DNA of 64,000 nt. It comes from Gammaproteobacteria bacterium. Lineage in GTDB: Bacteria; Pseudomonadota; Gammaproteobacteria; Ga0077536. The stretch spans positions 248,001 to 312,000 of the forward strand of contig JAJFJQ010000028.1 in the NCBI GenBank assembly GCA_021773835.1. Reading direction: 5' to 3'. Positions 1-64,000 of the stretch are shown one piece after another. The number at the start of each line of letters is the position of its first letter. Position 1 is the first letter of the stretch. The notes under the pieces were generated by a model. That model was given only the letters and a program-made list of their open reading frames with translations. It searched no databases and was not told the origin of the DNA. A program made the position numbers and the translations under genes.

Positions 1-1
1 A

Positions 2-1201
2 CGCTTTGCCGCGCGCCATGGATTGCGCTTAGAGGTACTAGTCGGACGCGACGATGAGCAGATATTAGAATGGTTACGCAGCGGTGCGGGCGACCTCGTT
101 ACGACCAGGATTTATGATCGTCTGGTCGACGATGAACCTGAATTTACCGTGTCGCGTGACTATCGCCACGACGCAGTGGTGCTGATCTCCGCTGCAAGCC
201 GACCCATCCAGTCGAAAGCCGAGCTTAACGGCAAATTTATCGCCGGCTATGAAGGCTCGTCGAATATCACCGCCATAACCGACTATATTGCGGGGGAGGG
301 CAGCGTAATATCAGTCGATCATCGAGTGCCCTTGTCGCTTCTACTCGAACGGGTTGAAGCAGGTACAGTCGACGCCGCGGTCATCGCAGGACACCAGTTA
401 AAATCTGCATTAGCGTTTAGCGACGACATTGTCGCGAGCCTATCGATACCCGACCCATACCGCTACCGATGGACGCTCCGCGGCAACGACCCGGAGATGG
501 CGGACGCTATCGATAGGTTTATTCAAACTGAGTACCGTAAAGAAACCTACAACATCCTAGAGCGTCGCTATGTCGTGAGACACCATAATTCGCAACCGGC
601 AATTGACGATATCTCTCCGTTTGACGCCTTGCTGCAAACCTACTCGGAACGCTATGGCTTCGATTGGCGCTTGATTGCAGCGCAAATGTATCAAGAAAGT
701 CAATTTGACCCGCACGCGGTATCTCACGCGGGCGCTATCGGGCTAATGCAGATAATGCCCGCAACTGCCACCGGTCTCGGCTTTCGAAACCCAGACGATC
801 CCGAAGCCGGCATCCATGCGGGGGTGAAATATCTCAATCGGCTGCGCAATCGATTCGACGATCATATCCCCATGGATGAGCGGACCTGGCTCGCACTTGC
901 GGCATATAACATCGGCTACGATCGCGTACGGCGCGCCCGCAATCGCGCGCGCGAGCTTGGATTAAATCCCGACAAGTGGTTCGGCAACGTAGAAGTTGCC
1001 ATGCGACAAATGACACGTTCTTATTGGGAATCAAACACCGGTGACGGTTGTCGATGCGGCCAAGCAATTATTTACGTTAGTTCGATCCGATCCCTATATT
1101 ACGCGTACCGCAATTTTGTACTCGCCGTTAAATCACCGCAGCAAAACTCAAGCCCCCAACCCTCAGCGTTTACGCCTATACGTAAGGCGCGAGCCGGATA
1201 A
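2..1201 (+). CDS. mltF: Membrane-bound lytic murein transglycosylase F-like protein (5' truncated by window edge)
   Basis: Exolytic peptidoglycan transglycosylase. The frame is open to the left edge; the residues before the first possible TTG start (23) read as ordinary solute-binding-domain sequence, so the true start and the signal sequence lie outside the window. About the first 185 visible residues resemble a periplasmic solute-binding (SBP_bac_3) domain. A transglycosylase SLT domain follows, with the catalytic glutamate in YQES (codon at 695-697), the GLMQIMPAT motif and the AAYNIGYDRV motif. E. coli MltF is about 518 aa; about 400 aa are seen here. The gene converges on queC with one base between the stops. 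Family assignment is firm; the symbol rests on domain order (SBP then SLT). Confidence 0.88.
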   Translation, partial: RFAARHGLRLEVLVGRDDEQILEWLRSGAGDLVTTRIYDRLVDDEPEFTVSRDYRHDAVVLISAASRPIQSKAELNGKFIAGYEGSSNITAITDYIAGEGSVISVDHRVPLSLLLERVEAGTVDAAVIAGHQLKSALAFSDDIVASLSIPDPYRYRWTLRGNDPEMADAIDRFIQTEYRKETYNILERRYVVRHHNSQPAIDDISPFDALLQTYSERYGFDWRLIAAQMYQESQFDPHAVSHAGAIGLMQIMPATATGLGFRNPDDPEAGIHAGVKYLNRLRNRFDDHIPMDERTWLALAAYNIGYDRVRRARNRARELGLNPDKWFGNVEVAMRQMTRSYWESNTGDGCRCGQAIIYVSSIRSLYYAYRNFVLAVKSPQQNSSPQPSAFTPIRKARAG

Positions 1202-1202
1202 G

Positions 1203-1874
1203 TTACTCGCTGAAGTACATTGTTGGGTCATCCAGGCCCGCAGCAGCAAAGCCATCACGGCGCAGCCGGCAGGCATCGCACTTGCCGCAAGCGCGGCCAG
1301 TCGGATCCGCCTGGTAGCACGAAACGGTTAATGCAAAGTCAACCCCAAGCTTGTTGCCCAAAGCGATAATGTCGGCCTTACTGGAATCAATTAGCGGTGC
1401 ATCTATGCTGATCGCCGAACCTTCAACCCCTACCTTTGTTGCAACGCGTGCGAGATCGTTAAAAGCTGCGATGAACGCCGGACGACAGTCCGGGTAGCCG
1501 GAATAATCGACCGCATTAACGCCGATATAGATTTTCCCGGCGTCAATGACCTCGGCCCAACCGAGTGCGATGGACAACATCACCGTGTTTCGTGCGGGAA
1601 CGTAGGTGATCGGGATCCCCGTTTCCCCACCCGTTGGCACGTCTAATGCGTTATCGGTCAATGCGGAGCCGCCGAACTGACCATAATCGACCTGTACGAT
1701 CCGATGTTCGGTGACGTTGTAAGAAGATGCAATGCGTCGAGCAGAATCTATTTCAGCGGCGTGGCGTTGTCCATAATTTACCGTAAGGGCAAAGCATTCC
1801 TCACCCTGCTCATGAGCCCGTGCCAGCACTGTCGCGGAATCAAGCCCGCCGGAAAGTAAAACGATAGATCGCAT
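1203..1874 (-). CDS. queC: 7-cyano-7-deazaguanine synthase QueC
   Basis: Converts 7-carboxy-7-deazaguanine to preQ0 with ATP and ammonia in the queuosine tRNA-modification pathway; cytosolic. The 223 aa match the family length. A PP-loop motif SGGLDS lies at residues 8-13, and the structural zinc site is seen as Cys186, Cys196, Cys199 and Cys202. It starts with ATG nine bases after the queE stop, so the two are probably co-transcribed at the end of the tol-pal-cpoB run. The order cpoB-queE-queC is common in gammaproteobacteria. Confidence 0.96.
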
Positions 1875-1883
1875 AAATTCGAC

Positions 1884-2519
1884 CTAACGCCCCGGCTGGT
1901 CACCCCAGAGGTACTTGTGTAATTGAACTTGCAAACGTACCGGCAGGCGATCGGCCAATATCCACTCGCCCAGTGCCCGTGGATGGAGCGCCTCATGGTT
2001 AGGTGACATCAGTAAGTGCGCGCTTTCGGGCAGTTTGTATTCGGCTATCGTAGCCTTTGCCCAATCGTAATCCGCACGGTCTGAAACAACGAACTTGATT
2101 TCATCACCGTCGCGAAGATGAGCAAAGTTTTCATAGCGGTTTCGATGTTGCTCGCCAGAAGAAGGAGTTTTTAAATCCATCACGGTCGTGACCCGAGGGT
2201 CAATTTTATCGATTAACAAAGCGCCGCTCGTTTCGATCGATACCATAAAATTTTCGTCGCACAAGGTTTTGAGCAGCGATAAGCACTCCGGCTGGGCCAA
2301 CGGCTCGCCCCCGGTGACGGTGACGCGATTTACGGCAAAACTGCGTACTTCTTCGACGATAGTATGAACAGACATCTGTTCTCCGCCGCTAAAGGCATAC
2401 GCGGTATCGCAATATCGACACCTCAACGGGCACCCCGTTAGACGAACAAATACGGTCGGCAAACCGGTTGTCGTCGATTCACCTTGAATCGAAAGAAACG
2501 TTTCGGTTATTCGCAGCAC
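1884..2519 (-). CDS. queE: 7-carboxy-7-deazaguanine synthase QueE
   Basis: Radical SAM enzyme that contracts 6-carboxytetrahydropterin to 7-carboxy-7-deazaguanine, one step before QueC. The iron-sulfur cluster motif is Cys30-x3-Cys34-x2-Cys37, preceded by the family's IQGES segment (11-15). The start is GTG, chosen because the conserved N-terminus begins at once and no upstream alternative exists; the ribosome-binding site is weak. At 211 aa it is normal in length. It lies 48 bases after cpoB and 9 bases before queC. Confidence 0.95.
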   Translation of the reverse strand: MLRITETFLSIQGESTTTGLPTVFVRLTGCPLRCRYCDTAYAFSGGEQMSVHTIVEEVRSFAVNRVTVTGGEPLAQPECLSLLKTLCDENFMVSIETSGALLIDKIDPRVTTVMDLKTPSSGEQHRNRYENFAHLRDGDEIKFVVSDRADYDWAKATIAEYKLPESAHLLMSPNHEALHPRALGEWILADRLPVRLQVQLHKYLWGDQPGR

Positions 2520-2567
2520 GATAGCAACGGTTCGCGCGATTTTTAATAGACCGCTTCTTGCGGTGCG

Positions 2568-3512
2568 TCAGGGTTGTGATTTTTCGGCGAGGATGCGTTG
2601 GATCCGCTCATCTGCCAACCTTGCCGCAGTGGTTCCAGCATAGCCGTTACGCAAATCTTCCAGCACCGCACGTGCCTTATCTACCTGCCCCAGTTCGTGG
2701 TAGCTGTAACCGATTTTTAGCATCGCGTGAGACCGCTTCTTACTTGCTGGGTAAGTCTCGATTAGTTTTCGATATTCCATTATTGCGGGCTCGAATTGGC
2801 GTTTCACATAATGCGTTTCACCAAGCCAATACTGAGCGTTATCAGCGTACTGAGAGTTGGGGTAGAGCTGTAGAAATTCACTAAATGCGGTAATAGACTC
2901 GTCGTATTGACCGGCTTTTAGTAGGCGAAACGCCTCCCTATAGGCTGCTTCCGAGGTTTCACTATCGACCGTCGTTTTTGGCTCCGCGAGTGACGGTACG
3001 TTGGTGCTCACGAGGGCCGGTGTGACCGGGGAAGGTTCAACGGGCTGCGTTGTGTCGCTCGAATTCGGGTCGGCGTCCGATTGTGTTTCTATCCGTAGGG
3101 ACGAATGTGGTGTACCGGCGACTGCATCCGCCCCTGCCGGCGTATACGTGGTCAGCGGTGGTTCTGAACCCGATCCCGGGGTGATTATCGATACCCCCGT
3201 ACTACGTTGTTCAATTCCCTGCAGGCGTTCATCGAGATCGACATAGGTCGCGCGCTGCGTTTTTCGCAATTGCTCTATCGTATGCGACTGTTCTTCGATT
3301 TGACCGCGTAAGTTACTCAACTCTTTCTGCAAAGACTCAACCTGCTCGAGTAGATCGACTAATCCCCGACTCGCCAAGGTACGTTCGAGCTTAGCGAGGC
3401 GCGCGGCAAGGTTCGCTTCGTTTGTTGCACCCAATGCCACCCCGTGCGTGAGCACACCAGTCACAATCAATACCAAGATTACAACGCCACGCTGCATGCT
3501 TGGTTCGTACAT
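2568..3512 (-). CDS. cpoB: Cell division coordinator CpoB (YbgF), TPR protein of the Tol-Pal system
   Basis: Periplasmic partner of TolA that coordinates peptidoglycan synthesis with outer-membrane constriction in E. coli. Order: signal peptide (about residues 1-28), coiled-coil trimerisation helix (about 33-110), low-complexity Ser/Thr/Pro linker, then three TPR-like repeats in the last 130 residues (SEAAYREAF, QYADNAQYWLGE and SHAMLKIGYSYHELG segments). An earlier in-frame ATG at 3533 overlaps the pal stop, but a GGAG site lies just after it and 8 bases before the ATG at 3512. The latter also gives a compact signal peptide, so I use 3512 (314 aa). Confidence 0.9.
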   Translation of the reverse strand: MYEPSMQRGVVILVLIVTGVLTHGVALGATNEANLAARLAKLERTLASRGLVDLLEQVESLQKELSNLRGQIEEQSHTIEQLRKTQRATYVDLDERLQGIEQRSTGVSIITPGSGSEPPLTTYTPAGADAVAGTPHSSLRIETQSDADPNSSDTTQPVEPSPVTPALVSTNVPSLAEPKTTVDSETSEAAYREAFRLLKAGQYDESITAFSEFLQLYPNSQYADNAQYWLGETHYVKRQFEPAIMEYRKLIETYPASKKRSHAMLKIGYSYHELGQVDKARAVLEDLRNGYAGTTAARLADERIQRILAEKSQP

Positions 3513-3532
3513 CAGTCGTGCTCCGGAGGCCA

Positions 3533-4087
3533 TTAATAGATGATTTCTACACGCCGGTTTAGCGCATAGGATTCCTCGTCGCTACCCACCATTACCGGGC
3601 GTTCTTCACCGTAGCTCACCGCTTGGGCTTGACCAGCAGAGGCGCCGAGTAATACGAGTTGTTTTCGCACCGCCAACGCGCGTCGTTCGCCTAGCGCAAG
3701 ATTGTATTCCCGCGACCCGCGTTCATCGGCGTGCCCCTCAAGGCTAATCGAGGCATCCGGGTTGGCCGCAAGATACGCTGCGTGCGCCTCGATGGTGCTA
3801 CGAAAATCGGCACGCACGTTACTGCTATCGAGGTCGAAATAAATGATCCGAACTGAAAGCGGTCCGTCGGGATCGTTCGGGTCGCCGAGCGCCGCGCTTG
3901 AATATGGATCGTCATCGCCGATCCCTGTTGTCGTGACACCGGGGTCGTCCGCCTCACCGTGTCCAATACCGCGATCTTCTACAGCTGCGCGGTTGCCGTC
4001 GGCTTCTTTAGTTTTATTGCCGCTGCACCCCGCGACGGCGAGAGCCAGCACTGCAAGCAATATCCACTTAGAATTCGTTAATGTCAT
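3533..4087 (-). CDS. pal: Peptidoglycan-associated lipoprotein Pal
   Basis: Outer-membrane lipoprotein that binds peptidoglycan and TolB. There is a lipoprotein signal with lipobox ending at Cys21, then an Asp/Gly-rich linker, then an OmpA-like domain from about residue 78. That domain contains the GHADERGSREYN and LGERRA motifs that contact diaminopimelate. The start at 4087 is set by AAGGAG six bases upstream; a TTG at 4108 would only add seven residues ahead of a normal lipoprotein signal. 184 aa, typical length. It lies about 100 bases after tolB in the same run. Confidence 0.95.
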   Translation of the reverse strand: MTLTNSKWILLAVLALAVAGCSGNKTKEADGNRAAVEDRGIGHGEADDPGVTTTGIGDDDPYSSAALGDPNDPDGPLSVRIIYFDLDSSNVRADFRSTIEAHAAYLAANPDASISLEGHADERGSREYNLALGERRALAVRKQLVLLGASAGQAQAVSYGEERPVMVGSDEESYALNRRVEIIY

Positions 4088-4184
4088 AACGCTCTCCTTT
4101 CTCGTCAAGTCATCGATTTAATTGGCAAATGCGTTCTGACCGAAGGTAGGTCGCTTGGCTCGCGGCTCGTTCTCGGTGAAACGC

Positions 4185-5498
4185 CTATTTCCGTATAGGC
4201 CCCCATGCGGGCTCGCGCACCTCCCCTTTTTGTAGGGCTAATCGCTGACGCACGCGCCCGTCGACAGACACCGCTGCTAACTCCGCGCCCGCGCGTCCCA
4301 TTGTCGCATAAATAATCATCGCACCGTTCGGTGCAAAACTTGGAGATTCGTCAAGACTCGCGTCGGTCAAGATCTCAAAACTGTCCCGTTCAAGGTCGAC
4401 CACCGCAATCCGGTAGCCCTTGTCGCCGCCATTAACAACCGCCATTTGTTTTCCGTCGGGCGACAAACTAGCACGCGAATTATAATTTCCCATGTTAAAG
4501 GTCAAGCGTTTAGGCCGACCCCCGTCGATCGGAAGACGGTAAATTTGCGGACCGCCCCCACGATCCGAGGTAAACACCAGGTGTCGGCCGTCGGGGGTCC
4601 AACGCGCTTCGGTGTCTATTGCGGGATGTGTGGTTAAACGCCGCTGTTTTTTTGTTTTCAAGTCCATTAAAAAGATATCGGGGTTACCGTCGCGCGACCG
4701 CGTCATCAATAAACTATTTCCGTCCGGTGAAAACGCCGGCGAACTATTGATACCACGACCGAAGGCCACCTTTTCACGTTTACCGGAGCGGATATCTTGC
4801 ACGTATATCGCTGAATTCCGATCCTCAAACGAGACGTAGGCTAGACGATCGCCGCTTGGCGACCACGCAGGCGACAGTAACGGCTCGCGCGACTCCAATA
4901 TTGTGCGCGCATTGTGTCCGTCCGAATCGGAAATTTGGAGTCGGAATTTAGAGTCCTTGTTATTGATCTTCTCGACGGTTATATAGGCGATACGGGTGGC
5001 AAAGGCGCCCTTGATCTTGAGTATCGTCTCGAATATCAGGTCGCTAACGTGATGCGCGGTTAAACGCAGGTTTTTGCCACTCGTCGGGATCCGGAATCCT
5101 GCAAGTTGTTTTTCGGAAATGACATCGATGACGCGGAACTCGATCGCGAATTGATCCGCACTGGTTTGTTTAACCTGGCCAATAACCAAGTTATCCATCC
5201 CTAGTAGCCGCCAATCTTTGAAATTTATATCTGAAAACGCGGCGGGGCGCGATGGTAGATCGGCCACTGGCATGGGCGCAAACCGGCCACTGCCGCGCAA
5301 ATCGGCCGCAACAACGGCACTAACATTGACCTCCGCCGGGGCATCCGCCGCCCAATCGAATGGGACAATCGCGATCGGCAAGGCGCCCTCAATGCCTTGG
5401 GTTATTCGAATTTCTAACAGATCTCTAGACTGCGCCGCTGCGGCCCCAGTTACGCAGCTTAGGGCAATCGAAATGAAAATTACGCGAACTAAGCTCAC
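4185..5498 (-). CDS. tolB: Tol-Pal system beta-propeller protein TolB
   Basis: Periplasmic protein linking the TolQRA inner-membrane motor to Pal. It has a signal peptide ending in AAAAQS, an N-terminal domain (about residues 25-160) and a six-bladed propeller with repeated PD40/WD40-like blades (SPAWSPSGDRLAYVS, SPAFSPDGNSLL, EARWTPDGRHLVFTS and similar). The GTG start at 5498 has GGAG ten bases upstream, lies four bases after the tolA stop and gives a classic short signal peptide. A TTG at 5525 inside tolA has no binding site. 437 aa, the usual family length. Confidence 0.95.
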   Translation of the reverse strand: MSLVRVIFISIALSCVTGAAAAQSRDLLEIRITQGIEGALPIAIVPFDWAADAPAEVNVSAVVAADLRGSGRFAPMPVADLPSRPAAFSDINFKDWRLLGMDNLVIGQVKQTSADQFAIEFRVIDVISEKQLAGFRIPTSGKNLRLTAHHVSDLIFETILKIKGAFATRIAYITVEKINNKDSKFRLQISDSDGHNARTILESREPLLSPAWSPSGDRLAYVSFEDRNSAIYVQDIRSGKREKVAFGRGINSSPAFSPDGNSLLMTRSRDGNPDIFLMDLKTKKQRRLTTHPAIDTEARWTPDGRHLVFTSDRGGGPQIYRLPIDGGRPKRLTFNMGNYNSRASLSPDGKQMAVVNGGDKGYRIAVVDLERDSFEILTDASLDESPSFAPNGAMIIYATMGRAGAELAAVSVDGRVRQRLALQKGEVREPAWGPIRK

Positions 5499-5502
5499 TA
5501 TC

Positions 5503-6357
5503 TTATTGCTCCGGATCGAACACAAAATTTATTTCTTGCATGCGCTTAAACAGCCGGGGATTCGACGGTACGGGTAGTGGTGCCGCCTTGCGCACCGCAT
5601 TTTCCGCTTGGCGGTCGAATGACGCATTACCGCTTGATTTAATCACCCGCGCTTCGACTACCTCACCGCCAGGGATCATGCGCACGTATAAAGTACAACT
5701 AAGGCCACCTTCGAGGTCAGGATAGACAAACACGCTGGCGACGCGTGTTCGCACAGCCTCGATGTAGCGCGCGATCTCGGCTTCGTCCGCACGCGCCTGA
5801 GTAACACTCGCCAACTCTTTTTCTTCATTCTCTAAGGCCTCGCGCAGAGCTGCAGCTGCCCTTTCGGCTTCTGCTTTCGCCTGCGCCTCCTCAATTTTTT
5901 TACGCTCCGCAAGTTCTCTCTTTTGTTGCTCTTGCTTTTTCTTTTCCGCGACCGCCTCTTCGCGCGCGTTCTCCCGCGCCTTCTCCTCGTCACGACGCTT
6001 CTTTTCCGCGGCACGTTTTTTCTCTGCTTCGCGCTTTTTCTTAGCCTCTGCTTCTTTGGAACGCTTTATTTCGTCGGCGCGACGTTTTTTTTCTGCGGTA
6101 CGTTTTTTCTCCGCTTCCCTTTTTTTCTTAGCTTCCGCTTCTTGCAAGCGTTTAACTTCTTCATCGATCGCTTTTTGATCGACCACTTTGGCTTTGACGA
6201 TCGGGACTTGCGGCGCGGCAACCGGACTTGGATCAGAGGAGAAGTCAGTGCTAGTGATCAATACGACCACCACGATTACGTGCACAATAGCCGCATAAAT
6301 GAATGCACGTGATTTTCTCGTGCGACCCTTTGGTGCAACGGGTTTCCGAGCAGACAT
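5503..6357 (-). CDS. tolA: TolA, trans-periplasmic spanning protein of the Tol-Pal system
   Basis: Energy-transducing rod joining TolQR to TolB and Pal. It has one membrane helix (about residues 18-37) and a long charged helix rich in KKREAEKKR blocks (about 62-190). The C-terminal TonB-like domain (about 195-284) includes YPDLEGGLSCTLYVRMIPGG. A 29-residue unit is repeated in tandem at residues 73-101 and 102-130. ATG start, 12 bases after tolR. 284 aa is shorter than the 421 aa of E. coli TolA; the difference is mostly in the helical rod, which varies in length between species. Confidence 0.95.
   Translation of the reverse strand: MSARKPVAPKGRTRKSRAFIYAAIVHVIVVVVLITSTDFSSDPSPVAAPQVPIVKAKVVDQKAIDEEVKRLQEAEAKKKREAEKKRTAEKKRRADEIKRSKEAEAKKKREAEKKRAAEKKRRDEEKARENAREEAVAEKKKQEQQKRELAERKKIEEAQAKAEAERAAAALREALENEEKELASVTQARADEAEIARYIEAVRTRVASVFVYPDLEGGLSCTLYVRMIPGGEVVEARVIKSSGNASFDRQAENAVRKAAPLPVPSNPRLFKRMQEINFVFDPEQ
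5968..6141 (-). repeat. 87-bp tandem duplication inside tolA domain II
   Basis: Two adjacent copies of a 29-codon unit, each starting EAEAKKKREAEKKR and continuing AEKKRR. The first copy is at 6055-6141 and the second at 5968-6054. The protein match is near-perfect over the first 21 residues and looser after that. It keeps the reading frame and the heptad-like charge pattern, so it only lengthens the rod. Confidence 0.7.
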
Positions 6358-6368
6358 CGTCTAGCCCG

Positions 6369-6794
6369 TTAACGCTCTGGCGGCTCAGTGATGAGGCCAA
6401 CGCTGTCGACTCCAGCACCTTGTAGGAGTGCCATAACCGTCACTACCCGCCCATAGTCAACCGTGCGATCACCTTTAACGAGTATTTCAATATCGGGACG
6501 ATATTTGAGTAAACCGGCGACCCGTGTGACCAACGTATCCTCGTCAACAGGATCCTTGGGACTATCCCCAAAATCAATATAGACCTCACCGTCAGCGTTG
6601 ACGGTGACGATAACTGGCTCTTGCTGGGACGGCGAGATCACTTCCGAGGGCGCTTGCGGTAAATCGATCTTTACGCCCTGGGTAATTAACGGTGCCGTGA
6701 TCATAAAAATTATCAACAAGACCAGCATCACATCGATGTAGGGCACGACATTAATCTCTGCCATTAGCCGTTGGCGTCGGCGACGGTGTTTCAT
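6369..6794 (-). CDS. tolR: TolR, ExbD-family component of the Tol motor
   Basis: Inner-membrane protein with one N-terminal helix (about residues 16-38) and a periplasmic domain. It forms the proton channel with TolQ. The channel aspartate is Asp21 in YIDVMLVLL, matching Asp23 of E. coli. 141 aa, typical. ATG start. It lies 7 bases after tolQ and 12 bases before tolA. Confidence 0.96.
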   Translation of the reverse strand: MKHRRRRQRLMAEINVVPYIDVMLVLLIIFMITAPLITQGVKIDLPQAPSEVISPSQQEPVIVTVNADGEVYIDFGDSPKDPVDEDTLVTRVAGLLKYRPDIEILVKGDRTVDYGRVVTVMALLQGAGVDSVGLITEPPER

Positions 6795-6801
6795 CGGTGG
6801 C

Positions 6802-7479
6802 TCATGGGTGGGCTTGGCGCTGCAATATCGCGGAGAATTCTTCTACGAAGATATCGTAGCGCGCATAGAGTCGGTCGATTTCACTGGAAAATCGGTTGTA
6901 GGCGATGACAGCAGGGATCGCCGCGAATAACCCCATCGCCGTTGCCACCAAGGCCTCGGAAATACCCGGCGCGACCATTGCGAGTGTTGCCTGGTGTACG
7001 TTGCCGAGCGCCTGAAATGAATTCATGATGCCCCATACCGTGCCGAACAGACCGATGTAGGGACTCACCGATCCAACTGTTGCCAACGTCGGGAGATTGG
7101 CTTCTAACTCCTCCAACTGCCTGCTCACCCCGATGCGCATCGCACGTTGAGTGCCGTCGAGTACCGAAGCCGGATCGATCGTGTCACGATTGTGTAAGCG
7201 CGCGTATTCCTTAAAACCGGCCTCAAAGACCTTTTCCAGTCCTTCTGCTGGCGTCCGTCTAGAAGATACTCGGTTGTATAAGGCCGTAAGATCATCGGCA
7301 GCGCGAAACTGATCTTCGAATACACGCGCCTCACGTTTTGCCAAGCGCAGTTCGCGCCTTTTCGTGAAGATCAGGGTCCAAGAGGCCAGCGACGCTACTA
7401 ACAAGACAAGCATGACCAATTTCACTAACAAACTGGCGCCTAAGATCAGGCTTGCGATGGTCAGATCAACCTGCGGCAT
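6802..7479 (-). CDS. tolQ: TolQ, MotA/ExbB-family proton channel subunit
   Basis: Inner-membrane stator subunit that energises TolA. Three membrane segments are visible: about residues 16-36, about 130-150 (the ATVGSVSPYIGLFGTVWGIM region typical of the family) and about 170-190 (SEALVATAMGLFAAIPAVIAY). 225 aa. The ATG start overlaps the end of ybgC by 14 bases, which suggests coupled translation. Confidence 0.96.
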   Translation of the reverse strand: MPQVDLTIASLILGASLLVKLVMLVLLVASLASWTLIFTKRRELRLAKREARVFEDQFRAADDLTALYNRVSSRRTPAEGLEKVFEAGFKEYARLHNRDTIDPASVLDGTQRAMRIGVSRQLEELEANLPTLATVGSVSPYIGLFGTVWGIMNSFQALGNVHQATLAMVAPGISEALVATAMGLFAAIPAVIAYNRFSSEIDRLYARYDIFVEEFSAILQRQAHP

Positions 7480-7897
7480 TTGCTATCTCCGAGTAGATAT
7501 CAACCGGCATCGCCCGTGGCCGCAAGGTGTTTGAGTCGATGCATCCAAGCTTGATCCTAGCTCGGCTCAGAACGGTTGAGTTGGCAACGACATTCTGTGC
7601 AAACTCCAAACTTGCGCGACCCAACCGCTGCACACTAGAAATGACGGTAAGTTCGTCGTTAAATCGCGCCGGCCGAATATAATCAATGGTAATTTTCCGC
7701 ACCACGAATACTATTCCTAATGACGCTGCCAACCGGTCTTGTTCATACCCTAAATGGCGCAGCCATTCAGTTCGGGCGCGCTCCATGAAATTCAGATAGT
7801 TTGCGTGATACACAATCCCGGCCGCATCTGTGTCTTCGTAATAGATGCGCACGGGCCAATAAAATTCCCCAGACTCGGCCTTTGCCGCGTTAATCAA
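7466..7897 (-). CDS. ybgC: Acyl-CoA thioesterase YbgC (Tol-Pal associated)
   Basis: Hotdog-fold thioesterase acting on short acyl-CoA or acyl-ACP, found at the head of tol operons. The family motif [17 protein letters not shown] spans residues 19-35; it contains the EDTD acid residues and His31. The start is TTG: no other start exists before the conserved motif, and the TTG shares bases with the ruvB stop (TTGA), a coupling arrangement. 143 aa. The exact substrate is not shown by sequence. Confidence 0.93.
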
Positions 7898-8943
7898 TCC
7901 GGCCCACCCAGCTGGTCGAACAGGTCTTGCACGCTTGGGTTTGTTGCCGGCGGTTCGAGTCCAAAATGTGTCCAGGCGGCCCGCGTGGCCATGCGTCCGC
8001 GCGGCGTACGCATCAAAAACCCCTGTTGGATCAAGTAGGGTTCGAGCACGTCCTCTATGGTGCCGCGTTCTTCGCCAATAGCCGCCGATATACTGTCAAC
8101 GCCTACCGGACCACCGTCGAATTTTTGGATCACCGCCAACAGTAATTTCCGGTCCATCATGTCGAAGCCGTTGACGTCGACGTTCAACATATCGAGTGCG
8201 CGCGCGGCGACGTTTTCGGTTAGCTGCCCATTGGCTTTTACTTCGGCAAAATCTCGCGCCCTACGCAACAAGCGGTTCGCGATGCGTGGGGTGCCGCGTG
8301 CGCGGCGGGCAATTTCTTTCGCACCCTCAACATCGATCGTCACATTGAGGATTTTTGCTGCACGCATCACAATTGTCGTGAGGTCTTCGGTTGAATAGAA
8401 CTCCAAGCGCTGCACGATGCCGAAACGATCGCGTAGCGGTGAGGTCAGCAAACCCGCGCGGGTTGTCGCTCCAACTAAGGTAAAACGCGGCAGATCGAGT
8501 TTTATCGCGCGGGCAGCCGGACCCTCCCCGATCATAATATCGAGTTGATAATCTTCCTTTGCCGGATAAAGAATTTCCTCCACAACCGGGCTCAAACGAT
8601 GGATCTCATCGATAAACAATACATCGTGCGGCTCGAGGTTGGTCAGCATCGCAGCTAGGTCACCGGCACGTTCCAATACAGGGCCTGAGGTGTGTCGTAG
8701 GTTGACCTGCAATTCGTTCGCAACGATATGCGCGAGGGTGGTTTTTCCCAAACCCGGGGGGCCAAATATCAGCACGTGATCGAGCGCTTCGCCGCGTTGT
8801 CGTGCAGCGGTGATAAAGATATCCATTTGCTCGCGCACGGCCGGCTGGCCGATGTACTCCTCAAGGCTTCGAGGTCGGATCGCGTTTTCGACGGCGGCAT
8901 CATCGCTAGCGACTTGCGGTGCGATCAATCGCTCATCATTCAT
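7894..8943 (-). CDS. ruvB: Holliday junction branch migration helicase RuvB
   Basis: AAA+ motor that drives branch migration with RuvA. Walker [10 protein letters not shown] at residues 61-69, Walker B with DEIH at 112-115, sensor segment [12 protein letters not shown], and the C-terminal winged-helix RuvB domain. 349 aa, normal. ATG start. It is separated from ruvA by 258 bases, unlike the tight ruvAB pair of E. coli, and that gap holds a hairpin. Confidence 0.97.
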
Positions 8944-9144
8944 ATGCGTGTTTTTGCAGCATGTTGTCGTTCAAACGATCACTTAATGCCTTCGTTCGAG
9001 CATTGTGTTCGAGCGCCGAGCCAGCCCTTTTTCGGCATTGTACCGAAGCGCATCAATCGAAGGGCCGCGACATTGCATAAACTACGTGACGCAGTCCTCG
9101 AATAATCAGATTCCGCAAAGCGTACACATGAAATATGGCGAAGA

Positions 9145-9173
9145 TGGGGCATTGGTCCGGCAATTGTGCCCCA
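9145..9173. repeat. Hairpin-forming inverted repeat between ruvA and ruvB
   Basis: TGGGGCA (9145-9151) and TGCCCCA (9167-9173) are perfect complements. The sequence between them contains a second pairing, ATTG with CAAT around GTCCGG. No T-run follows on either strand, so it is not a standard intrinsic terminator. It lies just downstream of the ruvA stop in the ruvA-ruvB gap and could be an mRNA processing or stability element. Confidence 0.4.
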
Positions 9174-9201
9174 ATTGACGAACCATTTTTGATTCTATCG
9201 T

Positions 9202-9795
9202 TCATCCCAACCGCTTTAAGACCTCACGGATGATGTCTTCGCTGGATTTTCCATCCGCATCGAGCTCCAACACCAATCGGCTCGCCTCCGGCGGCTTATA
9301 ACCAAGTGCAATAAGCCCACTAATGGCATCGCTCACCGCGTTTCCGACCGGCCGACCGGGCGTTGCTGTGGCTGGTAGATTCGTCGGTGCCCAATCCCCA
9401 ACCCGATCACGCATCTCTACGATCAGTCGCTCCGCGGTTTTTTTTCCGATCCCAGGCAAGGCAGTCAGTCTGGCGGCATTGCTTTCGTGTACGCATTGGA
9501 CGAATTCTTCTGTTTCTATGCCAGATAGTATTGCCAGGGCTACCTTTGCGCCGATACCACTGACCTTTATCAGGCTTCTAAAAAGCTTACGTTCAGCTTC
9601 GGTCGCGAAGCCAAATAACAAGTGGGCGTCATCGCGTACGATCAAATGCGTCAAAATCGTGACCGTCGCGTTCAAATCCGGCAACGTCCAAACTGTTGTC
9701 ATCGGCACTTCAAGCTCGTAACCAACGCCATGGCAGTCGATCACGATCCACGGCGGCCGCTTTTCTACCAAGACTCCTTGTATCCTGCTGATCAC
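9202..9795 (-). CDS. ruvA: Holliday junction branch migration protein RuvA
   Basis: Tetrameric junction-binding partner of RuvB. N-terminal OB-fold (residues 1-62), tandem helix-hairpin-helix region including VSGIGAKVALAIL and LPGIGKKTAERL, and a C-terminal RuvB-binding domain. 197 aa. The GTG start overlaps the ruvC stop as GTGA, and it produces the conserved MISRIQG N-terminus. Confidence 0.97.
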   Translation of the reverse strand: MISRIQGVLVEKRPPWIVIDCHGVGYELEVPMTTVWTLPDLNATVTILTHLIVRDDAHLLFGFATEAERKLFRSLIKVSGIGAKVALAILSGIETEEFVQCVHESNAARLTALPGIGKKTAERLIVEMRDRVGDWAPTNLPATATPGRPVGNAVSDAISGLIALGYKPPEASRLVLELDADGKSSEDIIREVLKRLG

Positions 9796-10316
9796 TGTCG
9801 TCTTCCCCCTCGGGCGGACGTTGCCGATTCAATTCCGCGTAGCCCGTATTGCGTATTGCCGTGACAAAGGGCGCAAGCCAGCGCATCCGCTGCATCGGCG
9901 GGCGGTTTATCCGGCATATTCAGTAATGCTTTAATCATATGCTGCACTTGATTTTTATCCGCATGCCCGCGGCCAACAATCGCTTGTTTAATTTGGGTCG
10001 CGCTGTATTCGAAAACCGGCAGGTCCATTAGCGCACAAGCGACAATTGCACTGCCGCGAGCCTGACCGAGTTTGAGCGCAGAATCGGGGTTTCGGCTCAT
10101 GAAGATTTTTTCGATAACCGCATGGTCAGGTTGATGTGAGCTGACCACGGTCGATAGTTCCTCGAAGATTTGCTTGAGCCGCGCGGGCACCGCAAGGTCG
10201 GCCACACGGATGCAACCATTAGCGATATGACGTGCGCGCAGCCCATCCATTTGAACCACGCCATAACCGGTAACGCGAGAACCCGGGTCAATTCCGAGTA
10301 TGGTTATTTCCGGCAA
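9792..10316 (-). CDS. ruvC: Crossover junction endodeoxyribonuclease RuvC
   Basis: Resolvase that cuts Holliday junctions. The four catalytic acids are visible as Asp10 (GIDPGSR), Glu69, Asp141 and Asp144 (DAADALACAL). 174 aa, typical. The TTG start has an AGGA site about 7 bases upstream and lies 16 bases after yebC, supporting one yebC-ruvC-ruvA transcript. Confidence 0.97.
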   Translation of the reverse strand: MPEITILGIDPGSRVTGYGVVQMDGLRARHIANGCIRVADLAVPARLKQIFEELSTVVSSHQPDHAVIEKIFMSRNPDSALKLGQARGSAIVACALMDLPVFEYSATQIKQAIVGRGHADKNQVQHMIKALLNMPDKPPADAADALACALCHGNTQYGLRGIESATSARGGRRQ

Positions 10317-10332
10317 AGACTATTCCTGCCCA

Positions 10333-11082
10333 TCAGGACTCAAGTTGGGCGAGGACATCGTCGGAAATATCCGCGTTCGAATAGACCTTCTGCGTATCGT
10401 CTAGGTCTTCGAGCATATCCAACAGTCGGATCATCTTCTCAGCGTCTGAGACCGTAAGCGGCATGCTAGTCTCCGCGCGCATTGTAATTTCGGCGTTTTC
10501 GGGCTCCATGGCCGCAGCGATCATGGCACTTTTCACATCGCTAAATTCATCCGGGTCGCTTAATACGTCGATGCTGCTGTCATCGTTGACTATAACGTCG
10601 AGTGCCCCAGCGTCCACAGCCGCTTCCATGATAACGTCTTCATCGCTACCGGCCGCAAAAGTCAGCTGGCCGACTTTTGAGAATAGGTAGGCAACCGACC
10701 CGTCGGTACCTAAGTTTCCGCCACTTTTACTAAACGCGTGTCTGACTTCGGCGACTGTCCGATTTCGATTATCGGTCATACAATCAACCATTACTGCTAT
10801 TCCGCCAGGGCCGTAACCTTCGTACCGGATTTCATCGTAGTTTTCTCCATCGGTATCGCCCGCACCTTTGCTTACGGCCCGCCCGATGGTGTCTTTGGTC
10901 ATGTTGTTCGAAAGCGCGTTATCGATGGCCGCGCGCAGGCGCGGATTTGCGGACGGGTCGCCACCACCCATCCTCGCCGCAACGGTAATTTCTCTAATTA
11001 GGCGGGTAAAGATCTTGCCGCGCTTGGCATCCTGACGACCCTTACGATGTCGAATGTTCGCCCACTTACTATGCCCCGCCAT
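10333..11082 (-). CDS. yebC: YebC/PmpR family DNA-binding transcriptional regulator
   Basis: Member of the TACO1/YebC family, with the diagnostic N-terminus [14 protein letters not shown]. Family members have been reported as DNA-binding regulators and as factors that help ribosomes on difficult sequences; which applies here is not visible. The start at 11082 (ATG, GAGG seven bases upstream) is preferred to the TTG one codon earlier. 249 aa. First gene of the ruv run. Confidence 0.95.
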
Positions 11083-11162
11083 CAATAACCTCTAAATTAT
11101 CTAGTAACCGAGGTATTATTTTCGCAGAACTCCGTGTGAGTTGCAGCGAGCAGGTGTCCAAC

Positions 11163-12239
11163 TTAAGCGTCGTTATTTCCGTAGATCACCGCGCCGCGTT
11201 CGGCGGCAAAGTTGAGTAAGCGATCGATAGGAATTCGAGCCCGTTCACACACAGACCGCGGTAGCGTGATTTCATTGCCTCCCGTGCGCAGCGTCTGCGC
11301 AAGCGGTTCGAGTCGATTCATTGCCATCCACGGACAATGCGCACAGCTTTTACAGGTTGCACCGCGGCCACTGGTCGGCGCCTCAATCAGTAGCTTACCT
11401 GGGGCCGCTGCGCGCATCTTGTAGAAGATCCCAGTATCGGTTGCAACGATAAATTTAGTCGCATCAAGGTCTCGAACAGCTGCTATCAGGCCGCTAGTTG
11501 AGGCTACGACGTCCGCTTGGGCAATTACCGATGGTGGCGACTCCGGGTGTACTAAAACCTTGGCTTGGGGATGTCTTGCGCGTAACTCGGCTAATTCGGT
11601 CGCCTTAAACTCTTCGTGCACGATACAAGCGCTATTCCAGAGCAACATATCGGCGCCAGTCTCCGCTCGGATGTAATCACCTAGGTAGCGGTCGGGTGCC
11701 CAAAGGATCTTCTCACCACGTGCATGCAGATGACGAACGACCTCAAGTGCACTGCCGGAGGTTACCATCCAATCCGCCCGCGCCTTCACCGCCGCGCTTG
11801 TGTTGGCATAAACAACCACGGTGCGGTCGGCGTGGCTATCGCAAAAGTCACTGAATTGTTCTGCCGGACATCCGAGATCGAGTGAGCAATTGGCCTGTAA
11901 ATCCGGCATTAGTACGCGCTTCTCGGGATTGAGAATTTTTGCCGTTTCCCCCATGAAACGAACCCCGGCGACAACTAAAGTGTCGGCAGAATGTTCGTGA
12001 CCAAAGCGCGCCATATCCAAAGAATCAGAAACGTGGCCGCCGGTATCATCGGCCAGGGCTTGGATTTTCGGATCGGTGTAATAGTGAGCGATCAGGACTG
12101 CATTATTTTTTACTAACAGCGTCTTTATTTCGTCAGCTAGTGTGTCCGCCGCTGCGGCCGAAAGCGATTGTTGGGCGTGCTCAGGGATCTCGAACTTTGG
12201 TAGCTCGATGTCGATCACGCCTTCCATTGCTACTGTCAT
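11163..12239 (-). CDS. nadA: Quinolinate synthase NadA
   Basis: Makes quinolinate from iminoaspartate and dihydroxyacetone phosphate in de novo NAD synthesis, using a 4Fe-4S cluster. Cluster cysteines are visible in three regions: Cys118/Cys124, Cys205, and the Cys296-x2-Cys299-x2-Cys302 triplet. 358 aa. ATG start with GGAG about 11 bases upstream. It lies alone between yebC and aspS; the upstream 182 bases hold no clear promoter match. No nadB or nadC is in the window. Confidence 0.95.
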
Positions 12240-12421
12240 AGGGCTTACAACTCCGGAATAAAATGCTCGGATTGATGATTGGATACAACGCCGGTCATGC
12301 TTTTAATATTGGCCTTATTCTTGAAATAACTAGGGGCGGATGAGGATTTTTCGCTGAGCTGACGATCGAATAGTGCTTGAAGTAGTTGGCTAGCGCCTTC
12401 GGACTGAATGTAAGTTAGTGC

Positions 12422-14200
12422 TTACTTCGCGGGTGCCTGCACGCCCCTAGGTAGGCGGATACCGATCTCTTTCAATTGGGCATCCGACACGGCTGCCGGC
12501 GCCGCGGTCATCAGGCAGCTCGCCGTTTGAGTTTTAGGAAACGGGATCACATCCCGGATCGAGTCTTCGCCCGCCATCAACATAACCAGGCGATCAAGAC
12601 CAAAGGCAATTCCCCCGTGTGGCGGGCAGCCATAGCGCAGCGCGTCGAGCAAGAAGCCAAATTTTTCTCGCGCCTCTTCTGGCCCTATACCGAGCAGCTC
12701 AAACACCGTGGATTGCATCTCAGAGTCGTGGATTCGGATAGACCCGCCACCGATCTCGCTACCATTCAACACCATGTCATAGGCACGGGACAGCGCCTCG
12801 GCAGTGTCGTTGACGAGGCTGGCCTTATCGAGCGAGGGCGCTGTAAAGGGGTGGTGCAATGCCTCCCAGCGACTACCGTCGGTGCTTCGCGCGAACATTG
12901 GGAAATCTACGACCCACAAGGGCTGCCAACCCGCTGTTACCAAACCTAGATCACTAGCAACTTTATCGCGCAATGCACCCAGCGCTTGGTTTACGACGCC
13001 GCTATCGTCCGCGCCAAAGAAAATTACGTCGCCATCGCTAGCCGAAGTTCGTTCGACGATTGACTCGATGACGCTATCTGGCAAAAACTTCAGTATTGGC
13101 GATTGCAGACCGTCGCGCCCGCGAGCAACTTCGTTAACCTTGATATAAGCAAGCCCTTTTGCGCCATAAATGGCAACAAACTCGGTGTAGTCATCGATCT
13201 GCTTGCGAGTTAAGCGCCCGCCACCTGGTGCAAGTAACGCCGCAACCCGGCCTTTAGGGTCGTTCGCTGGGCCCGCAAACACCTTGAACTCCACTGCGGC
13301 CATCACGTCGCCGACTTCTACCAACTCCAAGGGGTTGCGTAGATCCGGGCGATCGCTTCCATACTTGTGCATCGCCTCGGCGAATGTCAGACGCGGAAAC
13401 GGGTCCGGCAGCGATACCCCCAACACGTTCGCAAATACCCCTCGGATCATCGCTTCCATCAAGTCCATGATGTCGTGCTCTTCTATGAACGACATCTCGA
13501 CATCGAGTTGGGTAAATTCTGGTTGCCGATCTGCCCTCAGGTCCTCATCTCGAAAACAACGCACGATCTGATAGTAACGATCAAACCCAGACATCATTAG
13601 TAGCTGTTTGAACAACTGAGGCGACTGCGGCAAGGCAAAAAAGCGGCCCGGATGGGTACGGCTAGGAACGAGATAATCCCTCGCACCTTCCGGGGTCGCT
13701 TTGGTCAACATCGGCGTTTCTATTTCGAGGAAACCGTTGTCGTCCAAATAATCACGCAATTGGCGGTTAACCTGGGCGCGCAAAGTGATATTTTTTTGCA
13801 TCCGCTCGGTCCGCAAATCGATATAACGGAATTTTAGGCGTGTGTCCTCATGCACATGCTCGTCAAGCTGAAATGGCGGGGTGTTGGCGGCGTTAAGGAC
13901 CTGTAATTCACTGACTAAAAGCTCGACCTTCCCGGTAGTCATGTCGACATTTTCGGTGCCTTCAGGCCGATACCGGACACGGCCCGAAACCTGGAGCACG
14001 TATTCACCCCGCACACGCTCAGCAATGGCAAAGCTATCCGGCGTATCCGGGTCGATCACCACTTGGACGATGCCCGAGCGATCACGTAGATCAATGAATA
14101 TCACACCGCCGTGATCGCGACGATTGTGTACCCAGCCGCAGACACTGAGTTGGTTATCCAATTCGTTTTCGGTGATCTGTCCGCAATAATGGGTTCGCAT
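12422..14200 (-). CDS. aspS: Aspartyl-tRNA synthetase AspS
   Basis: Class IIb synthetase of the bacterial type. Order: N-terminal OB anticodon-binding domain (residues 1-110), catalytic core with motif 2 [18 protein letters not shown], bacterial GAD insertion (about 290-420), and motif 3 [12 protein letters not shown] near the C-terminus. 592 aa, matching E. coli. ATG start. Whether it charges tRNA-Asn as well cannot be decided without the rest of the genome. Confidence 0.97.
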
Positions 14201-14301
14201 GGTTTAGGCAACAATCATAGCTGGAGAGCCAAGCCCTCGGGGGCCGGAATCATACGTTTTGCGGTGCAACACCGCAATCTACTGAATCCCCAATGACAGG
14301 C

Positions 14302-14634
14302 TCAGTCCTCTGCCTTTGCCGCGGGTTTGGAGGATTCCGACTTCGAACTCGCCGCCGGTTTCGCATCACTCGCCGCCGCATCTTTTTGCTTGTCTGCCGG
14401 CTTGGTATCGGTCGTTGAATTTCCCGAGGCGTCGGATTTCGCGGCGGCCGGTTTATCTTTGAAATCCGTCTCGTACCATCCTGTACCCTTTAGTCGAAAG
14501 GCAACCTTCGAAATGAGTTTTTGCAGGCTATCTTTGCCACAAGCCGGGCACTCGGTCAGGGGGTCGTCGCTGACTTTCCGCATTATCTCAAATTGGTGGC
14601 TGCAGTCGCTGCATTCGTACTCATAGATCGGCAT
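14302..14634 (-). CDS. FmdB-family zinc ribbon protein
   Basis: Small protein with a putative regulatory zinc ribbon (CxxC...CxxC: CSDC and CPAC) in the first 45 residues, starting with the family signature MPIYEYEC. The C-terminal half is a low-complexity Lys/Ala/Ser/Asp tail. The start at 14634 is set by that signature; an upstream reading would add 20 unrelated residues. 110 aa. It precedes aspS, as in many proteobacteria. Function of the family is not established. Confidence 0.88.
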   Translation of the reverse strand: MPIYEYECSDCSHQFEIMRKVSDDPLTECPACGKDSLQKLISKVAFRLKGTGWYETDFKDKPAAAKSDASGNSTTDTKPADKQKDAAASDAKPAASSKSESSKPAAKAED

Positions 14635-14953
14635 GTTGTTTCTCGTCAAATTAATACGACCGAAGGAAAATACGGCCGCGACAGATAATATCAAGGGATC
14701 ATAGCCGACAACCGACTATTTAGAGCGTTTTTATCGATAATTTTTCGGCCTGAGCCGCTGCTTACTCGTGACACAGGCGGACTCCATGATACAGGTCGTA
14801 AGCGCGGCACATTTGATTTCCGATCCAATAGGCCTTTGGACTGTGCGTGCGAGATTCGTTATCATCGCCGGCCTTTCGGCATAAACGGTTGTGGACTTCT
14901 TCGAAGCGTCTCGGCGCGCGAACTCTCCCACCAAGCCGCTATCGATTCTCGCC
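14635..14953. other. 319-base gene-free stretch before tRNA-Lys
   Basis: Lies between the fmdB start (minus) and the tRNA (plus). No convincing reading frame on either strand. It contains a possible tRNA promoter at 14836-14865; otherwise I see nothing distinct. Confidence 0.6.
14836..14865 (+). promoter_or_regulatory. Possible sigma70 promoter for tRNA-Lys
   Basis: TTGGAC (14836-14841) and TATCAT (14860-14865) are 18 bases apart and followed by the GC-rich run CGCCGGCC, which resembles the discriminator of stable-RNA promoters. The transcript would carry a leader of about 80 bases to be removed. The -35 match is poor. Confidence 0.35.
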
Positions 14954-15029
14954 GGGCCGTTAGCTCAGCTGGTAGAGCACCGGACTTTTAATCCGATGGT
15001 CGTAGGTTCGAACCCTACACGGCCCACCA
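14954..15029 (+). tRNA. tRNA-Lys (anticodon TTT), CCA encoded
   Basis: Full cloverleaf: acceptor GGGCCGT/ACGGCCC, D arm GCTC...GAGC, anticodon loop CTTTTAA with TTT at 14987-14989, T arm GTAGG-TTCGAAC-CCTAC, discriminator A and an encoded CCA at 15027-15029. Closely similar to E. coli tRNA-Lys. The outermost anticodon-stem pair is C27-A43, a mismatch; the other four pairs are good. Confidence 0.98.
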
Positions 15030-15253
15030 TTTTCGCCACAGATCTCGGCGAATCTAAGCCTGCAAATCGCCCACACCGGCCGCCAGGTTGCGGATGTTCC
15101 GTGGGATGGTGCTTAAACGAGCGCCAAACCAGGGCAAAGCGGTGCACAACTGGGAGAACCATTGTCCTAGCGTCCATTTCGGTGCTTTTACCAGCTGATC
15201 AGCCGGGTCCAGACTTTCATCGTCGGGATAAGCCAGGTCGGAAAATGGTGGGG

Positions 15254-15286
15254 CCCCGCGCGTAAGCTGTATCCAGCGCGGGGTTT
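15254..15286 (+). terminator. Possible intrinsic terminator downstream of tRNA-Lys
   Basis: Perfect 8-bp stem CCCCGCGC (15254-15261) with GCGCGGGG (15276-15283), 14-base loop, followed by only TTT. It lies 225 bases after the tRNA and just beyond the stop of the minus-strand membrane protein, so it could serve either. The short T-run makes it a weak call. Confidence 0.35.
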
Positions 15287-15293
15287 AGTGCGC

Positions 15294-15626
15294 TCAGGCA
15301 GCGCGGGAAAACTTACCCTCGGAGACGACCTGTGCGGAATTCGAAGCGATCACCGTGTTCACATCGCTGACAGCTGGTCCGTTCACTGCAGCACGCCGTT
15401 CTTTTGGATCAGGCGTTATAGAAATAACACGAATGATCTCCAATAAGCGGCTGAACAGAAAACTTATAATTGCAGTGGCAAGGAAGCCGTGGAACAACTG
15501 AAACGTGAGTGAATCAGGAACGATGGTGGTGAACCACAAGGCTCCACACAAGGCCACGACGGCGCAGGTTAGGGTGAGCATTGCGAAGATATCGAGCGAC
15601 GAACAAAACCAGCTTTTTTCTTGCAT
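15294..15626 (-). CDS. Small two-helix membrane protein, unknown function
   Basis: Not recognised. From the ATG at 15626 it is 110 aa with two hydrophobic stretches (about residues 13-35 and 46-66), a short periplasmic or cytoplasmic loop between them and a polar, Ala/Ser/Val-rich tail. Earlier in-frame starts up to 15704 would add 26 mostly charged residues with no good ribosome-binding site; the site before 15626 is also weak (AGG). It stands alone between tRNA-Lys and the M48 protease gene, with 486 gene-free bases upstream. It is probably real because the hydrophobic pattern is clear, but coding is not proven. Confidence 0.55.
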   Translation of the reverse strand: MQEKSWFCSSLDIFAMLTLTCAVVALCGALWFTTIVPDSLTFQLFHGFLATAIISFLFSRLLEIIRVISITPDPKERRAAVNGPAVSDVNTVIASNSAQVVSEGKFSRAA

Positions 15627-16112
15627 TGTAGGCCTGTGAGCAATTCTATATTTATTGTTTATTTGGGCCGATTTCTGTTCGGCCTCTAACTCGGACTGGA
15701 GCAATCATACGCGGCAGAAATTACATTTCTGTGAACTATTCCGCACTCGCCCGGCAATTCGATCAAATTAACAGTAGTTAATCATTTGGGCGTTCAATAA
15801 TTACGTCGAATTTACCAATGCCTGTCCGGCAAGCGCCCTAAATCTGCAGGGGGCACATCATTGCACATAACTGTCGCTGCACGATCAAACCGGCCGCCCA
15901 TTAGTTGGTGCAACATGGGATCTTCATTTCATATGCAGCCGTGCTGCTGCCGGTATCCGACCATTAGACGCCAGCGCATCACCGGAATGCGCGTTACCGA
16001 CTATGAGCGAGAGGTATGGGCTTTTTGTTAGGGCTGACCCGCAATCACCCGAGTCGCGACCATGTAGTTGTCGGACACCGGATATTCCATGCGTCTGTCA
16101 TGCGGGGGATGC
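15627..16112. other. 486-base gene-free stretch
   Basis: Lies between the small membrane protein and the stop of the M48 protease gene. No frame in it carries recognisable protein sequence; the short plus-strand frames at its right end run into the protease gene as antisense. No strong terminator hairpin, repeat or Pho box was seen. It should contain the promoter of the small membrane protein. Confidence 0.6.
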
Positions 16113-17702
16113 TCAGCGTCGACGCTCTTTGCGTTCGCGCTCACGTTCTATGGTGCCTTGTTCTAGTTGCGCAAGTTCATCACTTATCTCGTCCATTCGC
16201 GCATCGATACGGAGTCGTTGGTAGTTTGAAATGTCATCCGTTTTCTGAGCTAGACGTAATTGTTGCAGGGCCAATCGAAGTTCGCCGAGGCTACGGTAGT
16301 ACTCCGCGAGAGAGAAGTGCGAATTGGCAACTTGACCGAGATCATTCTCTGCCTCAGCTAATACTTTAAAGAAGCGGGGGTCTCCACGTTCCACAAAACT
16401 GGATGCGCGCAGATGCTTTTTTGCGAGTTCCGGTGAACCGGCCAGGTTCAGCATATTTGCATATCCATAGGTGGCAGCTCGGCTAGTCGGGTCATCGCGA
16501 TAGGCGAGGGCATAATGCTCAAGCGCGGCTGGGACATCGCCGGCGCGAAGTTCCAAATTTGCCGCAGCGAGGCGAAAGGCCAAAATATGCGGTGATTCCA
16601 ATAACAACTTGGAAACTTCGATACGCGCTTTCTCAAAATCGCTGGCCGCGGTCAAGGCCAAAACATAACCATAACGCGCGATACTTTCATGTACTGCCGT
16701 ACCCTCGCGCAACGCGAGTTCGTAGAATCGCTTTACTGCCGCAGGGTCATCCGCAGAACGCACGTCGAGCTTGGTTCGAATGAGGTGGAATTCATAGCTA
16801 TCCTCTCGGATCGGCGCGTCACCGAGTCGCTGTGCGCGTTCGCGTGCTTCCGAAATTCGGTTGACCGTGACCGGATGCGTACGGAGAATTTCGGGTAGGA
16901 ATGCGGGATCGGTATAACGACTTGCAGTTTGTAGTCGCTGAAAGAAATCGGCCATTGCAAAAGTGTTGTAACCCGCTTCATGCAGTAATTGGATACCAAT
17001 CCGATCGGCTTCACGCTCATTCGCGCGTGTAAAGTTGATTTGGCCTTGGGCACTGAGTGCTTGTACTGCTGTCAGCGCGCCCATACCCGCTTCGGGATTC
17101 ATTGCCAGTACTGCCATCGCACCTAACATCGCGGCCATCCGCGGAATGCTCATGCGCTGCTGCGCTTCGATCATCCGTGCCGTATGACGTTGGGTGATGT
17201 GTACGATCTCATGGGCCAGTACCGAGGCGACCTCGCTCTCGCCCTGTGCTTCCAGGATCAAAGCCGTGTGGATCCCAATAAAACCGCCGGGCACGGCGAA
17301 CGCGTTGATGCCACGTGCATCGAGCATGAAAAACGTAAATTCCCCGTAATACCCCGATAATTCACCGAGGCTCATGCCGAGCTTTTGAATGTAGTCCTCA
17401 ACCTCTTCGTCTGTAATGACCGGAGCATAGCGTCGCATCTGACGCATGAATCCTTCTCCGAGCTGTCTTTCCTGCTCTGGAGAGATGATTGCACCAGCTG
17501 AATCACCGAAATCTGGCAGCTCGTCGTCTTCGGGCAATGCAAATACAGCCGCCCCCCACATCAGCGCGAATACGACACATAAACACTTACAAAACCGGAG
17601 ACCTGAGGTTGTCAAGTCGCCGTTTGAACCTTGTTGCACGATTTCGCTTAACCCCACATTCTCTTGCGTAAGTGATGTTTGCTCAGCCTTAGGTCGCCCC
17701 AC
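16113..17702 (-). CDS. bepA: M48-family periplasmic metalloprotease with C-terminal TPR region (BepA-like)
   Basis: Likely outer-membrane protein quality-control protease. A hydrophobic signal segment is at about residues 36-56, followed by the Peptidase_M48 domain with zinc motif HEIVH (164-168) and third ligand Glu231 in NEREADRIG. A helical TPR-like half (about 300-510) contains repeated Ala-rich pairs. The start is unresolved: GTG at 17702 is the longest frame, but a TTG at 17615 gives a compact signal peptide (MTTSGLRFCKCLCVVF...). E. coli BepA is 487 aa, which the shorter form (500 aa) matches better. Divergent from pfp. Confidence 0.87.
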   Translation of the reverse strand: MGRPKAEQTSLTQENVGLSEIVQQGSNGDLTTSGLRFCKCLCVVFALMWGAAVFALPEDDELPDFGDSAGAIISPEQERQLGEGFMRQMRRYAPVITDEEVEDYIQKLGMSLGELSGYYGEFTFFMLDARGINAFAVPGGFIGIHTALILEAQGESEVASVLAHEIVHITQRHTARMIEAQQRMSIPRMAAMLGAMAVLAMNPEAGMGALTAVQALSAQGQINFTRANEREADRIGIQLLHEAGYNTFAMADFFQRLQTASRYTDPAFLPEILRTHPVTVNRISEARERAQRLGDAPIREDSYEFHLIRTKLDVRSADDPAAVKRFYELALREGTAVHESIARYGYVLALTAASDFEKARIEVSKLLLESPHILAFRLAAANLELRAGDVPAALEHYALAYRDDPTSRAATYGYANMLNLAGSPELAKKHLRASSFVERGDPRFFKVLAEAENDLGQVANSHFSLAEYYRSLGELRLALQQLRLAQKTDDISNYQRLRIDARMDEISDELAQLEQGTIERERERKERRR

Positions 17703-17827
17703 CGGCCGCGAGTTCCGTCCCCAAGATGACTTTATCGCTCATTATGGGAGCGTTAGTATGACGCCGATCGGTCGGTTGTGCTCCGACGCGTACAATAGCC
17801 ATGCGACGATAGATACTAGGAGTAACA

Positions 17828-19093
17828 ATGGTAGGACGCAATGCATTCTACGCCCAATCAGGCGGTGTGACGGCGGTAATTAACGCGAGTGCGTGTGGGG
17901 TGATCCAAGCGGCGCGCGAAAATTCAAAAACGATTGACAATGTCATCGCTGGGCGCAATGGCATCATTGGTGCGCTGACCGAAGATTTGATTGATACGTC
18001 GATCGAATCGAATGATGCTATCGCGGCCTTACGCTATACGCCTTCTGGCGCGTTTGGCTCGTGTCGGTACAAACTCAAGGGTCTCGACGAAAACCAGGCC
18101 GAGTACGAACGCCTACTCGAGGTGTTCAAGGCGCATGACATCGGTTACTTCTTCTATAACGGTGGTGGCGACTCGCAAGATACAACCAACAAGATTGCGC
18201 AGCTCGCTGAACAACGCGGGTATCCACTTAGATGTATTGGGATCCCGAAAACCGTCGATAACGATCTACCGATCACCGATAACTGCCCGGGATTCGGTTC
18301 GGTGGCGAAATATGTCGCCGTTTCGATCCGCGAGGCCGGTTATGACGTGGCGTCGATGTCGAAGACCTCGACTAAAGTCTTTGTGTTGGAGGTTATGGGT
18401 CGTCATGCAGGTTGGATAGCAGCGGCCGGCGGACTTGCGCAAGAAAAACCAGGCGACGCCCCACACCTGATCCTATTTCCTGAAATCTCCTTTGACGAAT
18501 CCGAATTCACCCAACGAGTAGATAACTGCGTCAGCAAGCACGGCTACTGCGCAATCGTGGTCTCCGAGGGTCTACGCAACGCCAATGGTGATTTTGTCGC
18601 CGATTCCGGCTTACGAGACGCCTTTGGTCACGCGCAACTCGGTGGTGTAGCGCCGGTTATTGCGGCAATGATAAAGCAAAGCCTGGGGTTGAAATATCAC
18701 TGGGCGGTTGCCGACTACCTGCAGCGCGCCGCACGCCATATCGCCTCGAAAACCGATGTTGAACAAGCCTATGCACTCGGACGCGCGGCGGTCGAGATGG
18801 CACTCGCCGGAAACAACGCGGTGATGCCAACGATTGAACGACTTTCCGATGAACCTTACCGCTGGTCGATCGGCGAAGCGCGATTAGAAGATGTGGCTAA
18901 CGTTGAAAAAAATTTGCCGCGGGATTTCATTACGGATGATGGCTACGGCATCACGGCGTCTTGCCGACGTTATTTGAGCCCGCTTATTGCGGGAGAAGAC
19001 TATCCGCCTTACCGCAACGGCCTCCCGGACTATGTGCGCCTACAAAACGCGCCGTTGGCTAAACGTCTCAAAACCGATTTTAAGCTCGATTGA
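17828..19093 (+). CDS. pfp: 6-phosphofructokinase, pyrophosphate-dependent type
   Basis: Phosphorylates fructose 6-phosphate, reversibly when pyrophosphate is the donor. The donor-site motifs are NGGGDSQDT (111-119) and PKTVDND (140-146). The Lys in PKTVDND and the acidic residue in place of the ATP-type GGDGS point to pyrophosphate rather than ATP. MGRHAGW (190-196) is the sugar-phosphate site. 421 aa, longer than ATP-type bacterial PfkA (about 320) and in the range of PPi enzymes. ATG start with TAGGAG seven bases upstream. It converges on maf with 11 bases between them. Confidence 0.92.
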   Translation: MVGRNAFYAQSGGVTAVINASACGVIQAARENSKTIDNVIAGRNGIIGALTEDLIDTSIESNDAIAALRYTPSGAFGSCRYKLKGLDENQAEYERLLEVFKAHDIGYFFYNGGGDSQDTTNKIAQLAEQRGYPLRCIGIPKTVDNDLPITDNCPGFGSVAKYVAVSIREAGYDVASMSKTSTKVFVLEVMGRHAGWIAAAGGLAQEKPGDAPHLILFPEISFDESEFTQRVDNCVSKHGYCAIVVSEGLRNANGDFVADSGLRDAFGHAQLGGVAPVIAAMIKQSLGLKYHWAVADYLQRAARHIASKTDVEQAYALGRAAVEMALAGNNAVMPTIERLSDEPYRWSIGEARLEDVANVEKNLPRDFITDDGYGITASCRRYLSPLIAGEDYPPYRNGLPDYVRLQNAPLAKRLKTDFKLD

Positions 19094-19104
19094 TCCGAAT
19101 CAAC

Positions 19105-19728
19105 TTAAGGTCGGGTGGACCCTATTTTCGGTTTTAGCGCGTACGCGACTTTGTATTCGTCGAGCAACGCAATGGTTTCCACCATCGGCAAGCCTACGAC
19201 GTTAGAATAACTACCATCGATTCGTTCGACGAATGCGCCGCCTAGCCCTTGGATGGCGTACGCGCCCGCCTTATCTTGAGGTTCGCCGCTTTCCCAATAA
19301 CGATCTATTTCGACTGGTTCAATGTCCCGAAATTTTACTCGCGTTCTTACGCTCTTCACCGTTACGCCACGGTGCATAATGGCAAGCCCAGAATGAACTT
19401 CGTGCCAACGTCCAGATAACCGTGAGAGCATTTCACGCGCCTGTTCAATCGCACATGGTTTGCCTAATATCAGACGGTCAATGGTGACCGTTGTATCGGC
19501 CGCCAAGACCGGAATAGAGTGCCTGTGTTTCGCGCTCACCGCCTCCGCCTTGTAGAGCGCCAATCGTCTTACATAGACATCCGGCGCTTCCTCAGTTTTG
19601 GGGGATTCGTCGATTTCCGCGGGAACGACCGAGAAGGCGACGCCAAGCTGTTGCAAAATTTCATTTCGACGAGGCGATGCAGAGGCGAGAACCAAATCAC
19701 AATCGCCCGGGGCCATATGCTCAGTCAT
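19105..19728 (-). CDS. maf: Maf-family nucleoside triphosphate pyrophosphatase
   Basis: House-cleaning pyrophosphatase that hydrolyses non-canonical or dTTP/UTP/m7GTP nucleotides depending on subfamily. Family motifs: ASASPRR near residue 15 and the AADTTVTIDRLILGKP segment. 207 aa. Last gene of the leuS-to-maf run; its order with rlmH, rsfS and nadD is conserved in gammaproteobacteria. Which subfamily (YhdE or YceF type) I cannot settle. Confidence 0.92.
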   Translation of the reverse strand: MTEHMAPGDCDLVLASASPRRNEILQQLGVAFSVVPAEIDESPKTEEAPDVYVRRLALYKAEAVSAKHRHSIPVLAADTTVTIDRLILGKPCAIEQAREMLSRLSGRWHEVHSGLAIMHRGVTVKSVRTRVKFRDIEPVEIDRYWESGEPQDKAGAYAIQGLGGAFVERIDGSYSNVVGLPMVETIALLDEYKVAYALKPKIGSTRP

Positions 19729-19767
19729 CGAAGGTCGACCGCTTCAGAAGATGTCGTGTTACAAACG

Positions 19768-20229
19768 CTAGGCACGATGGTAGGGGTGATTGTGCAACAC
19801 GCTCCAAGCACGATATAGCTGTTCGGACAAAACAACCCGTGCAAGTTGGTGCGGCAGTGTGAGTCGGGACAGTGACCAATGATGATTTGCGCGATTTATA
19901 AGGGCCGGATTGAGGCCCTCGGCGCCGCCAATTATGCACACGACGTCATTGTATCCCTGGCGCCATGATTCGAGCTTTACTGCCAACTCCTTGGTAGACC
20001 ACTGCGCGCCTTTTTCATCCAACGCCACAATGCAGGCACCACGAGGGCAGTGATGAAGCAAGCGCTCCGCTTCTTTTTCAAGTTGTGCGCTTTTTGGAAT
20101 TTGCTTTATTGGCGATATTTCGCGAACAATAATTTCAACTTGGCCACGCAGACGCTTTAAATACTCGTCCGTCGCTTGTGCCACCCACCCGCGCGGACGT
20201 TTTGTGACACACAGGATATGAAATCGCAT
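19768..20229 (-). CDS. rlmH: 23S rRNA pseudouridine-1915 N3-methyltransferase RlmH
   Basis: SPOUT-class methyltransferase modifying helix 69 of 23S rRNA. Knot-forming motifs CIIGGAEGLNPALI and SLSRLTLPHQLARVVLSEQLYRA are present near the C-terminus. 153 aa against 155 in E. coli. ATG start. It lies 39 bases before maf and 90 after rsfS. Confidence 0.96.
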   Translation of the reverse strand: MRFHILCVTKRPRGWVAQATDEYLKRLRGQVEIIVREISPIKQIPKSAQLEKEAERLLHHCPRGACIVALDEKGAQWSTKELAVKLESWRQGYNDVVCIIGGAEGLNPALINRANHHWSLSRLTLPHQLARVVLSEQLYRAWSVLHNHPYHRA

Positions 20230-20319
20230 CTATTCGATGAGTGCCTTTGAGACCAACCGCGGCTGCACGTTAATTATCCTTTATGGGAGGTCTATGAGAT
20301 TGCATACCGGCAGCGAATA

Positions 20320-20694
20320 TCAGGAGTCGAGCGTCATAGTTGCCGCGCTTGCTCCGAGTTGGGATTGATCCCAGAGCTTTTCCAATTGGTAGAAGTCTCG
20401 CGTTTCAGGTCGCATGGTGTGGACAACTACATCTCCGAAATCGATCAAGACCCAGTCACCTGCTTTCTCCCCTTCAATACCAAGGGGACGAACATCTTTT
20501 TTGCGCGCCGCTTCGAGTACGCGATCCATCAGTGCCTTCACTTGTCGGCTAGATCGACCGGAAGCGACCACCATATAGTCTGTGATCGAGGTCATGCTTC
20601 GAACATCTAGGACCCGAATATCCTCTGCTTTACCATCGTCGAGTGACATCGTGACCAACTTGAGCAACGCTTCCGGCGCTAATTCCGCGTTCAT
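20320..20694 (-). CDS. rsfS: Ribosomal silencing factor RsfS
   Basis: Binds L14 on the 50S subunit and blocks subunit joining under starvation. Conserved core VRSMTSITDYMVVASGRSSRQV, then EGEKAGDWVLIDFGDVVVH and RDFYQLEKLW. The ATG at 20694 sits one base after the nadD stop and gives 124 aa; a TTG 12 codons upstream inside nadD is unlikely. The tail after the core is Ala/Ser/Thr-rich and not conserved. Confidence 0.95.
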   Translation of the reverse strand: MNAELAPEALLKLVTMSLDDGKAEDIRVLDVRSMTSITDYMVVASGRSSRQVKALMDRVLEAARKKDVRPLGIEGEKAGDWVLIDFGDVVVHTMRPETRDFYQLEKLWDQSQLGASAATMTLDS

Positions 20695-20695
20695 A

Positions 20696-21355
20696 TCAAT
20701 CTGCACTCCGATACAGTTGTCGTTGTTCAATTAGTCGCTGCACAGTCGATGATACCAAGTAGCTGATATCACGACCGCCGGCAATGCGAAGGCGGATATC
20801 CGACGACGATATCGGTAGCAAAGGGATCGGTTGGAAATAGATCCGACCAAAAAGTTCATCGCGCAACGCATCAGGATCTGTTGCTTGCACTGCCTCTATA
20901 AGACGCTGCAAGCGTGGGTCGAGCGCGGAATCCGCGTCGGGTCGAGCGACGATCACGATATGGCAGAAGCTTAGTAACTCTTGCCATCGATGCCAGCCAC
21001 AGAGCCCATGAAATGCGTCAGCACCGAGGAGTAAACAGATGGGGTGGTTGCTAAACTCTACACGCAGGCTTTCTAATGAATCAATCGTATACGAAATCCC
21101 GCCACGCCGAAGTTCGCGGTCGTCAGCGATGAGGCGTTCGCCGTCCGCAACCGAAAGAAGCATCTCTAACCGCGTTTTGGCCGAAACCACAGGCGGTTCG
21201 CGATGGTTTGGTAAATTCAACGGAAGCATGCGCACAGCGCCTAGGTTCAATAATTCATAAACCTCTAGCGCTAAACGCAAGTGCCCTACGTGCACCGGAT
21301 CGAAGGTGCCGCCGAGAATGCCGATCGGTGCCGCTCGAGATACCCGATGGATCAT
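20696..21355 (-). CDS. nadD: Nicotinate-nucleotide adenylyltransferase NadD
   Basis: Makes nicotinate adenine dinucleotide from NaMN and ATP. The nucleotidyltransferase signature GTFDPVHVGHLR lies at residues 16-27 and the second motif ISSSDIRLRI near the C-terminus. 219 aa. ATG start. Tightly coupled to rsfS. It complements nadA elsewhere in the window in NAD synthesis. Confidence 0.96.
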   Translation of the reverse strand: MIHRVSRAAPIGILGGTFDPVHVGHLRLALEVYELLNLGAVRMLPLNLPNHREPPVVSAKTRLEMLLSVADGERLIADDRELRRGGISYTIDSLESLRVEFSNHPICLLLGADAFHGLCGWHRWQELLSFCHIVIVARPDADSALDPRLQRLIEAVQATDPDALRDELFGRIYFQPIPLLPISSSDIRLRIAGGRDISYLVSSTVQRLIEQRQLYRSAD

Positions 21356-21406
21356 TGGTTATTTCGTGGGCGCGATCATTTTTTCCGGCGATCTACTTTG
21401 ATCGGC

Positions 21407-22696
21407 TTAACCACGCACATGCCCGTCGCCGATAACGATCCATTTCTGCGATGTTAGCCCGGTCAGACCGACAGGCCCACGTGCATGAATTTTATCTGTA
21501 CTAATACCAACCTCGGCCCCGAGGCCGTATTCATAACCATCCGCGAACCGGGTGGAGGCATTTACCATCACGGAACTTGAGTCTACCTCAGCCATGAAGC
21601 GCCGCGCGGCTGCAAGATCCTCGGTCACGATGCAATCCGTGTGTTGTGACCCGTATTGGCGAATGTGCTCGATCGCCTGATCGATATCGTCAACGATTCG
21701 TATCGACAGGATCGGGGCAAGATATTCCGCGTACCAATCTTCTTCGGTTGCCGCCGTAACATCGGCGTGAAGTGCTTGCGCACCCGTGCAGCCACGCAAA
21801 TCAACGCCCAGCTCACGATACGCCTCGATTAGTCGTGGCAGCACTTGCTCGGCAATGGGCTTGGCGACCAGTAGCGTCTCCATGGTGTTACACGTCCCGT
21901 AGCGTTGCGTCTTGGAGTTAAGCGCAACATCAAAGGCCTTGTTGTGATCGGCCGATGCATCGAGGTAGACATGGCACACGCCATCCAAGTGCTTTATTAC
22001 CGGCATGCGTGCTTCACGGGAAACACGTTCGATTAACCCTTTACCGCCGCGGGGCACTATCACATCAACCCACTGGGAAGCGCCGAGTAATGCACCCACT
22101 GCGGCCCGATCACCGACATCCAACACTTGCACCGCGGCCTCCGGCAATTCGGCACGACGCAGACCTTCAGAGATACAAGCGGCGATCGCAGCATTGGACT
22201 TTAGTGCCTCCGAACCGCCGCGCAGGATAGCCGCATTGCCCGATTTCAGGCATAACGCGGCGGCGTCCGCGGTTACGTTCGGCCGCGACTCGTAGATGAT
22301 TCCGATGACGCCAATCGGCACCCGCATTTGTCCGACCTGAATGCCTGAAGGGCGGTAGCGCAGGTCGGTTGTCTCCCCTACCGGATCCGGCAGATCTGCA
22401 ACCTCGCGCAAGCCCGTGGCCATCGCCGCGATCCGCTCTGGGTTTAGCTGCAAACGATCAAGCAGCGCTTTATCGAGTGCACTGGCTGCCGCTAGATCTT
22501 CAATGTTCGCCGCCAAGATCGCGGCTTCTGCCTCTTCGATGTTGTGGGCAATTAACTTTAGTGCGTCATTTTTTGACTGCGTAGTGGCGCGCGCCATCTC
22601 CACAGCAGCCGCTCGCGCACGCTTGCCGATGGCATCGATGTATGACCCGCTGTCAAAGTGTTCGACCTGGCCTAGTTTATCTACCCTTCTGCTCAT
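21407..22696 (-). CDS. proA: Gamma-glutamyl phosphate reductase ProA
   Basis: Second step of proline synthesis: reduces gamma-glutamyl phosphate to glutamate semialdehyde with NADPH. Aldehyde-dehydrogenase fold; the catalytic cysteine is in [12 protein letters not shown], and the [12 protein letters not shown] and [14 protein letters not shown] segments are typical. Start at the ATG at 22696 rather than the TTG just before it; 429 aa. The partner proB is not in the window; proA sits between holA and nadD, an order known in several gammaproteobacteria. Confidence 0.96.
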
Positions 22697-22720
22697 CAAT
22701 CATCATTCTATATTTCGTGC

Positions 22721-23731
22721 TTAAACCTTGCGCGCCAGCTCGAGACACATCCATTCCAATTCATCCCAAGCGTTGCCGGGCAACGCCCCTTTGATGATCC
22801 TATCAAGGCGAATACTGTCCCGAAACATCCGGGTCATTCGCCCTGTTGAGATGTGCTCCAGCGTCCTCTTTACCGGCCGCGCACGCGAACTCCACACATT
22901 ATGCGCATTTAGAACTGATTGCACCGATTTACCGGCAGCGACATCGACGGCCATGTAGGCCAACTTCCGTAGTTCACGATTGAGTGCCCAGCCGATAACG
23001 ACCGCCTCGGTCCCTTCCTCGCGCAATCCGCGCAACATTCGAACCGCCTTGGCGCCGTCGCCGGACAAGGTGATGTCGATCAGGCCGAAAACGTCGTATC
23101 TCGCGCTATCGACAATCGAGCCGAGGACGAGGTCAACATCGACCTCCCCTTGGTCTACTAGCAAACTTAGCTTATCCAACTCCTGCGCTGCTGCCAGTAG
23201 ATTTCCTTCCGCGCGAACGGCGATGATTTCGGCTGCGCCTGTGGTTAACCGCATGCCGAGCTTTTCTGCGCGTCTAACTATCCACCGATCGAGTTCGGAC
23301 AAGGCGATTTGGCGCACCTGGACAGTTACCCCAACAGAGTCGATAGCCTTAAACCATTTCCCTTTTTGTGCGTTCTTATCGAGTCGATCTGCGCTTATCA
23401 GAAAGATATCCGCTAAATCTTCACGGCTAAGTAGGTCAAGCAAAATCGCGCTGCCGGTCTTATCGGGTTTACGCCCGCCAAGTCGAATCTCTATCAATCG
23501 GCGCTCTGCGAACAGCGACATCTCATTCGTTTCGCTGAGCAATTGGTGCCAATCGAATTTCGCATCAACGTCGAAGAGGAGCCGTTCAGACGTACCGGAG
23601 GCTCGTGCAGCGGCGCGTACCAAGTCAGAGCATTCAGCGCATTGCAATGGTTCGTCGCCGAAGATTAGATAGACTTGTGCCAGGCCAGTATTTTCCAGCT
23701 GAGCGCTGAGCTTATCTGGTGTTACATGCAC
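22721..23731 (-). CDS. holA: DNA polymerase III delta subunit HolA
   Basis: Clamp-loader subunit that opens the beta sliding clamp. AAA+-like fold with the family segments VYLIFGDEPLQCAE at the N-terminus and AVRAEGNLLAAAQELDKLSLL in the middle. 336 aa, typical. GTG start with GGAG seven bases upstream. It follows lptE by 147 bases, as in the common leuS-lptE-holA order. Confidence 0.93.
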   Translation of the reverse strand: MHVTPDKLSAQLENTGLAQVYLIFGDEPLQCAECSDLVRAAARASGTSERLLFDVDAKFDWHQLLSETNEMSLFAERRLIEIRLGGRKPDKTGSAILLDLLSREDLADIFLISADRLDKNAQKGKWFKAIDSVGVTVQVRQIALSELDRWIVRRAEKLGMRLTTGAAEIIAVRAEGNLLAAAQELDKLSLLVDQGEVDVDLVLGSIVDSARYDVFGLIDITLSGDGAKAVRMLRGLREEGTEAVVIGWALNRELRKLAYMAVDVAAGKSVQSVLNAHNVWSSRARPVKRTLEHISTGRMTRMFRDSIRLDRIIKGALPGNAWDELEWMCLELARKV

Positions 23732-23878
23732 CTGAATGCTCCATTAACAATGGTCGAGGCGACCAGGCAATATTGACTTGATGAACTTTCTGCGTTCCGA
23801 GCCATCGTCAAAAAGCATCGTCGTGACTTGCCAGCGACCTTATGGAAGGTGTTTGGCGTTGCGCAATAGGCGTAGAGG

Positions 23879-24394
23879 CTATGAGGAAGAGGCGTCGATT
23901 TCTACCGCTTCCAAACGCCGTAAGATCGTCGCTGCCGCATCTTGCGACAGCTCTCGCTTGATTGTCGATTCTTGCTCGATGGTTCCAAGTAGAGAGTTCT
24001 CATCGAACACAAAATCCTGGACCCAATTTAATCTTTCTAGCGGTGACAATAACGTACCGTCCTTCGCTCGCACCGAAAAATCGACCTGCAAGGCCACTTC
24101 TACTTCCCGCACTTTTCCAGTATCCGGATCTACCGACAGTACGCGACGATCGAATGATTCGTTGATTAGCTCCAAAATAACTTGGGCATCAGTTTTAGTT
24201 GCTAGTTTCACCCCACCGTAACTAAGCTCCGTGACCACCGCTCGGCGCAAATTCTCAGCGGCGGTTGCACTTAAATACGCCGACTTTATCGCAGAATTGT
24301 TCGGTCGCATTCCGCGCAAGTACCAATCGGCGCAGCCAGCAAGGCCGCTCACCATGGCAAGCACGACAACAATTGATATTTGGCCCAGACGCAT
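23879..24394 (-). CDS. lptE: LPS-assembly lipoprotein LptE
   Basis: Outer-membrane lipoprotein plug of the LptD translocon that inserts lipopolysaccharide. Lipobox ends at Cys21 (SGLAGC). Then WYLRG and a short alpha/beta domain ending in AAATILRRLEAVEI, like other LptE proteins. 171 aa. It lies 7 bases after leuS. Sequence conservation in this family is low, so position after leuS is part of the evidence. Confidence 0.9.
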   Translation of the reverse strand: MRLGQISIVVVLAMVSGLAGCADWYLRGMRPNNSAIKSAYLSATAAENLRRAVVTELSYGGVKLATKTDAQVILELINESFDRRVLSVDPDTGKVREVEVALQVDFSVRAKDGTLLSPLERLNWVQDFVFDENSLLGTIEQESTIKRELSQDAAATILRRLEAVEIDASSS

Positions 24395-24401
24395 ACGGGG
24401 A

Positions 24402-26993
24402 TTATCGCACGACTATGTTAATTAAGCGCCCTGGAACATGGACCATTTTTACGACCGATTTCGCAACGATTGCCCGTTGGACATTCGGATCGGCAAGCGC
24501 CATAGACTCCATTTCGGCTTCTGAACAATCCGCAGCGACCTCGATTTCAGCGCGTTTCTTACCATTAACTTGCACGACCATCACAATTTCGTCACGTACC
24601 AGTGCGCGCTCGTCAGCAGCGGGCCAAGGTGCGTCCAGCAGCAATTCGGACTCATGGCCTAGGCCGCGCCACAACTCGTCCGTACAATGAGGCACAATTG
24701 GTGCTAATAACAAAACCGCGGTTTCGAGCCCCTCTTGCAGCACCGCACGGCCTTGATCAGTATCTTGCCGATTACGTGAAAGGGCATTGATCATTTCCAT
24801 TACCGCCGCTATCGCCGTATTGAATTTGTAGCGGCGCGCGACGTCGTCGGTTACTTTGACTATGGTCTCGTGAACCTGGCGGCGTAACGCTTTCAAATCA
24901 GCATCCAATGCGTTTGGGTCAAGCGCCACCGTCGGTCCTTTTTGCGTATGCGCATAGGTTAAACGCCACAGACTCTTAATAAATCGAAAAGCGCCTTCGA
25001 CTGCGTTGTCCGACCATTCCAAGGTGTGATCTGGTGGCGCCGCGAACATCGTATAGAGACGAACGGTATCGGCACCATAACGTTCGATTAAGGACTGCGG
25101 ATCGACCCCGTTGTTTTTCGACTTCGACATCTTCTCGATTGCGCCGATCTCAACCGGTTTGCCGTCCGCGCTCAAGCGCGCGACTACGGCGCGCCCTTTT
25201 TCGTCCGTTTCGACTTCAACTTCCGAGGGACTGAAGTACTGTGGCTTCGAGTTGGCAATTTCACGAAAGTAGGTTTCTTTACACACCATTCCTTGGGTTA
25301 GGAGCCGAGTGAACGGCTCACCTGCCGTCACCAATCCGGTGTCGCGCATCAATTTTTGAAAAAAACGCGCATACAATAAATGCAGCACGGCATGCTCGAT
25401 GCCACCGATGTAGATATCTACCGGCATCCAATATTCGACACGCTCGTCGACCATCGCCGCATCTACATCCGGGCAACAAAACCGGGCGAAATACCATGAA
25501 GACTCAAAGAAGGTATCGAAGGTATCCGTTTCGCGCATCGCTTTAGCGCCGGTCTGCGGGTGCTCAGTGTCGACAAAATCCGGCATCGATTTTAGTGGCG
25601 ACAATACACCCTGTCCTTCAATGTTCTCTGGCAAGACCACCGGCAACCGATCCGCCGACTCCGCGGAGAGCTCCCCGTCAGCGTCATACAGCATTGGGAT
25701 CGGACAACCCCAGTAACGTTGCCGTGAGACTAACCAATCGCGGAGTCGAAACTGTACCCGTCGCTCGGCAAGCTTCGCCGCCTCCAGACGGCTCGCGATG
25801 GCATCAAAAGCTGCAGCAAAATCGAGCCCATCGTATTCAGCACTATTACCCAGAAGCCCCTTTTCGGTGTACGCACAATCATCCACCCCAGGGTCTTCAC
25901 CGTCAGCCGCGAAGATGACCTGCGTGATTGGGAGCTGATAGGTGGTGGCAAATTCCCAATCTCTTTGGTCATGACCGGGAACCGACATTACCGCGCCGGT
26001 GCCGTAACCCATCAGTACGAAATTCGCGACCCATACCGGGACTGGATCCCCGGTAAGCGGATGATCAACATTAATGCCGAGTGGCAAACCGCGCTTTTCC
26101 ATCGTCTCTACCGCAACTTCAGAAGTCGACATTGTCGAACAACTTTCGACGAAGGCTCGCACCTGCGGATTGGTCCTAGCAACATTTGAGGCCAGGGGAT
26201 GTTCCGGTGCAACGGCCATATAGGTCACGCCGTAGAGCGTATCGGGACGCGTCGTAAAGACTTCGAGAACGCCGTCGCCAGCGCTCAACGGAAACTTCAC
26301 TTGCAATCCCTCTGAACGGCCGATCCAGTTGCGTTGCATGGTCTTGACCGCTTCTGGCCAACCATCGAGTCGGTCAATGTCTTCGAGCAGTTCATCGGCA
26401 TAGTCAGTGATACGGACAAACCACTGTGGGATCTCGCGACGCTCGACCAACGCACCGGAGCGCCAGCCGCGGCCATCAATCACCTGCTCGTTCGCCAACA
26501 CCGTTTGATCAATCGGGTCCCAATTCACTACCGCCGTTTTTCGATAGACCAGCCCTTTCTCATACAGCTGGGTGAAAAACCACTGTTCCCAACGGTAATA
26601 GCTCGGGTCGCAGGTGGCCAATTCGCGCTCCCAATCGTATCCGAAACCCAAGCGTTGCAACTGTCCCCGCATATAGTCAATGTTGCTGCGCGTCCATTGC
26701 GCGGGCGGGATATTATTTTCGATCGCGGCATTTTCGGCCGGGAGCCCAAACGCATCCCAGCCCATCGGCTGCATCACGTTTTTACCGAGCATGCGCTGGT
26801 AGCGCGAAATCACATCCCCGATGGTGTAGTTCCGCACGTGCCCCATGTGCAAGCGGCCGCTAGGATACGGGAACATCGACAGACAATAGAATTTTTCGCG
26901 GCTACGATCCTCGCTAACCACAAAGGCACGATTATCCTGCCAGGATTTCTGCAATGCCGATTCAATTGCAGCGGGGTCGTAGCGTTCTTCCAT
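24402..26993 (-). CDS. leuS: Leucyl-tRNA synthetase LeuS
   Basis: Class Ia synthetase. HIGH-type motif HMGH at residues 49-52, the CP1 editing domain (about 220-420, with the [20 protein letters not shown] segment) and KMSKS followed by KNNGVDP in the second half, then the anticodon-binding domain. 863 aa, matching the bacterial norm. ATG start. First gene of the run reading down to maf. Confidence 0.98.
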
Positions 26994-27159
26994 CGAGTTG
27001 TATCAGTACCGGGGTTGTTGGTGAAACCATGCCGGTCTATTGCTTTTGCAGTAGACGGTAACGGGACCGTGCTTGCGCATTGCGAGCACTTAGTTTGTCA
27101 CCGTCCAAGCGTATTTTCGGCGCGGCCGCAGAGCATACCGTAGGGTCCGGGCACGCGCA

Positions 27160-27195
27160 AAACAGGCCGGCTCCAATATGATCACGGAGCCGGCC
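27160..27195 (-). terminator. Rho-independent terminator after the ComEA-like gene
   Basis: Perfect 10-bp inverted repeat GGCCGGCTCC (27165-27174) and GGAGCCGGCC (27186-27195) with an 11-base loop. Read on the minus strand, the stem is followed by TGTTTTG. It lies about 40 bases beyond the stop of the helix-hairpin-helix gene and upstream of leuS. Confidence 0.75.
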
Positions 27196-27234
27196 CTGGT
27201 AGTTGCGCAGCTTAGGCGCAACCGAGGTGGTTAC

Positions 27235-27504
27235 TTAGCGTTTATCGACGGTTAACTTACTTCGATTTTTTTCCAATGTTGCCCCGCCGATGCCTTTAAC
27301 CAACACTAAGTCGTCGACCGAGGCAAACGGGCCATTTGCTTCGCGATAGGCGACTATTGCCTCCGCACGAGCCGGACCGATGCCAGTGATGGTAGCGGCA
27401 ATCGTACTCGCGTCTGCGGCGTTGATGTCGATGGACTCGGCGTTGGCGTGGCCAATGACGAGACACAATAGGCAGGTTACTAAGATGCTTCTTAACGTGA
27501 TCAT
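27235..27504 (-). CDS. Secreted ComEA-like helix-hairpin-helix protein
   Basis: Short exported DNA-binding protein. Signal peptide about residues 1-22, then a tandem HhH unit: SIDINAADASTIAATITGIGPARAEAIVAYR and FASVDDLVLVKGIGGATLEK. It resembles the C-terminal half of ComEA, the periplasmic DNA receptor in natural transformation, but single-domain versions like this also occur outside competence systems. ATG at 27504 with GGAG six bases upstream; 89 aa. It is a single-gene unit closed by a strong terminator. Confidence 0.88.
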   Translation of the reverse strand: MITLRSILVTCLLCLVIGHANAESIDINAADASTIAATITGIGPARAEAIVAYREANGPFASVDDLVLVKGIGGATLEKNRSKLTVDKR

Positions 27505-27746
27505 TGTCTTCTCCTTCCTTGGATACCGGGTGGTCACCCGGGTGATAAAGGCCACCACCATGGCAGCCTTACCTCAGAATACTAGAGCCATTGCTCGAAA
27601 CCAAGTACCCAGTTGCCACACTCAACAGTGAAATTCCGCCGACGATACCGCGACCGGGCGAGACACCGTTTCGGACCGGTGTTGGCCCGATCGGATGTAA
27701 AGCCTTGAACGATGGCGTTTAATTTACAATAAACCATTGAATTAGA

Positions 27747-27770
27747 TACGTATTTCGTGAACCATACGTA
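27747..27770. promoter_or_regulatory. Palindrome TACGTAT-N10-ATACGTA upstream of the phoB promoter
   Basis: Perfect 7-bp half-sites 27747-27753 and 27764-27770, centres 17 bases apart, ending 15 bases before the Pho box. It looks like a dimeric-regulator operator or a short hairpin. Regulator unknown. Confidence 0.45.
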
Positions 27771-27785
27771 ACGGGCTGAGCAAAA

Positions 27786-27819
27786 TTGTCACACGCTCGT
27801 AATGAATCAAGCATAGGAT
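27786..27819 (+). promoter_or_regulatory. Candidate Pho box and -10 element of phoB
   Basis: Half-sites TTGTCAC (27786-27792) and TCGTAAT (27797-27803) are separated by ACGC. TAGGAT (27814-27819) follows after 10 bases as a -10. This is the known layout of PhoB-activated promoters, in which the Pho box replaces the -35. The first half-site fits well and the second less so. It would give phoB autoregulation. Confidence 0.6.
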
Positions 27820-27870
27820 CACACTGTTCACCAGAGCACGGCACTGGTTATCACGAGGTGGCTTGAGGCA

Positions 27871-28575
27871 ATGGCAACGATATTAGTTGTTGAAGACGAA
27901 CCCGGGATCCGACAGATGCTCGCTTTCGCAATCGCCGGCGATGGCCACCGCTGCATTGAAGCTGCTGACGCTGCGCAGGCCAACACCGTTTGCACCGGAG
28001 CGCACCCGGATTTGATCTTACTCGATTGGATGCTGCCGGGCATAAGTGGTGTGGATTTCGCACGCCGGATTAAAGGCGACCCAAAGACACGTGACATTCC
28101 CGTAATCATGATAACGGCAAAGGGCGACGAAGCCGACAAGGTCCGTGCGCTCGACAGCGGGGCTGATGACTACATTACGAAACCCTTTTCAACCAATGAA
28201 CTATTGGCGCGCATTAGAGCGGTCATGCGGCGCAGCACAACGATTGACCGGCGTCACGACATCGTTGAGATTGGCGGTGTCCGAATCGATACACAGACGC
28301 ATCGGGTAACGATAAATCAGCAAACCGTTGACTTAAGCCCGACGGAATTTAAACTCCTCCATTTTTTTTCAGTCCACTCAGAGCGGGTCCATACCCGTGG
28401 CCAGTTACTCGACGGGGTATGGGGAAACGATGCCTATGTCGAAGAACGCACCGTCGATGTCCACATCCGACGACTACGCAAACTCCTCGAACCATACGGC
28501 TGCGACCACCTCGTCCAAACGGTCCGTGGCGTCGGCTATCGGTTCTCGGACAGACAGACCAATAGCGCTTCGTGA
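27871..28575 (+). CDS. phoB: Phosphate regulon response regulator PhoB
   Basis: OmpR-type regulator that activates phosphate-starvation genes. Receiver domain residues 1-120 with phosphoacceptor Asp52 (LLDWMLPG) and conserved Lys104 (TKPFS). Winged-helix DNA-binding domain about 130-230 (LSPTEFKLLHFF, VHIRRLRKLL, VQTVRGVGYRF). 234 aa. ATG start with GAGG upstream. Followed by phoR after 60 bases. Confidence 0.97.
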   Translation: MATILVVEDEPGIRQMLAFAIAGDGHRCIEAADAAQANTVCTGAHPDLILLDWMLPGISGVDFARRIKGDPKTRDIPVIMITAKGDEADKVRALDSGADDYITKPFSTNELLARIRAVMRRSTTIDRRHDIVEIGGVRIDTQTHRVTINQQTVDLSPTEFKLLHFFSVHSERVHTRGQLLDGVWGNDAYVEERTVDVHIRRLRKLLEPYGCDHLVQTVRGVGYRFSDRQTNSAS

Positions 28576-28635
28576 TGCGCCCGAACTCCCCATCATCGCA
28601 CTTTCGAGAGATAATAAGGCGACGTCCCACAGCAG

Positions 28636-29964
28636 GTGCTGCTTGTAATGCTTGCAAGTGATATCCGTCGACTTTGCCTAATCATCGGCTTCGCGATAAT
28701 CGCGGGGTGGGCAATTGGCAACATCTTACTGTCGCTACTTGTCGCTGTGCTACTGTATTGCGCGTGGCTACACCAGCAGGTGGGCCAGCTACTGCGCTGG
28801 ATCCGGGACCGCAAGCACACGCCGGCACCCGAACCGCGTGGTGTATTCGAAGACTTGTGCCGCGAGCTCGACTACCTCAGAGATCGCGATAAAAAACGCA
28901 AAAAGAAACTTCGCGCCTATCTCAAGCAGTTCCAGCAAGCGACTCGAGCCTTACCGGACGGTACCGTCGTACTCGATGAACTCGGGTCGGTAAAATGGGC
29001 CAACAAAGCCGCTACCGCCACCCTCGGTATTCGCTGGCCGGACGACAATAATCAGCGAATCACTAATTTAGTCCGCATGCCGGAACTCGTTGAGTTCATC
29101 GATGTAGCGACGAAAAAATCAAGTATTGATGTCGCCTCTCCAGTCGACCCTGAAATCCGGCTCAATATTCGCCTTACACCCTATGGTAACAACCAACGTT
29201 TATTCGTTGCGCGCGACATCACCCAATTACATCGCACCGATCAAATCCGAAGCGACTTTGTGGCCAACGTTTCCCACGAGCTCAAAACACCGATCACAGT
29301 GCTGCGCGGGTACCTAGAAACGATGAGCTCACAACAAGAACTGTGCCCGCCCGCTTGGCAACCGGGTCTTGAACAGATGGGAAATCATGTTAAACGGATG
29401 CAAGCGGTCGTTGAGGATTTATTGACGCTTTCGAAGCTGGAACAAAACGATCACGTTGCTGACCACGCACCGGTTCCCGTGGCGGAGATGATCACGGATA
29501 TCCATCGGCAGGCGCAAAACCTTGAGGACCATTCGGATCATATTTTCGTACTCGAAATTGACACCAACCTTGAAATACTCGGATCGAGCAACGAACTATT
29601 CAGCTGTTTTTCAAATCTCGTTTTTAATGCGGTTCAATACACTGCCGCACGTGGCGTCATAGAAATTCAATGGTACCGTGATGAATACGGGGCCCATTTT
29701 TCCGTCAAAGACAATGGCAAAGGGATCCCGGTGGAAAAAATTCCGCGCTTGACAGAGCGCTTCTATCGAGTGGATAGATCCCGTGCACGGGCTCTTGGAG
29801 GGACAGGACTTGGGCTCGCTATCGTCAATCATGTCCTCTCGCGACATCAAGCGACCCTACACGTGGAAAGCGAAGTCGGGCTTGGGAGTACGTTTCGATG
29901 CGACTTTCGACCAGAATCAATTGTCGCAGCACAGGTCCATGACGCCGAAGATCAGTCGGCTTAA
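28636..29964 (+). CDS. phoR: Phosphate regulon sensor histidine kinase PhoR
   Basis: Inner-membrane kinase that phosphorylates PhoB when phosphate is low. Two adjacent membrane helices (about residues 12-46), charged linker (60-97), PAS domain (about 98-195), and HisKA with phosphorylated His214 (VSHELKTPITVLRGYL). The HATPase domain includes NLVFNAVQYT, DNGKGIP and GGTGLGLAIVNHV. As in E. coli PhoR there is no large periplasmic sensor, consistent with signalling through Pst and PhoU. The start is either GTG 28636 (442 aa) or ATG 28648 (438 aa); neither has a strong binding site. The stop shares TTAA with the phoU stop. Confidence 0.96.
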   Translation: MLLVMLASDIRRLCLIIGFAIIAGWAIGNILLSLLVAVLLYCAWLHQQVGQLLRWIRDRKHTPAPEPRGVFEDLCRELDYLRDRDKKRKKKLRAYLKQFQQATRALPDGTVVLDELGSVKWANKAATATLGIRWPDDNNQRITNLVRMPELVEFIDVATKKSSIDVASPVDPEIRLNIRLTPYGNNQRLFVARDITQLHRTDQIRSDFVANVSHELKTPITVLRGYLETMSSQQELCPPAWQPGLEQMGNHVKRMQAVVEDLLTLSKLEQNDHVADHAPVPVAEMITDIHRQAQNLEDHSDHIFVLEIDTNLEILGSSNELFSCFSNLVFNAVQYTAARGVIEIQWYRDEYGAHFSVKDNGKGIPVEKIPRLTERFYRVDRSRARALGGTGLGLAIVNHVLSRHQATLHVESEVGLGSTFRCDFRPESIVAAQVHDAEDQSA

Positions 29965-30686
29965 TTTTTTGACGAGAGCTTCAATTCCTGCTCAATGTCT
30001 TCAAGCGACGTGTGCCGTACGTCCTTACCCTCGACAAAATAGATGATGTACTCACCAATATTATTGGCGTGGTCGCCAATACGTTCGAACGCGCGCACGG
30101 CGAGTACGGCGTTTAACACCTGAGAGATACTACGAGGATCTTCCATCATGTAGGTGATGAGTTGCCGCATGATGGCATTGTTTTCTTCATCCACTTCCGG
30201 GTCTTGTTTCGCCACATGAAACGCGGCCTGCGAATCCATTCTGGCAAACGCATCGAGCACCTCATGCAACATCCGTTTTACGTGATTGCCCATCGAGAGA
30301 ATGCCAACGTAATATGACTTAGGACTTTCCGAAGTCGTTAATTCGAGCGCCATGCGCCCGACCTTTTCGACCTCATCACCAATGCGCTCAAGATCCGTGA
30401 TGGTCTTACTAACCGCTAGAACCAAGCGAAGGTCGCCCGCGGCGGGCTGGCGTCTAAGCAATATTCGTGTGCATTCCTCATCGATTTCAACCTCAAGGGC
30501 ATTGACCTTGTAGTCATTAGTAGCAACGTACTCAGCTGCTTCGGAGTCACTGTTGCCGAGGGCGCTCAGTGCCCTGGTCAAATGGTCTTCAACTAACCCC
30601 CCCATCGCGAGCACCTTCGCACGCAAGTCATTTAATTCATTGTCGAATTGCTGAGAAATATGAACTGGGATTTGTCTCGATGCCAT
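29961..30686 (-). CDS. phoU: Phosphate signalling protein PhoU
   Basis: Negative regulator that links PstB activity to PhoR. Two three-helix PhoU repeats (about residues 8-115 and 118-225), each with a conserved E-x3-D-rich helix; the first contains ILLRRQPAAGDLRLVLAVSK and the second RAFERIGDHANNIGE. 241 aa. ATG start. Last gene of pstSCAB-phoU, converging on phoR with a 4-base overlap at the stops. Confidence 0.97.
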   Translation of the reverse strand: MASRQIPVHISQQFDNELNDLRAKVLAMGGLVEDHLTRALSALGNSDSEAAEYVATNDYKVNALEVEIDEECTRILLRRQPAAGDLRLVLAVSKTITDLERIGDEVEKVGRMALELTTSESPKSYYVGILSMGNHVKRMLHEVLDAFARMDSQAAFHVAKQDPEVDEENNAIMRQLITYMMEDPRSISQVLNAVLAVRAFERIGDHANNIGEYIIYFVEGKDVRHTSLEDIEQELKLSSKN

Positions 30687-30701
30687 TTCGCCTATCTCTA
30701 C

Positions 30702-31553
30702 CTAGCCGTAGCGGCCGGTTATGTAATCTTCCGTTTGTTTCTTGTCCGGGTTAGTAAAAATCTTGTTGGTGTCGCCGAATTCGATTAAATCACCCAAATA
30801 CATAAACGCCGTGTAGTCGGAGACGCGCGTGGCCTGCTGCATATTGTGGGTGACGATGACGATGGTGTAGTCCTGCTTCAGTTCGTAGATAAGTTCTTCG
30901 ATTTTCAGGGTCGATATTGGATCTAGAGCTGAAGCTGGCTCGTCGAGCAAAAGGACTTCCGGCTCAATCGCAATCGCGCGGGCGATAACCAGCCGTTGTT
31001 GCTGTCCGCCAGAAAGGCTTAAAGCGCTTTCGTGGATCCGGTCTTTTACCTCATCCCAGAGGGCGGCGGCACGTAAGGATCGCTCTACCGCCGTGTCCAG
31101 TACACGCCGATTTTTAATTCCTTGGATGCGAAGTCCGTAAGCGACGTTTTCATAGATCGATTTCGGAAACGGATTGGGTTTTTGAAACACCATACCGATG
31201 CGGCGCCGAAGATTTGCTACATTGACTTCTCGATCGTAGATGTCTTCATCGTGCAAATATATTGAGCCGTTAATCGTGACGCCGTCGATGAGGTCGTTCA
31301 TCCGGTTGAAACACCGGAGCAAGGTCGATTTTCCGCAGCCGCTTGGCCCGATGAACGCGGTGACCATTTTCTCAGGGATCGACATGTTGACCCCGTTTAG
31401 CGCTTGTTTTTCGCTATAGAAGAGGTCGAGATCCGCTACTGTCAAACAGACATCGCGTCCTCCGAAGTCCACTGGCGCTGGGGCATCCGTTGCGAGCGGT
31501 TCGTTCTCCAATGGTTCCGACATAGGCAGCACTTTTTCTTGGGGCTCACTCAT
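30702..31553 (-). CDS. pstB: Phosphate ABC transporter ATP-binding protein PstB
   Basis: ATPase of the high-affinity phosphate importer. Walker [10 protein letters not shown] at residues 69-77, Q-loop QKPNPFP, signature LSGGQQQR, Walker [13 protein letters not shown] and His switch VTHNMQQA. 283 aa; about 30 extra, Pro/Glu-rich residues precede the usual N-terminus. ATG start. It lies 42 bases after pstA and 15 before phoU. Confidence 0.97.
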
Positions 31554-31595
31554 TATTCCAGGCCCACGATGCAGATTTGACCGGTTAAGGGCGCG

Positions 31596-33266
31596 TCAGC
31601 TTTCTGCGGCATTGTACTTCTCTCGCAATTGATTGCGAATGCGAATTGCCGCGATATTTAACGTAACGATCAATATAACGAGCAACAATGCGGTGGCGTA
31701 TACCAGCGGGCGTGCGGCTTCGACATTTGGACTCTGGAATCCTACATCATAAATGTGGAAGCCAAGGTGCATGAATTTGCGGTCGACGTGTAGGAACGGA
31801 AAGTTACCATCCAACGGCAAAGATGGTGCCAGCTTGACCACGCCGACCATCATTAGCGGAGCGACCTCACCGGCAGCGCGTGCGATCGATAATATAAGAC
31901 CCGTCATCATCGCCGGGGTCGCCATCGGTAATACCGTGCGCCAAAGCGTTTCCGCCTTGGTTGCACCGAGCGCCAAACTTCCTTCCCGGATAGCACGAGG
32001 GATCCGCGTTAAGCCTTCTTCGGTGGAGACGATCACCACCGGAACGGTCAGGATCGCTAGCGTAAGCGCCGACCACAGGATCCCCGGGGTTCCAAAGGTT
32101 GGCGCCGGCAGCGCTTCGGGGAAAAAGATCTGATCAATATTGCCGCCGAGAAAATAGACAAAGAACCCGAGCCCGAAAACACCATAAACAATAGAAGGCA
32201 CGCCCGCCAGATTATTGACAGCGATCCGGATCGTCCGCGTCAACAACCCTTGGTGCGCGTATTCACGCAGATAAATCGCCGCAATAACGCCAAACGGCGT
32301 GACAAAAACCGACATCAAAATCACTAGCAAGACGGTACCGAAAATAGCCGGAAACACGCCGCCTTCGGTATTTGCCTCGCGTGGCTCTTCAGAAATGAAT
32401 TCCCACACTTTCGCGCCGTAGTGGAGAATCTTATCGCCAAGGTCCATCTTGTTCGGGCGAAAGGCGCGCACCAGTTTTGCGACCGGCAACTCGACAGTTT
32501 GGCCGGTTACCGTCGTAACCGTAATTGAATCTCGCCCGGCCTTAGCATAAAGATTCGCCAGCTCATCATTAAATTCGTTGTAACGCGAATTCAGCTCCAC
32601 GCGGTCACGTCCTAGACGCTGAAATACCTCGGGGTCATTTTTTCCGCCTAGCTGTAGCGCCTTTTCACGCAATCGTAATCGTTCCATCGCATAATTTATT
32701 TTGCCAATTTCCTTTTTCTCTATGCGGTGAATCTGTGTCTCAAGCTCCGTTTTACGAGCAATACTTTTCTGAAGTTCGCCCCAGGTGGCATCCCCGGCGG
32801 CAACCACATTGCCGCTGTGCTTTACCTCGGTTAGGAATCCATAAAAATTACCCCATTCGTCGCGTTCGATAACAACCGCGTCGAGTGGAATGGAGCGTGA
32901 TTTTATGTCGGTTTCGTTAACCCAACTAAAGTCGGCTCCGGCGATATCGCGGTTACCGGATTTCACGAGATAGCGGGTGATAATTTCAACGCCTTCCGGG
33001 ACGTAGTCACCACGACCGCGAACCCGTGCCGCGCTTACTTTCTCTTCATCGACAATACTGCCGAGCAGGGTAGACACCGTGCCGTCGGACTCAGCCAGCT
33101 CAATTGATTGCACCGTCGCAGGCCAAAAATGCCCCAGCCCGCGAACGGCGATCAGCAACAACAGGCCGAACACCATCACGAGGTTGAGGCTTACCATGCC
33201 GGCGCTCAACCAGACCCATGGGCTTCCACTGCGTACCCAATTTGTTATTCGCGCTGGCTGGGTCAC
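31596..33266 (-). CDS. pstA: Phosphate ABC transporter permease PstA, large form
   Basis: Membrane subunit of the phosphate importer. After the first helix (about residues 18-42) there is a periplasmic insertion of about 260 residues. Within it, residues 165-245 are highly charged and probably a coiled coil (RKTELETQIHRIEKKE). The MetI permease core follows (about 305-545) with the EAA-loop segment REGSLALGATKAETLWRTVLP. 556 aa, nearly twice E. coli PstA (296). Large PstA also occurs in Pseudomonas. GTG start with a weak binding site; 9 bases after pstC. Confidence 0.95.
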   Translation of the reverse strand: MTQPARITNWVRSGSPWVWLSAGMVSLNLVMVFGLLLLIAVRGLGHFWPATVQSIELAESDGTVSTLLGSIVDEEKVSAARVRGRGDYVPEGVEIITRYLVKSGNRDIAGADFSWVNETDIKSRSIPLDAVVIERDEWGNFYGFLTEVKHSGNVVAAGDATWGELQKSIARKTELETQIHRIEKKEIGKINYAMERLRLREKALQLGGKNDPEVFQRLGRDRVELNSRYNEFNDELANLYAKAGRDSITVTTVTGQTVELPVAKLVRAFRPNKMDLGDKILHYGAKVWEFISEEPREANTEGGVFPAIFGTVLLVILMSVFVTPFGVIAAIYLREYAHQGLLTRTIRIAVNNLAGVPSIVYGVFGLGFFVYFLGGNIDQIFFPEALPAPTFGTPGILWSALTLAILTVPVVIVSTEEGLTRIPRAIREGSLALGATKAETLWRTVLPMATPAMMTGLILSIARAAGEVAPLMMVGVVKLAPSLPLDGNFPFLHVDRKFMHLGFHIYDVGFQSPNVEAARPLVYATALLLVILIVTLNIAAIRIRNQLREKYNAAES

Positions 33267-33275
33267 GATAATGAT

Positions 33276-35537
33276 CTACAGGTTGCTGTATTTGACACGT
33301 AGTCGTTGGCGCACGATTTCCGCCACCGTGTTTACAACGAAAGTCACCAGAAAAAGTACGAGAGCCGCCAAAAACAACACGCGAAAATGTGTGCTATTGA
33401 CTTCTGACTCCGGCATTTCTACCGCAATATTGGCCGACAAGGCACGAAATCCCTCGAAGATATTGAGATCCATAATTGGTGTGTTTCCGGTTGCCATGAG
33501 TACGATCATGGTTTCGCCAACCGCACGCCCAAGACCGATCATGACCGCCGAGAATATACCGGGACTAGCGGTTAGAATTACGACGCCAATAACCGTTTGC
33601 CAAGGTGTCGCACCGAGCGCCAAGGATCCTGAAGTCAGGTGCCGCGGGACGCCAAAAACCGCATCCTCACTTATCGAAAATATCGTTGGGATAACGGCGA
33701 AACCGATCGCCATCCCTACGACCAAGGAGTTGCGTTGGTCATAATCTATGCCCATTTCGGAGGACAACCATAACGGTAAACTGCCGTCGAAAAATGTCGC
33801 TTCTAGCGGATGGCTCAGAGCAAGCGAAAACCATATCGCAAGACAAACCACAGGAATCAAGATTGCCGCCTCCCATCCATCGAGCACAAAACCTCGAATA
33901 CTCGGCGGCAGGCGTTCGAGTAAAAATGAAACCAACACGAACGATGTCGGAACTAAAACAAAGGCAAGAAAAACGCCCGACAAATATGTTTCGATCAATG
34001 GTGCAAGCCAAAGGCCGGCAAGAAATCCTAAAATCACGGTGGGTAGCGCAGCCATAACCTCCACGGAGGGCTTAACGAAAGATCGCATTTTGGGGGTCAT
34101 GAAATAAGCGGTATAAACGGCACCTAAAATCGCCAGAGGGATGGCGAAAAGCATCGCGTAGATGGCCGCTTTGATGGTACCAAAGGTTAGCGGCGTAAGA
34201 CTAAACTTCGGCTCGAAATCACTGCTCGCAGAAGACGATTGCCAGATATATTCAGGCTCGCTCCGACTTTCATACCAAACCTTACCCCACAGTGATTGCC
34301 ACGACACTTCAGGGTGCTCGTTATGTACCCGATGCATCGAGACCATGCCACTGTCGGTCACGCTGAGCATTGCATCGGCGCGGGGGCTTATTGATACCGC
34401 GTGCAGCTTTTCCTCAGCAATATTATCAACCAACAACACTCGGCCAGCCGTAGTATGAAATAGGCCGACGTTCCCACGGCTGTCAGTAGCCAAAAATCCC
34501 TTGCGGTAGTATTCGGGGGCCAATTTATTAACCGCGGAATCGAAGGCGCGGAAGCCCCGAACGCGTTCGAGCGAGTAATTGTTGTTATCGTCGCGCAGCG
34601 GAAACCATTGCTGAATCTGCCCACTAGAGTCACCGACGAGTATAGAGATACCGCCGCTTAAAAATTCAATTGAGCTTAACGTTCCGCCGTCGGCTGCCAC
34701 GTTAACGAGATCTAACAGGCGCGGATCCGTTTTGTCTTGGATATTGAAATAGCTTATTTGGCCATCGCTAGAGGCGGCATAAAGCTCACGCTGATCGACG
34801 TCGACCAGCAGAAATGCTAGCGGATAGTCGATACTCGGGAGCTCTATATGATTTACTTCTAAACTTAGCTCGTCACCGAGCAGCGATTCCTCCACAGCGA
34901 CGTGCGTCATTATCATGGCACCATCTGTCGTGGCCGCAACAATTGTGGTTTCTTCCAGGCTGGAGTTGGCCGCCATCAATGCGATCGAGCCACGGTCACC
35001 AATACCGAGATCGATTGGCGTAGGGCCTAGGGGATATTCCAGTGATGGGGTGATGTGCCGTTTATCGTTGGGATAACTGATTGCATAATGCGGTCGGACA
35101 ACGATCGCACGGCCATTATCGACCGCCAAGTAGACACTTCCCTCGTTGGGATCGCCGCTGGCGCTGGCGAAGATCTTGCGCTCATCGCCGTCAAGGACAT
35201 CGCCTTGTTCAATTGGTGTTCCGTTAGCGGTACGAAAAAAAGCATAACGTCCGTCGGCAGTGATCGCGAAACCGATCTCTGCGTATTCGTCGAGCGCCAG
35301 ATGAACGATATCTGTCCCGCTGTACGGTAGTTGATATTTCGCTATCTGTTCGATGCGTGCGCCGGCAAACATCGGGGCAACGACGTAAAACAGGTAAAAG
35401 AAAATCATCACGATCGCGACGATCACCCCGATCCCGCCGACCGCCATGGTCCACCCAAAGGCGCGATCTTTGAGCGTGCGCCAGTTGCGCTGGCGGATCT
35501 CAGCCCGCTCCGTCGCATCGCTCAACGCATTTTCCAC
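33276..35537 (-). CDS. pstC: Phosphate ABC transporter permease PstC with periplasmic beta-propeller-like insertion
   Basis: Membrane subunit partnering PstA. First helix about residues 32-56, then an insertion of about 390 residues (58-450). It has repeating beta-strand units ending in patterns such as GRYAFFRTANG, ELYAASSDGQISYF, ISILVGDSSGQIQQWF and KGFLATDSRGNVGLF, typical of WD40/PQQ-like propeller blades. The MetI core follows (about 452-750) with ALGATPWQTVIGVVI. 753 aa against 319 in E. coli. GTG start preceded by GAGG about 8 bases upstream. 23 bases after pstS. Confidence 0.95.
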   Translation of the reverse strand: MENALSDATERAEIRQRNWRTLKDRAFGWTMAVGGIGVIVAIVMIFFYLFYVVAPMFAGARIEQIAKYQLPYSGTDIVHLALDEYAEIGFAITADGRYAFFRTANGTPIEQGDVLDGDERKIFASASGDPNEGSVYLAVDNGRAIVVRPHYAISYPNDKRHITPSLEYPLGPTPIDLGIGDRGSIALMAANSSLEETTIVAATTDGAMIMTHVAVEESLLGDELSLEVNHIELPSIDYPLAFLLVDVDQRELYAASSDGQISYFNIQDKTDPRLLDLVNVAADGGTLSSIEFLSGGISILVGDSSGQIQQWFPLRDDNNNYSLERVRGFRAFDSAVNKLAPEYYRKGFLATDSRGNVGLFHTTAGRVLLVDNIAEEKLHAVSISPRADAMLSVTDSGMVSMHRVHNEHPEVSWQSLWGKVWYESRSEPEYIWQSSSASSDFEPKFSLTPLTFGTIKAAIYAMLFAIPLAILGAVYTAYFMTPKMRSFVKPSVEVMAALPTVILGFLAGLWLAPLIETYLSGVFLAFVLVPTSFVLVSFLLERLPPSIRGFVLDGWEAAILIPVVCLAIWFSLALSHPLEATFFDGSLPLWLSSEMGIDYDQRNSLVVGMAIGFAVIPTIFSISEDAVFGVPRHLTSGSLALGATPWQTVIGVVILTASPGIFSAVMIGLGRAVGETMIVLMATGNTPIMDLNIFEGFRALSANIAVEMPESEVNSTHFRVLFLAALVLFLVTFVVNTVAEIVRQRLRVKYSNL

Positions 35538-35560
35538 GCGCCTACCTCATTGTTGGACAA

Positions 35561-36532
35561 TTAGCTATCTAGCAGCGGTTCGTATTTTTGCACAACTTTA
35601 GATGGCAACGGTATATATCCGTCTTTTATGACGACACCCTGACCGGTTTTCGAAAGAATCATTCGAATAAACTCTCGTTCCAATGGCAGTAACCCGTTGT
35701 TGGGGTGTTTGTTTACGTAAACATACAGAAATCTCGACAGGGGAAACTGTCCGGATATTGCGTTCTCTGCGGTTGCTTCAACGAAATCGCCGTCATCCTT
35801 CTTCGACAGCGGTACCGCGCGCACACCTGAAGTACGGTAACCGATCCCGGAATAACCAATACCATTGATTGATTTCGTCACGCCCTGCACGACTGACGCC
35901 GAGCCCGGTTGTTCGTTTACCGAATTCTTGAAATCACCTTTGCACAACGCCTTTTTCTTAAAATAACCATACGTGCCAGATACCGAATTCCGGCCATAGA
36001 GTTGCACCGGGCGGGTCGACCATTCACCGGTCATGCCAAGGTCGCCCCACACCGAAACATCCCGCTCGTAACCACATTTTCGAGTCGCCGAAAATATTGC
36101 GTCTACCTGGGGAATTGAAAGCCCGGCGATGGGATTGTCTTTATTGACGTAAACGGCGAGTGCATCGATGGCAACGGGAATTGCCGTTGGTTTATATCCG
36201 TGCCGCGTCTCGAAGGATTCGATCTCTTTATCTTTCATCTTGCGGCTCATCGGACCTAGGTTTGAGGTACCCTCGGTTAGCGCCGGCGGAGCGGTACTCG
36301 AGCCCGCTGCTTGAACTTGGATGTTGACGTTCGGATACAATCGTTTGAATTCTTCACTCCAGAGCGTCATCAGGTTCGCCAAAGTGTCGGAACCAACGCT
36401 CGAAATGTTGCCCGATACGCCGCTTGCCTTGACGTATTCGGGTAATGCGTCATCGACGGTAGGTGCCGAAAATGCTGGCGCCATAGTCGTAAAAGCAATC
36501 GCCGAAACAACGCTAACTATCAGATTTTTCAC
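35561..36532 (-). CDS. pstS: Phosphate ABC transporter periplasmic phosphate-binding protein PstS
   Basis: Periplasmic phosphate receptor. Signal peptide residues 1-23 ending APAFSA, then the PBP-like domain with the phosphate-contact segments [20 protein letters not shown] and [18 protein letters not shown]. 323 aa. The GTG at 36532 has a strong GGAGG six bases upstream and begins a standard signal peptide. An upstream TTG or ATG near 36592 would lie inside the predicted -10 of the Pho promoter and is excluded. First gene of the pst operon. Confidence 0.96.
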
Positions 36533-36591
36533 CGCTTCCCTCCATTTCCCGCGCCTTAAATGAGCGCGCCGAGTTGCCTCAAGACGGTGCA

Positions 36592-36625
36592 ATTAGACGG
36601 TTAGATTGTTACAGGCGTATGACAG
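36592..36625 (-). promoter_or_regulatory. Pho box and -10 element of pstSCAB-phoU
   Basis: On the minus strand: CTGTCAT (36619-36625), ACGC, CTGTAAC (36608-36614), then 10 bases and TCTAAT (36592-36597). This is close to the E. coli Pho-box consensus (CTGTCAT repeats with 4 bp between) with correct spacing to -10. It places pstS under PhoB and leaves a leader of about 50 bases. Confidence 0.85.
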
Positions 36626-36689
36626 CGACACGGGGATATAAGATTGGGTATCTAGTTTCGGGAAAGAAACCCCGGTGGGCGAACCAGCG

Positions 36690-37544
36690 TCATCGCTCGG
36701 CCCCGATGTAGCTGATCCAACCGGCATCGGCATCGGCGTCATCTACCGGGAGAAACTCGCCATTGCCTTCCTTTTCGTCTTCATCCCAACCTTGCCAATA
36801 AACGACCACCTTACTAAACCCCGCTTCGCTTAAAATTTCGCGTATTTCGGGAAGAGTCCATAGACGCCAATCATAGGTAAAGGCATTTTTTAAACGAGAC
36901 CCATCTTTAAACTTGAAATGGATGTGGCACAAGATCTCGCCAGTGATTGGATTGTACGCGGCCTGATCCCAGGTGTAGGTGTAGTCCTTGTATTTCGTGT
37001 GCTCCTTCATCACATGAGACGCATCATATCCACCGTAACAATCGAGAAAAAATATCCCGTCCTCAACGAGGGATGCATGGACATTGGCGAAGTAATCTCT
37101 AAGACGCGACCGTTCCTTAAATATCCAGTAACTGAAATTCATGGCCAGCACGATATCCTGCGGCGGTGTCTCGACCTCGATGACATCGGCTTTAACGAGG
37201 GCGACCCGCTCGCGTTGATGCTCCGCTAATCCTGCAATATGCCGGTTGCGCCCCGATTGCAGCACTGCTTCGTCTAGATCGACCCCGATCGCATAATTTG
37301 CGGCTCGCCGCCGGACCCATTCGCAAGAAGTATTCGCCGTACCGCAGAAATCCTCACGTAGAAAATTAGCTTCACGTCCTCGCAAGGTCGCAAAAGTCTC
37401 ATCGACGAAGTCAATTTCCGACTCGACCGCCTGTACAGAGTTCTCGTAGAGCACATGTGGATCTGCAGTATCAGCGGTTAATTTTGCACTTTTCTTTTCG
37501 CCGGCATTTTTACCCTTTGCCCGCTTTTTGCGTTTTTGTCCCAT
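36690..37544 (-). CDS. Class I SAM-dependent methyltransferase, substrate unknown
   Basis: Rossmann-type methyltransferase. A Lys-rich N-terminal tail (residues 1-25) is followed by the fold, with motif region FCGTANTSCEWVRRRAANYAIGVDLDE, acidic loop VKADVIEVETPPQDIVLAMNFSYW and a Trp/Asp-rich C-terminal part ending in acidic residues. ATG at 37544 with GGAAAAC before it; 284 aa. It is upstream of pstS on the same strand but separated by the Pho promoter, so it is probably a separate unit. I cannot say what it methylates. Confidence 0.8.
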   Translation of the reverse strand: MGQKRKKRAKGKNAGEKKSAKLTADTADPHVLYENSVQAVESEIDFVDETFATLRGREANFLREDFCGTANTSCEWVRRRAANYAIGVDLDEAVLQSGRNRHIAGLAEHQRERVALVKADVIEVETPPQDIVLAMNFSYWIFKERSRLRDYFANVHASLVEDGIFFLDCYGGYDASHVMKEHTKYKDYTYTWDQAAYNPITGEILCHIHFKFKDGSRLKNAFTYDWRLWTLPEIREILSEAGFSKVVVYWQGWDEDEKEGNGEFLPVDDADADAGWISYIGAER

Positions 37545-37838
37545 GTTTTCCAACCGATCCAGCTATAATGGTAAGGAATAAGGCGCGCGATTCTATCATC
37601 AGAAATCCATGAATACCTGCGCCACAGATGTGCCCATGCGAAATTGCCTTGATCAAACAGAGCGCGCCGACCTCGTTTCACGCGCGCACATAAACGGACC
37701 GACCGGCACCTACGCCGTTATTGGTGCAGCGGTTGCGCATAGGTCGATCGGTTCGACCTCCGGCCATCGACCACCCATCGCCCAAGACCAATCGCCACAT
37801 CGTAGTGTGGTCGACACCATCCGCGCAGAGAATAAATA
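37545..37838. other. 294-base region upstream of ppk1 with an uncertain small frame
   Basis: Contains a TATAAT-like element near 37564 without a good -35, and a plus-strand frame of 76 codons (37609-37839) whose stop overlaps the ppk1 ATG as TAATG. The encoded peptide is polar, has no known motif and no ribosome-binding site before its ATG. I do not count it as a gene, but the stop-start overlap would fit a leader peptide. No Pho box was seen. Confidence 0.4.
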
Positions 37839-39917
37839 ATGGATGCGAAAACAACCGTTGACCTAAATAACTACGAACTCTATATCAACCGAGAGCTGAG
37901 TCAGCTTGAGTTCAACCGCCGTGTGTTGGAACAAGCGAAAGACAACTCCAACCCCCTGCTAGAGCGGCTCAAATTTCTATGCATTGCGAGCAGCAACCTC
38001 GATGAATTTTTCGAGATCCGGGTCGCCGGGCTCAATCACCAAGTTGTTTATCGGTCGGAAACTGCTGGACCAGACGGTATGTCGCCGATCGAGCAACTCA
38101 AACAGATCAGCCAGGCGGCGCACGAACTCGTGAGTGAGCAGTATCGCGTATTGAACGAAGATCTCACGCCACTATTAGCCAAAGAAGATATCCATTTTCT
38201 ACGTCGTACCGAATGGAATACAAAGCAATCAAGTTGGGCAAAACGCTTCTTCAATCGCGAGCTGATGCCGGTGCTAAGCCCCATTGGGCTCGATCCATCG
38301 CATCCGTTCCCACGAATACTCAATAAAAGTCTCAATTTTCTCGTCTCCCTGGAAGGCAAGGACGCGTTCGGGCGTGACAGCGCAATCGCGATTGTGCAGG
38401 CACCACGGGCACTTCCGCGCATCATCAATGTGCCGGAGACCTATGGCAACGGGCCGCACGAATTCGTTTTTTTGTCATCACTGATCCATGCGCATGTCGA
38501 TGACATATTTCCAGGCATGCAAGTAACCGGTTGTTATCAATTTCGGGTCACGCGGGATAGTGATTTGTTCGTCGATGATGAAGAAGTAGAGGATCTCCTG
38601 CGTGCGCTTGAAGGTGAACTACACCAACGCCGGTTCGGCGACGCCGTGCGCTTGGAGATAGCCGACGACTGCCCAGTGGAAATGATCAGCCTGCTCCAGC
38701 ATGAGTTTGATCTCACTGACGAGGCTATCTATTTGTGTAAAGGCCCGGTTAACCTCGCACGCTTAATGGCCGTCCCGGACATGGTTGCCCGTGCGGATCT
38801 TAAATTTCCTGTGTTTACACCTGCCCGGCCACGCCGGCTTACGATGACCCCCAACATGTTCGATGCCATTAGACGCGGAGATATTTTGCTGCATCACCCG
38901 TTTCAATCGTTCCTGCCCGTCATTGAGTTCTTACGCCAAGCGGCGTCCGACCCCGGGGTCTTAGTCATCAAACAGACCTTGTACCGAACTGGGCCAGACT
39001 CGCCGGTAGCCAAGGCCTTGATTGACGCGGCGCGCTCGGGCAAGGAAGTAACGGTGGTCGTTGAGCTCCAAGCACGGTTCGACGAACGCGAAAATATAGA
39101 ACTCGCAGCGAAACTCCAGGAGGCCGGCGCGCATGTGGTCTACGGGGTTGTCGGGCATAAAACCCATGCAAAGATGATCCTAGTGGTGCGCCGAGAAGGC
39201 CGCCAATTACGGCGATACATACATCTCGGCACGGGAAATTACCACCCGAGTACGGCGCGACTGTATACCGACTATGGGTTGTTTACCTGTGATAAAGCGT
39301 TCGGCGCCGACGTGCAGAAAATTTTTCATCAGATAACGGCGCCAGGACGCGCTGGGAAACTTAAAAAATTGCTGCAGTCACCGTTTACGCTACACAAAAC
39401 GATGGTAGACCTTGTCGAACGCGAAGCGGCGATTGCACGCGCCGGCCGGCCGGCCCGTATCATCGCAAAAATGAACTCACTGACTGAAGTCCGGGTTATC
39501 CAGGCACTCTACGAGGCCTCGCGTGCTGGAGTCAAAATAGATTTGATCGTGCGTGGGCTCTGCGCCTTACGCCCAGGAATAGAAGAGGTGTCGGAAAATA
39601 TCAGCGTTCGTTCGATAGTAGGTCGGTTTCTGGAGCACACACGGATATTTTGTTTTCATAACGATGGACAACAGGAAGTCTATCTATCCAGCGCTGATTG
39701 GATGGATCGAAATTTTTTCAATCGAGTTGAAACTTGCTTTATCGTGGAAGAAAAACGCCTACGCGATAGGATCATTAAGCAGGGCCTGAATAACTATCTA
39801 ACCGACAACATGCGTGCGTGGCAACTGCGCAGTGACGGGACTTATATTCGTACAAAACCCGGCTCTAGTCGTCCTCGGGATGCGCAGCAGATGCTACTCG
39901 AACAACTGAGCGATTGA
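37839..39917 (+). CDS. ppk1: Polyphosphate kinase 1
   Basis: Builds polyphosphate from ATP at the inner membrane. Order: N domain (YINRELSQLEFNRRVLEQA), head domain, and two phospholipase D-like catalytic domains containing GVVGHKTHAKMILVVRRE and LRRYIHLGTGNYHPSTARLYTDYGL, around the phosphorylated histidine region. The late motif YLSSADWMDRNFFNRVE is also present. 692 aa, matching E. coli (688). ATG start. It converges on ppx. Confidence 0.97.
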   Translation: MDAKTTVDLNNYELYINRELSQLEFNRRVLEQAKDNSNPLLERLKFLCIASSNLDEFFEIRVAGLNHQVVYRSETAGPDGMSPIEQLKQISQAAHELVSEQYRVLNEDLTPLLAKEDIHFLRRTEWNTKQSSWAKRFFNRELMPVLSPIGLDPSHPFPRILNKSLNFLVSLEGKDAFGRDSAIAIVQAPRALPRIINVPETYGNGPHEFVFLSSLIHAHVDDIFPGMQVTGCYQFRVTRDSDLFVDDEEVEDLLRALEGELHQRRFGDAVRLEIADDCPVEMISLLQHEFDLTDEAIYLCKGPVNLARLMAVPDMVARADLKFPVFTPARPRRLTMTPNMFDAIRRGDILLHHPFQSFLPVIEFLRQAASDPGVLVIKQTLYRTGPDSPVAKALIDAARSGKEVTVVVELQARFDERENIELAAKLQEAGAHVVYGVVGHKTHAKMILVVRREGRQLRRYIHLGTGNYHPSTARLYTDYGLFTCDKAFGADVQKIFHQITAPGRAGKLKKLLQSPFTLHKTMVDLVEREAAIARAGRPARIIAKMNSLTEVRVIQALYEASRAGVKIDLIVRGLCALRPGIEEVSENISVRSIVGRFLEHTRIFCFHNDGQQEVYLSSADWMDRNFFNRVETCFIVEEKRLRDRIIKQGLNNYLTDNMRAWQLRSDGTYIRTKPGSSRPRDAQQMLLEQLSD

Positions 39918-39927
39918 TCGAAAGTAA

Positions 39928-41424
39928 TCACGCGATCTTGAGTTTATAACCCGCTGCCTTCAGATAAATAATTTCTTGTTCGAGATCGGCGGTGGTTAGT
40001 TGATGCTCGGCTAACCATTGTGTGGGGAAGTCTAATCGAACTTTGTCTTCTGCTACTTTTATTCCAATAGCCGGCAGCGGTGTCTCACTCCTTCGGCGAT
40101 GCAGTACTACCGATAAGCGCAACAAAATGCACAGTAGTTGCAAACGCTTGCGCGGTGGTTCCGGCAAGGTTTCGAACTGTTCTAGCGGGAACTTCCTACG
40201 GTGTCCGCGCACCATCACGGCCAGTTGGCGCTGCTCGCCGCGCGAAAAACCGGGCATATCAAGATGCGCTAGTAGATAGCTACCATGCTTGTGGTATTGG
40301 CTATGCGCGATCGCGCTACCGATCTCATGCAATGCGCTTGCCCAACGCAGGATACGTTCCATCGCACCGCTCTCAATTTCCCATGGTTCGCCGATCTGCG
40401 ACCACAAACCCTTCGCTGTGACGAACACGCGATGACCCTGAGCACGATCGATGCCATATCGATCGATCAAACTATCGACCGACTGTTCACGAACGTCTTC
40501 GTGCTGGATCCGGCCGAGTAAATCGTAGAGCAGACCTTCGCGTAAGGCGCTCGCCGATACGCGCATATGGTCGATGCCGAAGGTGTGGAAGATCCCGAGC
40601 AAGATCGCCACGCCGCCGGGGAATACAGGGCGGCGTTCGTCAGACAAGCCGGATAAATCAACCTTGTCGATATGCCCGGCGTCGATCAGTACGTCGCGCA
40701 ATTCTTCTAGCGAAGCCTTGGTGATGCCATCTTTACTCCAACCGTTGCCAACGATAACGTCGCGAATCGCGAGATTGGTCCCGGAAGCACCGATCACCGA
40801 CTGCCAACCCTGCTGTCGATAACTCGCCTCAATTGGTTCCAGTTCTTGTCGCGCCCTAAGCTCCGCGGTTTGCATACGCCCAGCGGTAATTTCACCGTCA
40901 GCGAAATGTGCTGCGCTCATACCGACGCAACCCATGTGTAAACTTTCCATGGTCAAGGGGTCGAAATGCCGCCCCAATATCAGCTCCGTGCTGCCGCCAC
41001 CAATATCAATAACAAGGCGTAAATCCGATTCGTCTTCCAATCCATGTGACACGCCAAGGTAGATGAGCCGCGCCTCCTCCCGCCCTGCGATCACATCGAT
41101 CGGATAACCCAATGCCGCTTCCGCTCGCGCGCGGAAGTCCTGCCCATTGCGGGCCTTACGTAAGGTATTCGTGCCAACCACACGGACACTGTCGGTGTCG
41201 AAGTCGCGCAACCGTTCACCGAAACGGTGTAGACATTCGACCGCACGCGTAATTGCGTCGTCCTTAAGTCGATTATCCGGGCCAAGACCGGCTGCGAGTC
41301 GAACCATCTCACGCATTCGATCGACGACTTTCAAATGACCGCTCCTTGTATCGGCAACGATCATATGGAAACTGTTAGACCCGAGATCGACGGCAGCTAT
41401 CGATCCTGGCACATCATGATTCAC
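39928..41424 (-). CDS. ppx: Exopolyphosphatase / guanosine pentaphosphatase family protein Ppx
   Basis: Degrades polyphosphate from the ends or acts on pppGpp; sequence alone does not separate Ppx from GppA. Actin-like ASKHA fold with phosphate-1 motif IAAVDLGSNSFHMIVAD and GREEARLIYLGVSH, phosphate-2 DIGGGSTELILG, and an HD-like C-terminal region (ASALHEIGSAIAHSQYHKHGSYLL). 498 aa. GTG start with GGAG eight bases upstream. Facing ppk1 supports a role in polyphosphate turnover. Confidence 0.93.
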   Translation of the reverse strand: MNHDVPGSIAAVDLGSNSFHMIVADTRSGHLKVVDRMREMVRLAAGLGPDNRLKDDAITRAVECLHRFGERLRDFDTDSVRVVGTNTLRKARNGQDFRARAEAALGYPIDVIAGREEARLIYLGVSHGLEDESDLRLVIDIGGGSTELILGRHFDPLTMESLHMGCVGMSAAHFADGEITAGRMQTAELRARQELEPIEASYRQQGWQSVIGASGTNLAIRDVIVGNGWSKDGITKASLEELRDVLIDAGHIDKVDLSGLSDERRPVFPGGVAILLGIFHTFGIDHMRVSASALREGLLYDLLGRIQHEDVREQSVDSLIDRYGIDRAQGHRVFVTAKGLWSQIGEPWEIESGAMERILRWASALHEIGSAIAHSQYHKHGSYLLAHLDMPGFSRGEQRQLAVMVRGHRRKFPLEQFETLPEPPRKRLQLLCILLRLSVVLHRRRSETPLPAIGIKVAEDKVRLDFPTQWLAEHQLTTADLEQEIIYLKAAGYKLKIA

Positions 41425-41564
41425 GCATCGTGCTCCACGTACATGGCGACACCAGTGCGACGCCCGATCGGCCTGGAAGAATTCGATGATTTCACGTAGA
41501 TGATGTACTTTTTTGAATTGCCGTCACATTATAGTCTATGCACTCCAGTGCAACGGGGATCATG

Positions 41565-41984
41565 ATGTCTAAACCTGAAATCATTCCAATCGATCCGATC
41601 GAGGCCAGCACGATATTGGATCGGGATCAAAACGCGCGCCTTATCGATGTCAGAAGCAAAGTCGAATTCGAGTACGTCGGCCATCCATTGGGCGCGATCC
41701 ATATACCGTGGAAGGAATTTCCTAATTGGAACGAAAACCCGAATTTCGTCGCCAGCGTCGATACCGCCCTAGCGAAAGATGGGACCCCAACAAAGGACCG
41801 GGCGCTGCTGATGCTATGCCGAAGCGGCGTGCGGTCCCTGCATGCCGGCGAAGCCCTCCTGCGGAGTGGCTACACACGGGTCTACAACATCGAAGGTGGG
41901 TTTGAAGGTGAGCGCGATGCACAGCAGCATCGGGGCAACATCAACGGGTGGCGTTTTCATGGCTTACCTTGGGAACAAGGCTAA
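41565..41984 (+). CDS. Rhodanese-like domain protein
   Basis: Single-domain sulfurtransferase-type protein. Substrate loop Cys85-Arg-Ser-Gly-Val-Arg90 after LLMLC, and the standard RLIDVRSKVEFEYVGHPLGAIHIPW start. 139 aa from the ATG at 41565; GGGGA lies five bases before this ATG and two before the ATG one codon earlier, and a start at 41538 is also open. Cytosolic, no signal peptide. Sulfur donor and acceptor unknown. Divergent from ppx. Confidence 0.88.
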   Translation: MSKPEIIPIDPIEASTILDRDQNARLIDVRSKVEFEYVGHPLGAIHIPWKEFPNWNENPNFVASVDTALAKDGTPTKDRALLMLCRSGVRSLHAGEALLRSGYTRVYNIEGGFEGERDAQQHRGNINGWRFHGLPWEQG

Positions 41985-41993
41985 GGACAGTAC

Positions 41994-42305
41994 TCAGCGA
42001 CGCAACGAACCACAACGCCAACAGGCAGAAAATTGAGCTTCGCAATCCTCCTCGCAATGCGTGCAGGTCCATGGATCTGCATCGCTCGGAGAGGTTGCCA
42101 GTACATCCGCGACTATCGATTTCGCGGCTCCTGCATCCCCATCGTGCAATACCCATAACTCGGGCCAGCATTCGTTTGGCGGCAGTTCGCCGTTACCTCC
42201 AAGCAATAGCTCGTTGCGCACGTGGCAGTCGATGCCTTCGGCCTCAAGCAACGATTTTAGATAGCCGATAAAAAGATGATCGTCGGCTGTGTGGACACGT
42301 TCCAT
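41994..42305 (-). CDS. DUF2007-family protein with C-terminal zinc ribbon
   Basis: The first 70 residues match the DUF2007 'putative signal transducing protein' pattern: MERVHTADDHLFIGYLKSLLEAEGI, VRNE, then GELPPNECWPELWVL. A C-terminal CTHC...CWRCG zinc ribbon (Cys81, Cys84, Cys95, Cys98) follows. 103 aa. Start at ATG 42305, where the family N-terminus begins. The biochemical role of DUF2007 is not known. It converges on the rhodanese gene and is divergent from typA. Confidence 0.82.
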   Translation of the reverse strand: MERVHTADDHLFIGYLKSLLEAEGIDCHVRNELLLGGNGELPPNECWPELWVLHDGDAGAAKSIVADVLATSPSDADPWTCTHCEEDCEAQFSACWRCGSLRR

Positions 42306-42399
42306 CTTGCAAATACTCACAAAACAAACGCTTGGGTACAAGGCAAAGACAAATTAGCCGTATAATGGCGCGCCTTTTGCCCCCGGACACTCCAATTCG

Positions 42400-44220
42400 A
42401 TGACCACGAACCTACGTAATATCGCTATCGTCGCGCACGTCGACCACGGGAAAACGACCTTGGTAGACCAGCTTTTAAGGCAATCGGGCACGCTGGCGCG
42501 CGGATCGGAAGGACGCGAGCGGATGCTCGACAGCAACGACCTCGAGCGTGAACGTGGTATTACAATCCTGTCAAAAAATACCGCCATCACCTGGCGCGAC
42601 TTCCGTATCAACATCGTCGACACCCCTGGCCACGCCGATTTCGGCGGCGAGGTCGAGCGCATTTTGTCGATGGTGGACTCCGTCTTGCTACTAGTCGACT
42701 CGGTCGATGGGCCGATGCCGCAGACGCGTTTCGTAACACAGAAGGCGTTCGCACGCGGTCTGCGCCCAATTGTCGTCATCAATAAAATCGATCGCGACGG
42801 CGCGCGGCCGGATTGGGTTTTGGACCAAACCTTCGAGCTATTCGATAGCCTCGGCGCCAGCGACGAACAACTCGATTTTCCTGTGATTTACTCATCCGCA
42901 ACCTTGGGTTATGCGAGATCGGAGCCCGACGGACACGAGGCGGACATGACCGCCTTGTTCGAAATGATTGTGGACTCTGTTGCACCGCCTGACGTTACCC
43001 AAGGCGGCCCCTTCCAAATGCAGATCAGCTCGCTCGATTACTCGAGCTATGTTGGTGCGATTGGCATCGGCCGAGTCCAGCGCGGCACCGTGCGACCAGG
43101 ACAAGCAGTCACGCTCATCTCAAGTGCGGGAGAACGGCGCAATGCAAAGATACTCGAGGTACTCGGGTTCAACGGCCTAATTCGCGAACAGCGCAAGGAG
43201 GCCGGCGCAGGCGATATCATCGCGATCACCGGCATCGACAAGGTGCGGATATCCGACACCTTGTGTGACCCGGCAACGGTAGAAGCCTTACCCGCGCTCG
43301 TCGTCGATGAACCAACTGTTAGCGTGTCTTTCGAAGTCTCTGATTCGCCGTTAGTTGGCCGCGACGGCCAATTCGTAACGTCTCGCCAAATCACTGAGCG
43401 CCTGGAGCAAGAATTAATCCACAACGTCGCCTTAAGAGTCGAGGCGACCGACGATCCGAAACGCAACATCGTATCCGGTCGCGGCGAACTACACCTGGCG
43501 ATCCTAATGGAAAATATGCGCCGTGAAGGTTATGAATTTTCGGTTGGCCGCCCGCAGGTCATTATAAAGATCGTAGACGGTGTCGAACATGAGCCGTATG
43601 AACAATTAAGCGTCGATGTTCCAACTGAACATCAGGGCGCGGTAATGCAACGTCTCGGTGAACGCAAGGGTGATTTACGCCAAATGCAACCTGACGGTAA
43701 AGGTCGGGTACGGCTCGACTACATGATCCCGGCGCGGGGCTTGATCGGATTTCGCACCGAGTTCCTCACCGCAACATCGGGCGCCGGACTCATGTATCAC
43801 ACATTCGACAGTTTTGCCCCGCGCAAGTCCGGCGTTATCGGCAACCGCAACAATGGTGTTTTGATCTCCAATGGTGCCGGCAAAGCCCTCGCTTACGCAC
43901 TTTTTAATCTACAAGAGCGTGGCAGATTGTTCGTCGGCCACGCCGATGAGGTGTACGAAGGTATGATCGTCGGCATCCATTCTCGTGATAACGACTTGGT
44001 CGTCAATCCGCTGAAGGCGAAGCAGCTGAACAACATTCGCGCAGCCGGGAACGACGAAAACTTATTACTCTCGCCGCCAATAGACTTCGACTTAGAGCAG
44101 GCATTGGAATTCATCGCCGACGATGAGTTGGTCGAAATTACCCCTACCGCAATTCGCGTACGTAAGCGTTTTCTGAAAGAGCCCGACCGTCGCCGTGACC
44201 AGCGCCTAAAGATTGCCTAG
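42400..44220 (+). CDS. typA: Translational GTPase TypA/BipA
   Basis: Ribosome-associated GTPase helping 50S assembly and growth under stress. G1 motif AHVDHGKTT (residues 12-20), G3 DTPGHADF, G4 [12 protein letters not shown], then EF-Tu domain 2, EF-G-like domains III and V, and the TypA-specific C-terminal domain ([17 protein letters not shown] region). 606 aa, normal. ATG start, with TATAAT about 34 bases upstream but no clear -35. Confidence 0.97.
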
Positions 44221-44231
44221 TCACAATTCTT

Positions 44232-44687
44232 GTGATCGGCCTACTACAGCGAATCACAAACGCACGCGTCGAAGTTAAAGGCGAGACGGTTGCCGCCGTC
44301 GGCACTGGGTTGTTGGTGCTGGTTGGAGTACAGCGTGGCGATTCACAATCGCATGCCGACCGGCTGTTGGAGCGCTTGCTCAGCTATCGTGTATTTCCAG
44401 ACGACCAAGGCAAAATGAACCGGGACCTGCGTGATGTCGCGGGCGGTTTGCTGTTAGTACCGCAGTTCACTTTGGCCGCCGATACGCGTAAAGGAACGCG
44501 GCCGAGTTTTACCTCGGCCGCCCCGCCCGAAGAAAGTAAAATCTTATTCGATTACCTTCTCACGCAAGCGCGAGCCGCACATGATCCTGTTGATGCCGGC
44601 CAGTTCGGGGCAAACATGCTGGTGTCTCTAACCAACGACGGACCGGTCACATTCTGGCTCGAAGTACCGAGCGATTCTGCCAAGTAA
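44232..44687 (+). CDS. dtd: D-aminoacyl-tRNA deacylase
   Basis: Hydrolyses D-amino acids from tRNA. The two active-site signatures are PQFTLAAD in the middle and TNDGPVTFWLEVP near the C-terminus. 151 aa against 145 in E. coli. GTG start giving the conserved MIGLLQRITNARVEV N-terminus; it lies 11 bases after typA, so probably co-transcribed. Confidence 0.96.
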   Translation: MIGLLQRITNARVEVKGETVAAVGTGLLVLVGVQRGDSQSHADRLLERLLSYRVFPDDQGKMNRDLRDVAGGLLLVPQFTLAADTRKGTRPSFTSAAPPEESKILFDYLLTQARAAHDPVDAGQFGANMLVSLTNDGPVTFWLEVPSDSAK

Positions 44688-44720
44688 TCTGACTGGCGAT
44701 TTAGGCGTCGCGGAAACGTT

Positions 44721-45605
44721 TTATTTCAAACCCGAGATAAATAACTCGATTTTCTGAGCCACCCGCGATGCACCTGCGCCCAAGGTTATGCTGTAGTGAT
44801 TTGTGTCGGTGATTTCGGCGCACTGTAAATTATCGTTCTGCGCTCGCTTCACGGCCACTGCATCTCGTGGTAATAAAGGCTCCGGTTGATTCAGCAAGCC
44901 CCGGGTCGCGGTTAGCAACAACATCGGTAATTCAATTTCATCGATGCGATTCACCATTGCAGGATCCATCGGCCCATAGGCGTCGGCTAAAACGGCCGCG
45001 GGGTTAACCCGTGACCGCAACGCCGGCGCTTCGCCGCCAAGGTCATAATCTGCGAACGCGGCCACATCGGCATTCCAGCCGTCGGCATCTTGGAAGGCGG
45101 GATGCGACTGCCAAAATTTCCGGTAGCTGTCGCGGTCCGGGTAGTCCTGCTCGAGCCGCGCGAGGGCTGGACCGAGCATCCGCTTGATGCGTTCTTCCGG
45201 ACTTGAACTAGATTGCGTTGGAATTGCGATGCCGCCGTCGACAAGTACCAACCCTCGTATACGCGACGGCGCCGCAAGTGCAAGGTCGAGACTGATATAA
45301 GCGCCAAGCGAGTGACCAACAAAAATAACCGGGGGCAATTCGAAGTGATCCATCAACGCGACCAAATCAGCGACGTGTTGGGCAAATCCGTAAGGTTGCG
45401 GCAACGCGCAGCTGTTACCGCGGCCGCGCAAATCCGGCGCATAGACAGCGTGGTCGCCTCCAAGTGCACGCATCACTCGGGGCCAGGCCATGTGGGAGGC
45501 GGTAATACCATGAACCGCCAAGATCGGATCACCTCTACCAGGCCAATGAGCGACGCAATACTCACCCCCGTCAACTGCCATCAAATGTTCTTGCTTTTCA
45601 GTCAT
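44721..45605 (-). CDS. Alpha/beta-hydrolase, substrate unknown
   Basis: Soluble alpha/beta-hydrolase fold: oxyanion-hole HGITAS (residues 32-37), nucleophile elbow GHSLGA with Ser99, and a catalytic His in the TDTNHYSI segment near the C-terminus. 294 aa. ATG start, no signal peptide. Divergent from the flavodoxin gene across 137 bases. Esterase, lactonase or C-C hydrolase activity all remain possible. Confidence 0.88.
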   Translation of the reverse strand: MTEKQEHLMAVDGGEYCVAHWPGRGDPILAVHGITASHMAWPRVMRALGGDHAVYAPDLRGRGNSCALPQPYGFAQHVADLVALMDHFELPPVIFVGHSLGAYISLDLALAAPSRIRGLVLVDGGIAIPTQSSSSPEERIKRMLGPALARLEQDYPDRDSYRKFWQSHPAFQDADGWNADVAAFADYDLGGEAPALRSRVNPAAVLADAYGPMDPAMVNRIDEIELPMLLLTATRGLLNQPEPLLPRDAVAVKRAQNDNLQCAEITDTNHYSITLGAGASRVAQKIELFISGLK

Positions 45606-45690
45606 GAAATAAACCTCAATACCCGCTCAAATTAGTCGCAATCCCGAAACATCACGCGACGGTGCCGATGCTAAGCCTAGCGTATTAGAA

Positions 45691-45719
45691 TTGGCTGCAA
45701 ACGGCGATTTACATATTAG
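45691..45719 (+). promoter_or_regulatory. Candidate sigma70 promoter of the flavodoxin-Rieske unit
   Basis: TTGGCT (45691-45696), 17-base spacer, TATTAG (45714-45719), 23 bases before the flavodoxin ATG. Spacing is ideal; the hexamers are moderate matches. Confidence 0.45.
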
Positions 45720-45742
45720 GCGATGAGCTTGGCCGAACTGCG

Positions 45743-46213
45743 ATGACAGGACAGAAACGATTATTGGTCGTCTACTACAGCCGCTCGGGTGGAACCGAAC
45801 GGATGGCCGAGGCCGTGATCCGCGGTGCTCAAGATGATGCAATTGAGAGCGTCGAGGTCATCGTTAGATCGGCACTCGAAGCAAGCCCAGCCGACGTCTT
45901 GCAGGCTGACGGCATTATCTTAGGGACACCTGAGAATTTCGGGTACATGTCTGGCGCAATGAAACTATTCTTTGAAACGATCTATTACCCCTGCATCGAC
46001 CACACCCAAGGGTTACCGTACGGTCTGTTTATCCGTGCTGGTAATGACGGCCAAGGGGCGCTCACTAGCATGTCTCGAATCATCACCGGCTTGTCTTGGC
46101 GCGAGGTCGTGGAGCCCGTCATAATTTCTGGGGAATTCGATGACACTTGTCTTGATGGGTGCACCGATTTGGGCATGCTGCTCGCCGCGGGACTCGATAC
46201 GGGGATCTACTAG
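45743..46213 (+). CDS. Flavodoxin-like NAD(P)H-dependent oxidoreductase family protein
   Basis: FMN-binding flavodoxin fold. The phosphate-binding loop is VVYYSRSGGTERMAEAV near the N-terminus, and the GTPENFGYMSGAMKLFFETIYY segment resembles the WrbA/NADPH:quinone-type flavodoxins. 156 aa. ATG start. It is the first gene of a plus-strand pair with the Rieske oxygenase (66-base gap), so it may supply electrons, although no reductase partner is visible. Confidence 0.85.
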   Translation: MTGQKRLLVVYYSRSGGTERMAEAVIRGAQDDAIESVEVIVRSALEASPADVLQADGIILGTPENFGYMSGAMKLFFETIYYPCIDHTQGLPYGLFIRAGNDGQGALTSMSRIITGLSWREVVEPVIISGEFDDTCLDGCTDLGMLLAAGLDTGIY

Positions 46214-46279
46214 CCGTCCAAGGATTGTATTTCGCGTACAATGGCCGTGCTATATGAGACCGCTCCGCCAGGAAGGAAG

Positions 46280-47362
46280 ATGACAATCGCAGAGAATCCC
46301 GTGCGGCTAACCGAGGTAGCCGCAACCCACCCCCCGCAAGATATTCGCAAATCTGGGCTCGATCCGGATTTTTGGTATCCGGTTGCGCGCTCGAAAGATC
46401 TTAAACGAGGCAAAACGCTCGGCGTACACTTTGCGGGAGATCCGATCGTCCTTGTTCGACCACAAGCGGACGCGGTGTTTGCACTCGAAGACCGCTGCGC
46501 CCACCGGCAGGTGCCATTGCGGGTCGGCCAAGTCAGCGGCTGCACAATTAAGTGCGGCTATCACGGCTGGACCTATGATAAGACGGGTAAGTGTACGAGC
46601 GTGCCGTATCTCGATATGTGCACGATGAAACCGAATCGGGTGCGGAGTTACCCGTGCCGCGAAGCCTATGGGCTAGTGTTTGTGTTTCCCGGCAATCCCG
46701 ATAAGGCTGCCACGGTCACCTTTCCTGACCTACCGAGCGCCAGCGATCCGGAATATAAAACCCGTTATCTCGATCGCCGGGTCGATTGTCATTGGTCTTT
46801 CATGCATGAAAATTTAATGGACATGAACCACCAGTTTCTGCATCGACGATTGATGGGCGGGGTCAAAACAATATTTTTAGGTGCGCGCAAAGGTGACAAC
46901 TGGATGGAAGCCGACTACACCTTTAAGCGATCGAGTGGTAAGCAACCGCTCGGTGAAAAATTCATGCTTGGCAAGCGCCCTGATGCGGCACCTGAAGATC
47001 GCGACCTCATGACCATCCGCACCGAATACCCCTACCAGACGCTGCGCTTTTGGACCGCCGGCAGTGAGCACCCGGCACTCGATCTATGGAACGTGTACAT
47101 CCCGTTGGATAAAGCTCAGAGGACTAATCACACCTACGGGCTAATGATGATACGGCGCCCGTCGATCCCAGGGGTAATCAATATTTTATGGCCATTCATC
47201 GTTTGGTTTACCAACGGTATCTTCGCCGAGGATCGCTGGATTTGCGAACTTGAGCAGGCGGCATTCGACCGGCAGGGCGAAGATCTAAACCACGAGATAT
47301 TCCCGGCGATCCGTGATTTACGCGAGGTCATCGTGAACAACGGGCGTTCGATCGAAATGTAG
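46280..47362 (+). CDS. Rieske [2Fe-2S] non-haem iron oxygenase, alpha-subunit type
   Basis: Single-chain Rieske oxygenase. Cluster ligands Cys73-x-His75 and Cys92-x2-His95 (CGYHGW). The catalytic-iron region is HENLMDMNHQFLH with Asp181, His184 and His188 (spacing H-x3-H rather than the commoner H-x4-H). Hydrophobic segment near residues 300-320 (VINILWPFIVWFTNGIF). ATG at 46280 has AGGAAGGA immediately upstream; an ATG at 46241 lacks a binding site. 360 aa. Substrate not inferable; demethylase and ring-hydroxylase members share this layout. Confidence 0.88.
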   Translation: MTIAENPVRLTEVAATHPPQDIRKSGLDPDFWYPVARSKDLKRGKTLGVHFAGDPIVLVRPQADAVFALEDRCAHRQVPLRVGQVSGCTIKCGYHGWTYDKTGKCTSVPYLDMCTMKPNRVRSYPCREAYGLVFVFPGNPDKAATVTFPDLPSASDPEYKTRYLDRRVDCHWSFMHENLMDMNHQFLHRRLMGGVKTIFLGARKGDNWMEADYTFKRSSGKQPLGEKFMLGKRPDAAPEDRDLMTIRTEYPYQTLRFWTAGSEHPALDLWNVYIPLDKAQRTNHTYGLMMIRRPSIPGVINILWPFIVWFTNGIFAEDRWICELEQAAFDRQGEDLNHEIFPAIRDLREVIVNNGRSIEM

Positions 47363-47380
47363 CTTCAGCGACCTTAAAGC

Positions 47381-47827
47381 CTATACCCGAGACCAGATTA
47401 AAGTGTTCACGACCTTGCTGCCATCTGCTATCCGAATAGGCGGCGTCTTCAAAACCAAATTCCCGTCGACGAACTCAAAAAAACGCAACTGGTCGCCACC
47501 AACCCATCCGGCCGCTAACGATCCTTCGACGTGGTGGGTCACCGTTTTCTCCGCGACATTCAAGGTGAATTGCCCAAAATAGCTCGTATACCCAAGATAG
47601 GCGTCCTTGAATTCTTCGAGCGGTACCTCATCCAAATTTCGCGCACTCAGTCGCGCTCGATCTCGACTCATAAGTTGCGCCGACATGTAACCATTCTCAT
47701 CGTAGATGATCAGGCCTTGGGTACCTTCGCCAAGTGGGAAGGGCTGGCGCCCGGCGTCGGTTTCCGCATAGGCATCGGTGAGCCGCCAAGTTCCGGCAAA
47801 TGAACGAGCGGTGATTTGTTGTTCCAT
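47381..47827 (-). CDS. Lipocalin-like domain protein
   Basis: Beta-rich 148-aa protein with the Lipocalin_5-type pattern: SFAGTWRLTDAYAETDAG, GLIIYDENGYMSAQLMSRDR, GQFTLNVAEKTVTHHVEGS. No signal peptide. ATG at 47827 with GAGG ten bases upstream. Last gene of hemF-rraA-like-lipocalin (12 bases after rraA-like). It probably binds a small hydrophobic ligand; which one is unknown. Confidence 0.8.
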   Translation of the reverse strand: MEQQITARSFAGTWRLTDAYAETDAGRQPFPLGEGTQGLIIYDENGYMSAQLMSRDRARLSARNLDEVPLEEFKDAYLGYTSYFGQFTLNVAEKTVTHHVEGSLAAGWVGGDQLRFFEFVDGNLVLKTPPIRIADGSKVVNTLIWSRV

Positions 47828-47839
47828 GTACAAGCGGCC

Positions 47840-48502
47840 TCAAATATTAATCGTCAACTTGCTGGTCTTATCTCCAGCTTGAATGCTGTCGCGATGTTCG
47901 GTGAAATTTAACAATGAAAGTAAGTTGGTCCCGGTCTCAAGTTTGTCGATCACGGCCTGCTCGGTACGTTTAATCGCTTCCGCCGCCGGTAGAATTGCAG
48001 CGAGTTCATCTGCGCTGCCGATGATTATGCCGTCGTCGTCACCGAACACGATATCTCCTGGGTTGACTTCGACGCCGCCACACGCGATCGGTATCTGGCG
48101 TTCACCTAAGTCATTGATGGTCCCGGAGAGCGGTGAGCTACCGCGTGCGTATACCGGCATCTCAAGCGTTCGAATGGTAGTGAGGTCACGGCATAGGCCA
48201 TCGATCACGATCCCTCGCAGACCAGCCCTGACCGCTTCCAGCGAAAAGAGTTCGCCGACAACGGCTACCTGGCTCGCTTGTGTGTCGATAACTAAAATGT
48301 CGCCCGGCTCTGCATCATCAAGCGCCGCGATAATGGCAAAGAAGTCGTTTTTACACCGCACCGTATAGGCGCGACCTAAGAGTTGCAGCCCCGATCGGAC
48401 GGGACGAAGCTCAGGCGCCATCACCCGGATCCCTTTATCCGCATCGGCAAGCGCCGCTGGATCGACGCGTGACAGACGTTCATACAACTCGTTTAATTCC
48501 AT
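47840..48502 (-). CDS. RraA-like family protein (possible 4-hydroxy-4-methyl-2-oxoglutarate aldolase type)
   Basis: Belongs to the RraA/HMG-aldolase fold: the G-E-L loop (83-85) and the DG-x2-RD motif (Asp101, Gly102, Arg105, Asp106) that binds metal and substrate in the aldolases, and GGVEVNPGDIVFGDDDGIIIG. 220 aa from ATG 48502; a longer TTG form overlaps hemF. RraA itself is an RNase E regulator of about 160 aa; the length and intact active-site motif favour an enzyme. Five bases after hemF. Confidence 0.85.
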   Translation of the reverse strand: MELNELYERLSRVDPAALADADKGIRVMAPELRPVRSGLQLLGRAYTVRCKNDFFAIIAALDDAEPGDILVIDTQASQVAVVGELFSLEAVRAGLRGIVIDGLCRDLTTIRTLEMPVYARGSSPLSGTINDLGERQIPIACGGVEVNPGDIVFGDDDGIIIGSADELAAILPAAEAIKRTEQAVIDKLETGTNLLSLLNFTEHRDSIQAGDKTSKLTINI

Positions 48503-48507
48503 CTTGA

Positions 48508-50127
<1,620 letters not shown>

Positions 50128-50147
50128 TTCCACAGTCCAGGTGAGAT

Positions 50148-50801
50148 ATGCGCTCTAGCGTCGCCGTCGTCGATTACGGGAGTAGCAACTTACGCTCCGT
50201 TGCCAAGGCGCTTGAATATGTCGCCGACGGCCAACATGAAGTGATCGTTAGCAGCGACGCAGACGTGATCCTGAATGCGGATCGGATCGTCTTTCCTGGA
50301 CAGGGGGCGATTGGAGACTGCATGCGCAGTCTACGGGCCGCCGGTCTCGTTGAGGTGTTACAAGCGGGGATTGGCTCGCGCCCATTTCTGGGGATCTGCC
50401 TCGGTCTGCAATCCTTGATGAGCACCAGCGAAGAAGATGCTGGGGTCGAGTGCCTCGATGTGTTTCCCGGATCGGTACGTAGGTTTCGCAGTGATGCGGG
50501 TCCGAATACAGACGGTACGCCGCGTAAGATTCCGCACATGGGTTGGAACCAGGTGCGTTGGCGCAGACCCCATCCACTTGTCGCCGGGATCCCAAGCGGT
50601 ACTCGGTTCTATTTCGTACACAGCTACTACGTGGTGCCCAACGACGATGCGCTGACGATGGGCGAAACCGACTACATCGACACGTTTGTCTCTGCATTGG
50701 CATCCGGCACCGCGTTCGCGACCCAATTTCATCCAGAAAAAAGCGCGGATGCGGGCTTGCAGTTGTTGAAAAATTTTCTGTGTTGGGCAGGACAGGAATA
50801 G
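50148..50801 (+). CDS. hisH: Imidazole glycerol phosphate synthase glutaminase subunit HisH
   Basis: Class I glutamine amidotransferase that feeds ammonia to HisF. Nucleophile Cys84 in FLGICLGLQSL; His and Glu of the triad in TQFHPEKS near the C-terminus. 217 aa. ATG start with AGGTGAG just upstream. The usual next genes hisA and hisF are missing here; the run ends against purD. Confidence 0.96.
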   Translation: MRSSVAVVDYGSSNLRSVAKALEYVADGQHEVIVSSDADVILNADRIVFPGQGAIGDCMRSLRAAGLVEVLQAGIGSRPFLGICLGLQSLMSTSEEDAGVECLDVFPGSVRRFRSDAGPNTDGTPRKIPHMGWNQVRWRRPHPLVAGIPSGTRFYFVHSYYVVPNDDALTMGETDYIDTFVSALASGTAFATQFHPEKSADAGLQLLKNFLCWAGQE

Positions 50802-50826
50802 CTGCCGCCGGGCATTTCAGCGTGGC

Positions 50827-52113
50827 CTAGCTACCCTCACGGGCTACTGCCCGGTAACCGATATCGTGCCGGTAGAACGACCCCTCGAAAGAAATCTCCT
50901 TAACCCGTGCATAAGCCGTTGCCTGCGCTTGCCTGACCGTGTCGCCGAGACCGACCACACACAGGACGCGGCCGCCGACGTTCACCACGGCGCCGTTACT
51001 ATGCGCTGTACCCGCATGGAAGACATAGGTGTCGATGCTCTCTCCCCGATCCAAGCCTTCGATTCGGTGCCCTTTATCAATACTGCCGGGGTAACCACCC
51101 GAAGCGATCACCACGCCGAGTGCAACACGGTCGTCCCAGTCGAGCGCCAACGCAGCACCATCGCCATCGATTAGAGCAATACATGCTGCTGCTAGATCCG
51201 AGCGTAAGCGCACCATGATCGGTTGTGTTTCGGGATCGCCAAAGCGGCAGTTGTACTCCAGCACCTTGGGCGTACCATCTTGACCGATCATCAGACCAGC
51301 GTAGAGAAAGCCCTGATAGGGGCGTCGGTCCGCGGCCATACCGGCCAAGGTTGGTTTGATCACTTCCTCGATGATCCGCGCATGCAGCTTTGCATCGACC
51401 ACCGGCGCCGGCGTGTAAGCACCCATACCGCCCGTATTCGGACCCTTATCACCTTCGTCGCGTGCTTTATGGTCCTGCGAGGAGGCGAATGGAATAATGT
51501 TGGTGCCGTCGGTCATAACGATGAAACTCGCCTCCTCGCCGACAAGGAACTCCTCCACCACGATGCGCCGTCCCGCGCTACCGAAGGCTTCACCCGACAA
51601 CATCGCGGTAGCCGTCTCAAGCGCTTCGGTATGCGAAGTTGCGATCACGACACCCTTGCCGGCAGCTAGACCGTCGGCCTTGATGACAATTGGGACAGCT
51701 TTACTCTCGATGTATACACGAGCTTTATCGATGTCGTCGAAAGTCTCGAAGTCGGCGGTTGGGATCTTGTGGCGTTTCAGGAATGACTTCATGTAGGCCT
51801 TCGAGCCCTCTAGCTCGGCAGCCATTCGGCTTGGACCAAAGCAGCGTAATCCGGCGAGCCTGAAGACATCAACCACCCCCGCAACCAACGGCGCCTCGGG
51901 GCCAACGATCGTGAGGTCTATCTGTTCATCAGTTGCAAAGGAGACAAGCGCACCGATGTCGTCTGCGTCTATCGCGACGTTTGCAACTTTGTCTTCAAGC
52001 GCGGTTCCGGCATTCCCCGGCGCGCAGTAGACTTGCTCTACAGGTTCTGACTGCGCGACTTTCCACGCTAAGGCGTGTTCTCGTCCACCTCCGCCGATAA
52101 TAAGTACTTTCAT
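50827..52113 (-). CDS. purD: Phosphoribosylamine-glycine ligase PurD
   Basis: Second step of purine synthesis; ATP-grasp ligase. N-terminal PreATP-grasp (MKVLIIGGGGREHALAWK), ATP-grasp domain with SQDHKARDEGDKGPNTGGMGAY, and the C-terminal domain. 428 aa, equal to E. coli. ATG start, 20 bases after purH. Last gene of the minus-strand run. Confidence 0.98.
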   Translation of the reverse strand: MKVLIIGGGGREHALAWKVAQSEPVEQVYCAPGNAGTALEDKVANVAIDADDIGALVSFATDEQIDLTIVGPEAPLVAGVVDVFRLAGLRCFGPSRMAAELEGSKAYMKSFLKRHKIPTADFETFDDIDKARVYIESKAVPIVIKADGLAAGKGVVIATSHTEALETATAMLSGEAFGSAGRRIVVEEFLVGEEASFIVMTDGTNIIPFASSQDHKARDEGDKGPNTGGMGAYTPAPVVDAKLHARIIEEVIKPTLAGMAADRRPYQGFLYAGLMIGQDGTPKVLEYNCRFGDPETQPIMVRLRSDLAAACIALIDGDGAALALDWDDRVALGVVIASGGYPGSIDKGHRIEGLDRGESIDTYVFHAGTAHSNGAVVNVGGRVLCVVGLGDTVRQAQATAYARVKEISFEGSFYRHDIGYRAVAREGS

Positions 52114-52133
52114 GTCTAACTTAGGTGCGGCGT

Positions 52134-53699
52134 CTAATGTCGAAAATGTCGCATACCGGTAAACACCATCGCCATGCCATGCTCGTCGGCGCTGGCGATG
52201 ACCTCTTCGTCGCGCATTGAACCGCCCGGTTGGATGACCGCCGTGATACCCACTTCGGCCGCTGAATCGAGACCATCGCGGAACGGGAAAAATGCATCCG
52301 AAGCCATCACCGAACCGGCGACTTCAAGGCCTTCATCGGCCGCCTTGATCGCGGCAATACGGGCGCTGTAAACGCGACTCATCTGCCCCGCGCCGACCCC
52401 AATGGTTTGGCGCTCTTTGGCATAGACGATGGCATTTGACTTGACGCACTTCACCACGCGCCAAGCAAATAAGAGATCGCGCATCTCCGCATCGCTCGGG
52501 GCGCGCCGCGTCGCGACCGTCAACTCGCCTGGGGTAAAGATATGCCGGGCGGGATCGCGGTTCTGCACGAGCATGCCTCCGGTTACGCGTTTGTAATCCA
52601 ATTGTGGGACTGTCTCGGGGTTTCGGCTACCGAGCGTCAAAAGACGTAAATTTGCCTTAGTGGCACAAATTTCCCGCGCCTCATCACTGACCGACGGCGC
52701 AGCGATGACTTCGACAAACTGTCGGCTGGTGATCCGTTCAGCCGTGTCCGCATCTAGCTCGCGATTGAAAGTGATAATGCCCCCGAATGCCGAGGTTGGA
52801 TCGGTAGCGTAAGCAAGTTCGTAGGCGTCGGCGATCGATCCGGCCTCGGCGACACCGCATGGGTTCGCGTGCTTAACGATACAACAAGCGGGATCGTCAA
52901 ACGCCCAAACACACTCTATTGCCGCATCGGTGTCAGCAATGTTGTTATACGAAAGCGCTTTGCCTTGCAGTTGCGTGGCAAGCGAAATACTTGCGCTAGG
53001 GGGTTCGCCCTCTACGTAAAAACTTGCCCGTTGGTGTGGATTTTCTCCGTAGCGCAGATCCTGCTTTTTGTGTAGCCGCAATCGCAGGTGTTGCGGAAAT
53101 TCCGTTGTCGTTGTTTGCGCTTCTAAATAACTTGCCACCGCCGCATCGTAGTCAGCCGTATGCGAAAAGGCCTTCGTCGCGAGAGCATAACGCTGCGTTT
53201 CGTCAGTGCCACCACTATTTATGGCCGTAATGATTGTCGAGTAGTCATCCGGATCGACCACCACTGTAACGGCAACGTAATTCTTCGCTGCGGCTCGCAC
53301 CATACTCGGTCCCCCGATGTCGATATTTTCAATCGCTTGGGCAAGCGTACAGTCCGGATTGGCCACGGTTTCTTTAAACGGGTACAGATTAACCACGACA
53401 AGATCGATCGGCTGGATGCCATGCTCCTCCATTACCGCATCGTCTTGGCCACGTCGGGCTAATATTCCACCGTGGATTTTGGGGTGCAATGTTTTGACCC
53501 GGCCATCCATCATCTCCGGCTGAGCGGTGTATTCGGCAACGTCAGTTACCGATACGCCTTGCTCTCGGAGCAATGTTGCGGTCCCACCGGTGGATAGGAT
53601 TTTGATCCCGAGCGTGGACAGTTGTGTAGCGAACTCCACAATCCCGCGTTTGTCAGATACGCTGATGAGCGCCGTTGCTATTCGATTGTGTTTGGTCAC
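52134..53699 (-). CDS. purH: Bifunctional AICAR transformylase / IMP cyclohydrolase PurH
   Basis: Last two steps to IMP. IMP cyclohydrolase (MGS-like) domain about residues 1-200, with [17 protein letters not shown] and [11 protein letters not shown]. Transformylase domain about 205-521 with the KHANPCG motif and [10 protein letters not shown]. 521 aa, close to E. coli (529). GTG start; no better start nearby. 97 bases after fis. Confidence 0.98.
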
Positions 53700-53758
53700 G
53701 GATTAGCCCGAGTTAAATGTAGATCGCTTGCGCGATTTTTTCTCAAAAAGCTTTGAAT

Positions 53759-53773
53759 GCTACGCCTCGTAGC
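53759..53773 (-). terminator. Small hairpin after fis, possible weak terminator
   Basis: GCTACG and CGTAGC form a 6-bp stem with a 3-base loop in the fis-purH gap. On the minus strand a TTTTT run occurs about 11 bases later, and on the plus strand the stem is followed by CATTTTT. Too small for a firm call. Confidence 0.3.
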
Positions 53774-53796
53774 CATTTTTCGGATACCAGGAGGAT

Positions 53797-54090
53797 CTAA
53801 CTGCTGATACGATATTTCTGTAGCTTCTTGCGTAAGGTTGCCCGATTCAAGCCAAGAAATGCAGCGGCTTTCGAAATATTACCCCGCGTCTGCGCCATTA
53901 CGACCTCTAACAACGGCTGTTCGATCTCGGACAGGACAAGCTCGTAGAGGTTACTTGGCGCTTGCCCATTCAATTCGTCAAAATAGCGCTCCAGCGACTC
54001 GCGGACGTGGCCTGCCAGCGGCCGGGGTTCATCATTAAAAGTTTGGCGTTTCGCCACTCCGATTGGTGTCGTACTGGTACTTGCGCTCAT
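53797..54090 (-). CDS. fis: DNA-binding protein Fis
   Basis: Nucleoid protein and regulator of rRNA and recombination. C-terminal helix-turn-helix TRGNISKAAAFLGLNRATLRKKL is nearly identical in pattern to E. coli Fis. 97 aa against 98. ATG start overlapping the dusB stop as ATGA, the same dusB-fis pairing as in enterobacteria. Confidence 0.96.
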   Translation of the reverse strand: MSASTSTTPIGVAKRQTFNDEPRPLAGHVRESLERYFDELNGQAPSNLYELVLSEIEQPLLEVVMAQTRGNISKAAAFLGLNRATLRKKLQKYRISS

Positions 54091-55070
54091 GCGGCCAGCG
54101 CTCCTTGTGCATTAGAATAATAATTATTAAGCGATAGTAGTTGGGCAGGTGCTGTTTCGATCCGATTGAAGATCTGACGAAACGCTTTTCCGTCGTCCAG
54201 ATGTTGCGAGTACCATCCGATGTGTTTGCGGGCGACGCGCGTGCCTATTCGGGTGCCGTATAGTTCGTATAAGGCGATCAGATGCTGCCGCATTACAGCA
54301 ATGACCCGATCTACCGTTGGGGCGGTAGGGGCCGAATGGCCGCGTAATCCGGCCTTCAGTTGCTGAAATATCCAGGGATTGCCAAATGCTGCACGCCCGA
54401 TCATGATGCCGTCGCAATTTGTATGACGCAGCACCTTCCGAGCTTGTTGAATGTCGCAAATATCACCGTTGGCGATGACCGGGATAGTAAGTTCCGATTT
54501 GATTTGTGCAATGGTGTCGAATTCGGCATGACCGTTGAAGCCGCAATCGCGCGTGCGGCCATGCACCGTCACCAACTGCACCCCTAAGTCTTGGGCCAAG
54601 CGCGCGATCGTTGGGGCGTTTCTATTCTCGGGGTTCCATCCGGTCCGCATTTTTAGGGTCACCGGTACCGCAACGGCGGCGACCACCGCGCTGAGCAAAG
54701 TGGCCACTAGACGTTCATCCCGCATAAGCGCTGAGCCTGCCAATCGGTTACAGACCTTCTTCGCCGGGCAGCCCATGTTGATGTCGATCACGTCGGCTCC
54801 TAGTGCGACGCAATGCCGAGCGGCATCCGCTAGCGCAACCGGGTCGGCGCCAGCAATTTGCACAATCCTGATCCCGCTGGTTCCAAGTTGGTCTAGGCGC
54901 CGTCGGGTTTTTACATTTGCCCGTAGCCGCGGATCGCTTGCCACCATTTCCGATACGGCATAGTCCGCACCGTTATCGAGGCAAATACTTCGAAACACTC
55001 GGTCACTGACCCCAGCCATGGGGGCAAGCACTATTGGGCAATCGAATTCGAACGTTCCAAGCCTAAACAC
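54087..55070 (-). CDS. dusB: tRNA-dihydrouridine synthase DusB
   Basis: FMN-dependent reductase making dihydrouridine in tRNA. TIM-barrel with N-terminal PIVLAPMAGVSDRVFR, active-site Cys101 in MGCPAKKV, TVHGRTRDCGFNGHAEF and PVIANGDI. 327 aa. GTG start with AGGGA upstream. It heads the dusB-fis pair after a 255-base gap, where the fis promoter would be expected; I could not pick a convincing -35/-10. Confidence 0.96.
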   Translation of the reverse strand: MFRLGTFEFDCPIVLAPMAGVSDRVFRSICLDNGADYAVSEMVASDPRLRANVKTRRRLDQLGTSGIRIVQIAGADPVALADAARHCVALGADVIDINMGCPAKKVCNRLAGSALMRDERLVATLLSAVVAAVAVPVTLKMRTGWNPENRNAPTIARLAQDLGVQLVTVHGRTRDCGFNGHAEFDTIAQIKSELTIPVIANGDICDIQQARKVLRHTNCDGIMIGRAAFGNPWIFQQLKAGLRGHSAPTAPTVDRVIAVMRQHLIALYELYGTRIGTRVARKHIGWYSQHLDDGKAFRQIFNRIETAPAQLLSLNNYYSNAQGALAA

Positions 55071-55325
55071 TGCAGTCCCTAACCATCCAGATCCCTTACA
55101 TTTCGAGAAAGCTGTCCGCCACTAACGGGGGATCAGCCCATTATTCTTTAATTCGATACTTACGGAGTTCGCCGGGTAGTCGCCGCTATATCGCAGCAGC
55201 CGAAGGCACGCATTGTGTTCGTTAGAGTCGAACTTTTTCTTTAGCCTGCCACAGCCGCGATGATAGCCACAATAAAGTATCGACGAAAGGGTTTATAAAG
55301 ACAATTTTCGTCCAATTACCGATCC

Positions 55326-56516
55326 CTAAAGAAAGCTGAATTCGAACCCGACGGCGCGAGTGCCGACCCCGGCCACCTCTAAGACGATATATACCGAACG
55401 ATTCGGCGGCATCCCACCGCCGAGGTCAATACTTTTATCGAGATACTCGCTCGGATCGAAGCGCCTGATCCCGATTACCTCCCCGGTTTGATCAAACAAA
55501 CCAAGCTGGATCACCGGGAAGAGGGTAGCGCTATCGGAGCGACTGACCAGCGTCGCATTCACCAATAAAGAATCGCGATATTGCGGATGATCGCGCACGT
55601 CGCGCGCAAGCAGCTCGATGCGGTCCGCTTGCGCCGCACTTTCGACCTGGCAACCGAGACGCTCACAGATCTGCCGATACAGTGGCAGGGCTTGCGGTTG
55701 AGTCGCGATGACTCGGTCCCGAAAGACCCATGCAATTTGCAGCGACAGGACGAGTAGTAAAAAGACGGCTAGCAGCATCCACAGCCAGCGCATCGGCGTT
55801 CGTCGCGGTTTGTTAAGTGCGGCGAACTCCTCTTTTAATATTTCTGGAACGTCTTCGATATCTATGTCGTCTTGTTCGTCTGCTTCCTCGTCGTCATCGG
55901 CAAACTCCGCGCTCGGATCGGTAAATAGGATCGCGTGTTCCGATTCACTCAGGGTCGGGGCCGCGGGTGGTATAGATGCGAGATCAATCGCGCCGGCAGT
56001 CGTGGTTGCGGCATCCGGTGCAATTTCTAAAACAGTGTCTTGTTCGGCCGCATCCGCGGCCGTAGGCGCTACCTCAAAAAAGGTATCTTGTTCCAAGGCT
56101 GCCTCAGGCGATAACTCGAATACGGTTTCTTCGTCTTCCACCCGCTCGGGCGTGGCTTCGAATAGGGCCGCCTGTTCAAGGCCTGGGGTAGCAACGGGTT
56201 CGGGATCCACTGCAGTGCCGGGTGGCTCGTCGACGGCCTCAGCCTCGATCTGAGCGTTCGCCTGCTCGTCATCGAGGAGCACGAATGCAGGGACAGATGG
56301 TGATCGAAGATCGGTATTTTGCGACGACGGTGCCACACCTTCGACGTCCGCCGGTATTGTGGTCGACCCGCTTGGAAAACTCGGCTCATCGGCCAGCCGA
56401 GAAAGCGCATTGAATTGTTCGCCGCAATCGCCGCACTCGACGAAACCCTGTGCTGCGCCTAGGTCGGCCGCATCGATGCGGTAAATCGTTTCACACTTGG
56501 GACACTGGGTAAGCAA
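55326..56516 (-). CDS. Zinc-ribbon DUF3426 membrane protein
   Basis: N-terminal MJ0042-type zinc ribbon (CPKC...CGDC, residues 5-32), an acidic low-complexity linker (about 45-235), one membrane helix (about residues 242-265, LWMLLAVFLLLVLSLQIAWVF) and a C-terminal DUF3426 domain. The linker has three loose repeats of the type T-V/F-F/L-E-L/V/I-S/A-P near the middle. TTG start with GGAG eight bases upstream, giving the usual MLTQCPKC beginning. 396 aa. It follows prmA by 23 bases, as in many gammaproteobacteria; function unknown. Confidence 0.88.
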   Translation of the reverse strand: MLTQCPKCETIYRIDAADLGAAQGFVECGDCGEQFNALSRLADEPSFPSGSTTIPADVEGVAPSSQNTDLRSPSVPAFVLLDDEQANAQIEAEAVDEPPGTAVDPEPVATPGLEQAALFEATPERVEDEETVFELSPEAALEQDTFFEVAPTAADAAEQDTVLEIAPDAATTTAGAIDLASIPPAAPTLSESEHAILFTDPSAEFADDDEEADEQDDIDIEDVPEILKEEFAALNKPRRTPMRWLWMLLAVFLLLVLSLQIAWVFRDRVIATQPQALPLYRQICERLGCQVESAAQADRIELLARDVRDHPQYRDSLLVNATLVSRSDSATLFPVIQLGLFDQTGEVIGIRRFDPSEYLDKSIDLGGGMPPNRSVYIVLEVAGVGTRAVGFEFSFL

Positions 56517-56539
56517 GCAGCGGTCTCCGATGCGTCATC

Positions 56540-57427
56540 TCAGGGGCCATTTAAAGTGCCGGCAACTAGCGCCCAATCCCCGCGCCGCCGCGGTGCCTGC
56601 ATCTTATACTTGCCGGCGTATGCCGCCAAGAGCGCGGGTGATTGTTCAACGAGGATCCCGGACAACACGATCTGACCCCCAGGAGCAAGATGCCCGGTAA
56701 GCTGATCGGCCAACCGCACCAATGGTTCGAGTAAAATATTTGCTACGATTACATCATAGTGATGGCCATCGATGATTCCCGGAGCGCCGATCATCACGTT
56801 CTGCAAGCCGTTAAGGACTGCGTTGTCCTGACAAACCTGAAGTGCGGCACCATCAATATCAACCGCGGTGACCTCGGCCGCTCCGAGTTTTGCTGCTGCA
56901 ATGCCAATGATGCCGGAGCCGCAGCCGTAATCGAGCACCTTCGCGCCTGCAACCGTGGCGCTCATTGATAGCCACTCCAAGCACAAGGCCGTCGTCGCGT
57001 GATTGCCCGTACCAAATGCCATGCCGGGGTCAATACGCACCACCAGCGCTGCCCCGGCCGGTGGCTCAGTCCACGTTGGACAAACCCAAAGATCCTCACC
57101 GAATCGTTGCGGGCGAAATTGATCGCGCCACGACTCGTGCCAATTTTGGTCGTCTAAGGTTTTGATCCGCGCCTGCAAGGGGATCACGTTACTAGCTTTA
57201 AACGCCATTTCGATGTCATCGATCTTGGCATCGGCAGCGAACATGCCGGTTACTTCGCAGACCGGCCACAGTGGCAACGCCCCATCCATCTCGTCGGCTA
57301 TTAGATGCTCCGAATTCCCGTCCGCGCAACTGACGGAAAGCGCACCGGCCGCCTCAAGACACGCTTCGGCTGTCGCCACATCCGTTTCGCGGACGCGGCA
57401 ACTGTAGGTCAACCAGGATTCCGGCAC
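56540..57427 (-). CDS. prmA: Ribosomal protein L11 methyltransferase PrmA
   Basis: Trimethylates L11. N-terminal L11-binding domain (about residues 1-60), then the SAM fold with KVLDYGCGSGIIGIAAAKLGA and AVDIDGAALQVCQDNAVLNG, and VANILLEPL for the catalytic loop. 295 aa, close to E. coli (293). The GTG start overlaps the accC stop (TAGTG). Confidence 0.96.
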   Translation of the reverse strand: MPESWLTYSCRVRETDVATAEACLEAAGALSVSCADGNSEHLIADEMDGALPLWPVCEVTGMFAADAKIDDIEMAFKASNVIPLQARIKTLDDQNWHESWRDQFRPQRFGEDLWVCPTWTEPPAGAALVVRIDPGMAFGTGNHATTALCLEWLSMSATVAGAKVLDYGCGSGIIGIAAAKLGAAEVTAVDIDGAALQVCQDNAVLNGLQNVMIGAPGIIDGHHYDVIVANILLEPLVRLADQLTGHLAPGGQIVLSGILVEQSPALLAAYAGKYKMQAPRRRGDWALVAGTLNGP

Positions 57428-58764
57428 TAGGCGAGCTTGTGCTCCAGGTAATGTATGTCGGTTCCGCCTGCGGCAAACGCGGCATCGTGGATCAGGTCTC
57501 GGTGAAGCGGTAAGTTGGTCTCTATCCCGTCGACCACGATTTCGGTCAGTGCATTTGACATGCGCGCAAATGCCGCTTGGCGGGAGTCGCCATGCGCCAC
57601 CAGCTTCGCAATGAGAGAATCGTAGTAGGGGGGCACGACGTATCCGTCATACAAGTGAGAATCGACGCGGATACCTGGACCTCCCGGTGGATGGAACAAC
57701 TTGATCGTTCCGGGACTCGGACGAAACGATACGGGGTCTTCGGCGTTGATACGGCACTCGATGGCATGTCCACGTATCACGACGTCGGATTGCGTAAACG
57801 ACAGCGGATTTCCTGCCGCGATCGAAAGCTGCTCTCTAACGATGTCGATTCCGGTAACTAATTCGGTTACGGGATGCTCAACCTGTACCCGCGTGTTCAT
57901 CTCGATGAAATAAAACTCACCATCCTCATACAGAAATTCAAAGGTGCCCGCGCCTCGGTATCCGATTTCGCGGCACGCATCGGCGCAACGCCGTCCCATC
58001 ACGTCTCTTGTTTCTGCATCGATGCCAGGCGCCGGCGCTTCCTCAATGACTTTTTGGTGACGTCGTTGCATAGAGCAATCGCGTTCACCGAGATGCACAA
58101 CGTTGCCGTGGGCATCGGCCATGACCTGGAATTCAACGTGCCGAGGATGCTCGAGAAATTTTTCGACATAGACCGAGTCGTTTTGAAACGCCGCAAGTGC
58201 TTCACGGCGGGTCAAGCCAATCGCACTCGGCAACGCTGCTTCGGCGTGGACAACGCGCATCCCGCGCCCACCACCGCCGCCTGACGCCTTCAGGATCACT
58301 GGATAGCCAATAGTGCGCGCTACTTTCATATTGGCCGGCATGTCGTCGCCTAGTGCCGCGTCCGACCCAGGCACGCAAGGGATTCCGACACGCTTCATCG
58401 CCCCTATGGCCGATAGCTTGTCTCCCATCAACCGAATGGTCTCGGGCTTTGGCCCGATGAAGATAAAGCCGCTTTCTTCGACCCGCTCAGCGAAATCCGC
58501 ATTCTCCGAGAGAAATCCGTAGCCCGGATGGATCGCGACCGCATCGGTCACCTCTGCGGCACTGAGTATGGCGGGGATATTGAGATAACTTTCGGTTGGG
58601 ATCGGCGGGCCGATACAAACCGACTCGTCGGCCAGGCGCACGTGCATGAGATCACGATCGGCGGAAGAGTGGACCGCGACGGTCTTGATTCCGAGTTCAT
58701 GGCAAGCACGCAGGATCCGGAGCGCGATCTCGCCGCGATTGGCAATAACTACTTTGTCGAGCAT
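57427..58764 (-). CDS. accC: Acetyl-CoA carboxylase biotin carboxylase subunit AccC
   Basis: Carboxylates biotin on AccB with ATP and bicarbonate, first step of fatty acid synthesis. PreATP-grasp N-terminus ([23 protein letters not shown]), glycine-rich ATP loop [14 protein letters not shown], and [18 protein letters not shown]. 445 aa against 449 in E. coli. ATG start, 18 bases after accB. Confidence 0.98.
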
Positions 58765-58782
58765 TGGGATTCTCGGCGCAGG

Positions 58783-59232
58783 CTAATCAATTACGAATAA
58801 TGGTTGTTCGTATTCCACCGGATTACCGTTGTCGACCAACACCGCGGTTATCGTTCCAGCACGATCTGCTTCGATTGGATTCATGATCTTCATCGCTTCG
58901 ATAATACATAGCGGGTCACCCACACTCACCGCTTGGCCGACTCGAACAAAGGGATCGCTCTCAGGTGATGGTGCATCATAGAAGGTACCCACCATCGGTG
59001 CGGCAACAACGTGCCCATCGGTAGAGGCAACGTCGTTCTCTCGCGGGTTCGATTCTACCGGTGCGGCGGGCGCCACCGCTGGCGCACTGTGAACGATTGG
59101 CGGTGCACTAACGGGAGGCATAGTGGCACCGCGAGAGATGCGAACGGATTCTTCACCCTCTTTGATCTCGATTTCGGCAATGCCGGATTCTTCCAGTAAT
59201 TCGATAAGTTTTTTGACCTTGCGAATGTCCAT
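58783..59232 (-). CDS. accB: Biotin carboxyl carrier protein AccB
   Basis: Carrier subunit of acetyl-CoA carboxylase. N-terminal helical region [18 protein letters not shown], Ala/Pro/Val-rich flexible linker (about residues 36-72), and the biotinyl domain with biotin attached to Lys115 in EAMKIMN. 149 aa. ATG start; coupled to accC as in E. coli. Confidence 0.97.
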
Positions 59233-59274
59233 CTCGTGTCCTGCTATGCGATTAGTCGATGCTGAGCTTTGCGT

Positions 59275-59721
59275 TTATGGCGTCGGTTGCTCGATGGCGA
59301 GAGCCGCCTGCAACGCGAATGCATAACCGCGTCGTCCAAGACCAGTGATTACGCCAACGGCGATATCCGACAAATAGGAATGATGTCGAAACGCCTCGCG
59401 GGCGTGCACGTTGGAGAGGTGCACTTCGATAAACGGAATCGCAACACCCAACAGTGCGTCGCGCAACGCAATACTCGTATGCGTCAATGCCCCAGGGTTG
59501 ATGATAATAAAGCTTACCCCCTCTGTTTTAGCCGAGTGGATACGTTCTATGATTTCGTGTTCAGCGTTGCTTTGGAATGCGATCAAAGCGGCACCGCCAG
59601 CGCTGGCTTGACCAGCGAGCTGCGCTTCGATCTCAGCCAATGTTGCGCTGCCGTAAGTAGCCGGTTCGCGCTCGCCTAAGAGATTTAGGTTTGGCCCATT
59701 TATCAGCAGGATGGTGGTCAT
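59275..59721 (-). CDS. aroQ: Type II 3-dehydroquinate dehydratase AroQ
   Basis: Third step of the shikimate pathway. Catalytic Tyr23 in the ATYG loop after [30 protein letters not shown], and [16 protein letters not shown]. 148 aa, dodecamer-forming family. The start at ATG 59721 is fixed by the conserved [11 protein letters not shown]; upstream codons are not conserved. 42 bases before accB. Confidence 0.97.
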
Positions 59722-59892
59722 AAGCGTGCTTAGCAGCGCCCTATCGCGGATATTCGGAGAAATGGAAGTTACCACAATTTCGCCGCTGATACATACCCGT
59801 TCGAGCCTGATAGCGACTAGATCAAATCAGCAATAAATTCTAGGCCGGCTTGCTAAAGCAGCATCGTCGGCACTCGCTCGGCATAGGGGGTA

Positions 59893-60444
59893 TTACATGG
59901 CAGCGCGAATAAGCCGCTCAACCTCGGCCGCAGCCCATTCGCCTTGGTGAGTTTTCAATACCCGGCCGTCTTGACCTATAACGGCGGAAAAGGGAAGTGC
60001 TCCGATGGTGTTGCCGAGCGCGCGCATGTACTCGACCACGCCATCGTCGCCCAGCAACAGCGGGTAGTTGATATTGAGCTCAGCGGCATAGGTGCGCACG
60101 GGTTCAGCCTGGTCAAAGGCGATACCGATGAATTGCACGGGTTGGTCTCGGAAGCGCTCCTGGAGGGCCATAAATCCCGGGATTTCACGCCGACACGGAA
60201 GACACCAGGTAGCCCAAAAATTGACCACCAAGAGTTTGCCGGCCCATTCACTCATGTGTCGCTGTTGACCATCGATATCATCGAACGACCAATAGGTCAG
60301 CGAATGATCGTCAAGCTCCGCAATGGGCGCGACCGCCGCCACTGAGCCAGGTGGTTCGACGGGTGGTGTAGCGGCTTTATAACCGAGATAGCCCACACCC
60401 AGACATAGGCCGAACAAGACGCTGATCTGCGCCCAGGTTCTCAA
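59893..60444 (-). CDS. TlpA-family thiol:disulfide protein, membrane-anchored
   Basis: Periplasmic thioredoxin-fold protein, probably reduced by the adjacent DsbD. N-terminal membrane helix (about residues 5-23), thioredoxin domain from about 55, redox pair Cys81-x2-Cys84 in WATWCLPCRR, and cis-Pro region GALPFSAVIG. 183 aa. TTG start overlapping the dsbD stop (TTGA), so translation is coupled. Role could be cytochrome c maturation or general disulfide reduction. Confidence 0.9.
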   Translation of the reverse strand: MRTWAQISVLFGLCLGVGYLGYKAATPPVEPPGSVAAVAPIAELDDHSLTYWSFDDIDGQQRHMSEWAGKLLVVNFWATWCLPCRREIPGFMALQERFRDQPVQFIGIAFDQAEPVRTYAAELNINYPLLLGDDGVVEYMRALGNTIGALPFSAVIGQDGRVLKTHQGEWAAAEVERLIRAAM

Positions 60445-62303
60445 AGTTCGCGCGATCCAAACAAGTGACCCAGGTGCGCCGCGAAATCCGCGGGCCCAAC
60501 GAAACCAGTTACGCGCATCGTCCGATTCTCGGTCCCCGTCGGGTCAAAAAACAGCACCGCGGGCGGTCCGAATAATTCAAACTTTTTCAACAGCGATTGA
60601 TCGACCGCGTCGTTCGCGGTCACATCCGCGCGCAGTAGTACCACTTCGGACAACGCTGAGCGCACGTTGGCGTCGGTAAAGGTATCGCGCTCTAGATACT
60701 TACATTCAATGCACCAATCGGCATAGAAGTCGAGCATAACCGGCCGGCCTAGCGCGCGGGCGCGTTCAAGCTCGGCGTTCAATCCGGCGACACCCTTAAT
60801 CGGTGCAAACGATAATTCGTGTACCCCATTACCACCACCGGCCAATGGCTTTAATGGGCGAAATGGATCGTCCGCCCCGACGCCAGCGCCAACGATAAGG
60901 ATCACGCCGTAGCACAACATGACCAAGCCGACACCCTTAAGCAGGCGTTGCCAACCTGAGATAGTCCCGGAAATCTGGTCGAGTGCACCGGCAAATACGG
61001 CTGCGACGATGAGCAATAAGGCCCATAAGAACAACACCACCGGACCGGGCAATATCCGCTCCATAAACCAAATCGCAACCCCAAGGAGCACGACCCCAAA
61101 GATGCGTTTTACCCCATCCATCCAGGCGCCAGCGCGAGGTAGCAGCTTCCCTGCAGAGGCGCCCACCAGCAGCAACGGCGTACCCATGCCCAAGCCCATC
61201 GCGAATAACGCGGTACCGCCCACGAGCGGGCTACCCTGGTGCCCAAGATAGATCAAGGCACCGGCGAGCGGTGGCGCAACGCATGGCCCGACGATGATCG
61301 CCGACAACACGCCCATCGTCGCTACGCTCAACAGATTGCCGCCTTCATGCGAACGGCTATATCGATCAATACGAGTTTGTACGGCGCTCGGTAGTTGCAA
61401 CTCGTAGAATCCAAACATGGACAACGCCAACGCCACGAACACCAGGCTGAAACCAACAAGCACTGCTGGTTGCTGAAATGTCGCCTGTAGATTATGTCCA
61501 AACAAACCCGCCAGAAGTCCAACCACCGCATAGGTCACGGCGACCGCCAAAACGTATATCGCCGATAGGGCCACACCGCGCTTTATCGATACTGGTTGCG
61601 CCTGTCCGACGATAATGCTGGATAAGATAGGCACCATTGGAAGTACGCACGGCGTAAATGTCAGGGCCAATCCGAAAACGAAGAAGATGCCGGCAACGGC
61701 TAGTAGCGAACGATCGCTTAAGCGCGCCGCGATCGAATCTGCTGACATTATCGGAGAGCCTGAGCTTGGTGTTTGCGTTGCCGGTGCCTGCGCTGCATGT
61801 GCTGGTGTGATCAAGGCGTCGATAAAAACTTCAACGCTTTTTTTGATCGGCGGATAACAGATCCCATCCTCGGCACATCCTTGGTAGGAAATTTGCAGCG
61901 GCGCGCTTGCCGGCGTACCCGCGCTGACGACAATCGGGACGCTAAGGCGAGCTACGTTTTTATAGATTGCAACATGACCGAAGTCGGGATCATCTTTCAT
62001 GATCCCTGGCGGTCGTTCTAATTCACCGACGACAAGGTCTGTTGCGTCCGATTCGGCACCGAATTTATCCCGATATAGGTAATAACCGTCGGCAATGTCC
62101 CAGTTGAGCCTCAGCGTACCGTTCGCCTCAAGCACATGGGTAAATTGGAACGCTTCATCTGGATGCAGGAATTCTTGCTCTGAGCCGAAGGCGTTGCTGT
62201 CGCCAAGGCGGTCAAGCGCCTCGCGGATGCCAGCACCGGCACTATTGGCGATACCCATCGTCAATGCGATGCATACGCTGATCACTGACGCGCGCCTAAA
62301 CAT
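60441..62303 (-). CDS. dsbD: Thiol:disulfide interchange protein DsbD
   Basis: Passes electrons from cytosolic thioredoxin to periplasmic proteins. Signal peptide (about residues 1-24), N-terminal DsbD-alpha domain with Cys pair in YQGCAEDGICYPP, eight-helix membrane domain with conserved Cys in TFTPCVLPMVPI and VGPCVAPPLAG, and C-terminal thioredoxin domain with DWCIECKYLE. ATG at 62303 has GGAA upstream and yields a normal signal peptide; a GTG at 62342 would add 13 residues. 620 aa, within the usual range. Confidence 0.96.
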   Translation of the reverse strand: MFRRASVISVCIALTMGIANSAGAGIREALDRLGDSNAFGSEQEFLHPDEAFQFTHVLEANGTLRLNWDIADGYYLYRDKFGAESDATDLVVGELERPPGIMKDDPDFGHVAIYKNVARLSVPIVVSAGTPASAPLQISYQGCAEDGICYPPIKKSVEVFIDALITPAHAAQAPATQTPSSGSPIMSADSIAARLSDRSLLAVAGIFFVFGLALTFTPCVLPMVPILSSIIVGQAQPVSIKRGVALSAIYVLAVAVTYAVVGLLAGLFGHNLQATFQQPAVLVGFSLVFVALALSMFGFYELQLPSAVQTRIDRYSRSHEGGNLLSVATMGVLSAIIVGPCVAPPLAGALIYLGHQGSPLVGGTALFAMGLGMGTPLLLVGASAGKLLPRAGAWMDGVKRIFGVVLLGVAIWFMERILPGPVVLFLWALLLIVAAVFAGALDQISGTISGWQRLLKGVGLVMLCYGVILIVGAGVGADDPFRPLKPLAGGGNGVHELSFAPIKGVAGLNAELERARALGRPVMLDFYADWCIECKYLERDTFTDANVRSALSEVVLLRADVTANDAVDQSLLKKFELFGPPAVLFFDPTGTENRTMRVTGFVGPADFAAHLGHLFGSREL

Positions 62304-62441
62304 TCGATTCCGTGCTCTTGTTCCTGGTTCGGTAGGGACCACGATGCCTATCCAGAGTTCATCGCGGAGCCTGATTAACGCGACCCTTCAATTATCGCGG
62401 GAGCTATTGTATTCCGACAGCTACGCCCCATATAGTGAGCT

Positions 62442-62897
62442 ATGGCTGCGAACCGAATTTCTCCATTCGCGATCTTGTTGTTTCTGCTGATCAGCATCCC
62501 CTTACTCGAAATATACCTCTTGATCTCCGTCGGGCGGGTAATCGGGGCCGGGTCTACCGTGTTGGTAGTGATCGTGACGGCGATAATTGGTGCGTGGCTG
62601 TTGCGCTTACAAGGTTTGCATACGCTCGCGAAGGTGCAATCGGCAACCGAGGCCGGCAAATTACCGGCCGTGGAATTAGTCGAAGGCGTGATCTTGCTAG
62701 TGTGTGGCGTTGCATTATTAACGCCGGGGTTTTTTACCGATGCAATTGGCTTCATCGCCTTGGTGCCAAACATCCGCGGGCGCGTCGCTGAAGGATTGCT
62801 GCGCCACTTTTTGAATCGGCCGGGCGTACATGTCGACATGCGGACCCAGGGGCACCAACCAAATACCATCGAAGGAACTTACCGGCGCGAAGATTAG
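62442..62897 (+). CDS. fxsA: FxsA family membrane protein
   Basis: Cytoplasmic membrane protein of the FxsA family, which in E. coli relieves F-plasmid exclusion of phage T7. Helices at about residues 8-28, 36-54 and 80-100, with the family's LLEIYLLISVGRVIGAG and LLTPGFFTDAIGFIALVP segments. 151 aa, ATG start. In other bacteria it sits beside groES; no groES is seen here. Divergent from dsbD. Confidence 0.92.
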   Translation: MAANRISPFAILLFLLISIPLLEIYLLISVGRVIGAGSTVLVVIVTAIIGAWLLRLQGLHTLAKVQSATEAGKLPAVELVEGVILLVCGVALLTPGFFTDAIGFIALVPNIRGRVAEGLLRHFLNRPGVHVDMRTQGHQPNTIEGTYRRED

Positions 62898-62918
62898 ACG
62901 CCTGCTAGTATTTAGGCC

Positions 62919-63950
62919 ATGGCTGGGCGCGAAAAAAAATACCCTTGGGAAAAGCTAAGCGATGATGCGTTACTCGATACTCGCTTTTGCGATCTTAATC
63001 TTCGACTTGAAAATACGCCGCTCGCTGAACGCACGCAACGCCTGAATTGCGAGTTAGAGCGTCGGAAGATCGTATTTCGTCCGCACTTTTGGTTATCCGA
63101 AGAATGGTTTTCCCCTGACGGAGTGCCAGGGGTCGCGATCCCTTTTTATCTCGCGCATCCGCGCTTGTCCAAGCTCGAATACCAGCAAATGTTCGAAGTG
63201 GAAGGCGGCACCGAACGTTGGTGCATGCAATTGTTGCGGCACGAAACCGGACACGCCATCGACACCGCCTATCGGCTCCATCGGCGTAAAGTTTGGCGCA
63301 AATCATTCGGCGCCTTTACCCGTCGCTACCCGAAGTACTATACGCCACGGCCACAAAGTCGCAGTTACGTACTGCATTTAGATTGGTGGTACACACAAAG
63401 CCACCCAGCAGAAGACTACGCCGAAACGTTCGCGGTATGGCTGAAACCAGGATCCAAGTGGCGCAAGGACTATGCCGAGTGGCCTGCGCTTAGAAAGCTC
63501 CAGGCGGTCGACGCAATGATGACCTCCATCGCTGGAACGACCGCACCGGTGCGCAGCCGACGCCAGGTCGACCCCTTATCGAAAAACACCAAAACCTTGC
63601 GCCAGCATTACGCGGAGAAGCGGCGTCATTACGGCATTCAGGTGCCGGCATTCTACGACGGCGATTTGCAGCGAGTGTTCTGTCGCAATCCGACGCGCAG
63701 TAAAAAACGTCGCTCCGCGGCTGCGTTTTTACGCCGCTCCACGCCTGAGTTATGCCAGCTATGCGCGCACGGCACCGGCGAACCGCCCTATATGATCGAA
63801 CAGCTGATCCAAGAAATGGTGCGCCGCTGTCGTGAAATGAAACTCTATGTTGATGCACCAGAACGCCAAGTAATGCTCGACGTGGCGGTATTGATAACCG
63901 TTCTAACGGTCAATTACCTACACAAAGCGCACCACAAGGTGCCAGTATGA
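62919..63950 (+). CDS. Putative zinc-binding metallopeptidase (HETGH motif), function unknown
   Basis: The gluzincin-type motif is His108-Glu-Thr-Gly-His112 (RHETGHAIDTAYR), with a downstream acid ligand probably Glu169 in HPAEDYAETFAVW. It resembles the uncharacterised 'putative zinc-binding metallopeptidase' family (Pfam Peptidase_Mx, from memory). No signal peptide or membrane helix. The middle and C-terminal parts are rich in Arg and Lys. 343 aa. ATG start. Its stop overlaps the next gene's start as ATGA, so the two are translationally coupled. Substrate unknown. Confidence 0.75.
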   Translation: MAGREKKYPWEKLSDDALLDTRFCDLNLRLENTPLAERTQRLNCELERRKIVFRPHFWLSEEWFSPDGVPGVAIPFYLAHPRLSKLEYQQMFEVEGGTERWCMQLLRHETGHAIDTAYRLHRRKVWRKSFGAFTRRYPKYYTPRPQSRSYVLHLDWWYTQSHPAEDYAETFAVWLKPGSKWRKDYAEWPALRKLQAVDAMMTSIAGTTAPVRSRRQVDPLSKNTKTLRQHYAEKRRHYGIQVPAFYDGDLQRVFCRNPTRSKKRRSAAAFLRRSTPELCQLCAHGTGEPPYMIEQLIQEMVRRCREMKLYVDAPERQVMLDVAVLITVLTVNYLHKAHHKVPV

Positions 63951-64000
63951 AAAGCTTACGGATCCTTGTCTTGGTACATGAAGACCTGATCCCGCCCGCA
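63947..64000 (+). CDS. Start of an uncharacterised coupled gene (3' end outside window; possibly ATP-grasp type)
   Basis: Only 18 codons are present: MKSLRILVLVHEDLIPPA. The beta-strand start resembles, from memory, the N-terminus of D-Ala-D-Ala ligase-like ATP-grasp proteins, but this is too short to prove it. The ATG overlaps the metallopeptidase stop (ATGA), which is strong evidence that it is a real gene in the same operon. Confidence 0.6.
   Translation, partial: MKSLRILVLVHEDLIPPA

Follow-up and report, generated by a model that had tools for sequence, protein, structure and literature searches.

A long form of the Pst phosphate transporter with a predicted WD40-like propeller in PstC and a paired insertion in PstA

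The phosphate permease subunit PstC encoded in the window, the 64,000-nucleotide stretch of gammaproteobacterial DNA analyzed here, carries a 392-residue insertion after its first membrane helix, most of which is predicted to fold as a seven-bladed WD40-like propeller. The partner permease PstA carries an insertion of its own (243 residues), and the two matched domains, both predicted to be periplasmic, add roughly 600 residues to the transporter. About one third of the sampled gammaproteobacterial genomes use this long form (88/276 among the matches listed). Long PstC sequences are already known and present in databases. A literature search that covered titles, the starts of abstracts and passages, with subscription papers mostly outside it, returned no paper that connects PstC with a propeller. 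New, as far as the literature searched shows, are the propeller fold, the PstA arm matched to it, the additional membrane helices and the strict pairing of the insertions. Phosphate signaling from Pst to PhoR has been investigated in the E. coli short form (PMC5775613).

The pst locus and the conserved permease core

The pst genes are on the minus strand and read in the order pstS-pstC-pstA-pstB-phoU. The first gene, pstS (35561..36592), encodes a 343-aa protein of the TIGR02136 subfamily (274 bits against a cut-off of 206.6) whose first 60 residues are without cysteine. The second gene, pstC (33276..35537), starts with GTG at 35537 and encodes 753 aa. It is followed by pstA (31596..33266, 556 aa), pstB (30702..31553, PF00005) and phoU (29961..30686, PF01895). 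The phoR gene (28636..29964, plus strand; PF11808, HisKA and HATPase_c) is convergent with phoU. Adjoining the pst genes is a convergent pair consisting of a polyphosphate kinase gene with four PP_kinase domains (37839-39917, plus strand) and a Ppx/GppA phosphatase gene (39928-41424, minus strand).

PstC passes the PF00528 permease-core threshold (26.6 bits, cut-off 26.4). Its score against the TIGR02138 equivalog is 191.1 bits for a cut-off of 196.45; the genome search, with scores added across the frame, gave 198.8 bits. The value just below the cut-off may explain why a P. aeruginosa relative carries the bare name 'ABC transporter permease subunit'. The pst operon context and the transport residues both identify PstC as a phosphate permease. 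The genome is 98% complete, and the only PstC found in it is the long form, alongside a single TIGR02136 PstS.

E. coli PstSCAB (9k3s, 9k3x, 9k3y) has the operon, the permease core and the PstC transport residue R237 in common with the long form. The E. coli PstC has 319 aa (chain 9k3s_B) against 753 aa for the window reading frame, both lengths as given in the earlier note; it has no large TM1-TM2 domains, and its alignment leaves no room for a second insertion found in the long-form core. This core (residues 450-753; 33279..34190, minus strand) was delimited by PF00528 and by alignment to E. coli PstC, in which residues 446-520 align with 71-144 and those from about 600 onward with about 167-312. 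The second insertion (residues 520-601; 33735..33980, minus strand) was located by hydropathy, the structure model and alignments, and is about 70 residues longer than the same region of four short control PstC proteins. It lies between TM3 and TM4, contains two hydrophobic helices and is present in the P. aeruginosa relative too. The two extra helices give PstC eight predicted membrane helices, which were assigned manually on the basis of hydropathy and the model.

The alignment places R671 opposite E. coli PstC R237, and E675 opposite a Glu counted there as 241; both residues are invariant in 66/66 rows. A comparable Arg/Glu pair in PstA, R463 and E467, is invariant in 69/69 rows. According to the available text of PMC5775613, changes to E. 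coli PstC Arg237 and Glu240 and to PstA Arg220 block transport and not signaling. Because the transport residues are kept, the long-form machine should be a phosphate importer, with its additions on the periplasmic side.

Fold and orientation of the PstC propeller

AlphaFold2 was used to model PstC from a 66-row alignment (A1) with row identities to the window protein of 37-79%. The rows were taken from 72 long-form loci, minus 6 with broken or off-frame matches and one partial locus (L096), plus the window. The model has a mean pLDDT of 79.7 and a pTM of 0.68, and the pLDDT blocks over residues 61-400 average 86. TM1 was assigned to residues 30-57 (35367..35450, minus strand) from hydropathy and the model. 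In this prediction of PstC alone, residues 61-405 (34323..35357, minus strand) form 28 strands, four to each of seven blades, in a closed WD40-like propeller, in line with the propeller-like repeats pointed out in the earlier note. Blade 7 takes its outer strand from the beginning of the domain (first strand, 61-69); after six full blades come its three other strands, and closure was derived from this strand order rather than from coordinates. The insertion had been described as some 390 residues separating the first helix from the core, close to the 392 found. A propeller spanning residues 58-450 had also been proposed, and this stands for residues 61-405 but not for residues 406-449 (34191..34322, minus strand), which are a separate and far more conserved linker to TM2.

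Structural searches point to a WD40-like fold. Foldseek comparison with the PDB gave 1,957 matches, 1,805 of them at E <= 0.001, with a best E of 5.6e-15 and a TM-score by target of 0.66. The list is headed by eIF3i, G-beta and WDR5; the best 50 of the 1,957 are mostly WD40 proteins or G-beta-containing complexes. VIA-align returned a Z of at least 8 in 964/964 aligned chains, the best of which was AIP1 (Z 26.2, rmsd 3.4 Å over 296 residues). Support that does not depend on the model came from the family sequence profile, which matched the WD40 protein LST8 over positions 181-390 (E 8.7e-5). Pfam propeller matches on PstC were weak (E 0.008 to 0.14) and all far under cut-off, and the propeller did not reach the curated threshold of a WD40 sequence model (best propeller-model E 0.008). 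Fold, strand order and closure are like those of the seven-bladed WD40 propellers LST8, eIF3i, G-beta and WDR5, whereas identity to these proteins is about 10% and the PstC propeller sits in a membrane permease, by prediction outside the cytoplasm. As modeled, the PstC propeller is a WD40-like fold that is not placed in the WD40 sequence family. The blades had been described as WD40/PQQ-like, and the WD40 half of that description agrees with Foldseek, VIA-align and the LST8 profile, but PQQ propellers are absent among the matches listed. A PQQ or YVTN propeller is unlikely; no such Pfam model matched, and none occurs among the Foldseek and VIA-align matches listed.

The side of the membrane was predicted from charge and helix count. 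Loops on the same side as the N-terminus have a K+R density of 0.16, against 0.017 in the opposite loops without the insertion and 0.067 with it; two of the five inner PstC loops are less clear-cut (0.05 and 0.08). Residues 58-449 contain 29 K+R and 56 D+E. The insertion is five helices away from the motif SLALGAT, which we take to be the EAA-type coupling loop on the cytoplasmic side, and this count places the insertion outside. A periplasmic propeller in the TM1-TM2 loop, the side favored in the earlier note, is therefore supported by prediction. A cytoplasmic location of the insertion was rejected on the charge bias and the helix parity.

In WD40 proteins, strand order is tied by convention to the top and bottom faces, and the faces of the PstC propeller were assigned from strand order without coordinates. 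Both ends of the propeller leave the bottom face in this order, so the bottom face should look at the membrane. Conservation is higher in the bottom loops (0.50) than in the top loops (0.40) when compared per loop (permutation p 0.026), and also by residue with Gly and Pro excluded (p 8e-6). The gap is due mainly to the top D-A loops (0.31), as the top B-C loops (0.49) are similar to the bottom loops (0.53 and 0.47).

Mean conservation within PstC is 0.45 for the propeller, 0.80 for the linker, 0.55 for the second insertion and 0.86 for the rest of the core. Within the protein the propeller diverges most quickly, with a mean distance of 0.69 against 0.30 for the core; R327, R345 and T363 within it are invariant in 66/66 rows. 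Ten of the 44 linker columns are invariant and 9 further columns are at least 90% conserved. The linker was modeled with low confidence (mean pLDDT 68 for blocks 401-450).

The PstA insertion and the possible role of the paired domains

The PstA insertion, the strict pairing, the second PstC insertion and the conserved linker were all overlooked in the earlier note. PstA was modeled from a 69-row alignment (A2) after 3 of 71 PstA rows were dropped as truncated; L096 had no PstA row. Overall confidence is fair (pLDDT 69.5), and 24/24 blocks over residues 51-290 are at 70-89. The insertion (residues 48-290; 32397..33125, minus strand) occupies about 240 residues between TM1 and the core and is modeled as a beta domain, a helical hairpin (158-206 and 212-243; 32538..32795, minus strand) and further strands. 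The PstA core superposes on E. coli PstA with a Z of about 14. The tip of the first hairpin helix has a conservation of 0.64 and is the best-conserved part of the insertion besides the stretch before TM2.

Pairing was measured in 276 gammaproteobacterial genomes with a completeness of at least 90%. Genomes with the PstC propeller were picked by hand among the matches listed, using extension of the match into the propeller as the criterion. Both large insertions are present in 88 genomes, neither in 188 and one alone in 0, among the matches listed. The genomes are related, and a Fisher p for this pairing is no true probability; part of the co-occurrence stems from shared ancestry and from the genes being in one operon. 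Propeller and PstA-insertion distances are correlated after removal of both cores (partial r 0.32, 63 rows), with a permutation p of 0.0005 from a label permutation that ignores the tree.

The most plausible reading, still a tentative one, is that PstS docks in the periplasm on the propeller and the PstA arm together, with the linker coupling this dock to the gate, in the manner of MalF-P2. The two extra domains would make up one periplasmic superstructure. The propeller would turn its bottom face and both ends toward the membrane, held by the conserved linker running into TM2, and the PstA arm would reach the propeller. Together they would cradle phosphate-loaded PstS above the permease mouth. 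Docking would raise the local PstS concentration and shift the permease gate, and from the cytoplasmic side PstB, PhoU and PhoR would sense the state of the gate. E. coli PhoR is described as without a significant periplasmic domain in the part of PMC5775613 that was available, and a gate change would thus be read via PstB and PhoU.

MalF-P2 of the maltose importer is likewise a large periplasmic domain in an importer permease loop, a location that is predicted for the PstC propeller. It differs from the propeller in fold and in loop, and is located between TM3 and TM4 of MalF. MalF-P2 reportedly interacts with MalE and signals to MalK, judging by the titles of the studies. In the accessible portion of a simulation study, one MalF-P2 segment (residues 91-271) directly contacts MalE (PMC3150292).

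Docking is favored because the insertions share their occurrence in 88 genomes (among the matches listed), their distances co-vary, and conservation is seen in the bottom loops of blades 5 and 6, in the linker that leads to TM2 and at the tip of the PstA hairpin. The suggestion in the earlier note that the propeller could bind PstS, another receptor or a ligand would be compatible with what is predicted here. The fast change of the propeller speaks against a strict PstS dock, unless one face alone matters. The short E. coli Pst works without either domain, which also counts against the docking reading. If the domains do control PstS docking, deletion of one with the core intact would separate docking from transport and signaling.

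Some of the same observations suit a structural role, in which the propeller, linker and PstA arm would mainly stabilize the PstC-PstA heterodimer and its enlarged membrane part and would have no direct role with PstS. The large insertions go together in every genome that has either (among the matches listed), their distances co-vary, the second insertion is shared by the window and P. aeruginosa PstC, and conservation of the linker exceeds that of the propeller. This role is doubtful, although it deserves some weight, as about 600 extra residues are a lot for a clamp that the short Pst manages without.

WD40-like propellers are usual protein-binding platforms, and this counts toward a sensory or regulatory site in which the top face or channel would bind a ligand or an envelope protein, such as a phosphatase, lipoprotein or porin, and tune uptake or the PhoR signal. 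The top D-A loops vary among lineages, as a lineage-specific partner would allow, but with a conservation of only 0.31 such loops may be simply unconstrained, and a site of this kind is unlikely. It is quite improbable that the propeller and PstA hairpin reach a third envelope partner, such as a porin for phosphate in the outer membrane or a phosphatase of the periplasm, in a trans-periplasm phosphate assembly that E. coli lacks. Neutral elaboration, with the propeller as an old tolerated insertion without selected function, would fit its fast change but is highly improbable against a PstA partner in 88/88 genomes with either insertion (among the matches listed) and invariant residues within the propeller.

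Distribution and relation to other Pst forms

The 72 long-form loci found include 17 named Vibrio and 6 Gilvimarinus, and others are in Motiliproteus, Methylophaga, Methylococcales and Chromatiaceae records. Records labeled P. aeruginosa and Aeromonas caviae match PstC over at least 80% of its length. The P. aeruginosa match is 48% over nearly the full length, with pstS, pstA (558 aa), pstB and phoU around it. In a phylum sample of 397 genomes, whose class mix was not tallied, propeller plus linker match in 67, and all 67 belong to the class of the window; at least 2 of them (G503 and G637) match only from PstC residue 348 onward. A single-genome artefact or fusion was ruled out by the 72 loci and the 88/276 genomes (among the matches listed).

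Mobile elements were also searched. A search of 50,697 phage records with residues 58-410 gave no match (E 1e-3). PstC is matched by 123 plasmid records; among the 40 matches listed, 2 cover at least 80% and the other 38 start at residue 387 or later, which is the core only. No PstS-like frame was found in the flanks (at most 6 kb, less near the end of a contig) of nine long-form loci (L039, L044, L049, L053, L058, L064, L067, L077 and L102), and the PstS of these loci may be encoded elsewhere. A Haloferula-labeled (Verrucomicrobia) contig of 9,132 bases (L070, SLAV01000073.1) encodes a long PstC and PstA and may be misbinned.

Eighteen short and mid control systems were used for comparison. 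Six short PstC (310-324 aa) adjoin PstA frames of 291-325 aa. In L135, L140 and L141 the PstA frame (503-645 codons) begins inside or ahead of the PstC frame and hence overruns the gene; about 310 of its codons lie past the PstC end. Seven mid pairs have a PstC of 406-495 aa beside a PstA of 393-452 aa, with DUF3708 in PstC and DUF3333 in PstA in 7/7 (L133, L134, L136, L137, L138, L143 and L145). The mixed pairs (2/18, L142 and L144) have a PstA with DUF3333 and a PstC (335 or 298 aa) without DUF3708, and both of these PstC are placed in the mid group of the tree. Among the systems sampled, pairing has no exceptions in the long form; in the mid form it is the rule but is sometimes broken.

The DUF3708/DUF3333 Pst likewise has an insertion after TM1 in both permeases, but its subunits are shorter than those of the long form, and the long form matches neither Pfam model, even with E allowed to reach 10. 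The tree contained 66 long PstC (the window and 65 found by likeness), 1 divergent long PstC, 11 short and 7 mid PstC, and 6 PstA, and several of its branches are long. The long PstC cores (67 rows) are on one side of a branch with a support of 100/98, which makes one origin likely. Judged from these sequences, the long form is a third Pst architecture beside the short form of E. coli and the DUF3708/DUF3333 form, and is one clade here. The divergent long PstC (L146, genome G242) is an 882-aa frame beside a 582-aa PstA; it is placed beside the other long forms on a long branch, and this placement is unsure.

The annotated PstC of the P. aeruginosa record (L147:1516-1768, NZ_CP070468.1) starts at 1768, has 677 aa and is without TM1. 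Likeness to the window PstC continues for another 58 codons ahead of that start; the frame stays open there, encodes a clear TM1 and offers upstream ATG codons, and the annotated start looks too late.
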